NCBI RefSeq assembly: GCF_026004075.1
Contig: NZ_BPIK01000002.1
Location: 434,001-498,000 of the forward strand
DNA length: 64,000 nucleotides
Direction: 5' to 3'
Source of the DNA: Meiothermus sp.
GTDB taxonomy: Bacteria > Deinococcota > Deinococci > Deinococcales > Thermaceae
The notes under the pieces: generated by a model
What the model was told of the DNA's origin: nothing
Seen by the model: the letters and a program-made list of their open reading frames with translations, nothing else
Databases searched by the model: none
Made by a program: the position numbers and the translations under genes
In this document: in pieces, positions 1-64,000 of the stretch
Layout: every line of letters starts with the position of its first letter
Position numbering within the stretch: position 1 is the first letter of the stretch

Positions 1-1
1 A

Positions 2-400
2 GCGCTCAATCGCATTGACCGCAAGCATCTGGACTTCGTTTTAGTAGATCCCAGCACCACCGAAGTGATGTATGCCATAGAGCTCGACGACAGCAGTCAT
101 AGTTCCGACAAACGCGTCCAACGCGACACTTTTGTGAATGCCGCTTTAGAATCAGCAGGTTTGCGCTTAATTCGTGTCCCAGCCAAGAGTGCCTACAGTC
201 TGTCAGAGGTACGAAGTATGCTGGGCTTCGAAGCAAACCCACAATCCTCCGGCACGACAGCACCTGCAACCCCAACCTGCCCTAAGTGTGCTGCCCCAAT
301 GGTCAAACGCCAGGCCAGCCGGGGTGAGCACGCAGGTAAGCTCTTCTGGGCTTGTAGTCGCTATCCAGAGTGCAGATCGATTGTATCCATCAATAATTAA
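2..400 (+). CDS. DUF2726 protein with topoisomerase-type zinc finger, 5'-truncated
   Basis: This is the C-terminal part of a larger protein; the frame is open to the window edge, so the true start lies upstream. The visible part holds a DUF2726-like nuclease-fold core (HLDFVLVD, then YAIELDDSSH, then LRLIRVPAK), resembling the D...(E/D)xD pattern of endonuclease-like folds. A C-terminal four-cysteine finger (CPKC then CSRYPEC) follows, typical of zf-C4_Topoisom. The combination is common in uncharacterised proteins thought to bind or cut nucleic acid; activity here is inference. The downstream gene is convergent. Confidence 0.75.
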   Translation, partial: ALNRIDRKHLDFVLVDPSTTEVMYAIELDDSSHSSDKRVQRDTFVNAALESAGLRLIRVPAKSAYSLSEVRSMLGFEANPQSSGTTAPATPTCPKCAAPMVKRQASRGEHAGKLFWACSRYPECRSIVSINN

Positions 401-437
401 ACGGCAGTACTGGGGACGGCTTACCCACCTAAAGCTA

Positions 438-1070
438 CTACTCCGGCAAGCCCAGTCTTTTTGCCAGCGCCTTTACAGCCTGTTGGGTGGTGGGCGGCCC
501 GTGCCCCACGTAGATCTTCTGGGCCTCGAGGCGGGCGATCTTCCCCACCGTGCGCCGGGCCTGTTGGGTGTCGTGGTTGACCATGGCCGGGGGAACCCAG
601 GGGCCTTTCGCACCTACCCGCAGCGCGTCGGCGGCCAGCAAAACCCCTTCGCGCAGCAGGCCAATCTGACCGGGGGTATGGCCGGGCAGGTGCACCACCT
701 GCCAGCCCATCACTTCCGCGCCTTCTTCAACGGGTGTCAGAGCTTCTCTGGGCACCGGCCGGGGGCTGTTGGCAATCCAGTCACCCAGCCAGGGAATGGG
801 CGGAAAAGGTGGGCGGCGCGCTTCCCCGCTAATGAAGGGGATGTCGAGCGGATGGGCGTAGATGGGCAGCCCGTAGCGCTCCCAGAGCATCCGGGCCCCG
901 CCCACATGGTCGAGGTGGTGGTGGGTGAGCAGCAGGGCCACCGGCCTGCGCCCCCCCAGGTGCCGCAGCAGCCTTTGGTTCTCCTGCGGCATGCCGGAGT
1001 CCACCAGCAATAAACCCTCCGGGGTGTCCAGCAAGTACAGGTTGGCGGTCAGCGAAAAAACTTGCATCAA
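438..1070 (-). CDS. MBL-fold metallohydrolase
   Basis: A 210-residue metallo-beta-lactamase-fold hydrolase. The first metal motif is THHHLDH, followed by HLPGHTPGQ and a DAL motif that supply the other metal ligands, so both zinc sites look intact. No signal peptide is visible. Glyoxalase-II-like or general thioester/ester hydrolase activity is possible; the substrate cannot be read from sequence. The start overlaps the end of dxs by 4 nt, so it is probably translated from the dxs message. Confidence 0.85.
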
Positions 1071-2932
1071 GGCTTTATTGCTTCGCCAATCGTCTGAAGC
1101 GAAACCCCCATCTCGGCCAGGGCCGCCCGGATGGCCGCAGCGTCAATGCCGGCCTCGCGGTGCATGCGGGGAATGGAGCCGTGGTCGTAGAAGACATCCG
1201 GCAGGCCCAGCACGCGGATATCGGGTTTCAGGCCCAGTTCATTGAGGGCTTCCAGTACCGCGCTGCCAAAGCCCCCCATCTTCTGGTGGTCTTCGGTGGT
1301 CACCAGCTTGTAGCCCTCGAGGGCCAGCGCTTCCAGCATCCCCTTGTCCACCGGCTTGAGGAAACGGGCGTTGATGACGCCAATCTCGGGGTGATCCTGG
1401 GCGGCCTCGAGGGCATACTTGAGGGTCTTGCCAAAGGCCAGTATATAGGCCCTGGAGCCCTCCTTCAGCACCTCCCAGCGGCCCCACTCGATCTCGGGCC
1501 AGGCCCCCTCGGGGACTTTTTCCACGTTGTCGCGGGCGTAGCGGATGGCGATGGGCCCGCCCAGCTCCAGGGCCTTCTTGAGCATGGCCCGAAGCTCCAA
1601 AGCATCCTTGGGGGCAGCAATCTGCACGTTGGGCACGGTGCGCAGGTAGGCGATATCGAAAACCCCGTTGTGGGTGGCCCCATCGCCCCCCACAATCCCG
1701 GCCCGATCCACCGCAAACACCACCGGCAGGTTCTCGATGGCGATGTCGTGGATGATCTGGTCGTAGGCCCGCTGCATAAAGGTTGAGTAAATAGCCAGCA
1801 CCGGCTTGAGGCCCCGCAGGGCCATACCCGCCGCCACCGTGGCCGCCACATCCTCGCAGATGCCGGTGTCCAGGTAGCGCTCGGGGTGGGTCTGGGAGTA
1901 CTTCACCAGCCCCGAACCCTCGCGCATGGCCGGGGTGATAACGAAAAGCCGGGGCTCCTTATGGGCCAGCTCGGTCACCGCGTCGCCGAAGGCCGCCGAC
2001 CAGGAGTAGCCCTTGCTCACCTTCTCGGGGTTCTGGGGGTTGAAGCCGGGCGGCCCGTGCCAGTAGATGGGGTCTTCCTCGGCCACCCCGTAGCCCTTGC
2101 CTTTCTGGGTCACGATGTGCAGCAGGGTGGGGCCGTCGAGTTCTTTAATCTGCTCCAGAATGTGAATCAGGCCCGGCAGGTCGTGCCCGTCCACCGGCCC
2201 CACGTAGCGGATGCCCCAGGCGTAGAAGGGGTTCTCCTGGTGCAGCATCAGCTTGGCGGCCTCCTTGGCCCGGTCTACCAGGTTGAAGAGCCGGGGCGAG
2301 ATGCCCTCCAGAACATGCTTGCCCCACTTCTGGGTGTCCTGTACCCACTTTTTGGTCTGGTACTCCTTGAAGTAGCGGTTCAGAGCCCCCACGTTCTCCG
2401 AGATGGACATCTCGTTGTCGTTGAGAACCATCAGCAGCCTGGGCTTACGCTCGCCAATCACATTGAGCGCAGCCAGGGCCATCCCGCCGGTTAGGGCCCC
2501 GTCGCCGATGATGCCCACCACGTGGTAGTTTTCGCCCAGGGTATCGCGGGCAATGGCCATGCCCAGGGCATTGGCCAGCGAAGTGGAGGCGTGGCCCACC
2601 GTAATCGCGTCGTGCTCGCTCTCCGAGACCTTGGTAAAGCCCGAGATCCCCCCTTCCTGGCGGATGGTATGGATGACTTCCTTGCGCCCGGTCAGAATCT
2701 TGTGGGCGTAGGCCTGGTGGCCCACATCGAACAACAGGCGATCCCTGGGCGAGTCGAAGACCCGGTGCAGGGCCACAATCAGCTCCACCGCCCCCAGCGA
2801 GGAGGCCAGGTGGCCGCCGTTCTGGGCGCACACCCGGATAATCTCGCTACGCAACTCCTCGGCCAGTTGCAGCAGCTCTTCTTGCGAGAGGGTTTTTAGG
2901 TCTTGCGGTTGGTTGACCTTTTGCAGAATCAC
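1067..2932 (-). CDS. dxs: 1-deoxy-D-xylulose-5-phosphate synthase
   Basis: Thiamine-diphosphate enzyme that condenses pyruvate and glyceraldehyde 3-phosphate, the first step of the MEP isoprenoid pathway. It has 621 residues, the usual Dxs length. The ThDP motif GDGALTGGM is followed by the N of AALN, and the transketolase pyrimidine domain carries [11 protein letters not shown] and [10 protein letters not shown]. The last third is the transketolase C-terminal domain ([11 protein letters not shown]). Its product feeds the polyprenyl synthase at 7532. About 130 bp upstream (2933-3061) holds no recognisable riboswitch. Confidence 0.96.
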
Positions 2933-3061
2933 ATATGCCTCCCAAAACGACCCGGTGATAACCCGACTGTCGCGCGTATCCTGTTCACAACTCTAGGGGT
3001 TTGTGGGCCGCTTGCAGTACCCCAGGGAACAAAGGGCCGTGCCCGTTGGTTGGCGATTGGT

Positions 3062-3742
3062 CTATTTGAAGTTGCGGTCAATCAGCGAAAGCCCACCCTG
3101 GTCGCTGAAGTTCACCGAGCTGTAGATCTCGCCCACCCCAGGGTAAAACCAGATCTCGAAGCCCTCCCGCAGGCTGGGGTTTCGGGGGTCGCGCACCTCC
3201 CAGGCGATGCGGAACACCTCGAAGCTGCCCGCCGGTACGGTCACGTTGGACTTGCCCAGCACCGTGTAGGTGTAGTCCAGCACCCGGTCGCTCACCCGGG
3301 TCACGTTGTTGCCGGTGCGCAGCTCGATGACCTCGCGGGTCTGGCCGCCCCAGCGCGCCCCTGCCACCAGGCTGGCCTGGGGCGGGTATTCCTGGATGGG
3401 GGGGGTGTAGCGGGTCACCTGGAGCCGGTCGAAGTCTTCCATGCCCAGGAGCCGCACCCCGCTGGCGTCCACCTGGCGGTAGTAGGAGCGCTCGAGGCCC
3501 CGTCCGCTCAGGCGGTAGCGGATGGCCGGCTGGCCCTCAAAGGTGGTGGGGCCCAGCACCGATAAACGCACCGGCGGGTCGCCCAGGGAAGCCCGGGGCG
3601 GGAGGTAGACCCAGTCCAGCCCCGGCTGGGAAGGGTAAAAACCCACCGGGCCCTGAATGAGGGCGGTATTGGTCTGGGGTTCGGTGGCGCGGGGTGCACA
3701 GGCCCCCAGCAGCAGCAGTAGTAGCAGGGCAATTCGTCGCAT
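3062..3742 (-). CDS. Putative lipoprotein of unknown function
   Basis: A 226-residue protein with an N-terminal hydrophobic stretch (MRRIALLLLLLLGAC) ending in a lipobox LGAC, so it is probably a lipoprotein anchored on the outside of the cytoplasmic membrane. The mature part is beta-rich with a GSFEVFRIAWEV segment, similar in feel to DUF3108/YiaD-like periplasmic proteins, but I do not recognise a defined family. The gene at 3752 lies directly upstream on the same strand. Confidence 0.7.
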   Translation of the reverse strand: MRRIALLLLLLLGACAPRATEPQTNTALIQGPVGFYPSQPGLDWVYLPPRASLGDPPVRLSVLGPTTFEGQPAIRYRLSGRGLERSYYRQVDASGVRLLGMEDFDRLQVTRYTPPIQEYPPQASLVAGARWGGQTREVIELRTGNNVTRVSDRVLDYTYTVLGKSNVTVPAGSFEVFRIAWEVRDPRNPSLREGFEIWFYPGVGEIYSSVNFSDQGGLSLIDRNFK

Positions 3743-3751
3743 CGCCCCAAT

Positions 3752-4225
3752 TTACCCTCGGGTGGGGTGGGGTGGATGTAAAACCTCGCGCAATTCGATT
3801 AAGAGCTGCGGCAGCTCGGCCAGGGCCGGGGGCTCTTCGGAACCCGAGACCAGCAACAGCTCGGCCCCCAGGCGCTCGAGGTACTCCACACCCCGCTCAA
3901 AGCCCCGCATAAGCTCGTGGTGGCGCACCAGCAGGCGGTCGCGGGTGGGGCCTTCGGTGCTGGGCTTGGCTAAAAAACGCTCGAGCTCAGCCAGTTGCGG
4001 CAGCAGCTTACGCAGGTCTCGCCCGTACTGCTGGGCCGGTTTGAGCGCATCGTGCAGATGGGGCAGCCGCCCCCCCAGCCGCCCAATCTCGGCCAGGGCG
4101 GCCTCCAGCCGGTGGGCCTGCTCTTCTTGCGCGGGTGGCAGGTTCCGGCTGGCCCCAAACACCCAGACCAAAAGCCCCACCGCCAGCAACAAGAGCATCA
4201 GCTCCAACAGGGCAATACCGGCCAT
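3752..4225 (-). CDS. Small membrane-anchored coiled-coil protein, unknown
   Basis: 157 residues: one N-terminal transmembrane helix (about residues 4-24, LLELMLLLLAVGLLVWVFGA), then a mainly helical Glu/Arg/Leu-rich cytoplasmic or periplasmic part with heptad-like spacing. No family was recognised. It lies 9 bp upstream of the lipoprotein gene, so the two may be co-transcribed. The divergent gene at 4251 starts only 25 bp away, so the two promoters must overlap. Confidence 0.6.
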   Translation of the reverse strand: MAGIALLELMLLLLAVGLLVWVFGASRNLPPAQEEQAHRLEAALAEIGRLGGRLPHLHDALKPAQQYGRDLRKLLPQLAELERFLAKPSTEGPTRDRLLVRHHELMRGFERGVEYLERLGAELLLVSGSEEPPALAELPQLLIELREVLHPPHPTRG

Positions 4226-4250
4226 GTTGCCTTAAGGATACGCTATAGGT

Positions 4251-5009
4251 ATGCCCTGGCAGTACGTACCCCTGCTGCACCACCTGGAGGAGCTCTATCG
4301 GAAGCCTCGAGACCCCACGCGCTTCCGGGCCTATCTAGCCAAGGTATTGAACGCCCAGGGCGACGACGTGGAGCTGGTGCCCCTGATTGCCGCCAACCCC
4401 ATGGCCAAAGAACACGCACTGGCCTATGTGCAGGAACTGCTGGCCTTGCAGGCCGAGGCCCTGGCCCAGTCTGCGATGGAGGAGGCCGCCCAGCAGCTAC
4501 CCGCAGTTCAGGCCCAGCTCAAGGTTTCGCTCACGGTGCTGGACGATGCCAGGGGCGGCTGGACCCACCGCTACACCACCCAAAAAGGGTTATGGGGGCT
4601 GAGCGAGCGGGAGCTGGCCCTCGCCCACCGCTACGGCTGGGTCTCAATTCCTTGCTGGACTTCCGAGAAGCCCTCCCCCGAGTACATCCGCCAGCAGACC
4701 CGGCTGCACCTCTATCAAGCAGCTTGGTCGTACCACCAGGCGATACCGAAAACGCTACGAGAAATCCTGGTCTACGAGGGCCAGGCCCTGCGGTTTGCCG
4801 GTGCGGTGCAGTGGCTCGACGACGAGGAGCTGGCCTACACGCGGGCGGTGCTCGAGCCCCACCTCGACAGCACCCACTACCCCACCCTGCTGGTAGCCCT
4901 CGAGGGCGACCCCGCCGCTCAGGCCCTGGGCTACCCGCCGCTGGGACTCTCACCCAAAGCCGGTCTTGCTTTAGCTTTAGCCGAAGCCACCACCCACAAC
5001 TCTAGCTAG
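4251..5009 (+). CDS. Conserved hypothetical protein
   Basis: 252 residues, soluble, mainly helical, with no signal peptide or known motif. The N-terminal half is leucine-rich and hydrophilic (YRKPRDPTRFRAYLAKVL); the middle contains an aromatic-rich segment (THRYTTQKGLWGLSERE). Base composition and the codon pattern CTCGAG match the neighbours, which supports a real gene. The ATG follows a probable -10 (ATACGCTATAGGT region) closely, so the message may be nearly leaderless. Function unknown. Confidence 0.6.
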   Translation: MPWQYVPLLHHLEELYRKPRDPTRFRAYLAKVLNAQGDDVELVPLIAANPMAKEHALAYVQELLALQAEALAQSAMEEAAQQLPAVQAQLKVSLTVLDDARGGWTHRYTTQKGLWGLSERELALAHRYGWVSIPCWTSEKPSPEYIRQQTRLHLYQAAWSYHQAIPKTLREILVYEGQALRFAGAVQWLDDEELAYTRAVLEPHLDSTHYPTLLVALEGDPAAQALGYPPLGLSPKAGLALALAEATTHNSS

Positions 5010-5021
5010 TCCAAAAGCAAT

Positions 5022-5044
5022 AACCCCCGATTTGCTCGGGGGTT
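5022..5044. terminator. Bidirectional intrinsic terminator
   Basis: Perfect 9-bp stem (AACCCCCGA / TCGGGGGTT) with a 5-nt loop, in the gap between the convergent genes ending at 5009 (+) and 5087 (-). A T-rich tail (ATTGCTTTT) follows it on the minus strand; the plus-strand tail is less T-rich. Confidence 0.75.
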
Positions 5045-5086
5045 CTGCCTGCTTTCAACTATCCGCAATCAATGCTGTAACGCGCC

Positions 5087-5749
5087 CTACGCCATCCCCA
5101 GCTCGCGCTTGAGGCGGGCCAGGTCGTCTTCAACGGCCTTGTTGCTGCCCAGGCTTTCCAGCTCCTTCTCCACGTCGCTTTTGTCCAGCTCCGAAAGGGC
5201 CGCGTGCTTGTCCTCCATGGCCTCGATGCGGCGCTCCATGTCCTCGAAGGCCTCCACCGCGCTGTGGGCGTCTACCTTGGACTCGAACCTGCGCACCGTC
5301 TCGGCGGCCTCCACGCCCTTCTTGCGGGCAATGAGCAGGGCTTTCTTGGCCTCGGACTCCTGAATTTTGCCTTCCAGGGCCTTGAGCTGGGTGGTGAGCT
5401 GGTTGACCAGGGACTGTTGCTGGGCCACCTGCTGGGCAAAGCCATCGGCCAGGGCCTGAGCCTGCTGTTTGCGCTTGAGAGCCTCGCGGGCCAGGTCTTC
5501 GCGCTCGCCCTTGAGGGCCTCGGCGGCTTTTTGCTCCCAGGCCCGCGCCTGCTCGGCGTAGCTTTGCTGCTCGCGCTCGAGCTTCTTCAGCTCGGCCATG
5601 GCCTCGGCCACCTCCATCCGGGCCTCGCGCAGCGTGGAGCGCATATCCTCCAGGGCCTGCTCGATGATTTTTTCCGGGTCTTCGGCCCGTTTAATCAGAT
5701 CGTTGATATTGGCCCGAATCAGGCGGGAAAGGCGGTCGAGAATACCCAT
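5087..5749 (-). CDS. pspA: PspA/IM30 (Vipp1) family membrane-stress protein
   Basis: 220-residue ESCRT-III-like coiled-coil protein that binds stressed membranes. The N-terminus MGILDRLSRLIRANINDLI is the amphipathic helix and first segment of the family; the rest is an uninterrupted helical hairpin rich in Ala, Glu, Gln and Lys. The open frame extends 21 codons further upstream, but ATG 5749 is chosen because the family begins MGI(L/F) and an AGGAGG Shine-Dalgarno lies 7-12 nt before it. No pspBC or pspF partner is visible nearby. Confidence 0.92.
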   Translation of the reverse strand: MGILDRLSRLIRANINDLIKRAEDPEKIIEQALEDMRSTLREARMEVAEAMAELKKLEREQQSYAEQARAWEQKAAEALKGEREDLAREALKRKQQAQALADGFAQQVAQQQSLVNQLTTQLKALEGKIQESEAKKALLIARKKGVEAAETVRRFESKVDAHSAVEAFEDMERRIEAMEDKHAALSELDKSDVEKELESLGSNKAVEDDLARLKRELGMA

Positions 5750-5851
5750 AGTTGTTCCTCCTGCAACCCAGTGTAGCGCACCCCCACCCCCCTCACAACC
5801 TCCGCCGCGCACAAAGCCGGGTTTTGCCGGACAAACGCCCCAAACGGCGCT

Positions 5852-6145
5852 TCACCACTCGGGGTCGTCTTTTTTTGTTGGCCGTATTTCAAACTCGCCC
5901 TCGAGCGGGTTGTACACCGGCTCCCAGTCCCTCTTGCCCGGCGAAAAGGTCTCCTGGTGCGGGTTGTATTTCGGCGGCGCAGGAATAGCCGAAAACTCGC
6001 CGTTGGTTGGCAGATACGAGAACCCGTTGCCCGCTGGGGCAAACTCGTGGCGGTTTTGGAAGGGGTTGTACCGCAAAACCCAGTCTTCTGGAACCATCTC
6101 GAATTTATTTGTGTAGGGGTTGTACTTCTGAACCAACTTTGCCAT
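5852..6145 (-). CDS. Small YNP-repeat protein
   Basis: 97 residues built from about four imperfect copies of a unit starting YNP and followed by an aromatic/acidic pair: YNPYTNKFEMVP (residue 8), YNPFQNRHEFAP (26), YNPHQETFSPG (60) and YNPLEGEFEIRP (80). A fifth, divergent unit (YLPTNGEFSAIP) sits between them. No signal peptide or cysteine. Such short aromatic repeats may form stacked beta-hairpins. Function unknown. It lies between pspA and the CRISPR array. Confidence 0.65.
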   Translation of the reverse strand: MAKLVQKYNPYTNKFEMVPEDWVLRYNPFQNRHEFAPAGNGFSYLPTNGEFSAIPAPPKYNPHQETFSPGKRDWEPVYNPLEGEFEIRPTKKDDPEW

Positions 6146-6240
6146 CTTTAAAGCTTACTCCACTCATAAGATGCTTTTTGGTCACAACAGCCAGCCCCCA
6201 GACGGCCGCCAAGCTTTCCAGGGCAGCCGTTTAGGGGGTG

Positions 6241-7119
6241 ACTCCAATCCCCTTACGGGGCTTTTACTATCGCCAAGCGCCAGTACCTCCAAGAGGGGGA
6301 TGAGGATAGTTTCAATCCCCTTACGGGGCTTTTTGTTTGCAACGCAAGCGCCGGTACACGTGGGGGCTTTCGTCCACGTCACGTTTCAATCCCCTTACGG
6401 GGCTTTTTGTTTGCAACCCGGTTATCCCGGCTTGTTCTGTCCAGCGCACTGGCTTCAAGTTTCAATCCCCTTACGGGGCTTTTTGTTTGCAACCCCAGCG
6501 CCCACACCGCATACTGACTGGCCTCGCCAGTCAGTAGTTTCAATCCCCTTACGGGGCTTTTTGTTTGCAACGAGCGCCCTGCCACCGTCCGGCGCTACAA
6601 GCGGGCTGCCCACGTTTCAATCCCCTTACGGGGCTTTTTGTTTGCAACTGCAGGTTAGGGTCGGAAGAGGACATGCGCCCCGAAACTGTGGTTTCAATCC
6701 CCTTACGGGGCTTTTTGTTTGCAACTGCCGGGCGGCAAACACGAGGAACAAGACCGGTTGTTGGAGGTGGTTTCAATCCCCTTACGGGGCTTTTTGTTTG
6801 CAACGGGAAGATGTACCCAATGTCGCCGTCATAATCAGCACCGGGTTTCAATCCCCTTACGGGGCTTTTTGTTTGCAACCCCAGTCACCGTGGCCCACTT
6901 CTGCAAGCGCTCGGCGTCGTCGTTTCAATCCCCTTACGGGGCTTTTTGTTTGCAACTGAACCCGTTAGAGCGAACCATCGACACTATGAGCCGGCTCAGT
7001 TCGTTTCAATCCCCTTACGGGGCTTTTTGTTTGCAACTCACATGGTCCGAGGGTGCTGGTGCACAAGCCTCTGAGGCTTTGGGTGTTTCAATCCCCTTAC
7101 GGGGCTTTTTGTTTGCAAC
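6241..7119 (-). CRISPR. CRISPR array, 12 repeats and 11 spacers
   Basis: Eleven identical 35-nt repeats start at 6309, 6383, 6459, 6537, 6614, 6691, 6770, 6845, 6922, 7003 and 7085; on the plus strand each begins GTTTCAATCCCCTTACGGGG and ends TTTGCAAC. A twelfth copy at 6241-6275 is degenerate at both ends. Spacers are 33-47 nt, mostly 39-44. Read on the minus strand the repeat ends ATTGAAAC, the usual 8-nt crRNA 5' handle. The degenerate copy then sits at the distal end and the AT-rich leader at 7120 onward, so transcription should run leftward. The CCCC/GGGG arms give a small hairpin. No cas gene lies in the window; the effector must act in trans. Confidence 0.97.
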
Positions 7120-7420
7120 AGCATACCCCGTTAAACGCCGTGCTGTACAGGGGTGCTGGAGGGGGTATTTATGAGAAAATGGAGTTATCCACAGCCCCCC
7201 TGTGGATAACTGGGGTAAAAAGTGCGTTTTTTGCGATGAGGGCTTACTTTCCCACACTTTTAGATTTTTTGTGGCGTGGGTTTGCCTTTTTCATCGCAAA
7301 AACTGGCTTTCAAAGTGCGCTGTCGAATTGCTCGACAACAGCATTATAGCATTTTGCGCAAAACATAATGGGTTATTTGGTGAAAGTGTTTCCATGCTGT
7401 GCTGGACTGGCTTCAGGCTA
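7120..7420 (-). promoter_or_regulatory. CRISPR leader / structured AT-rich intergenic region
   Basis: This stretch has no credible gene and is richer in A+T than its surroundings. It holds several inverted repeats: the DnaA-box hairpin (separate entry), TTTTTGCGATGA 7228-7239 with TCATCGCAAAAA 7291-7302, TGTCGA 7321-7326 with TCGACA 7332-7337, and CATTAT 7342 with ATAATG 7365 around the palindrome TTTTGCGCAAAA 7352-7363. Its position next to the non-degenerate end of the array and its composition fit a CRISPR leader. 7420-7531 is G-rich and shows nothing clear. Confidence 0.6.
7183..7211. repeat. Perfect dyad of two DnaA boxes in the CRISPR leader
   Basis: AGTTATCCACAG and CTGTGGATAACT form a perfect 12-bp stem around a CCCCC loop. 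Each arm contains a consensus DnaA box (TTATCCACA 7185-7193; TGTGGATAA 7201-7209). It could be a DnaA target, a cruciform or a terminator; function is inference. Confidence 0.7.
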
Positions 7421-7531
7421 GGTTTAGTGTGGGGTGGGGTGCGATCGCGCAGGCATTTTTGGCGGGTTGGGCGGGGTTTACGCTCGTTGTAACGGGTGTC
7501 GGGCGGGGGCGGGTGGGGGTAGTATTTGGGC

Positions 7532-8542
7532 ATGGTTGCCGATCTTTCTCCGGCCCAGGTGCGGGCGGCCATCCAGCAATACCTGCTGGACGCGCTGCCC
7601 AAGCCCGAGGCGGCTACCCGCCTCGAGCTGGCCCAGTTTGCCCGGATGCTGCGCGACTACCCCGAGCGCGGCGGCAAAATGCTGCGGGGTACGCTGCTGG
7701 TGTACACCGGGCTGGCCTACGGGGCTTCGCTGGCGGGGGTGCTGCCGGTTGCGGCGGCGCTCGAGCTTTTCCAGAACTGGGCCCTGATTCACGACGACAT
7801 CGAGGACGCCTCCGACGAACGGCGCGGCAAACCGGCTTTGCACAAGCTGTACGGGGTGCCGCTGGCCCTCAATGCCGGTGACGCGCTGCATGCCCGGCAG
7901 TGGGCCCTGCTGGTGGAGGCGGGGGCTTCCCGGGCGGTGCTGCTCGAGTTCGTGCACATGGTGGAGCAAACCGCCCAGGGGCAGCATCTGGAGATGAGCT
8001 GGATGGAGGGGCAGCGCTTCGACCTAGGCGAGCCGGACTACCTGGAGATGGTGGGCCAGAAGGCTGCCTACTACACCGCGGTGGCCCCGCTGCGGCTGGG
8101 GGCGCTGGCCGCCGGGGCAGAGCCGCCCGCCGCCTTCAGCGAGGCCGGGATGAAGCTCGGCATCGGGTTTCAGATTGTGGACGACGTGCTCAACCTGATG
8201 GGCGACCCCGCCAAGTACGGCAAGGAAATTGCCGGCGACCTGTGGGAGGGCAAGCGCACCCTTATTTTGCTGCGCTTTTTGCAGCAGGCCAGCCCCGAGG
8301 AACGCCGCCGGGCCGAGGCCCTGCTGCGCATTCCCAGGGAGCAAAAGCCGGCCCCGGAGGTGCAGTGGCTGCACCAGCGGCTGTTGCAGTCGGGGGCGGT
8401 GGCCCATGCCCAGCAGGTGGCCGAGCGGCTGCTGGCCGAGGGGCTGGAGGCGCTCGAGCCGGTGCTGCGCGGGGCCCCACGGGGTGCTTATGGGGCGCTG
8501 GTGCTGGAAATCCTGCAAAGCCTGGTGCGGCGGGAGGCGTAA
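7532..8542 (+). CDS. Polyprenyl (farnesyl/geranylgeranyl) diphosphate synthase
   Basis: About 336-residue trans-isoprenyl diphosphate synthase. The first Asp-rich motif is HDDIED with downstream RRGKPALH; the second is FQIVDDVLNLMGD followed by KYGKEIAGDLWEGK. These bind the diphosphates of IPP and the allylic substrate through magnesium. ATG 7532 is preferred over an in-frame TTG two codons upstream. Chain length cannot be fixed by eye. It would consume IPP made by the MEP pathway that Dxs starts, for menaquinone or carotenoid synthesis. Confidence 0.93.
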   Translation: MVADLSPAQVRAAIQQYLLDALPKPEAATRLELAQFARMLRDYPERGGKMLRGTLLVYTGLAYGASLAGVLPVAAALELFQNWALIHDDIEDASDERRGKPALHKLYGVPLALNAGDALHARQWALLVEAGASRAVLLEFVHMVEQTAQGQHLEMSWMEGQRFDLGEPDYLEMVGQKAAYYTAVAPLRLGALAAGAEPPAAFSEAGMKLGIGFQIVDDVLNLMGDPAKYGKEIAGDLWEGKRTLILLRFLQQASPEERRRAEALLRIPREQKPAPEVQWLHQRLLQSGAVAHAQQVAERLLAEGLEALEPVLRGAPRGAYGALVLEILQSLVRREA

Positions 8543-8567
8543 GCCCGCCCATAGTAATCCAGTCCAG

Positions 8568-8593
8568 GTTTACTAGCGCTATAAAAAGTAAAC
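8568..8593. promoter_or_regulatory. Operator-like inverted repeat before the flavin oxidoreductase
   Basis: Perfect 7-bp arms GTTTACT (8568-8574) and AGTAAAC (8587-8593) separated by 12 bp. The spacer carries a TATAAA -10-like element at 8580-8585, and the ATG of the next gene is 8 bp beyond the right arm. A repressor dimer here would block the promoter. No adjacent regulator gene is seen. Confidence 0.5.
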
Positions 8594-8600
8594 TGCAAGC

Positions 8601-9671
8601 ATGGAACCCAAGCCCTTTGAAATTGGCCTCTACACCTTTGTAGAAAACACCCCCGACCCCTACACCGGTCGGCTTCAAGACCCCGCCCAGCGCATGCGGG
8701 ACTTGCTCGAGCAGGCCCATCTGGCCGACCAGGTGGGGCTGGACGTGTTTGCGGTGGGCGAGCACCACCGCGAGGAGTACCTGGCCTCGGCCCCGGCGGT
8801 AATTCTGGCCGCCATTGCCGAGCGCACCCGGCGCATCCGGCTCACCAGCGCCGTGACCGTGCTCAGCTCCGACGACCCGGTGCGGGTCTTCCAGCAGTTC
8901 GCCACCCTGGATCTGCTCTCGGGGGGCCGGGCCGAGATTATGGCCGGGCGGGGTTCTTTTATCGAGTCGTTTCCGCTGTTTGGCTACGACCTGGACGATT
9001 ACAGCGCGCTGTTTGAGGAGAAGCTCGAGCTTTTGCTAAAAATCCGCGAGCAGGAGCGCGTCACCTGGAGCGGCCGCTTCCGCCCCGCCCTGCACGACCA
9101 GCCGGTTTATCCCCGTCCGGTGCAGAACCCCCTGCCGGTCTGGGTGGCGGTGGGCGGCACACCCCAGTCGGTGGTGCGGGCTGCCACGCTGGGTTTGCCC
9201 ATGGCCCTGGCCATTATCGGCGGGATGCCCGAGCGCTTTGCCCCCCTCTTCGACCTCTACCGCCAGACCGCCCGGCGGCTGGGCCACGCCCCCCAGCCCC
9301 TTTCCGTCAACTCGCACGGCTTTATCGCCGACGACCCCCGGGAGGCCCTCGAGCTGGCCTACGCCAGCAGCAGCTACATCATGAACCGCATCGGACAGGA
9401 GCGCGGCTGGCCCCCCCAGAGCCGCGCCCAGTACGAGGCCTCCACCGGCCTGCGCGGGGCCAACTTTGTGGGCCACCCCGAGCAGATTGTCGAGAAAATC
9501 CTGTTCCAGCACAAAATTTTTGGCCACCAGCGCTTCTTGCTCCAGCTCACCGTGGGCACCCTCCCGCACCGCAAGGTTCTGCGGGCCATCGAGCTGCTCG
9601 GCACCGAGGTAGCGCCGGTGGTGCGGAGGGAGATCGCCTCCAGAAGCAACGCAAGCGTTGCCACGATCTGA
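8601..9671 (+). CDS. LLM-class (luciferase-like) FMN-dependent oxidoreductase
   Basis: 356 residues with the bacterial luciferase TIM-barrel pattern: GEHHREEY near residue 55, [15 protein letters not shown], then [22 protein letters not shown], which is the hallmark of the LLM family (flavin and F420 groups). Family members are FMN- or F420-dependent monooxygenases or reductases; the substrate is unknown. An operator-like dyad precedes it. The next gene is convergent. Confidence 0.88.
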
Positions 9672-9676
9672 ACGCT

Positions 9677-10546
9677 TCAGCGCCGCACCGCCAGGGCCAC
9701 CCCCAGCGCGGCCAGGCCCATCCCCAGCAGGGCTAGCCCCCCCAGCCGCTCGCCGAACAGAAAATAGGCTTCCAGCGCGGTGGCCGGGGGCACCAGGTAA
9801 AACAGGCTGGCCACGCGGCTGGCCGAGTTGTGCCGGATCAGGTACATCAGGAGCAGAATGGCCCCCACCGAGAGCACCAGCACCAGCCAGGCCATGGCCA
9901 GGATGAACTGCGGCGTCCACTGGATCTGCATGGTCTCGCGAAAGAGCAGGGACAGGACAAATAACCCCGCTGCCGCCGCCACGTACTGCACCACCGTCCC
10001 GCCAACTAGGGGCATCTGTACGGCAAAGCGCTTCTGGTACAGCGTGCCCAGGGTGGTGGAGAGCAGGGCCAGGACGATGGCCACAAACGCCGAGGGCTCG
10101 ATGTGCAGGACTCGAGCGCCCAGGGCTTTCTCCCCCACCACCAGCCCCACCCCCCCAAAGCCCAGCAGCAGGCCGGCCCACTGCACCGCGCTCACCCGCT
10201 CCCGTAGCAACGGCTGGGCCAGGAGGGCGGTCAGGATGGGCTGCAAGCCCACAATCAGGGCCGCCAGCCCGGCCGGCATCCCCCTCGAGATGGAAAAAAA
10301 CACCCCGCCCAGATAGCCCGCGTGCAGCAGCAGCCCCGAGACGCCGATGTGCAGGTTCAGGGCCCAGCCGCTGGGCCAGGCCGAGCGCAGCACCCCGGCC
10401 AGCGCCGCAAGCAGCCCCGCCACGATCAGCATCCGCACCCACAAAAAGGTGAAGGGCTCGGCGTAGGGCAGCCCAAACTTGGCCCCCACAAAGCCGGTGC
10501 TCCACAGGAGCACAAACAGAAGGGGCGCTATGGTCGCAAGCCTCAA
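9677..10546 (-). CDS. EamA/DMT-family transporter
   Basis: 289 residues, about ten transmembrane helices, in two EamA repeats (first begins APLLFVLLWSTGFVGAKFGLPY; the second follows GARVLHIEPSAFVAIVLALL). The family exports small metabolites including amino acids. The frame is open far upstream through azlD, so the start is placed at TTG 10546, just past the azlD stop, with a GGGGGT ribosome-binding stretch 5 nt before it. It is the last gene of the gntR-PLP-azlC-azlD operon, which suggests an amino-acid efflux role. Confidence 0.88.
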   Translation of the reverse strand: MRLATIAPLLFVLLWSTGFVGAKFGLPYAEPFTFLWVRMLIVAGLLAALAGVLRSAWPSGWALNLHIGVSGLLLHAGYLGGVFFSISRGMPAGLAALIVGLQPILTALLAQPLLRERVSAVQWAGLLLGFGGVGLVVGEKALGARVLHIEPSAFVAIVLALLSTTLGTLYQKRFAVQMPLVGGTVVQYVAAAAGLFVLSLLFRETMQIQWTPQFILAMAWLVLVLSVGAILLLMYLIRHNSASRVASLFYLVPPATALEAYFLFGERLGGLALLGMGLAALGVALAVRR

Positions 10547-10547
10547 C

Positions 10548-10874
10548 CTAGACCCCCATCCCCTGCAGCAGCCACAGCGCCGCCATGCCCAGCAAAAGCG
10601 TAAGCAGGATGTTCTTGAAGCGCCAGGCCACCACGGCTGCAATAATTCCGGCCAGCAGGCGCTCGTTGTCCAGCCCCAGCGCCCACTGCCCTTTGGGGGC
10701 CAGGAGCGCGGGCAAGACCAGCCCAGCCAGGGTAGCCGCCGGCACGTAGCGCAGGGCCTGTTGCAGGCTGGGGGGCAGGCTGAAGCGCTCGAGCATCGCC
10801 AGGGGTATGTAGCGCAGGGCAAAGGCGATCAGGGTCATGCCCAGCAGGGTGATCCAAAGCTCTATGTCACTCAC
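10548..10874 (-). CDS. azlD: AzlD-family branched-chain amino acid exporter subunit
   Basis: 108 residues, four hydrophobic helices, with the family segment RYIPLAMLERFSLPPSLQQALRYVPAATLAGLVLPALL. AzlD pairs with AzlC in the LIV-E type exporter. GTG 10874 is chosen because it overlaps the azlC stop by 8 nt and gives the usual AzlD length; the longer reading frame would add a non-conserved 20-residue prefix inside azlC. Confidence 0.9.
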   Translation of the reverse strand: MSDIELWITLLGMTLIAFALRYIPLAMLERFSLPPSLQQALRYVPAATLAGLVLPALLAPKGQWALGLDNERLLAGIIAAVVAWRFKNILLTLLLGMAALWLLQGMGV

Positions 10875-11580
10875 TGCGCACCCCCATCCGGTTTTCCAGC
10901 CAGACCCCCGCCCAGATGCCGGCCAGGGCCCCAATAAACAGGCCCGAGCGGTAGGGCAGGCCCATCAGGGCGGTAGACACCAGCCCCCCCACCAGGGCCG
11001 CCAGGAGGCTGGGCCGGCTCTGCACCGCGGGCACCAGCAGCACCAAAAAACACAGCGGCACCGCAAAGTCCAGCGACCAGGCCTCGGGCAGCCGCGCCCC
11101 CAGCAGCGCCCCCAGGTAGGTACAGGCCACCCAGCCCAGCCAGAGCACCGCCCCTATGCCCAGGTAGAACCAGGGGGTGAGGCGCGGGCCCAGTTTGTCG
11201 TACTGGTTGAGGGCCAGGGCGAAGTTCTGATCCACCATCAGGAAGGCGGCCAGCAGCTTCATGCGCCCGGACAGGGCCTCCAGCGGCTTGGCCAGGGCGC
11301 TGCTGTACATCAGGTAGCGCAGATTAACCACCAGGGTCGCCAGCCAGACGAAGAAGATGGACGCCCCCGCCCCCATGAGCTGCAACGCCACGAGCTGCGC
11401 GGCCCCGGCATACACCAGCCCCGACATCAGGGTCACTTCCACGGCGTTCAGACCGGCCTTGATGCCGGCAATGCCGGTAACCAGGCCAAAGGGCACGATG
11501 CCCACTGCAACCGGCAGCGAGGCCAGCGCGCCCCGCCAGAAAGCCGCTCGAGGGGTGGAGGGAAGCGCATCTACAGCCAT
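10867..11580 (-). CDS. azlC: AzlC-family branched-chain amino acid exporter, large subunit
   Basis: 237 residues, polytopic membrane protein. Diagnostic segments are PVAVGIVPFGLVTGIAG near the N-terminus and AGAAQLVALQLMGAGAS, VVNLRYLMYSSALA and FLMVDQNFALALNQY. The start at ATG 11580 overlaps the end of the PLP gene by 10 nt; a longer frame would begin inside that gene. Together with AzlD it should export branched-chain amino acids or analogues. Confidence 0.92.
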   Translation of the reverse strand: MAVDALPSTPRAAFWRGALASLPVAVGIVPFGLVTGIAGIKAGLNAVEVTLMSGLVYAGAAQLVALQLMGAGASIFFVWLATLVVNLRYLMYSSALAKPLEALSGRMKLLAAFLMVDQNFALALNQYDKLGPRLTPWFYLGIGAVLWLGWVACTYLGALLGARLPEAWSLDFAVPLCFLVLLVPAVQSRPSLLAALVGGLVSTALMGLPYRSGLFIGALAGIWAGVWLENRMGVRSE

Positions 11581-12830
11581 GCTTTCATCTGCTCCTCGGT
11601 CAGGTTGGAGCCGCACAAAACGGCCGCTACCCGCTTACCGGCAAATAGGGCGGGGTTCTCCTGTATGGCCGCCAGCCCCGCTGCGCCGGAGGGCTCGAGC
11701 ACCAGGCCCAGGTGGGTATGGGCCCGCCGCATGGCCTCGAGCAGGGCCGCATCGGTCACCAGCAGTACCTCGTCCACCAGCCCCTCCATATCCTGCAGGG
11801 CCTCGGGAATGGGCACCCGCACCCCAATGCCGTCGGCGATGGTGTGGATGCGCGGGTGCTGCACAAGAGTGCCCGAGCGCCAGGACTCTGCCATGGCCGG
11901 AGCGCCGGCAGCGCCCACCCCCACCACCCGTACCTCCGGGGCCAGGGCCTTGACCCAGCGGGCCACCCCGCCCAGCAAGGCCCCGTTGCCCAGGGGCACC
12001 ACCACCGCCTCGAGCGGCCCTTGGTACTGCAGAAGCTCCACCGCAATGCTGCCCGCGCCCTCGGAGATTTCGGGCTCCTTGCCGTCCTCCACCATCCAGG
12101 CCCCGGTCTCCTGGCAATAGCGCTTGGCCTCGAGCTTGGCCGCGTCGAAGTCTTCGCCCACCAGGCGCACCTCGGCCCCCAGGGCCCGCATGCGTTCGAC
12201 CTTGAGCGGGTTGGCGTTGACCGAGGCATAAACCACCAGCGGTAGCCCGTGCTTGCGGCAGGCATAGGCCATGGCCTGCCCGAAGTTGCCGGCGCTGGCA
12301 CAGACCAGTTGCCGGGTGTCGCCGCGCTCCACGACCTTGGAGATGAAGTAATCGGCCCCCCGCCCCTTGAAGCTGCGGATGGGGTTCAGGGTCTCGACCT
12401 TGACCACCAGCTCCAGGCCCAGCATCGCGCTCAAACTTTCGGCGGGGAACTGGGGCGTGTTTAGAAAAACCGGATCAATGACCTGGGCCGCCTGCTGGAT
12501 GTTTTCGAGCTTCAGCCGATGGGGAATGTCCGAGACCCCAAGCGCGGTTCGCATATAGCTCGAGCCATTGGCTTCACGGGCTAGGAAACCCCGATCCACC
12601 AGCTCGCGGCGCAACAAGGCCCAGTCCTCGAAAGTGTGCCAGGCTTTCAGGAGGAGATTGATTTGCGTCTCGTTATAACTTTGACCCGACTGGAATTTCG
12701 CCGCCAGATATTCGATCACCGCCGTTTTCTCGGCGGGCTTTGTAGGCCAGCGCACCACCTGGCCTAGGGGGTTGAGCAGGGGTCGCAATCGAAGATACGA
12801 TGCCGGTTGGGCCGACTTGGTTTCTGCCAT
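11571..12830 (-). CDS. PLP-dependent threonine dehydratase-like enzyme with N-terminal DUF2087 domain
   Basis: 419 residues with two domains. Residues about 1-95 resemble DUF2087, a small helical/winged-helix module (YNETQINLLLKAWHTFEDW, LRRELVDRGFLAREANGS). Residues about 110-410 are a fold-type II PLP enzyme: the Schiff-base lysine lies in RSFKGRGADYF, SAGNFGQAMAY binds the PLP phosphate or substrate, and GNGALLGG is the glycine loop. The sequence is closest to threonine/serine dehydratase or threonine synthase-like proteins; exact substrate unsure. It sits between a GntR regulator (4 bp upstream) and azlCD, implying amino-acid turnover linked to 2-oxobutanoate/BCAA balance. Confidence 0.85.
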   Translation of the reverse strand: MAETKSAQPASYLRLRPLLNPLGQVVRWPTKPAEKTAVIEYLAAKFQSGQSYNETQINLLLKAWHTFEDWALLRRELVDRGFLAREANGSSYMRTALGVSDIPHRLKLENIQQAAQVIDPVFLNTPQFPAESLSAMLGLELVVKVETLNPIRSFKGRGADYFISKVVERGDTRQLVCASAGNFGQAMAYACRKHGLPLVVYASVNANPLKVERMRALGAEVRLVGEDFDAAKLEAKRYCQETGAWMVEDGKEPEISEGAGSIAVELLQYQGPLEAVVVPLGNGALLGGVARWVKALAPEVRVVGVGAAGAPAMAESWRSGTLVQHPRIHTIADGIGVRVPIPEALQDMEGLVDEVLLVTDAALLEAMRRAHTHLGLVLEPSGAAGLAAIQENPALFAGKRVAAVLCGSNLTEEQMKAWL

Positions 12831-12834
12831 GGGA

Positions 12835-13491
12835 CTATCCTTTCAACCGGGCCAGGGCGTTGTGAAAGTGGCGGTACAGGCGTTGTTGCGCGGCTTCCAC
12901 ATCAGCGCTTTTTATGGCTTCCATAATGCCCTGGTGCTCCTCCACCGAGACCAGCCCCAGCTTGGGACTGCCGAAGTAGGCCAGCTCGAGGCGGTGGTGC
13001 TTCACCCGCAGGCCGCGGATGATCTCTATCAGTTCGGGATTGTCGCAGTGGCGCACATATTCATCGTGAAAAGCCGCATCGGCTTCTACCGCTGCAGGAA
13101 TGTCGGCATTTTTGAGTGCAGACTGGAGCGCCCGGTTGGCTTTGCGCATGGTACTCAAGCTGGCTTTATCCAGCCACGGAAAAGCCAGCCGCAGGGCCAG
13201 CCCGTCCAGCACCGCCCGGATGGGATAAATTTGCTCGGCTTCTTTCAGGTCTACCGGCCTGACCCGTGTCCAGCGGTTTTTGGCGGTCTCGACCAGCCCT
13301 TCATCCTCCAGGCGGCGCAGGGCCTCGCGCACCGGGGTGCGGCTCACGCCCAGGCGCAGGGCCAGCTCCTGGTCACGCAGTTGTTCACCCGGCTCGAGCA
13401 CCCCCTGCACAATCCAGTCACGCAGTTGGGCATACACCGACTCGCGCAGGATGGGGCGCTCGAGGGTCAGGGTGGTTTCGGGGATGGGCAT
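12835..13491 (-). CDS. GntR/FadR-family (FCD) transcriptional regulator
   Basis: 218 residues. The winged helix-turn-helix (LGVSRTPVREALRRLEDEGLVE, residues about 40-62) is classic GntR; the C-terminal all-helical FCD ligand domain carries the metal-binding pattern D..FH near EADAAFHDEYVRH and further His residues at the end. ATG 13491 is chosen over an upstream extension that has no homology. It is the first gene of the PLP-azlCD-eamA operon and likely controls it together with itself through the dyad at 13580. Confidence 0.92.
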   Translation of the reverse strand: MPIPETTLTLERPILRESVYAQLRDWIVQGVLEPGEQLRDQELALRLGVSRTPVREALRRLEDEGLVETAKNRWTRVRPVDLKEAEQIYPIRAVLDGLALRLAFPWLDKASLSTMRKANRALQSALKNADIPAAVEADAAFHDEYVRHCDNPELIEIIRGLRVKHHRLELAYFGSPKLGLVSVEEHQGIMEAIKSADVEAAQQRLYRHFHNALARLKG

Positions 13492-13579
13492 ATTTTGCCT
13501 TTCGGTTCGGAATGTTGTGCCTGTACCTACTCCGCCAAGGTGTGCTGAGCTATAGCGAGACCCTCGCGGTTTGGTGAGA

Positions 13580-13593
13580 TGTAATATATCACA
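13580..13593. promoter_or_regulatory. Candidate GntR operator
   Basis: TGTAATATATCACA is a near-perfect dyad (12 of 14 positions symmetric), in the divergent gap between the GntR gene and the methyltransferase gene. FCD-type GntR proteins bind such AT-rich short palindromes. Assignment rests on position and symmetry only. Confidence 0.5.
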
Positions 13594-13653
13594 CCCTGCT
13601 CTCAGGCGCGGCCAGCCGGGCAAACTGGGGTTGGTAATGATAGGCTGAACCCG

Positions 13654-15309
13654 ATGGCTTATACGGTTCAAGGCCCTTCTGGAGAGGCTGCCAAGGCTTT
13701 TGGGGCCTACTACACCGACGCAACCGTCGCCGACTTTCTGGTGCGCTGGGCGGTGCGTGCGCCGGCGGATACCGTCCTGGATCCTTCCTTTGGCGGGGGT
13801 GTTTTTCTGCACGCAGCGCTCCGGCGGCTCTTGCAACTGGGCGGCAACCCGAGAAATCAGATCTTCGGTATCGAAATTGACCCTGCCGTTCACGTCCAGA
13901 CCCAGAAAGTTCTGGCCGAACAGGGCGGTATCTGCCCCTCCAACCTGATTTGCAGCGATTTCTTCGAGGTATCGCCGGGCTGGATACCCGCCCCCACCGC
14001 CGTGGTGGGCAATCCACCCTTCATCCGCTATCAGCGTTTCTCAGGGGAGGGGCGGGCCCGGGCGTTGGCGAAAGCCGCCTCCGAGGGTGTTGCGTTGAGC
14101 CAGCTATCGAGTTCCTGGGCGCCATTTCTGGTACATTCGGTGGCCCTGCTCTCGAAGGGTGGGCGCTTGGGCATGGTCATCCCCACGGAACTCCTGCACG
14201 CCGCCTATGCCAGACCGCTGCTCGAATACCTGGCGGGCCGTTTTGAACGGATTACCCTGGTCACTTTTAGAGAACGGCTTTTCCCCCACCTGAGCCAGGA
14301 CACCCTGCTCTTGCTTGCCGAGGGAAAAGGCGGCCAGGCTTCCCAATTCCATCTGCTCGATTTAGCAGCGCCCTCCGACCTGGAAAAACTCGAGCCCGGT
14401 CGCTGTCAAACCCAGCCTATCGAAGCACAGGAGCTGGCCTCAGGCCGCACGAGAGCCATCGAATACTTAATTCCGCACAACGCCAGGGCGCTTTACCAGG
14501 AGTTAAGCCATTCCCCCCTGACCACGCGCTTGGGCGCACTGGCAGATGTGGGCATTGGCTACGTCACCGGGAACAACCTGTTTTTTCACCTGAGCCCCGG
14601 CCAGGTTGCAGAATGGGGCATTCCACCCCAGTACCTCAAGCCCGCTGTGCGAAGGGCTCGAGGGCTCAAGGGTCTAAGGTTTAGCGAAAGAGACTGGCAG
14701 GAAGCCCTGCCAACCGGAGAAGCAGGGTATCTGCTGCATATATCCAGCAATGAAGATCTCCCAGATGGTTTACGGCGCTACCTCGCACACGGCGAAAGCC
14801 AGGGCGTACACCAGGCCTACAAATGCCGCGTTCGCGAACCCTGGTACAGCGTCCCCCAGGTCTACCCGCCGGATGCCTTTCTCACCTACATGAGCGGCAA
14901 CTACCCGCGGCTGGTGGCCAACGACGCCCGCGCCGTAGCCCCCAATAGCCTTCACGTGCTGCGCCTTCGCTCAACCCAAGGGCGTGCGGGTAACCTGGCG
15001 GGCCTGTGGCAGACCTCCCTCACCCGCCTGAGCGCCGAGATTGAAGGCCACGCCATGGGGGGCGGGATGCTCAAGCTCGAGCCCGGCGAGGCAGAAAAAG
15101 TGGTGCTGGCCGCGCCCGGCCTGCCCCCAGAATCGCTTTTGGCCCTCTCCCAGGAGCTGGACTCGCTGGTGCGCGCGGGCCGTATCGAGGCTGCCCAGAA
15201 CCTGGCCGATGAGGTGGTTCTTGTCCAAGGACTCCGGCTGACCAGGGCAGAAATTGGGCTTTTGCGCAGTGCGACAAAAGCCCTCCAGGAGCGTCGGTAT
15301 CTCAGATAA
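13654..15309 (+). CDS. N6-adenine DNA methyltransferase (class I, M.TaqI-like layout)
   Basis: 551 residues. Motif X-like AFGAYYTDATVADFLVRW precedes motif I VLDPSFGGGVFL (SAM binding) and the catalytic motif IV NPPFIRY near residue 120; the order X-I-IV and a large C-terminal specificity region match gamma-class N6-adenine methyltransferases and type IIG enzymes. No nuclease motif (PD-ExK) is evident and no restriction gene is adjacent, so it looks like an orphan methylase or the modification half of a dispersed system. The C-terminal part resembles the target-recognition domain of Eco57I-type proteins. Confidence 0.85.
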   Translation: MAYTVQGPSGEAAKAFGAYYTDATVADFLVRWAVRAPADTVLDPSFGGGVFLHAALRRLLQLGGNPRNQIFGIEIDPAVHVQTQKVLAEQGGICPSNLICSDFFEVSPGWIPAPTAVVGNPPFIRYQRFSGEGRARALAKAASEGVALSQLSSSWAPFLVHSVALLSKGGRLGMVIPTELLHAAYARPLLEYLAGRFERITLVTFRERLFPHLSQDTLLLLAEGKGGQASQFHLLDLAAPSDLEKLEPGRCQTQPIEAQELASGRTRAIEYLIPHNARALYQELSHSPLTTRLGALADVGIGYVTGNNLFFHLSPGQVAEWGIPPQYLKPAVRRARGLKGLRFSERDWQEALPTGEAGYLLHISSNEDLPDGLRRYLAHGESQGVHQAYKCRVREPWYSVPQVYPPDAFLTYMSGNYPRLVANDARAVAPNSLHVLRLRSTQGRAGNLAGLWQTSLTRLSAEIEGHAMGGGMLKLEPGEAEKVVLAAPGLPPESLLALSQELDSLVRAGRIEAAQNLADEVVLVQGLRLTRAEIGLLRSATKALQERRYLR

Positions 15310-15330
15310 ACCGTTTCATACGCACTCTCC

Positions 15331-15402
15331 TACTCCCTTCGGTCGGCTTGTACCCCTCACCCTCGATTACAAAGGTGAAGGGTTCAAGCGGAACCGGTAT
15401 CA
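15331..15402 (+). repeat. Dispersed repeat, copy 1
   Basis: A 72-bp element beginning TACTCCCTTCGGTCGGCTTG and ending CGGTATCA. Inside, CCCTCACC and GGTGAAGGG form imperfect arms. A second copy lies in the opposite orientation at 47757-47832. The element fills the short gap between two convergent genes and touches the 3' end of the esterase gene. Confidence 0.7.
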
Positions 15403-16548
15403 GCGCGTTTCTAGCCTGACCCCTACGGTGGTACGCGGTTTGAATCCTGGCAAGCTGGGATTCAGGTAATTCGCCGGCTCGAGATTATTTTGCAAAAAGC
15501 GCGCGAAAAAAGCGGTGGCAAAGTGCTTGACCAGGTCGTGGGCGCGCTCCATGTCCCACACCGGCTCAAAGCAGCGCCAGTAGTCCTCTTCCCTACCCCG
15601 CACCTCGGGGGGGCACTCCACAAAGGGGTTGTGCTGGGCGGCGGCCAGGCTCAGGAGGTACTTATCCTGCGAACCGGCCTGGCGGAAGTACTCCAGCGCG
15701 TCGCGCCGGTAGGTGGCCACATCGTCGGCTTCGCCCGCCGCTACAAACAAAGGAACCCTGAGGTTAGCTAGCGAGCGGGCCCCAATCCAGGGCTGACCGT
15801 AGGGGGCCATGGCGAACACCGCCTTGATACGGGCGTCGGGCTTGGCGGCGTTCAGGCCGCGCTGGGCCTCGAGCTGCGCAAAAAAGGGCTGGGCAAAACA
15901 GGGCCCCTCGTTGTTGCTGGCCCAGCAGTATTCGTTCAAGGCCGCACCATCCAGCCCCGCACCGGCTGCGTTGATCACGCTGTAACCGCCATAGCTGTAG
16001 CCCAGCAGCCCCACGTTGCCGGCGTCTGCACTCGGAATCTGCTGGGCCACCGCGCCGATGGCAAACAGAATATCCAGCGGCCTGTCCACAATGCTGCTGA
16101 TGTAGTTTGGCTGGGTCAGGGTCTGGTAGGTTGAACCGGGGTGGTCGAGCGCGGCCACCACAAAACCCCGGCTGGCCAGATGCTCATTCAGGTAAGCAAA
16201 CTGAAAGCGGGTGCCGGGCTGGCCGTGCGAGGCCACAATCAGCGGGAACCTGCCGCTGGCGGGCGCGGCGTCCCGGTTGGCGCGTCCGGCAATCCGAACC
16301 GGGGTCTGCCCGATCACGCTCTGGTACACCGTGTTCTCTTGGGTTCCGCTGGCAGGGTACCAGACCTCGACGGTAATGCTTCGGTTTTGACGGCCTGGGT
16401 CGGTGAGTTGCAGGGTTCTGACCCCCACCACCGCGCTGCCTCGAGCTGCCAGGGGCGGTGCGTCCGGGCGTTTCACGTTCACTCCTTGGGCCATCGCTAA
16501 GCCGCTCAAAAGCAGCACCGCTGCCAGGCGCTTCAGCATCCCTTGCAC
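15400..16548 (-). CDS. Secreted alpha/beta-hydrolase (dienelactone hydrolase / PAF-acetylhydrolase-like)
   Basis: 382 residues with a Sec signal peptide (RLAAVLLLSGLAMAQ, cleavage after AMA). The nucleophile elbow is GYSYGG, the oxyanion region PLIVASHGQPG, and a late His lies in AAAQHNPFVE; an Asp/Glu is likely in AAGEADDVATY. It fits secreted esterases of the chlorophyllase/PAF-acetylhydrolase group. It lies 15 bp downstream of pyk on the same strand and could be in that transcript. The last residues run into the dispersed repeat, so the C-terminal tail may be repeat-derived. Confidence 0.82.
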   Translation of the reverse strand: MQGMLKRLAAVLLLSGLAMAQGVNVKRPDAPPLAARGSAVVGVRTLQLTDPGRQNRSITVEVWYPASGTQENTVYQSVIGQTPVRIAGRANRDAAPASGRFPLIVASHGQPGTRFQFAYLNEHLASRGFVVAALDHPGSTYQTLTQPNYISSIVDRPLDILFAIGAVAQQIPSADAGNVGLLGYSYGGYSVINAAGAGLDGAALNEYCWASNNEGPCFAQPFFAQLEAQRGLNAAKPDARIKAVFAMAPYGQPWIGARSLANLRVPLFVAAGEADDVATYRRDALEYFRQAGSQDKYLLSLAAAQHNPFVECPPEVRGREEDYWRCFEPVWDMERAHDLVKHFATAFFARFLQNNLEPANYLNPSLPGFKPRTTVGVRLETR

Positions 16549-16563
16549 AGATTCCTTCCGGCT

Positions 16564-17988
16564 TCAGCTAACCCGCTCCACCCGGATCATGTTGGTGGTA
16601 CCGCGCACCCCAAAGGGCACCCCGGCGGCAATCACCACATACTCGCCCACCTCGGCCAGGCCGGTCTCTTTGGCTTTGGCCACTGCAATCTCCACCATAT
16701 CGTCGGTATCTTTGGGGTCGGGGGCCAGCAGGGGCAGCACATCCGAGACCAGGGCCAGCTGGTTGCGCACATGGGGGTTGGGGGTCAGGGCCAGAATCGG
16801 CACCGGGGGCCGGGTGCGGGCCACCCGGCGGGCCGCCCCGCCGGTGGAGGTGAACACCACCACGGCCTTGGCCCCGGTAGACTCCACCACGTCGTCCACG
16901 GCTCGAGCGATGGCATCCTGCACAGTGCGGGTAGCCGGCGGGCGCAGGGCGTTGAGGCGGTCTTTGTACTCCTGGGTGGCCTCGATAGTCTTGGCCACCC
17001 GGCTCATAAACGAGACCGCCTCTACCGGATACTGGCCGGCGGCGGTCTCGGCCGATAGCATCACCGCATCGGTGCCATCGAAGATGGCGTTAGCCACGTC
17101 CGAGGCTTCGGCGCGGGTGGGGCTGGGGTTTTTAATCATGGACTCCAGCATCTGGGTAGCAGTAATCACCGCCTTACCGGCCTGCACCGACTTGAGGATG
17201 ATGCGTTTCTGCACCGCCGGCACCTCCTCCAGCGGCATCTCCACCCCCAAGTCGCCACGGGCCACCATAATGCCGTCGGCCTCCTCGAGGATCTCGTCGA
17301 AGCGGGCCACCGCGCTGGGCTTCTCGATCTTAGCCATCAGCCGGGCGCGGGAGTTGTGGCGGGTCAGGTAGTGGCGGGCCAGCAGCAGATCATCGCGGCT
17401 GCGCACGAAACTAATGGCCACCCAGTCCACATCCAGCTCAGCGCCCAGGGCGATGTCGTCAATGTCTTTATCGGTCAGGGCCGGAATCGAGAGGTCGGCA
17501 CCGGGGATGTTGATGCCCTTGTTGTTGGACAGCCGCCCCCCCACCAGCACGGTGGTGTGGATGTCGTTGATGCGAACCTCGTCTACCCGCAGCCGGATAT
17601 TCCCATCGTCCAGGAGCAAAATCTGTCCTGGGGTCACATCGTTGGGCAGGCCCCGGTAGGTGGTCGAAACCCGGGTTTCATCTCCCTCTACAGGCTCGGC
17701 GGTGATAACGAACTTCTGCCCGGCCTGCAGCTCCACGGCCCCCTCGCGAAAGCGTCCGCAGCGAATCTTGGGGCCTTGCAGGTCTTGCAGGATGGCCACG
17801 GTGCGGCCCAGCTCCACAGAGGCCTCCCGGATCATGCGCACCGACTCCCGGTGGTCTTCGGGCAGGCCATGCGAGAAGTTGAGCCGGAAAACGTCAACCC
17901 CGGCCTCGATCAGAGCCCGTATCACTTCGGGCGAACGCGAGGCGGGCCCCAGGGTGGCCACAATTTTGGTTCGTTTCAAAAGTCCCAT
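16564..17988 (-). CDS. pyk: Pyruvate kinase
   Basis: 474 residues. The N-terminus TKIVATLGPASRSPEVIRAL and DVFRLNFSHG are signature; the catalytic lysine signature reads ARLMAKIEKPSAVARFDEIL, and GVEMPLEEVP and TATQMLESMI follow. It transfers phosphate from PEP to ADP. It lies 18 bp downstream of eno, so the two last glycolytic steps are co-transcribed. Confidence 0.97.
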   Translation of the reverse strand: MGLLKRTKIVATLGPASRSPEVIRALIEAGVDVFRLNFSHGLPEDHRESVRMIREASVELGRTVAILQDLQGPKIRCGRFREGAVELQAGQKFVITAEPVEGDETRVSTTYRGLPNDVTPGQILLLDDGNIRLRVDEVRINDIHTTVLVGGRLSNNKGINIPGADLSIPALTDKDIDDIALGAELDVDWVAISFVRSRDDLLLARHYLTRHNSRARLMAKIEKPSAVARFDEILEEADGIMVARGDLGVEMPLEEVPAVQKRIILKSVQAGKAVITATQMLESMIKNPSPTRAEASDVANAIFDGTDAVMLSAETAAGQYPVEAVSFMSRVAKTIEATQEYKDRLNALRPPATRTVQDAIARAVDDVVESTGAKAVVVFTSTGGAARRVARTRPPVPILALTPNPHVRNQLALVSDVLPLLAPDPKDTDDMVEIAVAKAKETGLAEVGEYVVIAAGVPFGVRGTTNMIRVERVS

Positions 17989-18005
17989 AGTCTCGGTCTC
18001 AGGCC

Positions 18006-19334
<1,329 letters not shown>

Positions 19335-19376
19335 CTACACCTCGAGGTCAGGGCTGCGTTCGCTGTAATGTGAACC

Positions 19377-20462
19377 TCAAACCCGCAGGGGAACCACTAC
19401 TGCCAGATAACCCGCGTCTTCTACGGCCTGCACCACACTGGGGCTGGTAGGGCCGGACAGCTTGATCCGCACCGCCCCTTCAATGGGGTTCAGTGCATCA
19501 ATCATGTACTGAGCGTTGTAGGCCACCATCAGTTGGGGTTCGCCCGAAGCTTCAATGTGCAGCTCTTCTCTACCCCGACCATAATCACCCTCTGCATCGA
19601 TATCGAGCTTCCCATCGTTGAATAGTAGGTTGACACGGTGGTTGTTACGGTCAGAAAGCACCGCAACCCGCTTGAGGCTTTCACGTAGAGCCTCGGCAGG
19701 CAGAGTAGCTTCCAGCACAAAATTCTGCGGAATCACCCGGGTGTAGTCGGGGAACTCACCCTCCATCAGCCTAACCGACATCCGAATCGCCTCCCCTACC
19801 AGCGTCAGGGTGCCCTCACCCACCGCCAAGGCCACCTCACCCTGGGCATCCTTGAATACCCGTACGATCTCATCGGCGCTGCGGGCTGGAATGACTAGTT
19901 TTCGGGTTTGGAGTTGCATAGGCAGATCGTAAAGGGCCAATCGATAACCATCGGAGGCCACCGCCCGCAAACTGGTGGGGGACATCTCGAGCTGCACCCC
20001 GCGGAAAATCGCGCGGTACTCATCGGAGCTGGCAGCATAACGCACGCGGGCAATGGCCTGAGCCAGACGTGCAGCGCCTATTTTCTCTGATCCAGGCGCC
20101 ACAAAAGCCAGCTCGGGGTAGCCATCTGGGCTGGTGGTGGAAAGTTGGGTCTTGAAGGCCCCCGAGTGCAGTTCAAGGCGCTCTCCATTTCCAAAAATTA
20201 GCCCTACCATTTCACCGGGAGCACTGCGTACGATCTGGGCAAAGGTCTGCGCTGGTATCAGCACCTGGCCTACACCCTGTATCTCGGCAGGCAATTTGAT
20301 CTCAATATCCACCTCACCGTTGGTGCCACGTAAAATCAAACCCTGATCGGCGAGTTCGAGGGGCAGATAGGTCAGAATGGGATTGGAGCTGCGGCTAGGA
20401 ATGATCCGCTCGAGGATCGAGAGTCCTTCGGCAAGGGTACGTTTGGGGATGCGAACTTCCAC
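19377..20462 (-). CDS. dnaN: DNA polymerase III sliding clamp, beta subunit
   Basis: 361 residues, the length of bacterial beta clamps, with three repeated domains and the family ends (MEVRIPKRTLAEGLSILERI ... SPSVVQAVEDAGYLAVVVPL). Position immediately beyond oriC, reading away from dnaA on the same strand, is the Thermus arrangement. Confidence 0.97.
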   Translation of the reverse strand: MEVRIPKRTLAEGLSILERIIPSRSSNPILTYLPLELADQGLILRGTNGEVDIEIKLPAEIQGVGQVLIPAQTFAQIVRSAPGEMVGLIFGNGERLELHSGAFKTQLSTTSPDGYPELAFVAPGSEKIGAARLAQAIARVRYAASSDEYRAIFRGVQLEMSPTSLRAVASDGYRLALYDLPMQLQTRKLVIPARSADEIVRVFKDAQGEVALAVGEGTLTLVGEAIRMSVRLMEGEFPDYTRVIPQNFVLEATLPAEALRESLKRVAVLSDRNNHRVNLLFNDGKLDIDAEGDYGRGREELHIEASGEPQLMVAYNAQYMIDALNPIEGAVRIKLSGPTSPSVVQAVEDAGYLAVVVPLRV

Positions 20463-20689
20463 GCTGGCCTCCGTGTTAGGCGATGATCCGGGGCCTTAAC
20501 CCCGCTAAGCCCACACATTCTATCAGTCTACGCAGCCTGCCGTAATCGGTCATAGGCTTTTTTCGATCAAGGTATTTTTGCTGGGTTTCAGTCTGGTTTG
20601 AATAGTAAATTCCCAATCCCCCTATTTGGGTACCGTATGGATGATTGGATTGGCGTTGACTTTTTGGGATTATCTCGTTCTGTTTTTTG

Positions 20690-20980
20690 CGTTCCTAGAT
20701 TTAAATACTTCTTCTCTTAAAGAATTTTAAAAAATAATAGTAGTAGTAATAGGGCCTGTGGATATGTGGATAACGGTAGTTTTACTCCCATGGTTATCGA
20801 ATTGGACTTGTGGATAAAGGGTGTGGAAAATTGTGCATAAGCTGTGGATAAGCTGTGGAGAAATCGGATGGTTATCCACAACCTTGGTGTAGACACATTT
20901 ATCCACAGGTATATCCACAGGGTTATCCACATGTTATCCACAGGGTTATCCACAGGTTGAATTAATTTATCCACAGTTTT
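20690..20980. other. oriC: Chromosomal replication origin (oriC)
   Basis: The dnaA-dnaN gap (20463-21017) holds no gene. It contains about 13 DnaA boxes: exact TTATCCACA or its complement at 20765, 20809, 20843, 20872, 20899, 20923, 20934, 20946 and 20967, TTATGCACA-type at 20832, and one-mismatch copies at 20757, 20854 and 20911. The left boxes (20757-20862) read as TGTGGATAA and the right boxes as TTATCCACA, with the switch of orientation near 20865. An AT-rich stretch (20690-20750) lies on the dnaN side as probable unwinding element. 20463-20690 holds the dnaN upstream region with no clear site. Confidence 0.95.
20735..20752 (+). promoter_or_regulatory. DnaA-trio array at the unwinding element
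   Basis: TAATAGTAGTAGTAATAG is six consecutive TAG/TAA triplets, separated by GGCC from the DnaA box pair at 20757-20773. Read 3' to 5' away from the boxes this is (G/A)AT repeated, the DnaA-trio pattern that loads DnaA onto single-stranded DNA in Bacillus-type origins. Confidence 0.75.
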
Positions 20981-21017
20981 AGGGGTTTTGATTATGCTAT
21001 TTAATTAATTGGCCCCG

Positions 21018-22337
21018 CTATCGCAGCCGCTCCTTGATACTTTTAATGGCTTGCTGGAGACTCGAGTCAATGTCTAGGCTTTCTTGGATTTTTTGTATGG
21101 CATAAAGCACAGTCGTATGGTCGCGCCCATCGAAGAATTGCCCTATTTCTGGCAGGGAGGCGTGGGTCATTTCACGGATAAGGTACATGGCGATTTGTCG
21201 CGGAATCACTACCTCCTTACGCCGACCAGCGCCCCGTATCTCCTCTAGCTTTAGGTTATAGTGCTCAGCTACTGCCTTGAGGATTTCCTCCGGCGTTAGG
21301 CCTACCTCAGAGGCTGCAAACACGTCGGAAAGGGCTTTAACGGCCACAGCCTTGCTTAGCTGCACACCATTGAGCGAAGCATAGGCAATAACCCGCATAA
21401 GGGCGCCTTCGAGCTCGCGGATGTTGGAGGTAATTTGCTTGGCAATGTACTCCAGTACCTCTTCGGGAATGCGCATGTTGCGGTACTCGGAGTTCATTTT
21501 GAGGATGGCCACTCGAGTCTCGAGGTCAGGGGGTTGGATATCGGTAATCAAGCCCCACTCGAAGCGGCTACGCAAGCGGGCTTCAAGGGTCAGAATGTCT
21601 TTTGGAGGCCGATCGGACGACAGGATAATCTGTTTGCGGGCCTCATAAAGGGCGTTGAAGGTATGAAAAAATTCCTCCTGAGTGCGCTCTTTACCAGCAA
21701 TGAACTGGATGTCGTCTACCAACAGCAGATCCACTGATCGATAGCGATCCCGAAACTCGGTCATGCGATCTTCACGGATTGCGTTGATGAGTTCGTTGGT
21801 GAAGGTCTCGGTGGAAACGTACTCGATCTTTTTTTCGGGAAAGCGCTGGGCTACCGAATGCCCCACGGCGTGCATCAAGTGAGTTTTACCAAGACCCACG
21901 CCACCGTAGATGAATAGGGGGTTGTAAGCATTGCCGGGCGATTCAGCTACGGCCACGGCTGCGGCGTGAGCGAGGTTGTTGTTCTGCCCTACCACAAAAT
22001 TCTCGAAGATGTATTTGGGGTTAAGTCGGGTACGGGCCTCTTGCGATTTGGGTGGTGCTGATGCAGAGAAAATGTCTTCCTGGACGGGTTTTCCCGGAAT
22101 TACTTTGAGCTCAAAACGAGGGGTTTGGGCCCCCAGGCGGGTTAGAGCTTCAGTCAGCAGTTCGGCGTAATGATCTTCAATCCAGCCTTTGAAGAAGCTG
22201 GTAGGAACCCCCAGCTCGAGTGAGCCATTGACCACGCCCAGTGGCTGAATCTTCTCAAACCAAGTGTGGTACTCCACCTCGGTGATACTTTGACGTATGT
22301 ACTCGAGCACATTCTGCCAAACGGTGTTTTGGGTCAA
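21018..22337 (-). CDS. dnaA: Chromosomal replication initiator DnaA
   Basis: 439 residues. Domain I begins [20 protein letters not shown]; the AAA+ domain has Walker [11 protein letters not shown] and Walker [15 protein letters not shown]; domain IV ends with [12 protein letters not shown], the DnaA-box binding signature. TTG 22337 is chosen because the protein then starts MTQNTVWQ, like Thermus DnaA, and a GGAGG lies 7 nt upstream; an upstream TTG at 22343 is the alternative. The frame is open further upstream through the DnaA-box pair but lacks homology. DnaA boxes at 22381 and 22404 suggest autoregulation. Confidence 0.96.
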
Positions 22338-22380
22338 GGTCAATCCTCCGGTAATAGACAAGTTCACACATTTTACCGAG

Positions 22381-22412
22381 TTATCCACAGGCGGGAAATA
22401 CCCTGTGGATAA
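22381..22412. promoter_or_regulatory. DnaA-box pair in the dnaA-mnmG divergent promoter region
   Basis: TTATCCACA at 22381-22389 and TGTGGATAA at 22404-22412 face each other across 14 bp, between the divergent starts of dnaA and mnmG. Typical place for DnaA autoregulation. Confidence 0.75.
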
Positions 22413-22453
22413 TTGGCGTGCGCCTTCGGCAGAGATTGGTATCCAAAGACCTC

Positions 22454-22462
22454 TGATAGAAT
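22454..22462 (+). promoter_or_regulatory. Extended -10 promoter of mnmG
   Basis: TGATAGAAT matches the extended -10 form TGnTATAAT with one mismatch, 22 bp before the mnmG ATG. A weak -35 (TTGGTA) lies near 22436. Confidence 0.5.
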
Positions 22463-22484
22463 ACAAGGCTAGGGGCTTATCTGG

Positions 22485-24293
22485 ATGAAGGCTTATGACG
22501 TGATCGTGGTGGGTGGAGGCCATGCCGGCATTGAGGCGGCGTGGGCCGCGGCTAGGCTGGGAGCCAATGTAGGGCTGGTTACTTCGAATCCTGAACGTAT
22601 TGGCCTAATGCCCTGCAACCCTGCAGTAGGTGGGCCTGGCAAAAGCCAGCTGGTTGCGGAAATTGAGGCCCTGGGTGGACTGATGGGGAAGCTGGCCGAT
22701 GCTACTGCCATCCACACCCGCGTTCTCAACCGTTCCAAAGGCCCTGCGGTACAGAGCCTGCGCGTTCAAGTAGATCGTGACCTGTATGCCCTCGAGGCCC
22801 AGCGGGTGCTGCTGGCTCACCCCCAGATTGAAAGCGTTCGGGCCGAGGTAGCAGCGCTGTGGGTTGAACAAGGAGTACTGCGGGGCGTTCTGACTGTAGA
22901 CGGGCGCCGATTGAAGGCCCAGGCTGTAGTGATCGCTAGCGGCACCTTCCTACAGGGGGTGGTCTGGTACGGGCGCCAGTCGCGCCCTGCTGGGCGACAA
23001 GGCGAACCGCCAGCCCGCTTTCTTTCCGATAGCTTGCGGACCATCGGCCATCGCTTGCTGCGCTTTAAAACCGGAACTCCGCCCCGCATTCAGGCCGATT
23101 CGGTTGACTATGACAAACTAGAAGTGGTGCCTGCAGACGATCCCCCCGAGACATTTGCTGGGGTTCCCGGGCCTTATGCGACCGCACGCCCCACCTGGCA
23201 GACCCGTACTACTGAGTCGACCCACCAGCTTATTCAGGAAAACCTGCACTTATCGCCCTTATACGGAGGGGATATCGAGGGAATAGGCCCAAGATATTGC
23301 CCCTCTATCGAAGATAAAGTGGTTCGCTTTGCTGATAAAGAGACGCATCTGCTCTTTGTCGAGCCCGATGGGCTGCACACTACAGAGCTGTATTTGCAGG
23401 GCTTCAGCTCTTCCCTACCTCCAGAGTTGCAGACGCGCATGGTGCAAACCCTACCGGGATTTGAACGAGCGATCATCCAGCGCTATGCCTATGCAGTGGA
23501 ATATGACGCAGTGGATCCCTTAGAACTAACGCCAGGGCTTCAGTCTCGGAGGCTTTCAGGCTTGTTTTCTGCTGGTCAGATCAATGGTACTTCGGGCTAT
23601 GAAGAAGCGGCCGCCCAAGGCTTGTTGGCTGGATTCAACGCGGCTCGTTATGCGATGGGGCTTGCAGAGGCCCATTTACCGCGGGAGTCTGGCTACATTG
23701 GGGTCATGATCGATGACCTGGTTCACCGGGGGGTGGATGAGCCCTACCGAATGATGACCTCGAGGGTGGAACTTCGTCTGCTGTGCCGATCCGATAATGC
23801 CGATGAGCGCTTGGTTCCGCTGGCGGTTCACTGGGGTTTGCGCCCCGTGGATGACTTGGAAGCAGTACAGGCCAAGTACGCTCGGGTTCAGGACGAACTG
23901 CTCCGGCTGCAGAAAACTAAGATTAATGGGATACCGGCCCTGCAGTTCCTGCGCCGCCCCGAGGCTAGTTATGCACAGATTTTGCAGGTCATAGGCCAAC
24001 CCGAGGTTTCTTTGAGCAAAGACGAGGCCTATCAAGTCGAAGTACGGGCCAAATATGCCGGATATATGGAACGGCAGGCCAAGCTGCGAGAAAAATTGAA
24101 AGAACTAGAGTCATACCGCTTGCCAGCAGACCTCAATTACGCCCTAATACCGAGCCTTTCCAAGGAAGCCATAGAGAAGCTAAGCCGGATTCAACCACAG
24201 TCGGTGGCGGAGGCCTCGAGGGTTCCTGGGATTCGCGACTCAGACATTACCGCGCTTTTGATACACATTACCAAGATACCTGCATCTGCATAG
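22485..24293 (+). CDS. mnmG: tRNA uridine-34 5-carboxymethylaminomethyl modification enzyme MnmG (GidA)
   Basis: 602 residues. FAD-binding [22 protein letters not shown] opens the protein; [23 protein letters not shown] and [11 protein letters not shown] are family blocks, and [23 protein letters not shown] is diagnostic. With MnmE it modifies the wobble uridine of several tRNAs. It heads the mnmG-rsmG-parA-parB cluster that flanks oriC in many bacteria. Confidence 0.97.
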
Positions 24294-24308
24294 ACTGTTT
24301 CGGAGGAG

Positions 24309-24324
24309 TGTTTCACGTTTTACA
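24309..24324 (+). promoter_or_regulatory. Candidate parS site 1
   Basis: TGTTTCACGTTTTACA: the left ten bases equal the bacterial parS consensus (TGTTTCACGTGAAACA) and the right half has three changes. The exact reverse complement recurs 460 bp downstream, and parAB follow. Confidence 0.6.
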
Positions 24325-24368
24325 TAAACAAGACTGTTGGTTGGAGCAGCACACACTGGAAATAATCC

Positions 24369-25097
24369 ATGCAAATGACGCCCACAGGAAAACAGTTATT
24401 GTTGAAAGCGGCAGCAGAGCTAGGGTTGAACCTCGAGACCCACATCCCTCAATTCTCCAAGCTTTTCGAACTGCTCACCGAGGTCAATCAAACAACCAAC
24501 CTCACGGCCATTCGGGACGAACAGGGTATAATCCTAAAGCACTTTGTAGACTCTTTAACCTGCCTGACCTATCCCGGGTTGCTGGAGGCGATGTCGGTGA
24601 TAGACGTAGGCACCGGCGCTGGGTTTCCGGGTTTGCCGTTGGCGATTGTGCGACCGGATACGCACTTTGACCTCCTTGACGCTACGAAAAAAAAGATTGA
24701 GTTTGTCGCTCGAGCAATTCAGACCCTGGGGTTGCAAAACGCCCGGGCTCTATGGGGGCGCTCCGAGGAGCTTGCTCATGAAAATGTAAAACGTGAAACA
24801 TATGGGGCGGCCCTGAGTCGAGCCGTGTCCTCCTTGGCAACGGTGGCTGAACTGACGTTGCCGTTGGTGCGAGTGGGGGGATTTGTGCTGGTGCAGAAGG
24901 GTGCTAACGTTGAACAGGAAATTGCGGGAGCCAGAGGAGCGCTTCGTAAACTTGGAGGGGAAATAGATCAGATTTTGCGACTGGAGTTGCCCATATCCAA
25001 AGAGGCACGCAACCTGATAATTCTCAGAAAAGTTGCAACCACGCCACCAGCTTACCCACGCAAACCTGGGGTTCCGGCAAAAAATCCGTTATCCTAG
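24369..25097 (+). CDS. rsmG: 16S rRNA (guanine-527-N7)-methyltransferase RsmG (GidB)
   Basis: 242 residues. The SAM motif [17 protein letters not shown] and [11 protein letters not shown] are diagnostic; [20 protein letters not shown] is the N-terminal family block, and ALSRAVSSL follows. It methylates G527 of 16S rRNA. The stop TAG shares its G with the GTG start of parA. Confidence 0.95.
24785..24800 (-). promoter_or_regulatory. Candidate parS site 2, inside rsmG
   Basis: TGTAAAACGTGAAACA is the exact reverse complement of the site at 24309, here within the coding sequence of rsmG. Having one conserved and one identically altered half in both copies argues for selection of this variant rather than chance. 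Confidence 0.6.
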
Positions 25098-25855
25098 TGG
25101 GCAAGGTGAAGCGAATTGGTGTTGTAAATCAAAAAGGGGGTGTGGGCAAGACCACAACGGCTGTGAATCTGGCAGCATATTTGGCTAAAGCCGGACAAAA
25201 GGTGCTGCTGGTTGACCTTGACCCCCAGGTCAATGCTACCTCGGGGGTGGGACGGGCTGCTCATCAACATAATATCTATACTGCACTGATGGGATCAGGC
25301 CGGGTTCAAGATGCGGTGGTTAATGTGGCCGATGGGCTTGATCTGCTTCCCTCGAGCCCAGATTTGGTTGGGGCTTCGGCTGAGCTCCTCGAAAAACCCA
25401 CCCGACTGGCCGAGGTATTGCGGCCACTCGAGCCCCACTACGACCTGATCTTGCTGGACGCGCCACCAAGCCTTGGGCCTATCACCATCAATGTGTTGGC
25501 AGCGGCGGAAGGCTTGATTGTACCGGTGCAGGCCGAATACTATGCCCTGGAGGGCATTGCCGGCCTTATGGAGACCATCGACCAAGTGCGTACCAGTTTG
25601 AACCCGGCCTTGCGACTCCTGGGTGTGTTGATTACTATGTACGACCCCCGTACCCTACTGTCCCAGCAAGTAGAGAGCAATATTCGCGCGAATTTGGGAG
25701 AAAAGGTTTTCTGGACAGTGATTCCGCGTAACGTTCGTTTAGCCGAAGCTCCCAGTTACGGTCAGGATATAAGTCAGTATGCGCCGACCAGTAGTGGCGC
25801 GCATGCCTACCGACGCCTGGCTGAGGAGGTGATGCGCCGTGTCCAAGAAGCCTAG
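25097..25855 (+). CDS. parA: Chromosome-partitioning ATPase ParA (Soj)
   Basis: 252 residues. Deviant Walker [17 protein letters not shown] near the N-terminus, Walker A' VDLDPQ, and switch LLDAPPSLG, all as in Soj. GTG 25097 overlaps the rsmG stop by one base; GTG 25106 is a possible alternative. It binds DNA with ATP and interacts with ParB at parS for origin segregation. The 3' end overlaps parB by 17 nt. Confidence 0.96.
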
Positions 25856-26657
25856 CGGTCTGGGCAAGGGTTTGGAGGCTTTGCTACCCAAAACCACAAC
25901 CTCTTTAACCAAGCTTCCCCTCGCACTTATTAAGCCCAATCCAGGGCAACCCCGCCGCCTCTTCGACCCAGCTGCCCTGGAAGAACTGGCAGCCTCGATA
26001 AAAGAAAAGGGTCTGCTACAACCGCTGCTGGTACGCCCAAAGGGTGATATGTACGAGCTGGTGGCCGGTGAGCGGCGCTTCAAGGCTTCTCAGATTGCTG
26101 GATTACGTGAGGTTCCGGTGGTCATTAAGGACATCGGCGAACGTGAAGCCTTAGAGATAGCTCTTATTGAGAACCTACAGCGCGAAGATCTAAACCCCAT
26201 GGAAGAGGCCGAGGGGTACAAGCGCTTGGTGGAAATGGGCATGACTCAAGAAGAGGTGGCCAAGGCGGTGGGAAAAGCCCGCGTAACGGTTACCAATGCC
26301 CTTCGTCTGCTGCAACTAACCCCCGAAATCAAAAAAGCCTTGGAAGAAAACAAGATAAGTGCCGGACATGCCCGGGCCCTCTTGATGCTGCCAGAATCAA
26401 AGCGAAACTGGGGATTGTCGGAGGTGCTGGCCAAACAGCTCAGTGTGCGGGAGACCGAAAGACTCAAAGATAAGCTAGCGGCCTCGAGCACGCGCTCCAA
26501 GAGTGAAGAAGCCTATGCTGATATTGCACGTCATCTCTCGCACCGACTGGGCACCAAGGTGCGCTTTACAAGCATGAAAAAAGGCAAGATAGAAATCAGC
26601 TACCACTCCGAAGAAGAACTAAGTGCGATCTTGCAGGCGCTGGGCTACGAGGGCTGA
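25839..26657 (+). CDS. parB: Chromosome-partitioning CTPase ParB (Spo0J)
   Basis: 272 residues. N-terminal [17 protein letters not shown] is the ParA-stimulating tail; [11 protein letters not shown] and [13 protein letters not shown] (GERRxxA) form the CTP-binding N domain, [17 protein letters not shown] its second signature; the HTH ([23 protein letters not shown]) reads parS. Start is GTG. The two variant parS sites upstream are its likely targets. Confidence 0.96.
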
Positions 26658-26664
26658 TACCAAG

Positions 26665-26683
26665 TTCGGTGTAAATCACCGAA
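26665..26683. terminator. Hairpin between convergent parB and comEC
   Basis: TTCGGTG and CACCGAA form a perfect 7-bp stem with loop TAAAT; the 3' arm overlaps the comEC stop codon. No strong T tract follows on either strand, so termination is only moderately supported. Confidence 0.4.
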
Positions 26684-28715
26684 GCGGAATTCGTATAGCC
26701 CCTTCCACGTCGGTGCGCCGGACTTGTAAGCCATATTGGTTTAGTCGTTCCAAAACAGCGCCTGACGGATGACCGTAAGGGTTGTTTCCTACGCCAATCA
26801 ATGCCACCGTAGGCTGAAAATTCTGTAACAGATGGGTGCTGGTACTGGTCTCGGAGCCGTGGTGTCCTACCTTGAGAATGTCTACCGGTTGAGCCTCCCA
26901 GTAGATCTCGGCCGAAGCTGGGGCATCGCCGGTAAACAGCACCTTTCGGCCGTTGTACTCCAGAACAAACACCAGACTACGTGCGTTATCCTCGATCTCG
27001 AGGCCTTGAGGCCCAAGGAATCGCAGACGGGCTCCAGCCAGCATCAGCTCGGTTCCAGCACGAGCAAACAAAACCGGAACCCTGTGCAACTCAGCACTTC
27101 GATGCAGAGCATCATCCAGCGCGTCTCCCCGAACCCGGGGCCCACTGACCAGGGTACCGACCGGAAAATTCTCAATGATTTTTGGCAGCGCCTCCACATG
27201 ATCGCCGTCGGGATGGGTAGCGATGATCAGGTCGAGATCATCTACCGCCAAAGCCCTTAATGCCTGTTCTAGTCGCGGGTAAGCCCAGCCACGGCCCCCG
27301 TCTACCAGGATTTCCACTCCTCCAGGAAGCCGCACCAGAATCGCGTCGCCCTGACCCACATCAAGTTGCCAAAGCTCGGCGCGGGGCGGATACTGAGATA
27401 ACACAGAAGCCAGCACCGCTGTAGCAGTAAGTCCGCCGGCGTGTGACCAACCAAGATAACCATATAGCCCGAGCAGCAGAGGAAAAACGCCGAGGTAATA
27501 CAAACCGAACCCCAGTGGGCTGATCTCACCCCAGTGGAGCATGGGCCCGTTAGATAACCATCCGACGATATTCAGAATAAACGTACCCAGAATTTCGGTG
27601 GGGATGGCTAGTAAGCCACCCAACACAAGTTTGAGGAAGCCCAGAGGAACTATAACGCTAAGCAGTGGCAAAACCAGGAGGTTTGCAATAGGGGATATCA
27701 ACGGGAGTTGGTGGAAGTGGTGAAGTATGAGGGGAAGAATCAGGAGTTGAGCTGCCAGCGTGACAGCCACCGAAGACCATACCCACTGCTTCCAGCCCTC
27801 GAGCCGCGGTATACGTGGAAGCACCAGGGCCATACCCAGTACAGCCAAGTAGGAAAGTTGGGCGGAAAGGCTGAAGATGGCGTGGGGCTCGAGTACCAAT
27901 TGCACAAACAAAGCCAATGCCAATGCGGACAGAAGCGTTACCCGGCCACGCCCCATGAATAGCCCCAACAACACCAGACTGGCCATGATTACTGCCCGCA
28001 CCAGCGAGGGCTGGGGCCCGACTAGCCACAGATATAGCAAAAGTAAAGCAATGGTTACCAAATAGCGCCAGACTCCAAGCCAGTAAAGCAGCAGCACGAA
28101 GAAGCTGGTCAGAATCCCCACGTGAAGACCTGATAGGGCCAGCGCATGAGCCAGACCGGCTCGCTGGAACTCTCCGTAAGCCTCGCCTAGATCGCGCCGT
28201 TCCCCCAGGGTTAAGGCAGAGATCAGGGCGGCTACAGAAGGGGAAAGCCCAGCCAGGAGCTGGTTTTTTAGGTGTAGCGAGGGGTTGTATGGAAGGGACT
28301 CATAACGCACCACTCGACCAGCACGCAAGACTGCAGTGACGCCCAGCCCGCGCAGCCAGGTTTGCTGATCGAACCCTCCCGGGTTACGCTTGGTGACGGG
28401 GCGCAGCAAATGGCCTTCCAAGGTGTAGAACCCATCCCGTAGCCTGGGGAAATAATGCACATATACCCGTCCTTGCGATGTGTGTAGAAACCCCTCTTGT
28501 AAAGTTCCTTCGAGACGCACCCATTGCCCGATTTGAGGGGTCCACGGATCTTTAGCCCAGTTCAGGTGCAGTATCACCAGCATATAGGCCAGAAGACCCA
28601 ACCAGCGCGCTATTTGCGAGAGCCAGAGCCCGCCCAGTAAGCCCACGAAGGCCAGGGGGGTGAGCTGGCTAAGAGCCCCCAGCAAAGCGCCTAGCCCCAG
28701 GGCGAGGGGGATCAT
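26676..28715 (-). CDS. comEC: Competence DNA-uptake channel ComEC/Rec2
   Basis: 679 residues. The N-terminal third has hydrophobic helices around a soluble OB-like part; the competence domain includes LTLGERRDLGEAYGEFQRAG and ALSGLHVGIL. The C-terminal part is an MBL domain (LDVGQGDAILVRLPGG, ATHPDGDHVEAL, LKVGHHGSETSTS) that may degrade the non-transported strand. It forms the inner-membrane channel for natural transformation, strong in Thermaceae. It overlaps comEA by 4 nt. Confidence 0.95.
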   Translation of the reverse strand: MIPLALGLGALLGALSQLTPLAFVGLLGGLWLSQIARWLGLLAYMLVILHLNWAKDPWTPQIGQWVRLEGTLQEGFLHTSQGRVYVHYFPRLRDGFYTLEGHLLRPVTKRNPGGFDQQTWLRGLGVTAVLRAGRVVRYESLPYNPSLHLKNQLLAGLSPSVAALISALTLGERRDLGEAYGEFQRAGLAHALALSGLHVGILTSFFVLLLYWLGVWRYLVTIALLLLYLWLVGPQPSLVRAVIMASLVLLGLFMGRGRVTLLSALALALFVQLVLEPHAIFSLSAQLSYLAVLGMALVLPRIPRLEGWKQWVWSSVAVTLAAQLLILPLILHHFHQLPLISPIANLLVLPLLSVIVPLGFLKLVLGGLLAIPTEILGTFILNIVGWLSNGPMLHWGEISPLGFGLYYLGVFPLLLGLYGYLGWSHAGGLTATAVLASVLSQYPPRAELWQLDVGQGDAILVRLPGGVEILVDGGRGWAYPRLEQALRALAVDDLDLIIATHPDGDHVEALPKIIENFPVGTLVSGPRVRGDALDDALHRSAELHRVPVLFARAGTELMLAGARLRFLGPQGLEIEDNARSLVFVLEYNGRKVLFTGDAPASAEIYWEAQPVDILKVGHHGSETSTSTHLLQNFQPTVALIGVGNNPYGHPSGAVLERLNQYGLQVRRTDVEGAIRIPLR

Positions 28716-29074
28716 AGGGTAACCAAGGGACGCAGTCGCTCCAACAGCTTCGAACCCACGCCCTTGATGCGGTCGAGCTCATCGATGGAACGGTAAGGAC
28801 GACCCTCGATGATGCGCTGGGCGAGTGCAGGGCCAATGCCAGGCAGGCTCTCGAGCTCGGCTTGACTAGCAGTGTTGAGACTGACCTTGTCGACCTCGGG
28901 CAAAGCGGGGCCGGGCTTTAGGGCTGGCGGAACTGATGCCGAGGCAGCCGTGGGGGAGGCTTTGAGCTCGACGGGGGCAAAGCGCACACTCAGATTGGGC
29001 CAGAGGCTTGCTAATCCAAGCCCAAGTACCACAACCACATAAGCTGTGCTTAGCCACCGCTTCATAAGACCCAA
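28712..29074 (-). CDS. comEA: Competence DNA receptor ComEA
   Basis: 120 residues: one N-terminal membrane anchor (AYVVVVLGLGLASLW), a Pro/Ala-rich linker, and a C-terminal helix-hairpin-helix domain (VSLNTASQAELESLPGIGPA, then IDELDRIKGVGSKLLERL) that binds double-stranded DNA. ATG 29065 three codons in is an alternative start. Same operon as comEC. Confidence 0.93.
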   Translation of the reverse strand: MGLMKRWLSTAYVVVVLGLGLASLWPNLSVRFAPVELKASPTAASASVPPALKPGPALPEVDKVSLNTASQAELESLPGIGPALAQRIIEGRPYRSIDELDRIKGVGSKLLERLRPLVTL

Positions 29075-29104
29075 AGGGGGTTATCTCACGGGTGCTGGGC
29101 AAGG

Positions 29105-29926
29105 TTAGTAGGGCTCAGATAAGCGCCACTGAATTAGCGCTAGTGAAAGACCGACGGCAATTACCCCTAGCGGAACCCAAATATCGCTGGTCAAGCCCAT
29201 GTTTACCACCAAATACCCAACTGTAACCACGGCCGTAATCAGCGCGGATACTTTTAGCAAGACCGAGATAATGCGCTGGGTTGGGCTAAGACTTTTGGCA
29301 GCAGTGTGCGCCATGGGCGTCGTGGTTACGCTGCTTTGCACCTCTTGAGTCGAGATGGTGGGGGTGGTTTTGGGCTCGGACACTCCGGTGGCCGTGGCAG
29401 ACCTGGGTGAGCCGTCGTAGGCCCAAATGGAGTTGGTGGGCTCGTCGGGCAGGGTTTTGGCTGGTTCGGTGATGTGGATCTGACTTGGAGCAGCCTCAAC
29501 TACCGGTGGCGCTTCTTGTGGTGTAGGGTAGGTGGGAGGAGGGGTGGGGGTGCTGGAGGCCCTGACCTCACCCTCGTCACGCACGTCGGGCGCTGGTGGG
29601 GGCGTTTCGACTTTTGAAGACCCCTCGGCCTTGGCCCTCAGGACATGTCCCTTAAGCGACTCCAGGAAGAGCTTTAGCTCCTCTTTTTGGAAAGCGGCTG
29701 GGGCGATGGCCATGAGGATTCCCTGGTCGCTCATGACATCCACGGTGCCCGTCTGCTTATTGACGCTAATGCGCTTGATTTGGGCAAGCTGTGCGCTCTG
29801 GTGGGCGTTGTCGTCTAAGTAAAACAATTCACGGCTGCTTAGGGCCAGAAGACCGCCAGGGCCCTCGAGCCGAGCAATGATCTCTGACTGGGCCAATTGT
29901 AGAAGGCGCTCATCGTATTTACCCAT
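29105..29926 (-). CDS. Membrane protein with N-terminal PH-like part and Pro-rich linker, unknown
   Basis: 273 residues from ATG 29926 (a frame eight codons longer begins with a cysteine-rich stretch unlike the rest). Residues about 1-85 alternate short beta segments and a final helix (RLEGPGGLLALSSRELFYLDD...QGILMAIAPAAFQKEELKLFLESL), like bacterial PH domains. Then comes a long Pro/Thr/Glu-rich linker and two transmembrane helices at the C-terminus (LLKVSALITAVVTVGYLVV; WVPLGVIAVGLSLALIQW). I do not recognise a named family. Confidence 0.6.
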   Translation of the reverse strand: MGKYDERLLQLAQSEIIARLEGPGGLLALSSRELFYLDDNAHQSAQLAQIKRISVNKQTGTVDVMSDQGILMAIAPAAFQKEELKLFLESLKGHVLRAKAEGSSKVETPPPAPDVRDEGEVRASSTPTPPPTYPTPQEAPPVVEAAPSQIHITEPAKTLPDEPTNSIWAYDGSPRSATATGVSEPKTTPTISTQEVQSSVTTTPMAHTAAKSLSPTQRIISVLLKVSALITAVVTVGYLVVNMGLTSDIWVPLGVIAVGLSLALIQWRLSEPY

Positions 29927-30058
29927 GAATAGCAGTCTACAACATACCAAGGCCAGCTTGCTTCATACTTCGCGCAAATTTCAGCCAAAGATGGTTCAAC
30001 CGTGCCTCCCGGGCACAAGGGCCGGTATTGTTGGATACTCTAAGAAAGAGGAAACCAG

Positions 30059-30739
30059 ATGACTTTTGCCCGACCAATGCTGCTAGGTCACCGTGGCTCA
30101 CCACATCGAGCCAAAGAAAACACCCTCGAGTCCTTTCGCAAGGCCCTGGAGACCGGCCTGGACGGCATCGAGCTCGACCTGCACCGCACCCGCGACGGGG
30201 TGCTGGTGGTGCACCACGACTTTGAGCTACAGGGCCAGCCCATCGCCGCGCTGGACTGGCCTACCTTGCAGCAACAAGCACCCTGGCTGCCCCGGCTCGA
30301 GCAGGTCTTTGCGCTGGCCGAAGAGTTTCCGCAGGCCTGGCTCAACCTCGAGCTCAAAAGCCAGCCCGGCCCTTCGGATGGGCGTGAAGCCCTGCTGGTG
30401 CAGGCCTTACACGGCTGGCCGGGCCGCGCGCGGGCCTGGATTAGCAGCTTCGACCCGCTGGCCCTGATCCGGCTGTACCGCTTAGGGGTGGGTGTACCGC
30501 TGGCCCTGCTCTACTCCGAGCCCGAGATGGAGGAACTGGTGCCCTGCCTGCCAGTGCAGGGGGTGCATCCGCAGGCCAATTTATTGAGCCGGGAAAAAGT
30601 AGAGCACCTAAAGGCTCGAGGGCTGTTTGTAGTCACCTGGACAGTTAACCAGGTCAAAGCCGCGCGGGAACTGCTGGATTGGGGTGTGGATGGGGTAATC
30701 GGCGATTGGCCCGAGCAGTTACTGGCCGCTCGAGGTTGA
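30059..30739 (+). CDS. Glycerophosphodiester phosphodiesterase
   Basis: 226 residues, cytoplasmic, no signal peptide. The GDPD catalytic set is present: LLGHRGSP (His), ENT, DGIELDLHRTRDGVLVVHHD (metal ligands E and D and the second catalytic His), and VVTWTVN at the end of the barrel. It hydrolyses deacylated phospholipids to glycerol 3-phosphate and an alcohol. UgpQ-like. Confidence 0.92.
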   Translation: MTFARPMLLGHRGSPHRAKENTLESFRKALETGLDGIELDLHRTRDGVLVVHHDFELQGQPIAALDWPTLQQQAPWLPRLEQVFALAEEFPQAWLNLELKSQPGPSDGREALLVQALHGWPGRARAWISSFDPLALIRLYRLGVGVPLALLYSEPEMEELVPCLPVQGVHPQANLLSREKVEHLKARGLFVVTWTVNQVKAARELLDWGVDGVIGDWPEQLLAARG

Positions 30740-30793
30740 TCTGACCGCGGATTTTGCACCTGACTTACCTGATTCTTGCGCTAGTCTTTTGAT

Positions 30794-30988
30794 ATGCATG
30801 AAGTGCAGTTCAAACTTATTGCCGCCACCGATCCCGATATATTTCAGGAACGCCTCAACCGCTTTGTAGAGAATCTTCCAGAGGAGGCCCTTCTGGTAGA
30901 TGTGAAGTTTTCCACCTCCCAGACCGGCTCGCAAACCACCTATGCCGCCTTGGTGCAGTACAAGTCGGTTGAGGCGTGGAAGGAGTAG
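30794..30988 (+). CDS. Cse60-like small protein
   Basis: 64 residues. The arrangement of an N-terminal helix after a short strand (VQFKLIAATDPDIFQERLNRF) and a final VDVKFSTSQ...YAALVQY strand pair matches the short proteins annotated as Cse60 (sporulation protein, named from Bacillus). In a non-sporulating thermophile the role is unknown. TAGTCT six bases before the ATG suggests a leaderless message. Confidence 0.65.
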   Translation: MHEVQFKLIAATDPDIFQERLNRFVENLPEEALLVDVKFSTSQTGSQTTYAALVQYKSVEAWKE

Positions 30989-30995
30989 GGGAGAC

Positions 30996-32015
30996 CTAGG
31001 CCACCTGCAGGGTCTGCTCGATGCGCTGTAGGGCCAGGGGAATGTCTTCGTCTTGTAGGTCGCGGTGGGTGACGAAGCGCACCCGGCGGGGCCCCATGGC
31101 GTTGGCCAGCACGCCCAGCCCGCGCAGGCGCTGGACGAAGGCCGGGGCCTGGGGTATCTGCACGTACACCATGTTGGTCTGCACGGTTTGCAGGTCTACC
31201 TCGAGGTGAAGCCGCAACAACCCCTCGGCCAGGGCCCGGGCCATCTGGTGGTCGCGGGCCAGGTGTTGGGGGCCTTCGGTCAGGGCCAGGATGCCCGCCG
31301 CGGCCAGCACCCCCGCCTGCCGCATGCCGCCGCCCAGCAGCTTGCGGTAGCGCCAGGCCTCGGCGCGGTATTCCTTGGGCATCAGCAGGATGGAGCCTAC
31401 CGGCGCCCCCAGTCCTTTGGACAGGCAGATGGAGACGGTGCGGAAGCCTTTGGCAAGCTCGAGCGGGGTGGTGTGGAGCGCCACGACCGCATTGAAAAAA
31501 CGCGCCCCGTCCAGGTGGGTGGGCAGCCCGGCCTGTTCCGCCACCTGCTGAATGGCCCGCTGCACGGCGATGGGCACCACCGTGCCGCCCGCGGTGTTGT
31601 GGGTGTTCTCCAGGGCAATCAGGCCGGTGGGAGCCTGGTGCACCGAGGTGTGGATGGCGGCCCGCACGGCCTCGGGGTCGGGTATGCCGTAGGGGGCCTC
31701 TACCAGCCGGATGGTTCCGCCCGAGAGCACCGCCAGCGAGCCCGGCTCGTACTCGTAGATGTGGGCCCCTTTGGGGGCGATCACCTCCTGCCCGCGCTTC
31801 AGGTGCAGCATCAGGGCCACCTGGTTGGTCATGGTGCCGCTGGGCATGAAGAGGCCGGCCTCAAAGCCCAGCATCTCGGCGGCCAGGGCCTCGAGGCGGT
31901 TCACGGTGGGGTCTTCACTGTACACGTCGTCGCCGACCTCGGCCTCGGCCATGGCCTTGCGCATGGCCGGGGTGGGCTGGGTTACGGTGTCGGAGCGGAG
32001 GTCAATGGTGCGCAT
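30996..32015 (-). CDS. Low-specificity L-threonine aldolase
   Basis: 339 residues, PLP enzyme (fold type I) that splits L-threonine to glycine and acetaldehyde. [21 protein letters not shown] is the family start; [27 protein letters not shown] (PLP-ring Asp) and [14 protein letters not shown] (Schiff-base lysine) are intact. ATG 32015 is chosen over an unsupported 77-codon extension. TAGTAT seven bases upstream suggests leaderless transcription, divergent from the acyl-CoA dehydrogenase gene. Confidence 0.93.
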
Positions 32016-32048
32016 AGGCCCTATACTACTGCTGAAAGCGGGGTTGTT

Positions 32049-33653
32049 ATGGAACACCAGTCCTATGCCTATGGCAAGAACCACTGGGCTTTGGAGCCCG
32101 ACCTCCCCGGCATTCTGAGCCGCTACTGGAAGGGCTGGAGCGCGCACCAGTCCGAGCTCGAGCGCTTTGGGGCACTGGCCGGGGGCGCGGCCTACCGCAT
32201 CGCCGACCACGTGGACAAGGAAGCCCGTCCGGTGCTGGTGATGCACGACCTGAACGGCCAGCGCATTGACCGGGTGCGGCTATCCCCGGCCCAGGAGGCC
32301 CTCAACCGCGAACTGGCCGCCATGAACCGGGCCCCCTACCAGGGGGGAAGCTGGCACCTGCATTTCGCCCAGGGCTACCTGCTGGCCGACCCCGGCCTCT
32401 ACTGCATCCAGACCATCACCAACGCCACCCTCTACGCCATCCACAAATACGCCCCCCAGTTTGCCCGCTGGAAGGAGGAGCTCTTAGCGGGCCGGGCTTT
32501 TGGCGCGACCTGGATGACCGAGGTGCAGGGCGGCTCCGACCTGGGGGCCAACCAGGTGCGGGCGGTGCCCGAGGGGGCGGTCTGGCGGCTGTGGGGCGAC
32601 AAATACTTCTCCAGTGGGGCCGGCCTCACCGACTACGCCATCGTCTCAGCCCGGCCGGAGGGCGCACCGGCAGGGCCCAAGGGCGTCGCGCTGTTCCTGG
32701 TGCCACGGCTGGACAGCCAGGGCCGGCTCAACTACCGGGTGCGACGCCTCAAGGACAAACTCGCCACCCGTGCGGTGCCCTCGGGCGAGGTGGAGTTTGA
32801 AGGGGCCGAGGCCCACCTGATCGGGCGGGCCGAGGAGGGCATCTACTACATCCTGGAGACCCTTACCCTCTCGCGCCTGGCCAATGCCTGCGGGGCCATG
32901 GGGCTGGCCCGAAAGGCCCAGCTCGAGGCCCTCTTCCGGGTGCAGACCCGCCGGGCCTTCGGCAAAAAACTGGAGGAACACCCCCTGGTGCGCCGCGACC
33001 TGACCGACCTGGCGGTGCGCATCGCCGGCGGCCTGGCCCTGACCTTCCGCGCGGTGGCGGCCTGGGACGAGGCCTGGCAGGAGACCCCGCCCTACAGCCC
33101 CCGCTACCACTACGCCCGGCTGCTGGCCCACCTGGCCAAGGCCCGCACTGCCGAGCACGGCACCTACTGCACCCAGTTGGGCATGGAGCTTTTCGGCGGG
33201 GTGGGCTTCGTGGAGGACTTCGCCATTGCCCGCCTGGCCCGCGAGGCCCTGATCACGCCCATCTGGGAAGGCCCCGCCAACGTGCAGGCCCTGGACACCC
33301 TCGAGGTGCTCTTCCGCAAAGGCGCCGCTGAACCCTTCCTGGCCGAGTTTGGCGCCAAGCTCGAGGCCATACCAAGCGAGGAGGCCCGACAGGCCCTGGC
33401 CCGCCTGCGCCATACCCTGGATTACCTACAAACCCTGTCCCCCGAAGAAGCCCAGTGGCACGCCAAAGAAGCCCTGCGCACCCTGGCCGATGCGGCCGCC
33501 GTGGCCCTGCTTTACGAGCTGGGCAGCGAGCGCCACGCCAGGCTGGCGGCCCTGTACGCCCGGCGCTTTCTGGCCCAGGAGGAATACCCGGCATGGGCCA
33601 TGCAGGATGAAGCGCTGTGGCGGGTTGCTCTGGAGCCTACGCCCGCCGCTTGA
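32049..33653 (+). CDS. Acyl-CoA dehydrogenase (AidB-like subgroup)
   Basis: 534 residues, longer than the ~380 of simple acyl-CoA dehydrogenases and fitting the AidB/large group. FAD-binding blocks are [16 protein letters not shown] and [20 protein letters not shown]; the C-terminal dimer region has [20 protein letters not shown] and [33 protein letters not shown] 32049 gives the family N-terminus; a much longer open frame upstream is antisense to the aldolase gene. Substrate unknown. Confidence 0.9.
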
Positions 33654-33657
33654 GGAT

Positions 33658-35673
33658 TCAGTCCAGGGCCTCGAGCCGCACCGGGTTGGAGTGGAAGGTG
33701 GAACCCTCGCCCATGTCGGTCAGGTGTTCGCCGGTGAGCCAGTTGATGCCCTTGCCGTCCGGCGCGGGCTTTTCCCACCAGGTGCCCTCCAGCACCACCG
33801 TGCCCCGGATGGGGGCCTCGCTCACCCGCACCCGCCGCACCACCGAGCCGTGCTGGGAGCGCACCCGCATCTGCGCGCCGTCCAGCGCGCCAAAAGCCCG
33901 TGCGTCCTCGGGGTGTACCAGCAGGGTGGGCTCCCCCCCTTCGCCCTGCACCAGGCGCTCGATGTGCCCGTAGGTGCTGTTCAGAAAGTGCTTGGCGGGG
34001 GGGGTCATCAGGATGAGCGGGAACTCCGGGGTGGGCTCGGTCAGAATCACCTGCGGCGGGGGGTCGAACTGCACCTTGCCCGAAGGGGTGCAGGCCCGCT
34101 CGGTAAAGGGCTGGAAGCCGCGGGGGATGTTGAGCCGCAGGAAGCCCTCGGCCTTGAGGCGCTCGAGGGTGATGCCCTTTAGCCAGGGATGGTCGGTGTC
34201 TAGAAGCGAGCGGGCCAGGGTCTCGGCGTCCCAGTAGAGGGTGGGCTCCTCCAGGCCCAGCCGCTGGCCCAGCTCGGCGAAAACCCAGGTGTTGGGCCGG
34301 GCCTCGCCCTGGGGTGGCATCACCGCCTCGTTCCAGGAGAGGTAGTAGTGGCCGTAGGCGGTGTAGAGGTCGGGGTGTTCTAGAAAGGTGGTGGCGGGCA
34401 GCACGTAGTCGGCGTAGCGGGTGGTCTCGGTGAGGGCCTGCTCGAGCACCACCGTAAAAAGGTCTTCGCGCTGCAGGCCCTTTTGCACCAGGTCGGAGCG
34501 CGGGGCCACCACCGCGGGGTTGGAGTTGAAGACGAACAGGGCCCGGATGGGCGGTTCCAGGGCGGTGAGGGCGCTGCCAATCTGGGTCATGTTGACCTGC
34601 CGGGGCGGGGTGGGCCGGGCGGCCAGCAGGTGGGCGCCCCCCAGGTAGCGGCGGTTGAGGGCAAAGGCCCCCGAGGTGGTGAGCAGGGCCCCGCCCCCCG
34701 GGTACTGCCAGGCCCCGGTAATGGCCGGTAGCAGAATCACCGCCCGCAAAGCGCTGGCCCCGCCGGGGTGGCGGGTCAGGCCGTAGCTGGTGCGGATCAG
34801 GCTGGCCCTGGCCTGGGCGAACTCGAGGGCCAGCCGCTCCACCGTTTCGGCGGCTACCCCTGTGACAGCCTCCACCCTCTGCGGCGTCCATTCTTCCGCC
34901 ACCTGCATAAAGGCCTCAAAGCCGGTGGTCATGCGGGCGATGTAGGCCCTGTCGTGCAGCCCGGCCTTCACAATGGCTCGAGCCATCCCATAGGCCAGGG
35001 CCGCATCGCTTCCGGGGCGAATCTTGATGTGCTCGTCGGCAAAACGGCTGGTCAGGTTTTCGTAGGGGTCAATGTGCACGATGCGGGCCCCGTTCTGACG
35101 GGCTTTTTTCAAAAACGGGGTCAGGTGGGTGTGGGTGTGCAGGCTGTTGATGCCCCACAGCAGAATAAACCTGGCCTGGGGGACATCTTCCGGGTCTACC
35201 CCATAGCGGTCGCCGTAGCTCCTCACCCAGGCTTCCCGGCCCGCCGTCGCGCAGATGGTGGTCTGAAGCTCGCTGGCCCCAAGCGCTCGGAAAAAGGTGA
35301 GGGAATGCTCGTACTGCATGAGCCCCATGGTGCCGGCATAGTGGTAGGGCAGAACGGCCTCGGGCCCGTGCGCTCCAATCACCTCGCGCAGACGCCCGGC
35401 AATCTCGTCCAGTGCGGTTTCCCAGCTCACCCGCTCAAACCGCCCCTCGCCCTTTTTGCCCACCCGCCGCAGCGGGTAGAGTGGGCGCAGGGGGTGGTGG
35501 TTGCGCTCGGGGTAGCGGTAGGTCTTGACGCAGGCGAAGCCCTGGGTGATGGGGTGGTGGGGGTCGCCCTCAATTTTGAGCAGGGTGTTGCTTTCCTCGT
35601 CAATGCTGGCAATCAGTGAGCAGGCATCGGGGCAGTCCAGCGGGCAGGTGACGCGGGCTTTGCGCACAGTCAT
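33658..35673 (-). CDS. Molybdopterin-dependent oxidoreductase (DMSO-reductase superfamily)
   Basis: About 671 residues. An N-terminal [4Fe-4S] site is formed by CPLDCPDAC and the Cys in GFACVK; the Mo-bisPGD domains follow (WGINSLHTHTHL, HIDPYENLTSRFADEHIKIRPGSDAALAYGMA), and the C-terminal molydopterin-dinucleotide binding domain has FPLILMTPPAKHFLNSTYG. No Tat signal is visible, so it is probably cytoplasmic. ATG 35673 has a TAGCAT element seven bases before it; ATG 35682 is the alternative. The start codon lies inside the block repeated upstream of the precursor genes. Confidence 0.9.
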   Translation of the reverse strand: MTVRKARVTCPLDCPDACSLIASIDEESNTLLKIEGDPHHPITQGFACVKTYRYPERNHHPLRPLYPLRRVGKKGEGRFERVSWETALDEIAGRLREVIGAHGPEAVLPYHYAGTMGLMQYEHSLTFFRALGASELQTTICATAGREAWVRSYGDRYGVDPEDVPQARFILLWGINSLHTHTHLTPFLKKARQNGARIVHIDPYENLTSRFADEHIKIRPGSDAALAYGMARAIVKAGLHDRAYIARMTTGFEAFMQVAEEWTPQRVEAVTGVAAETVERLALEFAQARASLIRTSYGLTRHPGGASALRAVILLPAITGAWQYPGGGALLTTSGAFALNRRYLGGAHLLAARPTPPRQVNMTQIGSALTALEPPIRALFVFNSNPAVVAPRSDLVQKGLQREDLFTVVLEQALTETTRYADYVLPATTFLEHPDLYTAYGHYYLSWNEAVMPPQGEARPNTWVFAELGQRLGLEEPTLYWDAETLARSLLDTDHPWLKGITLERLKAEGFLRLNIPRGFQPFTERACTPSGKVQFDPPPQVILTEPTPEFPLILMTPPAKHFLNSTYGHIERLVQGEGGEPTLLVHPEDARAFGALDGAQMRVRSQHGSVVRRVRVSEAPIRGTVVLEGTWWEKPAPDGKGINWLTGEHLTDMGEGSTFHSNPVRLEALD

Positions 35674-35844
35674 AAGAACCATGCTAAAAACCCGGATGGC
35701 GCCTGTCCATGCAGCGCTTACAATGCCTTAATGAAGGCTTTAGTTATGGCCGACCAAAGTAGTCCAAATCACACTGGGGGGGGTGTGTTGTTTTGCTATA
35801 CCAGTAGTGCCAGCGCTGGTATCGAAACCCCCAAAGGAGGAACC
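35666..35844 (+). promoter_or_regulatory. Repeated upstream block 1 with poly-G tract and dyad
   Basis: This stretch recurs before two other precursor genes (38752 and 40950 onward). It holds a run of eight G (35776-35783) flanked by CACAC and GTGTG, a -10-like TATACC (35797), and a dyad ATACCAG (35798-35804) / CTGGTAT (35816-35822) overlapping the palindrome CCAGCGCTGG (35810-35819). An AAAGGAGG ribosome-binding site ends 4 nt before the ATG. The -35 position falls in or near the G run. Confidence 0.65.
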
Positions 35845-36285
35845 ATGCAGCGAATCGTTCAATTCCTAACCATACTCACCCTGCTGATCCTTACCCCGGC
35901 CCTGGCCTAGGGCAGCCAATCCAGCTTGAAGCCAACCAACCCGGCCCTGGTGCTGCCGGTGGGGCAGGAGTTGAGCGATGAAGAGCTGGCGGAAGTGGAG
36001 GGACGGTGGCTTTGGGCCGCTATAGGTGCAGCAATGGGAGCTCACTCTGCCGTAAGTGCTTGTGAATGCAGCGGTTGGCGAGCAGTAGGTGCAGCCGTAA
36101 GCGGTGCGGCGCTAGGCGTGGTGGGTGGAGGCAAAGGTGAGCTTGTGGAGATAGCGTTTAATGCGGCGAGGCAGCTTGGCTCCAAGGTGGGCCAGGCAGC
36201 GATGGCAGGTGTGGGTGTTGGAACTGCATGGAGCACCGAAGTGGGTGTGCAAGCGGCAGGTAGGGCTTGGAGTTCCAATAGATAG
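35845..36285 (+). pseudogene. Sec/double-glycine bacteriocin-like precursor A, interrupted by TAG at codon 22
   Basis: The frame encodes MQRIVQFLTILTLLILTPALA, a Sec signal peptide, then TAG where two intact homologues and the fourth copy have CAG (Gln). Beyond it the frame stays open to 36285: SSLKPTNPALVLPVGQ, ELSDEELAEVEGR (double-glycine-like leader end) and a Gly/Ala-rich core (WLWAAIGAAMGAHSAV, later GGGKGELVEIAFNAARQLG) ending in Arg. The core has two Cys in SACECSG. It is either a recent nonsense allele or depends on read-through or internal restart (GTG/TTG codons near 35926). It is paired with the membrane protein at 36327. Confidence 0.75.
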
Positions 36286-36300
36286 TTTTGTGAGAGAAAC

Positions 36301-36324
36301 GGTTGCCCCCAAACGGGGGCAACC
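36301..36324 (+). promoter_or_regulatory. Intercistronic hairpin before the partner gene of precursor A
   Basis: GGTTGCCCCC and GGGGGCAACC form a perfect 10-bp stem around AAAC. It ends 2 nt before ATG 36327 and contains the only G-rich ribosome-binding candidate of that gene, so it may hold back its translation or attenuate read-through. No T tract follows. Confidence 0.6.
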
Positions 36325-36326
36325 AG

Positions 36327-36827
36327 ATGGAGCTGGAGGATCTGATTCGGATGCTAAAAAAGCTCGGCAGACTATTTCCAGTATTTCACATCATCGGGTT
36401 CCTCCTGATAACTAGTTGGACATCTACCGCATTCAACCCATATGTGGAGGACAAAACTTTTGATTGGACGCTTGGGGAGGTGCTGATTAAAGTCAGTACT
36501 CTTTTGGTTGGCTACTATTTCGCTCACATTCTCACCTTTATCAACTGTGGCTCGTTCAAGGGATATCCTGAGTACCGGGCGTTGTTCGGGCCGAGTCCGG
36601 CACCATCTCAAAGGCGGGGGCTGATGGCTGGGGTGTTACTGGCGATTTTGGTATGGGTCGCCGCAATCTTGCTATACGTTTACGGAAGAAGCTTGGTGAG
36701 AGGTGATTTAGACATAGACATAATACTAACAAACGTAATAGCGACATCATTGGTGGTTTTACTAGGCCTATTTCTGGATTGGCGATTCAACCAGTTTGAG
36801 GCCTCACGACAGTTGATGCGGATATGA
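36327..36827 (+). CDS. Four-helix membrane protein, candidate immunity protein of A
   Basis: 166 residues from ATG 36327. Hydrophobic segments lie at about 17-36, 48-72, 98-119 and 129-151, with short basic loops; no known family motif was recognised. It directly follows precursor A and is AT-richer than the chromosomal background. Pairing of one small precursor with one small unrelated membrane protein is the layout of class II bacteriocins and their immunity proteins; immunity is inference. Confidence 0.6.
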   Translation: MELEDLIRMLKKLGRLFPVFHIIGFLLITSWTSTAFNPYVEDKTFDWTLGEVLIKVSTLLVGYYFAHILTFINCGSFKGYPEYRALFGPSPAPSQRRGLMAGVLLAILVWVAAILLYVYGRSLVRGDLDIDIILTNVIATSLVVLLGLFLDWRFNQFEASRQLMRI

Positions 36828-36831
36828 CGCC

Positions 36832-37059
36832 ATGCTAGCGATAGATGCTGCTCGGAGTTGTAGAGAAGGCTGCTCGGCAAGGGAGGTTGTAGTAAAGGTC
36901 GCGACGGGCGCTGTGTCGGGAGCTTTCTTTGCTGGAAAAGCCGAAGTAATAGAAAAAGCTATGGCCGGAGGTGCGAAAGCCGTAGCTCACATCATTAATG
37001 GTGTAGGCTATGGCGCTGTTCAAGAGGGCATTGGCGCTTACAAGGAACCCCGAAGATGA
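36832..37059 (+). CDS. Leaderless precursor-like core peptide B
   Basis: 75 residues. From about residue 22 it has the same Gly/Ala-rich helical style as the other cores (VATGAVSGAFFAGKAEVIEK, AGGAKAVAHIINGVGYGAV) and ends with basic residues (YKEPRR), as the other cores do. It lacks the signal peptide and the ELSDxEL leader, so it is a truncated cassette or a silent donor. It starts 5 bp after the previous gene and overlaps the next by ATGA, the coupling expected of a precursor/immunity pair. Confidence 0.5.
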   Translation: MLAIDAARSCREGCSAREVVVKVATGAVSGAFFAGKAEVIEKAMAGGAKAVAHIINGVGYGAVQEGIGAYKEPRR

Positions 37060-37601
37060 ATAAAACCCAAACTCATGGGAGCAAGCGCGCAAAATCACCT
37101 GGCGGGATTCACCGACTCTGGCACGATCCCGCCAACCAATGGTTGTTCAAGACCTTGCTGTTTATATTTGGTGTGGGTTTTGTTGTGACCAAAGAAATTA
37201 CTGCGGGTCTAACAGGGTTGTTTTCAAAGGTATATTTTGCCCACGCGATTGCATTCGCGTTTGAGGCGAACGACGGATTAGCGAAAAGATACTGCAACGC
37301 TTTTCACGTATCGCGAACACCAAGTAAAAAGAGCTCCTTTGTGATGTTATCATCGATTCTGGCTCTATTCATTGCAGATGTTGTGGTTGGCTGGCTGGTG
37401 TTAGTGTTTCTAAGAAACACGCCCCTGACATTGCAGGCTTTTTCTTGGCATATTTCCATTATGGTTGTGCTGATTTTTATTGCTCTTTTGGTAGATGGTC
37501 TCAAGTGCCATTTGAGGGGTGCTCGATATCTGTTTGGCCAACGCATACTTACATCTGACCAAGTTACAGAGGAACCATGCAGCGAGTCATTCAAGCCCTA
37601 A
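37056..37601 (+). CDS. Membrane protein, candidate immunity protein of B
   Basis: 181 residues, AT-rich coding. Hydrophobic segments at about 30-50, 55-72, 94-114 and 130-147; N-terminus basic (KTQTHGSKRAKSPGG). No family recognised and no visible similarity to the protein at 36327. The last 25 nt overlap the start of precursor C, so the C leader appears to have been joined onto the 3' end of this gene. Confidence 0.55.
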   Translation: MNKTQTHGSKRAKSPGGIHRLWHDPANQWLFKTLLFIFGVGFVVTKEITAGLTGLFSKVYFAHAIAFAFEANDGLAKRYCNAFHVSRTPSKKSSFVMLSSILALFIADVVVGWLVLVFLRNTPLTLQAFSWHISIMVVLIFIALLVDGLKCHLRGARYLFGQRILTSDQVTEEPCSESFKP

Positions 37602-38008
37602 CCGTACTCACCCTGCTGGCCCTTGCCCCGGCCCTGGCTCAGGGCAGCCAATCCAGCTTGAAGCCAACCAACCCGGCCCTGGTGCTGCCGGTGGGGCAGG
37701 AGCTGAGTGATGGGGAGCTGGCTTCCATTGAGGGTGGAAATCCAGCCCTTGTAGTTCTTGGTATCGTGGTTGCGCGCGCAGCGGCTAGAGCTGCTGTTGA
37801 GGTTGCAAAGTCGGCTTTTTATGGTGCTGTGGGTGGGGTGGCACAAGAAGTAGGTGCTGCGGTTAGATCTGGTCAAACCAGTATGGGTCAGCTAGCAAGC
37901 GCTGCAGCGGCTGGTGCTGCTGGGGGTGCAGTGACAACTTTGACTAGAAATCCAGCGGCCCAGGCTGTGGCCGGCGGTTTTGTGGCAGGCTATGTGCAGG
38001 GACGCTAA
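37577..38008 (+). CDS. Intact Sec/double-glycine bacteriocin-like precursor C
   Basis: 143 residues. Residues 1-21 are a Sec signal peptide (MQRVIQALTVLTLLALAPALA, presumably cut after ALA), 22-54 a propeptide with PALVLPVGQ and ELSDGELASIEGG, whose end is a textbook double-glycine leader (ELS..EL..I.GG). The core (55-143) is Ala/Gly/Val-rich with repeated small-xxx-small spacing (GAVGGVAQEVGAAV, AAAAGAAGGAVTTL, AVAGGFVAGYVQGR) and ends in Arg. It lacks the repeated upstream block and must rely on the transcript of the preceding genes. The best candidate of the set for an active product. Confidence 0.8.
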   Translation: MQRVIQALTVLTLLALAPALAQGSQSSLKPTNPALVLPVGQELSDGELASIEGGNPALVVLGIVVARAAARAAVEVAKSAFYGAVGGVAQEVGAAVRSGQTSMGQLASAAAAGAAGGAVTTLTRNPAAQAVAGGFVAGYVQGR

Positions 38009-38056
38009 GGATGCAAGTGCAGGAGATGGTCTTGGCTTAGTTTCCGATGTGTAGCT

Positions 38057-38084
38057 GTGTCCAGGGGGTAACTCCCCTGGATAC
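38057..38084 (+). promoter_or_regulatory. Intercistronic hairpin between precursor C and its partner
   Basis: GTGTCCAGGGG and CCCCTGGATAC form an 11-bp stem (one G-U pair) with loop GTAACT, 21 nt before the next start. Like the hairpin after precursor A it may set the ratio of precursor to partner. No T tract. Confidence 0.6.
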
Positions 38085-38105
38085 GAATGGGGGAAGGTAG
38101 AGAAC

Positions 38106-38690
38106 TTGGATGCCGACTTTCTGAACAACTTGCTGGCTGTTGTTCTAACAGGAATTTATGTTTGGGTACTAATAGACATAATAGACAGCCTACTCTTCGG
38201 TAAGAGCCTTTTGGTAGATAGGGTTTTTTCGGATCTCCGGATTTCGATTACATCCAGAGACCTAGTACGGCGACAGGTTTTGATAGTTTCGATTCTCGCT
38301 TTGATAAATAGCGTAATCTCCTATGCCTTATTCCTCCAGCAGGGTACGCTTAATTCTCCTTCCATTCGGATACTCTGGCTGTTTAGTCTGCTTATTGTCG
38401 CTGTTGATTTTATCTCGCTCAAAAAAGAAATTGCAAACACAAACTTTTCAAAACCCGTGATTGCTGGGGCGGGTTCTGGAGCAAAGCGAGAATCTCGGGT
38501 TGGCCGCAAGAGGTTTTTCGCGTTTTGGATTCCGAAGCTGAGCCTGAATTTTGCCATTGCCCTGGCGTTGGTTTGGCTGATTGATCTGGTCAACGACAAC
38601 CGAGATAGCATCGGAGGAATGCTAATTCAGGCCCTTCCCTTGGCCTTGCTACTGCTGGTAATTGGGTTTTTCCATAAGCGAGAGAGATGA
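38106..38690 (+). CDS. Membrane protein, candidate immunity protein of C
   Basis: 194 residues starting at TTG 38106 with GGAAGG upstream (no in-frame ATG is nearby). Hydrophobic segments at about 8-28, 60-79, 88-105, 148-166 and 171-188; a basic cytoplasmic-like loop (SGAKRESRVGRKR) lies in the middle. No family recognised. Low G+C for this genome. Pairs with precursor C. Confidence 0.6.
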   Translation: MDADFLNNLLAVVLTGIYVWVLIDIIDSLLFGKSLLVDRVFSDLRISITSRDLVRRQVLIVSILALINSVISYALFLQQGTLNSPSIRILWLFSLLIVAVDFISLKKEIANTNFSKPVIAGAGSGAKRESRVGRKRFFAFWIPKLSLNFAIALALVWLIDLVNDNRDSIGGMLIQALPLALLLLVIGFFHKRER

Positions 38691-38717
38691 GTTGAGTTCT
38701 GGTTGCAGGGGCTTGCT

Positions 38718-38904
38718 TAGGTTTGTGCGGGGGAGGGATGGCAACAGGTGAACAGTCATAAGAATCGTGCTAAAAACCCGGAGTGCCTTAATGAAGGCTT
38801 TAGTTTTGGCCGACCAAAGTAGTCCAAATCACGCTGGGTGGGGGGGGTTGTTTTGCTATACCAGTAGTGCCAGCGCTGGTATCGAAACCCCAAAAGGAGG
38901 AACC
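38718..38904 (+). promoter_or_regulatory. Repeated upstream block 2
   Basis: Same block as at 35666, lacking about 25 bp around the GGCGCCTGTCCATGC part. It shares an extra left stretch (TAGGTTTGTGCGGGGGAGGG) only with the block at 40916. The G tract is GGGT followed by eight G (38840-38847); the TATACC, the ATACCAG/CTGGTAT dyad and AAAGGAGG are kept. Confidence 0.65.
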
Positions 38905-39351
38905 ATGCAGCGAGTTGTTCAAGTCTTAACCATACTCACCCTGCTGGCCCTTGTCCCGGCCCTGGCCCAGAGTAGCCAAACCAGCTTCAAGCCAACCAGC
39001 CCGGCCCTGGTGTTGCCGGTGGGGCAGGAGTTGAGCGATGGGGAGCTGGCGGAGGTGGAGGGAAAAATATTCTGGTTTGCGGTGGCAGGAGCTGTAGCGG
39101 GTGCAACTTACGAAATTGCTCGACAAGCGTTCAGCTTTGAGCAGCCGGACTGGAGGAAAATAGGGGTGTCGGCTCTCGAGGGTGCAGCGATGGGCGCTTT
39201 TCCGGCTGTAGCTGCCTATGGTAGAGCAGCAACAGTCATCAAAGGTGCTGCTGAGGGTGTAAATGCTACAGCACTTGCTGCAAGCGCAGGTACAGTGGTT
39301 GGAGCCGCTAGAGGAGCCACACAAAACCCTAATACGAAACCGAACCGATAG
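38905..39351 (+). CDS. Intact Sec/double-glycine bacteriocin-like precursor D
   Basis: 148 residues. Signal peptide MQRVVQVLTILTLLALVPALA, then PALVLPVGQ and ELSDGELAEVEGK, where the second Gly is Lys. The core begins IFWFAVAGAVAGATYEIARQ, continues with GVSALEGAAMGAFPAVAAYG and AALAASAGTVVGAARGATQ-like segments and ends TKPNR. The longer open frame (46 codons upstream) runs through the regulatory block and is not real; ATG 38905 has AGGAGG four bases before it. Full regulatory block upstream. Confidence 0.8.
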   Translation: MQRVVQVLTILTLLALVPALAQSSQTSFKPTSPALVLPVGQELSDGELAEVEGKIFWFAVAGAVAGATYEIARQAFSFEQPDWRKIGVSALEGAAMGAFPAVAAYGRAATVIKGAAEGVNATALAASAGTVVGAARGATQNPNTKPNR

Positions 39352-39399
39352 AGTCGGCCTTGCTTAGTGTAACTTTTTCACGTACTGGGTATACTTGAG

Positions 39400-39786
39400 A
39401 TGCCACCAGTCAACATGATCAGAAAGCTTCTAATTTCCTCGGCCGTAGTTCTGTACACTATGGCTGGGGGCATTCTACTATGCCTAGTTTACTACCTGCG
39501 AGGTGCAGATATATGGAGTGAGTTGGCCGCTCGAATGCCACTGGCGTTTGTTCTGGGGGTTGTGTTCGGATTTATTTTCTACCATAGGTCAGATGCAATA
39601 TTCAAAACTAACGCCAAGAATAGTTTTTTTCTTATGTTCGACGCCATTTCGGCTCTCCTGCTAGCGGCGCCTATAGTGATTTATATTTGGGGTATTGGCA
39701 TTGTTTGGATGATCGTTTTTCCTCTTTTGCTGGTAGTGTTGCTAATCATCTTCTTTCAGTGGATCCGAAATTCGGCCTATGAGTAA
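39400..39786 (+). CDS. Membrane protein, candidate immunity protein of D (first)
   Basis: 128 residues, four hydrophobic segments (about 8-34, 46-63, 79-98, 100-121). No recognised family. It follows precursor D by 48 bp and overlaps the next small membrane gene by 8 nt. Confidence 0.55.
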   Translation: MPPVNMIRKLLISSAVVLYTMAGGILLCLVYYLRGADIWSELAARMPLAFVLGVVFGFIFYHRSDAIFKTNAKNSFFLMFDAISALLLAAPIVIYIWGIGIVWMIVFPLLLVVLLIIFFQWIRNSAYE

Positions 39787-40051
39787 CACCATAGGAATCA
39801 GCACGTTACGACCCGAGGAAGGTATGCCTCCAAAGAAAGTCCTGAACGAAAGCACTTTTTTGTGGAAGGTATACACGATCTTCGTAGCCCTAGCTATTTC
39901 AGGTGTTCAGATGTACACCTTCCTAATTCTCAATTGGAATTTTTTTGCCTCAGTCGGTTTATCTTTGTTTTTGCTAGCGATTGTTCTTTCTTTCACACAT
40001 GTCGACTGGGCACGGATTCGATATGTATTGCGTAGAAAACAGCGTAAGTAA
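39779..40051 (+). CDS. Two-helix membrane protein downstream of D
   Basis: 90 residues with hydrophobic segments at about 31-52 and 55-71 and a strongly basic C-terminus (RIRYVLRRKQRK). It overlaps the previous gene by 8 nt in another frame. It could be a second immunity subunit or the partner of a lost precursor. Family unknown. Confidence 0.5.
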   Translation: MSNTIGISTLRPEEGMPPKKVLNESTFLWKVYTIFVALAISGVQMYTFLILNWNFFASVGLSLFLLAIVLSFTHVDWARIRYVLRRKQRK

Positions 40052-40121
40052 GACGAAATGCACAAGATTCTAACGGTGCAACCAACCGATAACCACATAC
40101 ATCTCCTTGGGGTAAGCTACT

Positions 40122-40169
40122 TTGAAGTGTAGACTCCTCCTTCTGTCGTACGCATTTCTTGCCAGCTAA
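40122..40169 (+). pseudogene. 15-codon vestige of a membrane gene like that at 41969
   Basis: TTG AAG TGT ... reads LKCRLLLLSYAFLAS and then TAA. It is nearly the same, including about 10 bp upstream, as the start of the gene at 41969 (LKYRLLLLSYTFLAS). The similarity stops exactly where core E begins, marking a recombination joint. Confidence 0.7.
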
Positions 40170-40425
40170 TCTTCTATTGGGTGCGGCTTTTGGCGCGGGT
40201 CAGGAGGTTTATCATCAGCTCACAACTCGTGGAAGAATTGAGGACTGGGGAGCAGTAGCTTTGAGCACGGCTCTCGGTGCGGCTGGTAATGCTGCTCTTG
40301 GTGGGATCGGAGGTTCGGTCTTGGAGGCTATTGCCTCGGCAAGGGTTGGGGCATACTTCGTAGCGGGGGGTATGGCAGGGACGATTAGAGGACACTATGA
40401 CAACGCTCAAAAGGGTAGGCGGTAG
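40159..40425 (+). CDS. Leaderless precursor-like core peptide E
   Basis: 88 residues in a frame opened by TTG 40159 at the recombination joint. The Gly/Ala-rich body ([52 protein letters not shown]) and basic end (NAQKGRR) match the core style of C and D, but no signal peptide or ELSDxEL leader precedes it. Probably a decayed or donor cassette; its own translation is doubtful. Overlaps the next gene by 29 nt. Confidence 0.45.
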   Translation: MPANLLLGAAFGAGQEVYHQLTTRGRIEDWGAVALSTALGAAGNAALGGIGGSVLEAIASARVGAYFVAGGMAGTIRGHYDNAQKGRR

Positions 40426-40621
40426 GATTCTTTTCATCGTTTTGAAGATGATTGGAAGAATCACTTTGTGTTTTGTACTCATGGTAGTCTTACAGGCGTT
40501 GTCCATGTGGTTGTTTGGTTTTCCTGAAACATGGGAGGAGATCCTCTCCCGCGCTGTGTGGATGTCTGTTCCACTTTGGCTCTTATTTGATCTTCCCAAA
40601 CTGCTTTCTAGAGCCTGCTAG
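40397..40621 (+). CDS. Small membrane protein, candidate immunity protein of E
   Basis: 74 residues with two hydrophobic helices (about 10-37 and 53-68). The [20 protein letters not shown] segment resembles LFGRPADWNTVVLMSV in the 56-residue protein at 42380, so these two partner proteins are related. The 3' end abuts a transposase remnant. Confidence 0.5.
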
Positions 40622-40864
40622 GAAGCCAAACGTAAACCATCCAGAACTTTTGGTAAAAGCAGAATGGAGAAAGCCAGCCAGTGAAAACCTTTGAGGGTCT
40701 CCGTAAGACGCTCGTAGTCACGGGCCAGACGGCGAAAACGAGTCATCCAGGCAAAGCTCCCAGTGCCCAGGCGGCAGCTTGCTGAGCCTCGGAGCCCGTA
40801 TAGCCCTGGCCCACTCCTCATCGCTTACGTCGGATGGGTAGGGTTTGCGGGTTGTCGGTTCCAT
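40618..40864 (-). pseudogene. Remnant of an IS5-family transposase gene
   Basis: From ATG 40864 the frame reads [19 protein letters not shown], a typical IS5 transposase N-terminus, then it is cut. In another frame the last part reads [20 protein letters not shown] and LLPKVLDGL, the typical C-terminus around the third catalytic residue. The middle is deleted. It is unrelated in detail to the full IS5 copy at 45677. It sits between module E and the block before precursor F. Confidence 0.8.
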
Positions 40865-40915
40865 GTCCTAAACATAACCTGCCTACCGCGTTTGGGATAG
40901 GTTCCTAGGAGCCTC

Positions 40916-41129
40916 TAGGTTTGTGCGGGGGAGGGATGACAACAGGTGAACAGTCATAAGAACCATGCTAAAAACCCGGATGGCGCCTGTCCATGCGGTG
41001 CTTACAATGCCTTAATGAAGGCTTTAGTTATGGCCGACCAAAGTAGTCCAAATCACACTGGGGGGGGGTGTGTTGTTTTGCTATACCAGTAGTGCCAGCG
41101 CTGGTATCGAAACCCCAAAAGGAGGAACC
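40916..41129 (+). promoter_or_regulatory. Repeated upstream block 3
   Basis: Same block as at 35666 and 38718, with nine G (41060-41068) where copy 1 has eight. TATACC, the ATACCAG/CTGGTAT dyad with CCAGCGCTGG, and AAAAGGAGG are conserved. Confidence 0.65.
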
Positions 41130-41564
41130 ATGCAGCGAGTTGTTCAAGTCCTAACCATACTCACCCTGCTGATCCTTACCCCGGCCCTGGCCCAGGGCAG
41201 CCAATCCAGCTTGAAGCCAACCAACCCGGCCCTGGTGCTGCCGGTGGGGTAGGAGCTGAGTGATGCAGAGTTGAGCCAGATAGAGGGGAAGTGGCTTTGG
41301 GCAATAGGGGGAGCTGTTGTCTCAATTGCGGCTGGTTATGCGGAAAAAGCTGCCGCGGGTGAAGCCTACACGTGGAAAGATGCTGCCAAAGATGCCATTG
41401 CTGGGGCGATGGGTACTGGAATTGGTAAAGCCGCTGGTATGGTTGGTAAAGCCGTCGAAAGGGCTATATACGTTCCTAGAGGCACTGGAAACGCGGTGGA
41501 ATTTGCAGGTGGTGCAGTGGGCACGGGTACTGTTAGGGGCGCACTAGATCGTCGTCGTCCATAA
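41130..41564 (+). pseudogene. Sec/double-glycine bacteriocin-like precursor F, interrupted by TAG at codon 41
   Basis: Signal peptide MQRVVQVLTILTLLILTPALA and PALVLPVG are followed by TAG where A, C and D have CAG, then the frame stays open: ELSDAELSQIEGK and core WLWAIGGAVVSIAAGYAEKA, AAKDAIAGAMGTGIGKAAGM, GGAVGTGTVRGALDRRRP. Only the 40-residue N-terminal piece would be made without read-through or restart. The open, conserved-style core argues that the nonsense change is recent or tolerated. Regulatory block intact. Confidence 0.75.
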
Positions 41565-41579
41565 GTTATAAGAAACCCT

Positions 41580-41936
41580 ATGAAGCGCCTCAGAGAAAGC
41601 CTTCTTTATTCATCGGGCATAGTTGTTGCCCGAGAGCTTATATCGCCTTCAAGTGACCTTGGAGTATTGGTTTTGCAATCGACGATTGTATTCGCCTTGG
41701 TATATTTCCTACACCCTTTCATTACCTATCTTGAGGAGAAATTTTTGCGAAAATTTGCGCGCGGAAGTCAAAGAAAATTTGCTGCCTATGAAGCGTCGTT
41801 TATTACGTTTGCGGTCGTAGTTCTTGTTTACCTGCTGTGGCCGGGCGTATTTTGGCTCGTTTTGCTTGTTGTGGGAGTTGCTAGTTACTTGCTGCTATAC
41901 TACCTTGTCCTCTGGCTAAACAGCACAACTGGCTGA
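41580..41936 (+). CDS. Membrane protein, candidate immunity protein of F
   Basis: 118 residues; hydrophobic segments at about 27-48, 73-90 and 92-112, and a basic loop (EEKFLRKFARGSQRKF). Starts 15 bp after core F. No recognised family. Confidence 0.55.
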   Translation: MKRLRESLLYSSGIVVARELISPSSDLGVLVLQSTIVFALVYFLHPFITYLEEKFLRKFARGSQRKFAAYEASFITFAVVVLVYLLWPGVFWLVLLVVGVASYLLLYYLVLWLNSTTG

Positions 41937-41968
41937 TAGCTTCACGCGCCTCCTGAGGTAACCTAACT

Positions 41969-42373
41969 TTGAAATATAGACTCCTCCTTCTGTCGTACAC
42001 ATTTCTTGCCAGTCTAGCCGGCCATGCGCTGGTTGGACTGGTTTTCGCATTGCTTGGCTCCCAGAGCTTTGAAAATGTTATTTATGGCAATCTGGACACT
42101 ATTTTGCTCGTTTCCACCGTTATCGCGCTTACCCTTACCCTCACGTCCCAGGGCCTAAACCCGACCGTCTTCTTTCCTGCATGGCGGAGAAATGTTTTTA
42201 GCTTACTGGTGGGTATTTTTGCTGGACTGGTGCTGGCGGTTTATTTTCGGGAGGAGTTTGGTCTTGCACGCATTCCCACATATTTAGCCGCTATGGTAGC
42301 GACTACTTTACTGGCCTTAGTGGCTTCCAAGGTCTTGCTTGGCCTTATTCGGGAAAGGGACATAGCTATCTGA
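41969..42373 (+). CDS. Four-helix membrane protein
   Basis: 134 residues starting at TTG 41969 with a nearby GAGG. Four hydrophobic segments (about 4-30, 43-60, 75-92, 103-124). Its first 15 codons are duplicated at 40122. Either a second partner of F or the partner of a lost precursor. Family unknown. Confidence 0.55.
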   Translation: MKYRLLLLSYTFLASLAGHALVGLVFALLGSQSFENVIYGNLDTILLVSTVIALTLTLTSQGLNPTVFFPAWRRNVFSLLVGIFAGLVLAVYFREEFGLARIPTYLAAMVATTLLALVASKVLLGLIRERDIAI

Positions 42374-42379
42374 AAAAAA

Positions 42380-42550
42380 ATGAGGGGATCTGTCGAAAGT
42401 CTTCGTAATTACATCAGGCTAACATTTGTAGGCTACGCCACCTCGAAAGTTTTGTTCGGGAGGCCCGCCGATTGGAACACTGTTGTGCTGATGTCTGTTT
42501 TGCATGGGCTCATTTTGTGGGTGGGGGAAACCTTCTTTGGGAAAAAGTAA
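42380..42550 (+). CDS. 56-residue small membrane protein
   Basis: Short frame: MRGSVESLRNYIRLTFVGYA, LFGRPADWNTVVLMSV, LHGLILWVGETFFGKK. One C-terminal hydrophobic helix. Its LFGxPxxW segment matches the E partner at 40397, supporting a real gene. It lies 6 bp after the previous stop and 3 bp before the C39 peptidase ATG, so it is co-transcribed. Confidence 0.55.
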   Translation: MRGSVESLRNYIRLTFVGYATSKVLFGRPADWNTVVLMSVLHGLILWVGETFFGKK

Positions 42551-42553
42551 AGC

Positions 42554-43183
42554 ATGAACCGTAACTTCCTGATACTTCTGTTTTTCCTGTTTTGTGTTCA
42601 TGGCCTGGCGCAGCCCACACCGTATCGGGTGTCACGATACCAGGGTGTGGTAGGGCAGACCGACTGGTTTACCTGTGGCCCGGCGGCGGTGGCTACGCTG
42701 CTGCGCCACTACTACGACCGGGCGGATGTGGACGAGGCCAGGGTGCTGGAACTGGCCTTGCAGGCTATGCAGAAAAACGAGGGGGAGGTGCGGCAGGTGG
42801 GCATCCACGTCCTGGCGCTGCGCCAGGCCATGCAGGCCTTAGGCATAGAGAGCCGGGGTTTTCGGCTGAGCCTAGAACAGCTCAGGGACTATTTCGAACG
42901 CGACGGTTTGCCGGTGATTTTGCACACCACCCAGCCCGAACCCCACTACGTGGTGGCGGTGGGGGTGGTGGAGGGGCAGGTGATGCTGGCTGACCCGAGC
43001 TGGGGTCGGCGGCTTCTTCCGTTGGAGGGGCTGCTGTCGGAAAAGGGCTTCAGCGGGGTGGTGCTGGTGCCGCTACCGGAAGAGCGGACGGCGGGGCTGG
43101 CTAAGGCTCGCCAGGCCCAGGCCCTGGAATGGGCGCAAGCCCGGTTGGGGCGTCTGCGCGGCCTGGTGCGGGGGCTGCCATGA
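42554..43183 (+). CDS. Exported C39-family (double-glycine-type) cysteine peptidase
   Basis: 209 residues. A Sec signal (FLILLFFLFCVHGLAQ) is followed by a C39 peptidase domain: catalytic Cys in QTDWFTCGPAAVATLLRHYY, catalytic His in EPHYVVAVGVV, and Asp in MLADPSWGRRLLPL. There is no ABC transporter portion, unlike LanT or ComA-type proteins, so it should act in the periplasm after Sec export. This resembles FapD-type C39 proteases of functional-amyloid systems. It should cut the ELSDxEL...EG leaders of the precursors upstream (inference). Overlaps the next gene as ATGA. Confidence 0.85.
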   Translation: MNRNFLILLFFLFCVHGLAQPTPYRVSRYQGVVGQTDWFTCGPAAVATLLRHYYDRADVDEARVLELALQAMQKNEGEVRQVGIHVLALRQAMQALGIESRGFRLSLEQLRDYFERDGLPVILHTTQPEPHYVVAVGVVEGQVMLADPSWGRRLLPLEGLLSEKGFSGVVLVPLPEERTAGLAKARQAQALEWAQARLGRLRGLVRGLP

Positions 43184-43950
43184 GAAGGCTCTGGTGTGTG
43201 CTGCTTGTTTTGGGCGGGCTGGCGCTGGCGCAATCCCAACCCATAGACTCGCTGGTGCGGCCCCAGGATAGGCCGGGCCAGCTTCGTTACAGCCTTGCCC
43301 TACGCTATGCCCCTCTGCAGACCTCTGGGCTAGGGGAGGAGGCCGAACGGGGGATTTTTGCATTTACGCGGGTGGAGCACGGATTGCTCTTGTCGGGCGC
43401 GCTCGAGCTTACCCTGGATGCGACCTGGAAGGCCTTTGTGGGCTTGTCACCAGAGCTGGTGTACTTTCAGACCGAGCGGCGTTTTGCCCAGGAGCTCGAG
43501 CGACTGGGCACGTATGAACTGGCCTTGGGCGGGCTGCTGGGTTTGGAAGCCCGGCTGCCGGAGTGGGGTGGGCTCGAGCCCCGCGTCGCAGTAGCGCTGG
43601 GCTATCCCTGGGCTTTGCGGTACAGCCTTTCCCTCAGCCTGATACGCGACCCCGTGGTCTTGGTGGCCCAGATAAGCCTCAACGATGCCCTGGATGAGCG
43701 GCCCACCCAGCTATCCTTCACGCTGGGAACGGGTTTCGTGGCTAATGAACGGATCAGCATGCAGCTCGCGGGCGAGCTGGGGCTGAGCCTCGAGCCCCTG
43801 ATTCTGCCAAGTGCTGGACTCCGCCTCAAAACCACCTACACCCTCGAGACCCGCTCCGAACAGCAGCTTGCCAGTCTGTTGAGCCTCCAGGCCACCGGGG
43901 AGCAACTGCGGCTCGGGTGGGGGCTCGAGCTGGGCGGTATCCTGCGATAA
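43180..43950 (+). CDS. Exported, probably outer-membrane beta-barrel protein
   Basis: 256 residues from ATG 43180, with a signal peptide (RLWCVLLVLGGLALAQ). The rest alternates short amphipathic strands (LRYSLALRYAPLQ, LELTLDATWKAFVGLSP, LRYSLSLSLIRDPVVLVAQI, LSFTLGTGFVANERISMQL, LRLGWGLELGGIL), as in outer-membrane barrels of the transporter/FapF-like kind. It does not end in Phe. Coupling to the C39 peptidase suggests a pore that releases the processed peptides; unproven. Confidence 0.65.
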   Translation: MRRLWCVLLVLGGLALAQSQPIDSLVRPQDRPGQLRYSLALRYAPLQTSGLGEEAERGIFAFTRVEHGLLLSGALELTLDATWKAFVGLSPELVYFQTERRFAQELERLGTYELALGGLLGLEARLPEWGGLEPRVAVALGYPWALRYSLSLSLIRDPVVLVAQISLNDALDERPTQLSFTLGTGFVANERISMQLAGELGLSLEPLILPSAGLRLKTTYTLETRSEQQLASLLSLQATGEQLRLGWGLELGGILR

Positions 43951-43957
43951 TGAAGGG

Positions 43958-44233
43958 GTGCAAGGCCGCCGCTGGCTGATCTACGCCACCCTGCTCCTCT
44001 GGCTCCCATTGGTCATGGCGGGGGGTTCCTGGCTGCTTGCCCGCAGCGTAGCGGCCCCGCTGTTTGTCGCCTACCTGAGCCTGTTTTGCCTGGTGGTTTC
44101 GCTGGGGCTGTTCTGGGTGGGGGTTGTGCAACTGCTGCGCTGGCGGCTGCGGGTGGCCGATTTGCTCTGGCTGGGGTTGTATGGGGTAGGGGCCGGGTTA
44201 TACGCTGCACTGGTCGCACTGCTCAGGCCGTAG
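43958..44233 (+). CDS. Three-helix small membrane protein
   Basis: 91 residues from GTG 43958; hydrophobic segments at about 8-27, 32-58 and 68-88. G+C-rich and chromosomal in codon use, unlike the partner proteins above. It starts 7 bp after the barrel gene, with AAGGGG ahead, so it may belong to the same transcript. Function unknown. 44234-44322 shows nothing clear. Confidence 0.55.
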   Translation: MQGRRWLIYATLLLWLPLVMAGGSWLLARSVAAPLFVAYLSLFCLVVSLGLFWVGVVQLLRWRLRVADLLWLGLYGVGAGLYAALVALLRP

Positions 44234-44322
44234 TGTTCGCAGCGGGATGATGGGATATGATTTGCGCTATCTGAGCGCGGTGCATCCGCGGCCCGATTCC
44301 AAACCCAAACCGGAGGAGATAG

Positions 44323-45676
<1,354 letters not shown>

Positions 45677-45699
<23 letters not shown>

Positions 45700-46606
45700 G
45701 AGGCCAATCTTCTGACCATAAGCCGAATCATCGCTGTGTGGATGAAGGTCTCTGAGCTCTCAGGTAGAAGCTCATAGTCCCGGTTCAGCCTCCGATTGAA
45801 GCTCAGCCAGGCAAACGTCCGCTCCACCACCCATCTGCGGGGAATCACCACAAACCCCCGATGCCCCCGCGTCCTCTTCCGCACTTCCTCCTCCAAGTCC
45901 TCCGGAAGAGGCTGGTCTTTAGGCCACCAAATACCCCGGAAGTTGGCATCCGGCCTGCGCACCACCTCCACCGTCCAGCCCAAGGTGCGCCGAACCCATT
46001 CCTCAAACCTGCGCTTGTACCCCCCATCCACAAACAGATGCGACAACCGCTTCGACAGCCCCCTGGCCCCCTCCAGCAGCTCTCGCCCGCCCTCCGCATC
46101 CGTGAGGTGGGCGGGCAGCACCTTGACTCCCAACACCAGCCCTTGTGTATCCACCAGCAGATGCCGTTTGCGCCCCTTTACCTTCTTGCCCGCGTCATAC
46201 CCCCTGACCCCCCTTTTCCCGAGGTCTTCACGCTCTGGCTATCCAGAATCCCCGCGCTGGGTTCGGGCAGGCGTCCTGCTTTACGGCGGGTTTTCTCGCG
46301 CAGGGTGGTATGTATCTGTTCCAGAAAACCCGATTTGCGCCACAAACGGAAGTAGTGATAGACGGTTTTCCAGTGGGGCAGGTCATAAGGCATCATGCGC
46401 CAGGCGCAGCCGGCGCGGGTGATGTAGAAGATGCCGTTCAGGATTTCCCGCCAGGGATTCTCCCGGGGGCGATGGGGGGCGGCGGAGGGCTGGGGCATCA
46501 GGGGTGCCAGTATGGCCCATTCCTGGTCGGTCAGATCGCTGGGGTAGCGGCTTTGTCTGAGTTCCATGCGTGACTATAGCATGAGGGAGGCTATTAAGAC
46601 AGTCTC
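45677..46606 (-). mobile_element. IS5-family insertion sequence, 930 bp
   Basis: Ends are GAGACTGTCTTAATA (45677-45691) and its exact complement (46592-46606), flanked by the target duplication TGA (45674-45676 and 46607-46609). The TNA target and split transposase point to the IS427/IS1031 side of the IS5 family. It lies in the 3' end of the reductase gene, in the opposite orientation. Confidence 0.9.
45696..46567 (-). CDS. IS5-family transposase, two frames (-1 frameshift)
   Basis: First frame (46567 to 46178): MELRQSRYPSDLTDQEWAIL, IFYITRAGCAWRMMPYDLP and DSQSVKTSGKGG, holding the N-terminal domain and the first catalytic Asp. Second frame (to 45696): continues GYDAGKKVKGRKRHLLVDTQ, FVDGGYKRRFEEW and VVERTFAWLSFNRRLNRDYE, holding the other DDE residues. 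The frames join if the ribosome slips -1 on the GGGGGG after GGAAAA (complement of about 46208-46216), a usual way to make IS5 transposase. Confidence 0.88.
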
Positions 46607-46611
46607 TGATA

Positions 46612-47743
46612 TGAAATCCTTTTGATTCATTCCCCTAACATCCCCCCGGCCACCAGTGAAATAGGGTGTAGCTCTGGATAAGCGCGGGCTGGGTTTGTAG
46701 GTAAGCGCACCGGGCTTCCACCTTGGCCCACAGCTCCTCTTCATCCTGCACCTGCCCATTGGCCACGACCGCGTCAATGAGCCCCCAGACTCGTTCTACC
46801 GGCTGCAACTCGGGCGAGTAGGGTGGCAGATAACACAGCCCCAGGCCCTTGGCTGGCTCCACCCGCCCCGAGGTGTGCCAGCCAGCCTGATCCAGCACCA
46901 CCAGTACCAGCTTGCCCGCCCCCGCCCCCCGTAGCCGGGCAAAGGCCTCCAACACCAACTGGAACCCCTCCACCGAGACCGAGGGCAGCAGCCAGTACTC
47001 GCTTTCCCCCGTACCCGGTCTTATGAAGGCGTACACATACAGCCAGCGATAGCGGGGCCGCTCCTGCGCTAGCGGCGCCCTCCCTCGCAAGGCCCATACC
47101 CGTCGGCGGATGGGCTTCAGCCCTATTCGGCGCTCATCAAAGCCCCACACCTCCAACTCCAGTTCAGGAAAGAGCAACCTGAACAGGAAAACCATCAGAA
47201 AGAGCTTTTTTTGAAAGCCTCCTGCCGCTTCGCATCCGCCTCCCGGTGGCGCGGCCGGGGGCGCAGCGGGGCCAGGCCCAGGCGACGCATCCAGTACCAG
47301 GCCCGCCGCCCATCCACCGGACGTCCCAGCCTTTCAGCCAGCCACTCCGCAGCGTTGCGTATGCTCCAAAGCCCGTCCCTGGGATGGGGCTGGAGGAGGG
47401 CCTGGCGGAAGCCCTCCTGGAGTTCGGGCGGTACGAGGGGGGCCCGGCCTTTGTTCTCGTGCCGCAGATTCTTCATGGGCAGGCCCTGATTGTAGCGGTG
47501 GATTACCTGACGCACCCAGCGATCGGTATAGCCCAGATTCCTGGCTACCTCGGGGATGCTCTGACCCCTGGCCAGCAGCCAGAGAGCGTGCCAGCGGGCG
47601 CGTTCGGTGTGGTCTTGGGACTCCCGGTAGAGGGCGTGGAGGTTATCCGGATGGTGTCGCAGTTGGAGTTCCAACCGGGGGCGGCGCTGATGTTGGGCCA
47701 GTTGCATGGCTCCATTTTAGTGGAAAGAGTCTTGAAGATTTCT
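46612..47743 (-). mobile_element. IS630-family insertion sequence, about 1.13 kb
   Basis: The two ends match over about 27 bp with 20 identities (left ATATGAAATCC..., right complement ATAAGAAATCT...). Both are bordered by TA (46610-46611 and 47744-47745), the target duplicated by IS630/mariner elements. The left end touches the IS5 target duplication, so one element landed at the edge of the other. Confidence 0.78.
46635..47707 (-). CDS. IS630-family transposase, two frames (-1 frameshift)
   Basis: First frame (47707 to 47195) is the DNA-binding half: SIPEVARNLGYTDRWVRQVI helix-turn-helix and a Pax-like second domain ending RPRPRHREADAKRQEAFKK. Second frame (to 46635) is the catalytic half: VWGFDERRIGLKP (first Asp), LVVLDQAGWHTS (second Asp) and YLPPYSPELQPVERVW (Glu). 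The halves join by a -1 slip on the A7 run (complement of about 47206-47212), giving KKLFLMVFLF. Confidence 0.88.
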
Positions 47744-47756
47744 TATGACACAAGAT

Positions 47757-47832
47757 TGATACCGTTTCCGCTTGAATCCTTCACCGTTGGACACAGTCAG
47801 AGGTGAAGGATTCAAGCCGACCGAAGGGAGTA
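47757..47832 (-). repeat. Dispersed repeat, copy 2 (inverted)
   Basis: Minus-strand copy of the repeat at 15331: it starts TACTCCCTTCGGTCGGCTTG and ends CGGTATCA. Here the inner arms are better preserved (AATCCTTCACC / GGTGAAGGATT), making an 11-bp stem. It lies just beyond the IS630 element. 47833-47918 has no gene. Confidence 0.7.
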
Positions 47833-47918
47833 GAAAAGCATTTCGGCAGTATCGGCTAGGCTTGCCAAAGTGAACGATGCTGCCGAAATGCGTATGAGCG
47901 GATTAAACAAGCCGCCCA

Positions 47919-48515
47919 TCAAGGCCGCTGGCGCAGATTCTGGCCAGCTTGCCAGCGCCCCACCCACCAAAATGCGGTGGCCATCGCCCGGCTCAGGGTT
48001 GCCGGATCGGGCGGGCTGGCCAGCAAGCGCTCCAGCTCGGCCTCGCCGATGTTTTCCAGCGGCCTGGCCCGGGGCCGGTCGCCGGCAAAGCGCAGGGCCA
48101 TCCCCTCGGCCTTCCAGCGGGGCCATCCCGCGGGCTGGGCCAGGTGAAAGAGCTCGTGGCGCAGGGTATGTTCCAGCGCGCCCCGCTCCAGTAGAAGCCG
48201 CAAGCGCTGGCTGTCAATCTGCTTTCTGTTCCGGCTAGCTGCGGCCAGGATGAACCAGGGCAACCGGGTTGCGGCGGTGTAGGACTTCAGGTGGGGGTGC
48301 ACCACCACCCGCACCGCTGGGGGCGGCGGGTAGCCGGCGGCGATCAGATCCCGCCGCGCTTTTTGTAGCACCCTGAACACCTCGGGTAGGTGCCGGGCGT
48401 CCTCCGGCGAGGCTGTCTCTACCACGAAGCCGGGCGCTCTGGCGGTCTGCCAGGTCTGGGCCAGGGCAAGGGGGGAAAAGACCCCAAAAGCAAGCAGCAC
48501 CCAGCGCCAGCGCAC
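47919..48515 (-). CDS. Exported HExxH metallopeptidase (peptidase MA-like)
   Basis: 198 residues. Signal peptide (VLLAFGVFSPLALAQ), then a small domain with HELFH (zinc ligands and catalytic Glu) and, 12 residues on, WKAEGMAL whose Glu fits the third ligand of gluzincin-like peptidases. Length suits the peptidase MA group. It is the last gene of the A2M operon, 9 bp after the A2M stop. Confidence 0.75.
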   Translation of the reverse strand: MRWRWVLLAFGVFSPLALAQTWQTARAPGFVVETASPEDARHLPEVFRVLQKARRDLIAAGYPPPPAVRVVVHPHLKSYTAATRLPWFILAAASRNRKQIDSQRLRLLLERGALEHTLRHELFHLAQPAGWPRWKAEGMALRFAGDRPRARPLENIGEAELERLLASPPDPATLSRAMATAFWWVGRWQAGQNLRQRP

Positions 48516-48524
48516 CGGCTCACC

Positions 48525-51500
48525 TCACTCCCTCACCTGTAGCGTCTGCACCGTTCCCACCCCGCGCACCTCCGGCTCGTACATCATCCAGGCCAGGGTA
48601 GGCAGCGCGGTGAAGCGGCCAGGGGTCTCGGCCCGCAGCACGTAGGTGAAGGTGACGGGGCCGCTCAGGTAGCTGAAGAAGAACTCCACCTGCCGGTCGC
48701 GGATCTCCCGCCCGTCGAACCAGTAGTTCCAGCCGTAGTAGTCGTCGCCGAAACGCGAGCGCACCCCGGCAATGCGGAAGGAGTCGTCGTTTTCCACCAC
48801 CACCAGGCCCGCCGGGGTGGGTTCCTCCACCACCACATACCTCAGCGCGCCCTGCTCGGGGCGCACGGTGAGGGTTACCAGCACCAGCTCCCCGGCCTTG
48901 ACCGGGCCGGTCAGGGGGCTCTGTTCGTAGACAAAACGTTCGGCTTTGGCGTCGTAGCGGGGGGTGAGCCTCTGGTAGGTACGGGCCACCCGCAGGCCGC
49001 GGGACTCCGGACGCAGATACTCCTTCTCCTCGAAATAGCTCACGCTGCCGCTGGTATACAGGCGGTTGTTACTGATGACCTGTACTTCGTTCTCGCCCAC
49101 CTTCAGGCCTTCCAGGGCGAGTTCGGCCCCTCGGGCCGGAACCTTCAGGGTTTGCGTCTGTCCGTTGACCCGAACCTGCACCTCCTGTTCGCCGGGCTGT
49201 TCGTCGGTCGCCTTCGCAAGGGCCAGCGCAGCGATCACCACTGCGGCGGTGTCCTTGGTGGAGACCCAGCGGGCCCCCCGGCGCTCCTGCATCAGCCAGT
49301 TCACAACCTTGGGGACGGCAGGGTGGTTGGGGCGCAACTTGGCCAGGGCTTCCAGGCCTCGAGCGGTGGCCTCGATGCGGTCGTCGTTCCAGGCCCAGCG
49401 CGGGGCCCGCACCTCCCAGTAGGCGGTGCGTTCGCGTTCGGTTATTTTAGCCAGGAGACCCTCGAGGGCCTGCTCGGCCAGGGTTCGGTTGCCGTTGTGG
49501 TGGTAGGCCAGCACGATGAGCGCATGGCCGTAGGGGGTGAGGTCGGGCCTTTTCAGGTAGTCTTGCAGGTAGCTAAAGTCCAGCGGCGGGGTTTGTTGAT
49601 AGGCGGTTCGGGTCAGTTGCGGCTGATTGGAGCGCTGCAAGCCACCAGGCGCACGAACGAAGTCTGTACCGATGGAGGAACGTTCCCTGGGCATATACGC
49701 GGGCCCGGCCAGGGCGAAGGCATAGGCGGCGTAGGCCACGGCGTCGGCGGCATAGGTGGGGGCGTCGGGGCGGTTCAGGGTTTTGAGCAGGTAGGCGACG
49801 CCCCGCTCGAGCACCTCCGGCCGCACCCGGTAACCGGCCTCCTGGGCCTGCAAGAGCCCGGTCAGCACATAGGACGAGATGTAGAGCGAGGAGTCGTCGT
49901 GCTGCCAGAAGCCCCAGCCGCCGTCGTCGTGCTGGAAGTCGTAGAGCCGCTTGAGGCCCACCGCCACAAAGTCGTCCAGATTTTGCACGAGCTCCTCGGG
50001 GAGCTGGGCCAGGGGGCCGGCTTGCCGGGCCAGCACACTGGGCAAAAAGCGGCTCATGGTCTGCTCGGAACAGCCGTAGGGGTAGCCGGCCAGGTAGGCC
50101 AGCGCCGGGGTCACGGCGGCGGCCAGCGAGGGGGTGAGGTAGAGCCGGCCCCGCGTCTGGCCGGGGTCGGTGGCGGGGGGCAGACTAAACGCCCAGCGAT
50201 CCCCCGACTGCCCGGCCCAGCCCAGCTCCTGCTTGAGGCCCTTTGGGAAGATGGGCAGCCGGGTGCGCAGGGCATCGGAGGCGGCCGGGGTGAGGGCCGC
50301 AGCTTCCAGGGTAGCGGTGCCGCTTTGCGGGGCTCGCACCAGGTAGCCGGCGGCGGCCCGGCCCCCTGCGGGTAGCTGGGCCGGTGTGGTAGGGGGGGTG
50401 AACAGGCTGAGCCCGGTGGCCTCGAGCCGTAGCTGGCCGGTCTGGCTCTGGCCCAGGTTGTTCTGCCCGATCACCCGCAAGGTAGCCTCGTCCCCCCGAA
50501 CCAAGAAGCGCGGGGTGCTCAGCCGGGCGATTACCGGCAGGGTGGTGGTTACGGTCTGGGTGGCCTGCCCAACGGTATCTGCAAGCGAGATGGCCCGGGC
50601 GGTCAGGCGCCACTGGGTCAGGTTGTCGGGGAAGCGGGCCTCTACCGTGGCCTCGCCCTGTTCGTCGGTCTCCACCGCGGGCAGCCAGAGGATGGTATCG
50701 CGGAAGTCCTCCCGCACTTTGGGCGCCGCCAGCGATTCCTTGGATTGCCCAAAGACGGCCTTGTCCATCGGGGCCCGGCCTGCTACAGCAGGTGCTGGGG
50801 CCACGTTGCCAAAGTAGAAGCCTCCGGCGGTCTGGGTGCCCACCACGTTGGACTTCAGGCCCCAGAAGAAGGCCCGGATGTCCGGGGCTTTCTCGGGCCG
50901 TACCAGGTAGATGGCCTCGTCCACCAGGCCCAGCGTGACCTGGCTTTTCACCGGATGCCCGCTGGCGTCGGTCACTTTGAGCCGGTAGATGGCGGTCTCG
51001 CCCGGCTTGTAGGTGGTTTTGTTGGAGGCCACCGCCACGTTCAGGAATTTCTCCGCTGGTGGCAGCAAAAAGCCCGCTACCTCGCTGTAGTACTCGCCAC
51101 CCCCCAGCACCGTGACCGCGAGGTAGCCGTTGGGGGCCATCTCCGGGGTGAGCTTTAGCTCGTAGGTGAAGGTAGAGCCCCGGAAGCGCACTATTTCGGG
51201 CTTGCGGAGGCCCGGGCCTTCCAGGTTCACCAGGGCCCAGCCGTCGGCCACCGGCGACTGCACCACGAAGCGGGCGGTCTCGCCCACCCTGTACTGGGGC
51301 TTGTCGGGGGTAATCTTCAGGCTTTTATAGTCCCAGAACCAGTACGAACCGTCCGAGACCCAGACCCCCTCCTGGGCCTGGGTGGCCCGCCCGGCGCTGT
51401 CGCGGGCCTCCACCACCAGGGCATACGAGCCCTGCCTGGGCAGCCTGAGCTGTAGCGTGGCCTGGCCCCTGGCGTCGGTGCGCCCCTGGAGGCGGGCGGT

Positions 51501-53006
51501 GCGTTCCTGCTGTTCGCCCCGGCCCCGCGCCCAGTAGGCGCGGTTGGCGCTCAGGGTGAAGGGCAGCGCGACCGGGTTGCCCTCGAGGTCCTCGGCCTGC
51601 ACGGTGACGGTCAGGATGTCCTGGGTCTGGTAGGCGTAGCGGTCGGTGCGGACGTTGAGCACCACGCCGGCCCGGTAGGCGGTGAGAAACCCGGTTCCGC
51701 TGATCTCCCGCCCGGCCTCGTCGGTGACACCGACCTCGAGGGTCAGCCGGTAGTCTTCCCCCAGGGGCTTCAAGGGCACCTCCACTACCAGCTCCCCCTG
51801 GGCATTGAGCCGCCCTTCGCCCCGCTCGATGATCCGGCCCTCGTAGGTGTCTTCGTAGTCGAAATTCTCGTAGAAACCGAAGCTCGAGACGTAGGCAAAG
51901 CGGTAGTAGGGCCGCTGGATGAGGGCGTAGCTGACCTTGCCGCCCGCCACCGGCCCGCCAAACAGGTACTCGCCTTTCACCACAAAGCGGGCCTTCTCCC
52001 CCTGCACCGCTACGGGTTTCTCGGGGGCCACCTCCACGCGGTACTCGGGCTTGACGAACTCCTGCACCTCGAACTCGCCGGTGTGCTCCTCGCCCTGTAG
52101 ACGGGCCACCACCGTATACCCGCCCAGCCGCACGTCCAGCCCCAGGCGAAACTGCCCGGAAAAGCTGCCGTAGGCGTCGGTGCTGAAGCGGCCCGAGAAC
52201 ACCTCGTTGTCGTCGAAGTCGCGCACCACCACCTCCACCGGCTGATTGGTGATGGGGCGCAGGCCGCTGGCGCTGCGGGCGGTACCCTTGAAAAACACCG
52301 TGTGGCCGGGGCGGTAGACCGGGCGGTCGGTGACCAGATAAAGCCGGTTCTTTTCCAGGTTCCAGCGCTGCCAGTAGGCGCTGCTAAAGGCCCAGGAGCT
52401 GCCCGAGCGGGCCGCCACAAACAGATTTTCGGTATCCGGTAGGTTGCTCTGGAGCAGGGCCAGCCCGCCCTCGGCCCGCCCCTGCTGCACGATGCGCCGG
52501 TCCTTGGAGACAAAAATCTGGGCGGTGCGCGGCTGTCCGCTATCCAGGCTGGCGGTATAGGCCAGGATTCGTTGCGGCTCCGACTTGACCACCAGCCCCA
52601 GGTTGGTCACCAGGATCAGCGTGGCCGAGGTAGGGCGGGGGGCGCCAATCTGGGCCAGGTACAGGCCCTCGGGTAGCCGCCCCAGGCTCACCTCGCCGTA
52701 GGGCCTATTCTGGGTGCGAAAGACCGGCACGGTACGCACCGGCGACAGATCCAGCTCGCCGGTGCGCTGAAAGTCGCGCGGGCCGCCCAGTTCCACCACT
52801 TTCTCGGGGTTGCGAATCCGCAGGATACGGATCTGGCTGTGGCCACCCCCCGGCAGATAGTACTCCAGCCGCACCGGCTGGGTGGGGCTGTAGGTTCCGC
52901 CGCCGTACAACTGGGGTTCCGGGCGCTGGGCCGACCCTGGTATCAGACTCAACAAAAACAACCCAAATATGCCGAACCCTGCTCGCCCAAAACGCTTCAT
53001 CTCCAT
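48525..53006 (-). CDS. Bacterial alpha-2-macroglobulin (YfaS-like)
   Basis: 1493 residues. A signal peptide without lipobox (FGLFLLSLIPGSAQ) suggests a free periplasmic form. Macroglobulin domains fill the N-terminal half (MG2-like YLVTDRPVYRPGHTVFFKG), A2M core block ETDEQGEATVEARFPDNLTQ, and a thioester motif in YPYGCSEQTMSRFLPS (Cys and Gln three apart, intact), followed by the complement-like alpha/alpha barrel (HDDGGWGFWQHDDSS). It traps proteases that enter the envelope. The neighbours DUF1175 and a metallopeptidase form one operon, as with YfaS and YfaT in enterobacteria. Confidence 0.93.
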   Translation of the reverse strand: MEMKRFGRAGFGIFGLFLLSLIPGSAQRPEPQLYGGGTYSPTQPVRLEYYLPGGGHSQIRILRIRNPEKVVELGGPRDFQRTGELDLSPVRTVPVFRTQNRPYGEVSLGRLPEGLYLAQIGAPRPTSATLILVTNLGLVVKSEPQRILAYTASLDSGQPRTAQIFVSKDRRIVQQGRAEGGLALLQSNLPDTENLFVAARSGSSWAFSSAYWQRWNLEKNRLYLVTDRPVYRPGHTVFFKGTARSASGLRPITNQPVEVVVRDFDDNEVFSGRFSTDAYGSFSGQFRLGLDVRLGGYTVVARLQGEEHTGEFEVQEFVKPEYRVEVAPEKPVAVQGEKARFVVKGEYLFGGPVAGGKVSYALIQRPYYRFAYVSSFGFYENFDYEDTYEGRIIERGEGRLNAQGELVVEVPLKPLGEDYRLTLEVGVTDEAGREISGTGFLTAYRAGVVLNVRTDRYAYQTQDILTVTVQAEDLEGNPVALPFTLSANRAYWARGRGEQQERTARLQGRTDARGQATLQLRLPRQGSYALVVEARDSAGRATQAQEGVWVSDGSYWFWDYKSLKITPDKPQYRVGETARFVVQSPVADGWALVNLEGPGLRKPEIVRFRGSTFTYELKLTPEMAPNGYLAVTVLGGGEYYSEVAGFLLPPAEKFLNVAVASNKTTYKPGETAIYRLKVTDASGHPVKSQVTLGLVDEAIYLVRPEKAPDIRAFFWGLKSNVVGTQTAGGFYFGNVAPAPAVAGRAPMDKAVFGQSKESLAAPKVREDFRDTILWLPAVETDEQGEATVEARFPDNLTQWRLTARAISLADTVGQATQTVTTTLPVIARLSTPRFLVRGDEATLRVIGQNNLGQSQTGQLRLEATGLSLFTPPTTPAQLPAGGRAAAGYLVRAPQSGTATLEAAALTPAASDALRTRLPIFPKGLKQELGWAGQSGDRWAFSLPPATDPGQTRGRLYLTPSLAAAVTPALAYLAGYPYGCSEQTMSRFLPSVLARQAGPLAQLPEELVQNLDDFVAVGLKRLYDFQHDDGGWGFWQHDDSSLYISSYVLTGLLQAQEAGYRVRPEVLERGVAYLLKTLNRPDAPTYAADAVAYAAYAFALAGPAYMPRERSSIGTDFVRAPGGLQRSNQPQLTRTAYQQTPPLDFSYLQDYLKRPDLTPYGHALIVLAYHHNGNRTLAEQALEGLLAKITERERTAYWEVRAPRWAWNDDRIEATARGLEALAKLRPNHPAVPKVVNWLMQERRGARWVSTKDTAAVVIAALALAKATDEQPGEQEVQVRVNGQTQTLKVPARGAELALEGLKVGENEVQVISNNRLYTSGSVSYFEEKEYLRPESRGLRVARTYQRLTPRYDAKAERFVYEQSPLTGPVKAGELVLVTLTVRPEQGALRYVVVEEPTPAGLVVVENDDSFRIAGVRSRFGDDYYGWNYWFDGREIRDRQVEFFFSYLSGPVTFTYVLRAETPGRFTALPTLAWMMYEPEVRGVGTVQTLQVRE

Positions 53007-53012
53007 AGCCTC

Positions 53013-53753
53013 CTAATAACTCACAATTTTCCAGCGGTAAAAGCCCAAAAAGTGGGGGTTGTCGGGCCGGGGGTGCCAGTATTTCTGGGGGTGCTTGTTC
53101 AGGGTTTCCAGGCTCACCATGCGCACCTCGCCCCCTTCGGAGGGGGCGTAGCCGGTGTGGTAGACCACCAGGTTATTTCCCAGGTACACCATGCTGTGAT
53201 AGGCCGAGCCCCGGGCCAAAGGGCGCACGAAAAACAAGAGGTCGCCGCGCCGGGCTTTGTCGGGGGTGCGGCCCAGGAAGACGCTCGAGTACCGCATCAG
53301 ATACATGGCGCTGGCCCAGGGTACCAGGCGGCCAGCCTGCACATCGTCCGGGCGGTAGGCCCCCGGCTCGATGCGGAAGACCGCGCGGCCAATCTGGGGC
53401 AGGGGATAGGCGCTCAGGGGCGGGGCTGCTACCCTGGGCAGGTAGGGAAATTTCTGGAACCAGGCTGCCGTTTTGGGCTTCAGGGCCTCAAAAAAGGCAA
53501 AGCGCAGCAGGCCGGCGCAGTCCTGCTCCTGGGGGGGCCAGGCGGGCGAGGGGGCGGTGAACTGGGCCTCGGCAATGGCCGCAAACCACTCCAAAAACGC
53601 CTCGCGCTGGGCGGCACTGTGGAACTCGGCAACGTCGGGGTAGCCGTCCTGGTCGAGGTCGGCAAGGTTAGACGACGGCGCGGCCAGACCTACCGTCAGA
53701 ATCAACCCTAGTAGCCCCACCCACTGCCTGCTGGCCCGGTGTTTCATGACCAA
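53013..53753 (-). CDS. DUF1175 (YfaT-like) exported protein
   Basis: 246 residues with signal peptide (WVGLLGLILTVGLAA). The block RYSSVFLGRTPDKARRGDLLFF, followed by HSMVYLGNNLVVYHTG and WHPRPDNPHFLGFYRW, is the DUF1175 pattern and looks like an NlpC/P60-type fold (Cys QDCAGLLRFAFFEAL, His in YHSMVYLG). It is first in the A2M operon, 6 bp before the macroglobulin gene, and may process peptidoglycan or assist it; role inferred. Confidence 0.82.
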   Translation of the reverse strand: MVMKHRASRQWVGLLGLILTVGLAAPSSNLADLDQDGYPDVAEFHSAAQREAFLEWFAAIAEAQFTAPSPAWPPQEQDCAGLLRFAFFEALKPKTAAWFQKFPYLPRVAAPPLSAYPLPQIGRAVFRIEPGAYRPDDVQAGRLVPWASAMYLMRYSSVFLGRTPDKARRGDLLFFVRPLARGSAYHSMVYLGNNLVVYHTGYAPSEGGEVRMVSLETLNKHPQKYWHPRPDNPHFLGFYRWKIVSY

Positions 53754-53824
53754 TTCCGATTGTAGCGTGACCCAGGGTAAGCTAGAGGCCGTCTAAAGGC
53801 CGGCTCAAGGCGGTGTGGAACGTT

Positions 53825-54436
53825 ATGAACGACTGGAGTTGGGGGGTGCTTGGGCTGGGGGGACTCAGCCTAGTGGGGCTGCTGTGGGCAGAGTGGCAGA
53901 ACCGGCGCGCGGCTCGAGCCCTCTTCAAATCCCTGTGCTCGCTGGGCTTCCTGCTCTTCGCCCTTAGCCTGGGCGTGGAAGGCTGGTTCGCACAGCTTGT
54001 GCTGGTGGGGTTGCTGCTTTCGGCGGTGGGGGATGTGCTTTTGCTCTTTGGCTCGAGCCGGGCTTTTCTGGCCGGTCTGGGGGCCTTTCTGCTGGCCCAC
54101 CTGGCCTACCTGGGGGCTTTCGCGCAGGTAGGCACGCCCTCCTTGGGGGGTTTGCTGCTGGTGCTGGCGATGGGGTATGGCTGGCTGCGCTGGCTATGGC
54201 CCCATCTGGGAGGCTGGAAGGCCCCGGTGCTGGCCTACGGGGTGGTCATCAGCCTGATGCTCTGGGCTGGGCTGGGCACTGCCCAGAGCGAGATCTGGCT
54301 GGGGGCGCTGCTCTTCTACCTTTCCGACCTGTTCGTGGCCCGCCAGCGCTTCGTGGTGCAGCAGCCGCTGAACCCGTTGCTGGGCCTGCCGCTTTACTAC
54401 GCAGCCCAGTACCTGCTGGCCTGGGCCGCACGGTAG
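53825..54436 (+). CDS. YhhN/TMEM86-family membrane protein (lysoplasmalogenase-like)
   Basis: About 203 residues, seven to eight hydrophobic helices. SAVGDVLLLFGSSRAFLAGLGAFLLAHLAYLG and YLSDLFVARQRFV carry the conserved Asp residues (GD, SD) of the YhhN family. ATG 53825 is preferred; GTG 53813 is possible. Human members hydrolyse lysoplasmalogens; the bacterial role is unsure. Confidence 0.85.
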   Translation: MNDWSWGVLGLGGLSLVGLLWAEWQNRRAARALFKSLCSLGFLLFALSLGVEGWFAQLVLVGLLLSAVGDVLLLFGSSRAFLAGLGAFLLAHLAYLGAFAQVGTPSLGGLLLVLAMGYGWLRWLWPHLGGWKAPVLAYGVVISLMLWAGLGTAQSEIWLGALLFYLSDLFVARQRFVVQQPLNPLLGLPLYYAAQYLLAWAAR

Positions 54437-54475
54437 CCTTACGGAAGCTGGTTGGGAGGCGGCTCGAGCACCTGG

Positions 54476-54557
54476 GGCAGAGTCGCTTACGCGATTTCGG
54501 CAGAGCCGAAACCCAAGGCAGAGTCGCTTACGCGATTTCGGCAGAGCCGAAACCTTT
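54476..54557 (+). repeat. Two tandem 41-bp units with a hairpin
   Basis: Two copies (54476-54516 and 54517-54557) differing only in the last 3 bp. Each contains TTTCGGC AGA GCCGAAA, a perfect 7-bp stem with 3-nt loop. The array lies between convergent YhhN and trmB genes, where it may end transcription. Confidence 0.75.
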
Positions 54558-54600
54558 GTGGCGCGGCAAGAGGGGCTTTGGGCGGAACTCACACATGAAA

Positions 54601-55521
54601 TTAGTACGAGCGCTGCATCACCTGAAGCCCCTGGCCCTCGAGCCAGCCTACCAGCCATTCCACCGCCGCTTTAACGCCGACTGTGCTAAGTGGCGCGCCA
54701 AAACGGCCTATGCCCACATACAGGCCGTGGGCGCTGGGGCGGGCCTCCAGGAGCACATCTTGAATCAGGTCTTCTTCCTCGAGGTGAGTGTGGAAATAGT
54801 AGCCGCCTTGGGGATCCAAAGTACGGGTGGCCTCGAGCAACACCGCTGTGCCGCCCTCAAAACGAACCACAGTTTTCTCGAAGCTCTTAATTTCGGGCAG
54901 TGTACCAGATAGCAAGGCATGGGGCATGGGATACCTCGGAAGGGGAAGCCAGGGGGTGGAATCCTCGGCGATTTTGCGAAACACCGCATGATAAAACTGA
55001 CGCCCTTGTTCCTTCCACTTGAGCGCATACTTAGTGGTGAGGTGATGTGCAGGGGGTGGTGGGGTCTGGACATCGAATAGTCCACTGGCCCTGCCCTCGG
55101 CCTGGGCGAACCTCCAGTATTCCTCGTGATCGGTGGTGAGCAGTAACTCGCCGCCCTCGGCCAGCCGGGTTGAAAGACGGCGAAAGAAGTGTTGCTGTAA
55201 CAGGCGATTCTCCTGGTGCTTGGACTTGGGCCAGGGGTCGGGGAAGTTCACATAGACCCTTCTCAGGCTGTGTGGCGCGACCAGGTTGCGCAGGGCGAAA
55301 CCGGCTGTGCCGTGGTAAACCCGTATGTTGGTCAGACCCTCGCGCCGAAAGCGCTTCAGGGCTCTGGCTACCGAACCCGCCGAAACTTCCACCCCCAGGA
55401 TCTTCCACTCGGGGTATAGCTGGGCGATCTGAGCGGTAAATCGCCCGTCGCCAAAGCCGACCTCGAGTATCTGCGGTGCTTCAGGTAGAGGAAGCTCGGT
55501 CTCGCCCAGACGAATCAACAC
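54601..55521 (-). CDS. trmB: tRNA (guanine-46-N7)-methyltransferase
   Basis: 306 residues, longer than the ~220 of E. coli TrmB; the extra part is a C-terminal extension of the kind seen in Thermus. The SAM site is [16 protein letters not shown], and [20 protein letters not shown] is the TrmB signature. Start is GTG 55521; a perfect TATAAT (55530-55535, minus strand) sits 8 nt before it and the leader carries no ribosome-binding site, so the message is probably leaderless. Confidence 0.94.
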
Positions 55522-55702
55522 AAGGAGCCATTATAGAACGGCCTTCAGAAAGAGTGGTACAGCCCCGGACGCAAAAAGTGCTTTTCAAGACGCATTTTTT
55601 GCCAGCGAGAGCCCCGCAACACCTGCATCCGTGGGTCACGATAAACAAAGTCCGATGGCTGGCGTTGCGGTGCCTACAGAGGGTGGTAGACTTGAACCAG
55701 CT

Positions 55703-56377
55703 ATGGTAGATGTGGGCCTCGAGCAAGCCTTTGCCAAGGTACGGGCGTTCCTGGAGGGCGACTTTGAACACCCAGGCCTGACCCTCTACGATTTACAGAA
55801 TCTGGTGGGCTACAACAGCCGCGTCAAAACCGACGGCCCGCTCTCGTACACCCTGCCCCCGGAGCCAGCCTTGAGTGGAGTGGCGGCAGTGCGCCTGTAC
55901 TACTACCCCAAAGACCCCGAAGTCAACCTAATTGTCGAGATTGAAGACAAAGCCCGCAAACGCCACCTGCGACACTTTAAGTGGAACGGCATTTCCTGGA
56001 CGGCAGCCCGGGGCCTGAAGGCCGACCTGACGGCCACCCGCGAAGTGCTGCCCTCGATTGAAGAGATGGGGGGGGACTTTTTCTTAGGCTATGCCTCCGA
56101 GGAAGCTAAAGAGCTGGCCGAGGCCATTCGCCGCGGTGAGGCAGCGGGGGCCAAGTACATGCTGTGTACCCGCGACAACACCCGCATCTTTTATGCCCCG
56201 GCCAGCTCGCCTCCGGCGGTGCCCTGTCCCCGCTGCGGTAACACCAACATGATTTTCAAGACCCTGACCCTGGCTACTCCCGAAGATCGCATCGAGGCGA
56301 TTTTGCGTGAGCAACGGGCTTTGCGAACGGCGCTGGAAGATCTGCTGCTCTACCTCAAGCGTAAGCTGGGGCCCTAG
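55703..56377 (+). CDS. Conserved hypothetical protein with a C-terminal CxxC
   Basis: 224 residues from ATG 55703 (a longer frame adds 24 residues of low-complexity look). A beta-rich N-terminal half (VRLYYYPKDPEVNLIVEIED) is followed by helices, a single CPRCG knuckle near residue 175, and a final coiled helix (DRIEAILREQRALRTALEDLL). No family recognised. It is convergent with the next gene and overlaps it by 4 nt. Confidence 0.6.
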   Translation: MVDVGLEQAFAKVRAFLEGDFEHPGLTLYDLQNLVGYNSRVKTDGPLSYTLPPEPALSGVAAVRLYYYPKDPEVNLIVEIEDKARKRHLRHFKWNGISWTAARGLKADLTATREVLPSIEEMGGDFFLGYASEEAKELAEAIRRGEAAGAKYMLCTRDNTRIFYAPASSPPAVPCPRCGNTNMIFKTLTLATPEDRIEAILREQRALRTALEDLLLYLKRKLGP

Positions 56378-57051
56378 CGCAAAGCAAATGGATTGAAGCG
56401 GGTGTCGCGGTCGTAGTAGTCTTCGTTCTCGGCTCGCTTTAAAAAGCCCACCACACCATAGGTAATGGGCGTGAAGAGCACCTCCACACCAACCTTAAAG
56501 ATGTAATTTGAGACAAACACTGTCCAGAGCAGGTTGTTGTCCCAAATGCCATAAAAGGCCACCAACAGAAAAATGGCGGTGTCCAAGCCCTGTCCTACCA
56601 GGGTAGAACCGATGGTACGCAGAGCTAAAAAGCGCCCCTGGGTAGCCACTTTGAGCCGGGCCAGAATATAGCTGTTGGCAAACTCACCCACCCAGTAGGC
56701 CACCAGGCTGGCCAGCACGATGCGGGGTACCAGGCCCAGGATGGTAGAGAAGGCCTCCGCCGATTTTTGGCTAAACTCGTCGCTGGGTGTGGGCAACGCA
56801 CTCACCAGGCCGAAGGTGAGCGCAGAGAGCAGCAATAAGAAAAAACCAGTCCAGATCACCCGGCGGCTTCGCTTATAGCCATACACCTCGGTTAGCACGT
56901 CACCAAAGATGTAAGCCAGTGGGAACAGCAGGGTACCGCCGTCGAAGGTAAACGGGCCGAAAAGCACCACTTTGGTCGAGGCGATATTGGAGACCACCAA
57001 CACCACCACAAACAGGGCTGTAATGAGGTCGATGTAACGATAGGTTTTCAT
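56374..57051 (-). CDS. yhhQ: Queuosine-precursor transporter (YhhQ/QPTR family)
   Basis: 225 residues, six helices. IASTKVVLFGPFTFDGGTLLFPLAYIFGDVLTEVYGYKRSR is the family core, with VAYWVGEFANSYILARLK and TLVGQGLDTAIFLL following. It imports queuosine precursors for tRNA modification. No preQ1 riboswitch pattern was found in the 66 bp upstream. Confidence 0.92.
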   Translation of the reverse strand: MKTYRYIDLITALFVVVLVVSNIASTKVVLFGPFTFDGGTLLFPLAYIFGDVLTEVYGYKRSRRVIWTGFFLLLLSALTFGLVSALPTPSDEFSQKSAEAFSTILGLVPRIVLASLVAYWVGEFANSYILARLKVATQGRFLALRTIGSTLVGQGLDTAIFLLVAFYGIWDNNLLWTVFVSNYIFKVGVEVLFTPITYGVVGFLKRAENEDYYDRDTRFNPFALR

Positions 57052-57117
57052 AGCAAGTTGGCGTGCGCTGCAGAGGCGCGTAGGGTTGGGTTTGACTGGC
57101 CCGGCAACAGCCTACTT

Positions 57118-57648
57118 CTAGGCCTGCGAAGTGATGAAGGGTAGGTTGCGGTCGAACTGGCCGCGATCGAGGCCGTAGCCATACACAAAGGCATCCTCGA
57201 TTTCAAAGCCCAGATAGTCGATCGGAACCTCGACCTGGCGTCGGGAGGGTTTGGACAGCAAGGCGGCAATTTTTAGCGAGGCAGGCTGCCGAGCCTCCAG
57301 CATACGCAACAGATAGTTGATGGTGATACCGGTGTCCACGATATCTTCCACCACAATTACATGCCGGCCCGCAATCGGAAGCCGCAGGTCTTTTATGAGC
57401 TCCACCTCGCCGCTGGTTTTCTGGCTGTCGCCATACGAGGAGACTGCCAAAAAGTCCATGGTTAGCGGCATATCAATGGCCCGCACAAGGTCGGCCATGA
57501 AGACGAAGGCTCCGTTGAGCACACAGACCAGATGAGGTTCCTGACCCTGGTAATCGCGTTTAATCTGTTCGCCCATCTCGCGTATGCGGGCGGCGATTTG
57601 GGTTTCGCTGATTTGTACTTTGCCGTTTCCGGGTCGAAAGATGCTCAC
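57118..57648 (-). CDS. hpt: Hypoxanthine phosphoribosyltransferase
   Basis: 176 residues. The PRPP-binding motif is VIVVEDIVDTGITINYLL; VLNGAFVFMADLVRAI binds pyrophosphate and YLGFEIEDAFVYGYGLD is the purine hood. It salvages hypoxanthine and guanine. Its first 89 nt overlap the 3' end of the rluB gene in another frame. Confidence 0.95.
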   Translation of the reverse strand: MSIFRPGNGKVQISETQIAARIREMGEQIKRDYQGQEPHLVCVLNGAFVFMADLVRAIDMPLTMDFLAVSSYGDSQKTSGEVELIKDLRLPIAGRHVIVVEDIVDTGITINYLLRMLEARQPASLKIAALLSKPSRRQVEVPIDYLGFEIEDAFVYGYGLDRGQFDRNLPFITSQA

Positions 57649-58465
57649 TGCTCGATTCTACGGCACTCTTCTGGACTCGTACATCGGCCTGCGAGTTTTT
57701 TGGGCTGGAGTGGGCTTTGGATTTGACCAGAGGAGCGGTTGGGACAGGCTTCCGGGTTTGGGCTGGCTTGCGCAATTCGGCACTGCTATACAGCAACTTG
57801 ATCTCTTCTGGGGTAAGGTAGCGCCACTCACCGGCCTCGAGCTCACCCAGCTCTATGGGGCCCACGGCCAGCCGCACCAGGCGCTCTACCGGATAACCCA
57901 CCTTGCCCAGCATTCGGCGCACCTCACGCTTGCGACCTTCGGTTAGCACCAGCTTGACCCCGTCTTTGACCGGGTAGGCCTCGAGGGCCTGGGCCAGCCC
58001 ATCCCCCAACATGACCCCTTGCACCAGCTGCTGGCAGGCCTTTTTACTAACCTTGCCGTTTTTGCACCAGGCCCGATAGAGCTTGGGCACCTGGTTGCGG
58101 GGATGGGTGAGGTACTGGGTCAGATGGCCGTCGGTGGTCAGGAGCAGCAGCCCCTCAGTGTCCTTGTCCAGCCGCCCGACCGTATGCAGGCCAGGGTGCT
58201 TGGGAACCAGCTCGTAAACAATTTTTTCGGCGTGCTCATCCTCGTGGGTGGTGGTGTAACCCTTGGGTTTGTGTAGCGCGATGACCACATTTTTTTGCGG
58301 CATACGCACCCGTTCACCGTCCAGCCGCACAATGTCGCCGGGCTGCACGACCGCACCGATGGTGGCGACCTGCTGATTGATGGTCACCCTTCCCGCGCGG
58401 ATTAAGTCCTCGGCTTTGCGGCGGCTGGTGACCCCCGCACGGGCTAAAAATTGCTGTAAACGCAT
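57560..58465 (-). CDS. RluB/RsuA-family rRNA pseudouridine synthase with basic tail
   Basis: 301 residues from ATG 58465. An S4 domain ([22 protein letters not shown]) precedes the catalytic domain with [17 protein letters not shown] (catalytic Asp) and [20 protein letters not shown]. The last ~65 residues are a low-complexity Ser/Arg/Asn-rich tail ([20 protein letters not shown]) that overlaps hpt. TACTAT seven bases before the ATG suggests a leaderless start. The position of the target base in 23S or 16S rRNA cannot be told. Confidence 0.9.
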
Positions 58466-58513
58466 ACCCACCATAGTATTACTTGCCGGGTCAAAGCGTA
58501 TCAGGGTGTGTTG

Positions 58514-59320
58514 CTACAGAGGGGACTTCTTCTGGAAGTGGGGTGGGCGCTTTTCGCGCAGCGAGCGCAGACCTTCCTGGGCATCGGGGCCCAGGAAGCC
58601 CATAAACTCGAGGGCCAGCGAGGTGTCGAAATTGGGCCCCATCATGCGCAGCCAGTTGTTGAGGGCATACTTGGTAAAGCGAATGGCCGAAGGCGCGCCC
58701 TGGGTCAGCCGGGTTGCAATTTTGAGGGCCTCGCTATAGACCTCGCTATCCTCCACGCAGCGCGAGACCAGCCCAATGCGCTCGGCCTCCTCCCCGGTGA
58801 GCGGCTCGTTCAACAAAAGGTGGTACTTGGCCTTGCTCATACCGCAGAGCAAGGGCCAGATCATCACCGAGTGGTCGCCGGCCGCGACCCCCAGCCGCAC
58901 GTGCCCATCCACGATGCGGGCGTTTTTCCCAGCCACACTGATATCGGCCAGTAGCGCTACGGCCAGCCCAGCCCCTACCGCCGGCCCCTCGATGGCCGCC
59001 ACGATGGGCTTGGCGCAGTTCACCACCCCGTACACCAGGTCGCGGGCCTCCTTCCAGACCCGCAGCAAGGTTTCGTAATCCCGGATCATCGCCTCGATCA
59101 TCTCGAAGTCGCCGCCGCTGCTAAAGGCCCCGCCCTCGCCCCGCACCAGCACCGCCCCGATGCTTTCATCGGCGTCGATATCCCGCCAGACATAGGCCAG
59201 CTCGCGGTGCATCTGGCTATCGGCGGCGTTGAGGCGGCCTGGGTTGGAGAGGATGACCTCGAGCACGCCCTCGCCGGGTTCGGCAAACTTCAGACGCTGG
59301 TAGCGTTGTCGCCAGTTCAT
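58514..59320 (-). CDS. Enoyl-CoA hydratase/isomerase family protein
   Basis: 268 residues of crotonase fold. The oxyanion-hole segments are [12 protein letters not shown] and [33 protein letters not shown] is the N-terminal block. The usual second acidic catalytic residues are less clear ([21 protein letters not shown]), so hydratase activity is not certain. TAAACT six bases before the ATG suggests leaderless transcription, divergent from truB. Confidence 0.88.
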
Positions 59321-59384
59321 GCTAAAAGTTTACGCAATGCGCTGACTAGCCGTGCCGGCTTATTTATGGGTACAATCCGCTGGC

Positions 59385-60314
59385 ATGGCCCTATTTGCCG
59401 TGAACAAACCGCTGGGGCGCACCTCGCACGACGTGGTGGACATGGCCCGTAAACTGCTGGGCACACGCCGGGTAGGTCATACCGGAACCCTCGACCCTCT
59501 GGCTACGGGCGTTCTGATCCTTGCCACGGAGGCCTCCACCAAGCTGGTGCCTTTTTTGTCCGCAGAAGAAAAAGAATATATCGCCTGGGTTTCTTTTGGC
59601 GTCACCACCCTGACCCTGGATGCCGAGGGGCCTATTGTGGGGCCTGTGACCAGCTATCCAAGCCAGCGCGAGATTGAAGCCGCCCTGCCCTGGTTTTTGC
59701 AACTGACCGAACAGACCCCACCGGCTTACTCGGCGGTAAAGGTAGGGGGGGTCAAGGCCTACGAGGCGGCCCGCAAGGGGCAGGCCCTCGAGCTGACTCC
59801 CCGCCCGGTCAAATACTACGAGGCCAGGCTGCTGGCCTATGACCCCGCGCCCATACCCCACCGCATTGCCCCCTCGGCCACCGGCTGGCAACTGGCCCCA
59901 CGGGGCCGCCCGGTCGAACTGCCCAGGCCGCTGGGTGATTTCCCGACCGCGGTGATTCGTTTAGTGGTGGGGCCCGGTACTTATGTGCGCTCATTTGCCC
60001 GCGATCTGGGCCAACGGCTGGGCACCCAGGCTTTCCTCTCGGGGTTGGTGCGCACCCGGGTGGGGAAGATTGGCCTCGAGCAGGCCCAGGAGATCGAACA
60101 CCTGGATGTGAGCAGAACCCTGGACGAGCTCGAGGCCCTTTCCTGCCCCAGCGTGGAACTCACACACGCCGAGGCCAAACGGGTGATGGAGGGGGTTCCC
60201 CTGGCGATTCCAGCCAAAGGCCTGGTGGCCCTGGTGGGCCCCAAGCGCCGCCTGGTGGCCATTGCCGAGGGCGATGGCTTCAAGCTGCGTATTAAGCGGG
60301 TCTTCAAGGCGTAG
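59385..60314 (+). CDS. truB: tRNA pseudouridine-55 synthase
   Basis: 309 residues from ATG 59385. LFAVNKPLGRTSHDVV and GHTGTLDPLATGVLILA (catalytic Asp) are the TruB signatures, with YSAVKVGGVKAYEAARKG and GTYVRSFARDLGQRLG following. TACAAT (59371-59376) with a GGG/TATG extended element lies 8 nt before the ATG, so the transcript is probably leaderless; this also decides the start against an upstream ATG. Confidence 0.95.
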   Translation: MALFAVNKPLGRTSHDVVDMARKLLGTRRVGHTGTLDPLATGVLILATEASTKLVPFLSAEEKEYIAWVSFGVTTLTLDAEGPIVGPVTSYPSQREIEAALPWFLQLTEQTPPAYSAVKVGGVKAYEAARKGQALELTPRPVKYYEARLLAYDPAPIPHRIAPSATGWQLAPRGRPVELPRPLGDFPTAVIRLVVGPGTYVRSFARDLGQRLGTQAFLSGLVRTRVGKIGLEQAQEIEHLDVSRTLDELEALSCPSVELTHAEAKRVMEGVPLAIPAKGLVALVGPKRRLVAIAEGDGFKLRIKRVFKA

Positions 60315-60317
60315 CGA

Positions 60318-60767
60318 TTAACCCACCTCGAAGATTTCTTTGAAGACCGGCTGCGACAGCACCACCGAGGTGCGGGTGCTGCCATAAAAGCCGAGCTGCT
60401 GGATTAGCTCCTGTAAATGTTCCACCGAGGGGGTGCGTACTTTGGCTACAAACGACGACTCGCCGGTGACGAAGTAACACTCCCGCACTGCCGGGGTGGC
60501 CTGGGCAAACTCGAGCATCTGCTGGTAGCGGTGCGGTGGGGTGGCCACCTCGATCAGGGCGGTGATGGTGTAGCCGAGGGCCTCGGGGTTAATCCGGGCC
60601 CCATAGCCCACGATAATGCCGGCGTCCTCGAGGCGGCGCACCCGCTCGGTGACCGACGGTGTCGAGAGCCCCACCCGGCGGCCTAGCTCGCTGTAGGAGA
60701 GCCGCCCGTCGCGCTGTAGCTCGTTCAGGATGGCAATATTGAATTTGTCCAGCAGTTTGGAAGCCAT
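60318..60767 (-). CDS. Lrp/AsnC-family transcriptional regulator
   Basis: 149 residues. AsnC-type HTH (LSYSELGRRVGLSTPSVTERVRRLEDAGIIVGY) followed by the RAM ligand-binding domain (VRECYFVTGESSFVAKVRT). Divergent from ald, whose expression it probably controls in response to alanine, as in other bacteria; inference from position. Confidence 0.93.
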   Translation of the reverse strand: MASKLLDKFNIAILNELQRDGRLSYSELGRRVGLSTPSVTERVRRLEDAGIIVGYGARINPEALGYTITALIEVATPPHRYQQMLEFAQATPAVRECYFVTGESSFVAKVRTPSVEHLQELIQQLGFYGSTRTSVVLSQPVFKEIFEVG

Positions 60768-60781
60768 AGAGCCTATTATGC

Positions 60782-60819
60782 CTTAAGAAAATCAAATAGA
60801 TTCGACATCTATCCTTAAG
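60782..60819. promoter_or_regulatory. Dyads in the lrp-ald divergent region
   Basis: CTTAAG at 60782-60787 and 60814-60819 enclose a perfect inverted repeat ATAGAT (60796) / ATCTAT (60807) with 5-bp spacer. AT-rich dyads of this kind suit Lrp-type binding. CATAAT on the minus strand lies 7 nt before the regulator ATG (leaderless). Confidence 0.5.
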
Positions 60820-60876
60820 TTTTCACTTTCTTTTGAAGGTCAGTCGGTCTAGGCTTGGGGAAAACAGGAGGTTGTT

Positions 60877-61980
60877 ATGGTGATTGGTGTTCCCAAGGAA
60901 ATCAAGACGCTCGAGAACCGTGTGGCCCTTACGCCGGGGGGGGTGACCAGCCTGGTGCGGCGCGGGCATAAGGTGCTGGTGCAGCAAGGGGCCGGGGTGG
61001 GTTCGGGCCTATCCGATGCCGAATACCAGAAGGCGGGGGCCGAGATCGTAAGCGCCCAGGAAGCCTGGGCCGCCGATCTGGTGGTCAAGGTCAAGGAGCC
61101 CATTGCCGAGGAGTACAAGTACCTGCGCCAGGGTCTGATCCTGTTCACCTACCTGCACCTGGCCGCCGATGAGCCGCTTACCAAAGCTTTGCTGGCTGGG
61201 GGTACGACCGCCATCGCCTACGAAACGGTGCAGCTCGAGGATGGCTCCCTGCCCCTGCTCACCCCCATGAGCGAGGTGGCCGGGCGCATGGCCCCGCAGG
61301 TGGGGGCAGCGGCCCTGGAGAAGCCCCACGGCGGGCGCGGGGTGCTGCTGGGGGGCGTGCCGGGGGTGGCCCCGGCCAGCGTGGTGATCATCGGTGGTGG
61401 CATTGTGGGCACCAACGCGGCCAAAATCGCCCTGGGCATGGGTGCTCAGGTGACCATTCTGGACGTGAGCAAAGCCCGCATGCAGTACCTCGACGACGTG
61501 TTTGGCGGTCGGGTGATCACCCTGGCTTCCACCGAGGCCAACGTGGCGGCCTCCATCCGCCACGCCGACCTGTTGATTGGGGCGGTGCTGATTCCGGGGG
61601 CCAAAGCCCCCAAGCTGGTTACCCGCGAGATGCTTTCCACCATGAAGGAAGGTGCGGTGATTGTGGACGTAGCCGTGGATCAGGGGGGCTGTGTCGAGAC
61701 CATCCACCCCACCACCCACGCCGAGCCCACCTATGTAGTAGACGGAGTGGTGCACTACGGGGTGGCCAACATGCCGGGGGCAGTGCCGCGCACCTCCACC
61801 TTTGCCCTCACCAACCAGACCCTACCCTACCTGCTCAAGCTGGCTGAGAAGGGCCTGGGCGCGCTGCAAGAGGATGCAGCCCTGTTGCAGGGTCTCAACA
61901 CCCACCAGGGCCAACTGACCTGCCGGGGGGTGGCCGAGGCCTTTGGCCTGCCCTATGTCGAACCTAAAGCGGCTTTGTAG
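60877..61980 (+). CDS. ald: Alanine dehydrogenase
   Basis: 367 residues. [23 protein letters not shown] is the family N-terminus; the NAD motif is [40 protein letters not shown] and [18 protein letters not shown] complete the active site. It interconverts alanine and pyruvate with NAD. An AGGAGG lies upstream. The 3' end overlaps convergent aroB by 17 nt. Confidence 0.96.
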
Positions 61981-63016
61981 TGCCGTGCTCGAGGGAAAGC
62001 AGCAACTCGAGGAATTCCTCATAGCAGCGCACCAGCACCTCTTCTGATACGGGCCGAATCTCGAGCCGCCCCATGCCCATGGGGATGACCCAGTTAAGGG
62101 CCTGGCTCACCTTCTTCTTGTCGCGGCTGAGGAAAGGGGTGAGATCTGCCCAGCTCAGGCGGGGGGGTGGCGGAGGGGTGAGCCACTGCAGGAGTTTTAG
62201 CACCTTGGGTACCAGATCCGCCCCGCCATGGGCCCGGCCCAGCAGGGCGGCGTAGAGCAGCCCGTAGGCCACTGCTACCCCGTGGGGTATGGCCCCATGG
62301 GTGGCGCCCTCGAGAGCATGGCCCAGGGTGTGCCCCAGGTTGAGCTTGCGGCGCTCGTTTTGCTCGGTGGGGTCGGCCTCCACCACCCTTACTTTGACCA
62401 TCACGGCGCGGGCCAGGTAGGGCTCGAGGCCTTCCCAATCGGGTGAGACCGGCTCTACGTTGACCAGCAGCTCGTCACCAGCGATAAGGCCGTGCTTGAA
62501 GGCTTCTACCAGCCCCTCCTTGAAGGTTTGGGGTGGAAGGGTGCGAAGGGTGTGTAGCTCGGCATATACCCCTGCCGGGGCATAAAAAGCGCCGACCAGA
62601 TTTTTACCTTCGGGCAGGTTAATGCCGGTTTTGTTGCCCACCGAGGCGTCTACCATGGCCAGGGTAGTGGTGGGTAGGCTGATGTACCGTATTCCGCGCA
62701 GGTAGGTGGCGGCCACAAACCCGCCCAGATCGGTAAGACAGCCTCCACCCACCACGTACAGCGTGGTGTTGCGTGGGAGGGCCTGCTGGGCCAGCCAGGA
62801 CAGCACCCGGCCATAGCTATCGAGGCTCTTTGCGCCTTCGCCACCGGGCAGCCCTAGGCTTAGCGGAACATCCAGGCGGGCAGCTACTCGCTGGGCGTAA
62901 TCCCGTACGGCCAGGTCGTAGAGGAGGGCCCGGGGGCCAGGGGCCTGGGGGAGCTCGAGGTCGAAGCCGATGTGAATCGGATAGGGAACTGGGTATCTAA
63001 TCTGCAGTTTCTGCAT
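61964..63016 (-). CDS. aroB: 3-dehydroquinate synthase
   Basis: 350 residues from ATG 63016, which overlaps the aroK stop; a nine-codon longer frame starts inside aro[40 protein letters not shown] (NAD/substrate) and [13 protein letters not shown] (zinc-binding His) are the family blocks. Second step of the shikimate pathway; operon with aroK and aroC. Confidence 0.95.
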
Positions 63017-63542
63017 ACGCCCACAGTTGGTCGATAATTTCATCTACCACTTCGGCGACGGGCCGATTATCGGTAGAGACGTGAATTGTAGCCTGGCGAT
63101 AGATGGCCTCCCGCTCGGCCAGTAGCTGCTGGATGCGTTTGAAGGGATCGGGGTTCTCGAGCATGGGGCGCTGTCCAGGGCGACGGCTGATGCGCTCGAA
63201 GATGGTGGCGGGGCTGGCCCATAGTGCCACCACCGGCCCCCGCTGCAACAGTTTTTGCCGATTCTCTGGGTTAACAAAAGTACCGCCCCCCAGCGAGAGC
63301 ACCAAAAAATCTTTCTGGGTTAGCTCGTTTACCGCCTCGGTCTCGAGTTGCCGAAAAGTAGCCTCCCCCAGGTGGCGGAAAATGTCGGCTACCGAAAGCC
63401 CCATCTCCCGCTCGATGTAGCGATCGAGGTCGATGAAGTGCAGCATCAGCTCGCGAGCCAGCTCCCGCCCAATGCGGCTTTTGCCCACGCCCATAAAGCC
63501 GGTGAGGGCTACCCAGGTAACGGGGCGTTCAATCTCGATCAT
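62997..63542 (-). CDS. aroK: Shikimate kinase
   Basis: 181 residues. Walker A ALTGFMGVGKSRIGRELA, DLDRYIEREMGLSVADIF (shikimate-binding Asp), and LSLGGGTFVNPENR. It phosphorylates shikimate. Lies between aroC (upstream) and aroB. Confidence 0.95.
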   Translation of the reverse strand: MIEIERPVTWVALTGFMGVGKSRIGRELARELMLHFIDLDRYIEREMGLSVADIFRHLGEATFRQLETEAVNELTQKDFLVLSLGGGTFVNPENRQKLLQRGPVVALWASPATIFERISRRPGQRPMLENPDPFKRIQQLLAEREAIYRQATIHVSTDNRPVAEVVDEIIDQLWAYAETAD

Positions 63543-63591
63543 AAAAGGGGGCTGTTCCCAGGATGCGCGCTTGCTCGATAGCCGTCAAAAC

Positions 63592-64000
63592 CTAGTATTC
63601 CAGCACCCGTTGCTTGTATCGCTCGACCCGCTCGACCAGCTCGCCCAGGGTGTCGCCGCCAAATTTCTCCAGGTAGGCCTGGGCCAGCACGATGCCCACC
63701 AGGGCCTCCAGAATTACGCTGGCCGCCGGTACCGCGGTCACGTCGGAGCGCTCCCGGGCGGCATCGGCTGGCTGGTGTGTCACCACATCAACCGTGGGTA
63801 GGGGCTTCATCAGGGTGGCGATGGGCTTAAGAGCGGCGCGCACCACCAGCTCTTCTCCGGTGGTCATGCCGGCTTCGGTGCCTCCGGAACGATTGCTCTG
63901 GCGGTAGTAGCCCCGGCCGGGCTCCCAGTAGATGGGGTCATGAACCTGCGATCCCGGCTTCATGGCGTTGCTAAAACCAGGGCCAATCTCCACCCCCTTA
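63592..64000 (-). CDS. aroC: Chorismate synthase, 5' part beyond the window
   Basis: The last ~136 residues are visible: KGVEIGPGFSNAMKPGSQVH, FMN-site RSGGTEAGMTTGEELVVRAA, and RSDVTAVPAASVILEALVGI near the C-terminus. It converts EPSP to chorismate. The frame continues past the window edge. 49 bp separate it from aroK. Confidence 0.93.
   Translation of the reverse strand, partial: KGVEIGPGFSNAMKPGSQVHDPIYWEPGRGYYRQSNRSGGTEAGMTTGEELVVRAALKPIATLMKPLPTVDVVTHQPADAARERSDVTAVPAASVILEALVGIVLAQAYLEKFGGDTLGELVERVERYKQRVLEY

Follow-up and report, generated by a model that had tools for sequence, protein, structure and literature searches.

Bipartite Sec and C39-type leaders encoded in a cassette array with a FapD-like peptidase and a FapF-like barrel in Meiothermus sp.

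Results

Organization of the gene array

The window, which is the whole stretch of 64,000 nucleotides analysed here, belongs to a Meiothermus genome of 3.25 Mb (G000). An array on the plus strand occupied 35845 to 43950 of the window, with the cassettes first and the C39 peptidase and barrel genes last. Substrate A (35845-36285) encoded a signal peptide, the leader ELSDEELAEVEGR (ending in EGR) and a glycine-zipper cargo, with a TAG at codon 22 (35908-35910), and was followed by a membrane protein (36303-36827, with a TTG start as listed) that was taken as a candidate immunity protein from hydropathy only. Cargo B (36832-37059) was an orphan without leader and weakly similar to the other cargoes, and the candidate immunity membrane protein behind it in the ORF list (37056-37601) overlapped the start of gene C. 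Gene C (37577-38008, 143 aa) was followed by a candidate immunity protein with 5 predicted TM segments (38106-38690). Gene D (38905-39351, 148 aa) was read from the ATG at 38905, and a longer GTG start at 38767 was present in the ORF list. Two membrane proteins, again candidates for immunity, stood behind D (39400-39786 and 39779-40051, together 39400-40051), the second of which stands behind an F-type substrate in locus L045. Orphan cargo E (40159-40425), also without leader and weakly similar to the other cargoes, was paired with a candidate immunity membrane protein at 40397-40621. Substrate F (41130-41564) encoded a signal peptide, the leader ELSDAELSQIEGK (ending in EGK) and a cargo, carried a TAG at 41250-41252 and was followed by two candidate immunity membrane proteins (41580-41936 and 41969-42373, together 41580-42373). 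The array ended with an exported FapD-like C39 peptidase (42554-43183) and a FapF-like outer-membrane beta-barrel protein with a signal peptide (43180-43950), whose genes overlapped by 4 nt. This layout, with a constant delivery N-terminus, variable cargoes, partner genes and orphan cassettes, resembles that of polymorphic toxin arrays. No FapB/FapC amyloid repeat subunits and no FapA were found among the array ORFs, and no tRNA genes were found within the window.

By sequence comparison, an identical 38-bp promoter-like element was located on the plus strand upstream of A (35794-35831), D (38854-38891) and F (41079-41116), and was absent before C. It contained a TATACC -10-like box and the palindrome CCAGCGCTGG, and may possibly be a shared promoter and operator.

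Bipartite N-terminus of C and D

The original prediction had placed a Sec-type signal ending in PALA at the start of C and D with a double-glycine leader directly behind it, and both parts were present in the two ORF translations. In C, the signal peptide MQRVIQALTVLTLLALAPALA (37577-37639) was followed by a leader (37640-37738) ending in ELSDGELASIEGG and by a glycine-zipper cargo starting NPALVVLGIV (37739-38008, including the stop codon), which was homologous to the cargo of the L088 substrate (E 6e-15), where this type of cargo stands behind a different leader, with another signal peptide and another spacer. In D, the signal peptide MQRVVQVLTILTLLALVPALA (38905-38967) was followed by a leader (38968-39066) ending in ELSDGELAEVEGK, and comparison of the cargoes set the D cargo, starting IFWFAVAGAVAG, at 39067-39351, including the stop codon. 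The leaders were delimited from the ORF translations and the leader alignment, and the signal peptides were called from the n/h/c-region pattern and hydropathy only. With ^ marking the predicted signal peptidase site, the N-terminus reads MQRVIQALTVLTLLALAPALA^QGSQSSLKPTNPALVLPVGQ-ELSDGELASIEGG in C and MQRVVQVLTILTLLALVPALA^QSSQTSFKPTSPALVLPVGQ-ELSDGELAEVEGK in D, and both signal peptides end with a predicted cut at PALA^Q. A and F were built alike. The bipartite Sec plus C39-type N-terminus on C and D is thus confirmed as real.

The DNA encoding signal peptide and leader was 80-95% identical among the four substrate copies, and the cargo DNA was 34-44% identical, about the level of unrelated sequence. 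Beyond A, C, D and F, no further good copies of the bipartite gene were found in the rest of the genome.

Leader rule and cut site

The alignment with leaders of relatives that had been suggested as a check was run on 33 leaders. Gly was found at -2 in 33/33, and among these leaders it was invariant at that position only, so the 'double-glycine' label of the original prediction is a misnomer; its statement that the last residue (-1) varies held throughout, with E, K, G, A, R, V, T or Q at this position and G, A or S in 11/33 leaders. Positions -12 and -7 were nearly always hydrophobic, in agreement with the hydrophobic -12, -7 and -4 of PCAT-type leaders, and -15 was Gly in the window copies. 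PCAT substrates are described with a GG, GA or GS end and hydrophobic residues at -4, -7, -12 and -15, and PCAT peptidases with a narrow active-site entrance (PMC7018657). The leader is more than a chance resemblance, since its conserved positions match the C39-binding ones of PCAT substrates (-12, -7, -4; PMC7018657). From the aligned sequences, the leader signature is Gly(-2), not GG. The C39 register is kept but -1 is free, which would mean a relaxed P1 requirement or a cut after Gly(-2). The leader lies behind a signal peptide and the C39 protein has no ABC domains, unlike the N-terminal cytoplasmic leaders served by ABC-linked C39 peptidases.

C39 peptidase and FapF-like barrel

The C39 protein had a signal peptide and the conserved catalytic-type residues Q35, C41, H131 and D147. 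Its best NCBIfam match was FapD, followed by NHLP PCAT peptidases and FilB. Because the FapD match (4e-16, 59 bits) was far under the 330-bit equivalog cut-off, we regard the protein as FapD-like and not as FapD itself. Its AlphaFold model resembled PCAT1, ComA and LahT-type peptidase domains in a structure search; the PDB sequence search returned C39 domains only and the PHROGs search was uninformative. A stand-alone C39 protein with a Sec-type signal is a feature of the Fap/Nap type, in which FapD has been shown by experiment to be periplasmic (PMC5557850).

The barrel had no Pfam match and its PDB sequence search was empty. Its AlphaFold model (pLDDT 83.5) gave FapF as all nine best PDB fold matches, with E down to 3e-10 and TMq about 0.6. 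The model lacked the periplasmic coiled coil of FapF, and its signal peptide was joined to the barrel by a short linker only. Judged from the modelled fold and the overlap with the peptidase gene, a FapF-like barrel adjoins the peptidase, also in line with a Fap/Nap-type locus.

Cassette turnover and stop codons

In the related genome G005, A, B and an F-like cassette were present and C and D were absent, and in G013 A was the only cassette. The C39 and barrel genes were under purifying selection (dN/dS 0.17 and 0.15, respectively). These cassette differences among G000, G005 and G013, together with the selection on the two genes, indicate that cassettes come and go while the machinery is kept.

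A and F were full length except for one in-frame CAG to TAG change each, and the relatives and sister copies keep CAG. TAG stops were also noticed in the C39 genes of loci L046 and L084, apparently a CAG to TAG change in the G013 C39 gene and two TAGs in the G036 C39 gene. A is probably a recent pseudogene and F probably a pseudogene, and the TAG stops in A, F and the C39 genes of relatives most likely represent independent inactivation. Amber read-through of A and F was rejected as not the simplest explanation, given the single change in each gene, the relaxed dN/dS of A (0.72-1.07) and the intact A in L045 and L046, with the search for a suppressor tRNA covering the window.

Relatives in Deinococcota and beyond

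C39 genes of the same kind were found in 20 of the 111 Deinococcota genomes. A bipartite gene was present in 6/7 Meiothermus genomes with the C39 gene, with a remnant in the seventh, and in 0/11 of those without it. C39, barrel and bipartite substrate co-occurred in Meiothermus, and the loci were degenerate or split in G012, G004 and G006. Thermus and family f4 showed the recurring order of substrate, small membrane protein, C39 and barrel, and the system was also borne by Thermus and Deinococcus plasmids; the bipartite leader adjoined C39 and barrel genes in Meiothermus, Thermus, family f4 and Deinococcus plasmids. The substrate of Deinococcus NW-56 carried a C-terminal Ntox33 domain and was followed by a DUF4279 gene. 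This cross-genome comparison, which extends over two phyla with the Pseudomonadota loci below, supports the predicted two-stage order, in which Sec export would precede an exported C39 enzyme. Several genomes with the system had no PCAT-sized C39 match, that is no match to a peptidase-containing ABC transporter, so a cytoplasmic C39 is not required there.

On two Deinococcus plasmids (L096, L097), a divergent two-component system was located upstream of the C39-barrel module, and two related membrane proteins, a secreted protein of unknown function and an S41 peptidase downstream of it, suggesting regulation and accessory factors that are absent from Meiothermus. C39 and FapF-like barrel pairs were also seen on Bacillota MAG contigs (L057, L058), which may come from diderm lineages or from misbinning, and no bipartite-leader gene was found near these pairs.

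A second leader group was found in family f5 of Deinococcota, made of a signal peptide and PLGxGELxxVTAG or a variant ending in GG, with Gly at -1. In loci L119-L127 of this family, a stand-alone C39 gene lay near a signal-bearing protein in which PLGxGELxxVTAG was directly followed by xCxxC, and Cys at +2 occurred in eight loci. Locus L122 (4477-7460) contained, in this order, a stand-alone C39, a CN_hydrolase (Lnt-like) membrane protein and a signal-bearing PLGxGELxxVTAG protein. The N-acyltransferase-like neighbour hints that an unusual maturation of an N-terminal Cys may take place in f5.

Leader profile test in Pseudomonadota

A leader profile was built from 17 Deinococcota leaders and tested on held-out Pseudomonadota proteins, namely the signal-bearing neighbours of FapD/FilB-type C39 genes, using 5000 shuffles of each post-signal segment as the null. 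At p<0.05, 11/16 non-FapC neighbours and 0/5 FapC-like repeat proteins matched the profile; the p-values are indicative only, since the neighbours were hand-chosen from ORF lists with a crude signal-peptide rule. A profile score of at least 8 was reached by 32/222 signal-bearing ORFs near a C39 gene (in C39-linked loci, training sequences among them), and by 3/296 ORFs far from C39. All three were the window array's own copies, more than 3.5 kb off, and with these set aside the far background was 0.

The FapE-like proteins covered came from Aeromonas, Photobacterium, Vibrio, Acidithiobacillus and alphaproteobacterial loci. The clearest example from a fap operon was in Aeromonas, where the protein at the FapE position carried the leader ELADGELAHLRGR with p=0.0004; an NCBIfam match (2.3e-12), although under the equivalog cut-off, supports calling it FapE. 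FilA had the leader-like segment SMDDAALSAATGQ directly behind its signal peptide (p=0.011). On Acinetobacter plasmids (L110, L111), bipartite-leader proteins, with ELSNQEMKDTQGA and ELSRQEMKDTQGA, occurred with C39 genes, with no barrel annotated nearby. A C39-like gene of Neisseria gonorrhoeae (L104, 3372-4034) lay outside the nap island with no obvious barrel or peptide neighbour in the ORF list, and L104 was rejected as the nap island; L115 seems to carry NapP-like and NapF-like genes.

Discussion

We consider it likely that the array is a Fap/Nap-type locus, combining Sec export, periplasmic C39 trimming and FapF-like export of bacteriocin-like toxins. The precursor would be exported by Sec and lose its signal peptide in the periplasm, with the predicted cut after PALA. 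The exported FapD-like C39 enzyme would then bind the leader (Leu-12, Ser-11, Asp-10, Glu-8, Leu-7, hydrophobic -4 and Gly-2) and remove it by cleavage at or beside Gly(-2), and the glycine-zipper cargo would leave through the adjacent FapF-like barrel. The cargo may be toxic, with the membrane protein encoded behind each toxin protecting the producer. The processing and export part of this proposal is firmer than the toxin role, which is less certain because the Nap peptides of Neisseria do not kill competitors (PMC11798529). Several findings speak against the proposal. The -1 residues such as E, K, R and V are unexpected at the narrow PCAT active-site entrance (PMC7018657), 2/4 leader genes in the array bear stop codons, the barrel has no FapF coiled coil, and no leader gene was found for the C39 and barrel pairs of L057 and L058.

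Beyond this array, we lean slightly towards a broader reading in which the FapD-type C39 class reads a bipartite leader with one fixed Gly(-2), and in which the same route exports both polymorphic toxins and glycine-zipper bacteriocins in Deinococcota, an undescribed pathway with Sec acting first and C39 second. If FapD-type C39 peptidases recognise this leader as a class, FapE would therefore be a substrate of FapD. FapD depends on its catalytic Cys, its target was described as unclear, and FapE alone among the Fap proteins gave no N-terminal peptides by MS (PMC5557850). In a published E. coli fap secretion assay, FapC secretion is lost with FapD C38A.

The same processing and export could also serve a structural, amyloid-like or signalling cargo, with the membrane proteins as accessory and not immunity factors. 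The related machinery serves an amyloid in Pseudomonas (PMC5557850) and its Neisseria counterpart gives autolysis with no killing of competitors (PMC11798529), but the diversity of cassettes with a paired membrane gene, the orphan cargo pairs, the turnover between close genomes and the Ntox33/DUF4279 pair in a relative resemble toxin-immunity arrays and make a non-toxin cargo unlikely. It is rather improbable that the post-signal segment is an uncut tag for targeting the barrel and that the C39 peptidase acts elsewhere, for example on the barrel. Rouse et al. considered both cleavage of FapF by FapD and a FapF-targeting N-terminus of FapE (PMC5557850); however, the segment here is spaced like a C39-binding leader (-12, -7, -4, -2), this spacing recurs on unrelated cargoes beside C39 genes, and the present barrel has only a short N-terminal linker. 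Export as ordinary double-glycine peptides by the PCAT at C1:223097, with the hydrophobic N-terminus as part of the leader, is very improbable. The genome does encode this PCAT-like protein of 701 aa and the leader motif is PCAT-like too, but several of the genomes that carry the system gave no PCAT-sized C39 match, the N-terminus is laid out as a signal peptide (n/h/A-x-A) in all genera, and the neighbouring C39 and barrel genes are conserved together with the leader.

The proposed Sec, C39 and barrel route resembles the Fap system (FapA-F; PMC5557850, PMC6173800) in its exported FapD-like C39, FapF-like barrel and Sec-signal substrates, and the FapE protein of the Aeromonas fap operon bears the same type of leader. 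The array differs in that its cargoes are glycine-zipper peptides (Ntox33 in a relative) and not Asn/Gln-rich amyloid, and in that it is multi-cassette with partner membrane genes, has no FapA/B/C and has a barrel without coiled coil; moreover, no FapD leader rule is given in the literature. The Neisseria gonorrhoeae nap island (NapABC, NapP, NapF, NapI; PMC11798529) likewise unites, in one island, bacteriocin-like peptides that bear a cut site of the C39 type, the C39 peptidase NapP, the FapF-like channel NapF and a putative immunity protein. Its peptides are reported as GG, Sec or a signal peptide is unmentioned in PMC11798529, inner-membrane transit is tentatively assigned to a holin-like protein (PMC11798529), and the island is a single set whereas Meiothermus has an array with a shared leader. 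In the putative FilA/FilB pilus system of Acinetobacter, a stand-alone C39 (FilB) is next to FilA with its leader-like segment, but the FilA cargo is large and the leader match is weaker. PCAT/ABC double-glycine peptides (class II bacteriocins, microcins) share the C39 peptidase and hydrophobic -12, -7 and -4; their leaders are N-terminal and cytoplasmic and end in GG, GA or GS, whereas the Meiothermus leader stands behind a Sec signal, has a free -1 and has no linked ABC transporter. The constant N-terminus, variable cargo, partner gene and orphan cassettes, as well as Ntox33 in one relative, are shared with polymorphic toxins (CDI, Rhs and others) as described in PMC3482391; the array cargoes are short and mostly glycine-zipper, and the sections of that survey covered here give no C39/FapF-type route.

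No description of the bipartite leader or of a Deinococcota system of this type was found in the open-access literature searched. Neither the substrate of FapD nor the sequence it recognises was settled in PMC5557850 and PMC6173800 (2017-2018), and no later answer was found in the literature searched; the leader now gives a specific, testable cut region in FapE. It also provides a rule by which substrates of periplasmic C39 peptidases can be found from sequence. FapD and FapF genes lie together in five further phyla (PMC6173800). Our results suggest that export through the Fap-type barrel is a general route, open to toxins and not only to amyloid, that extends to thermophiles and plasmids.
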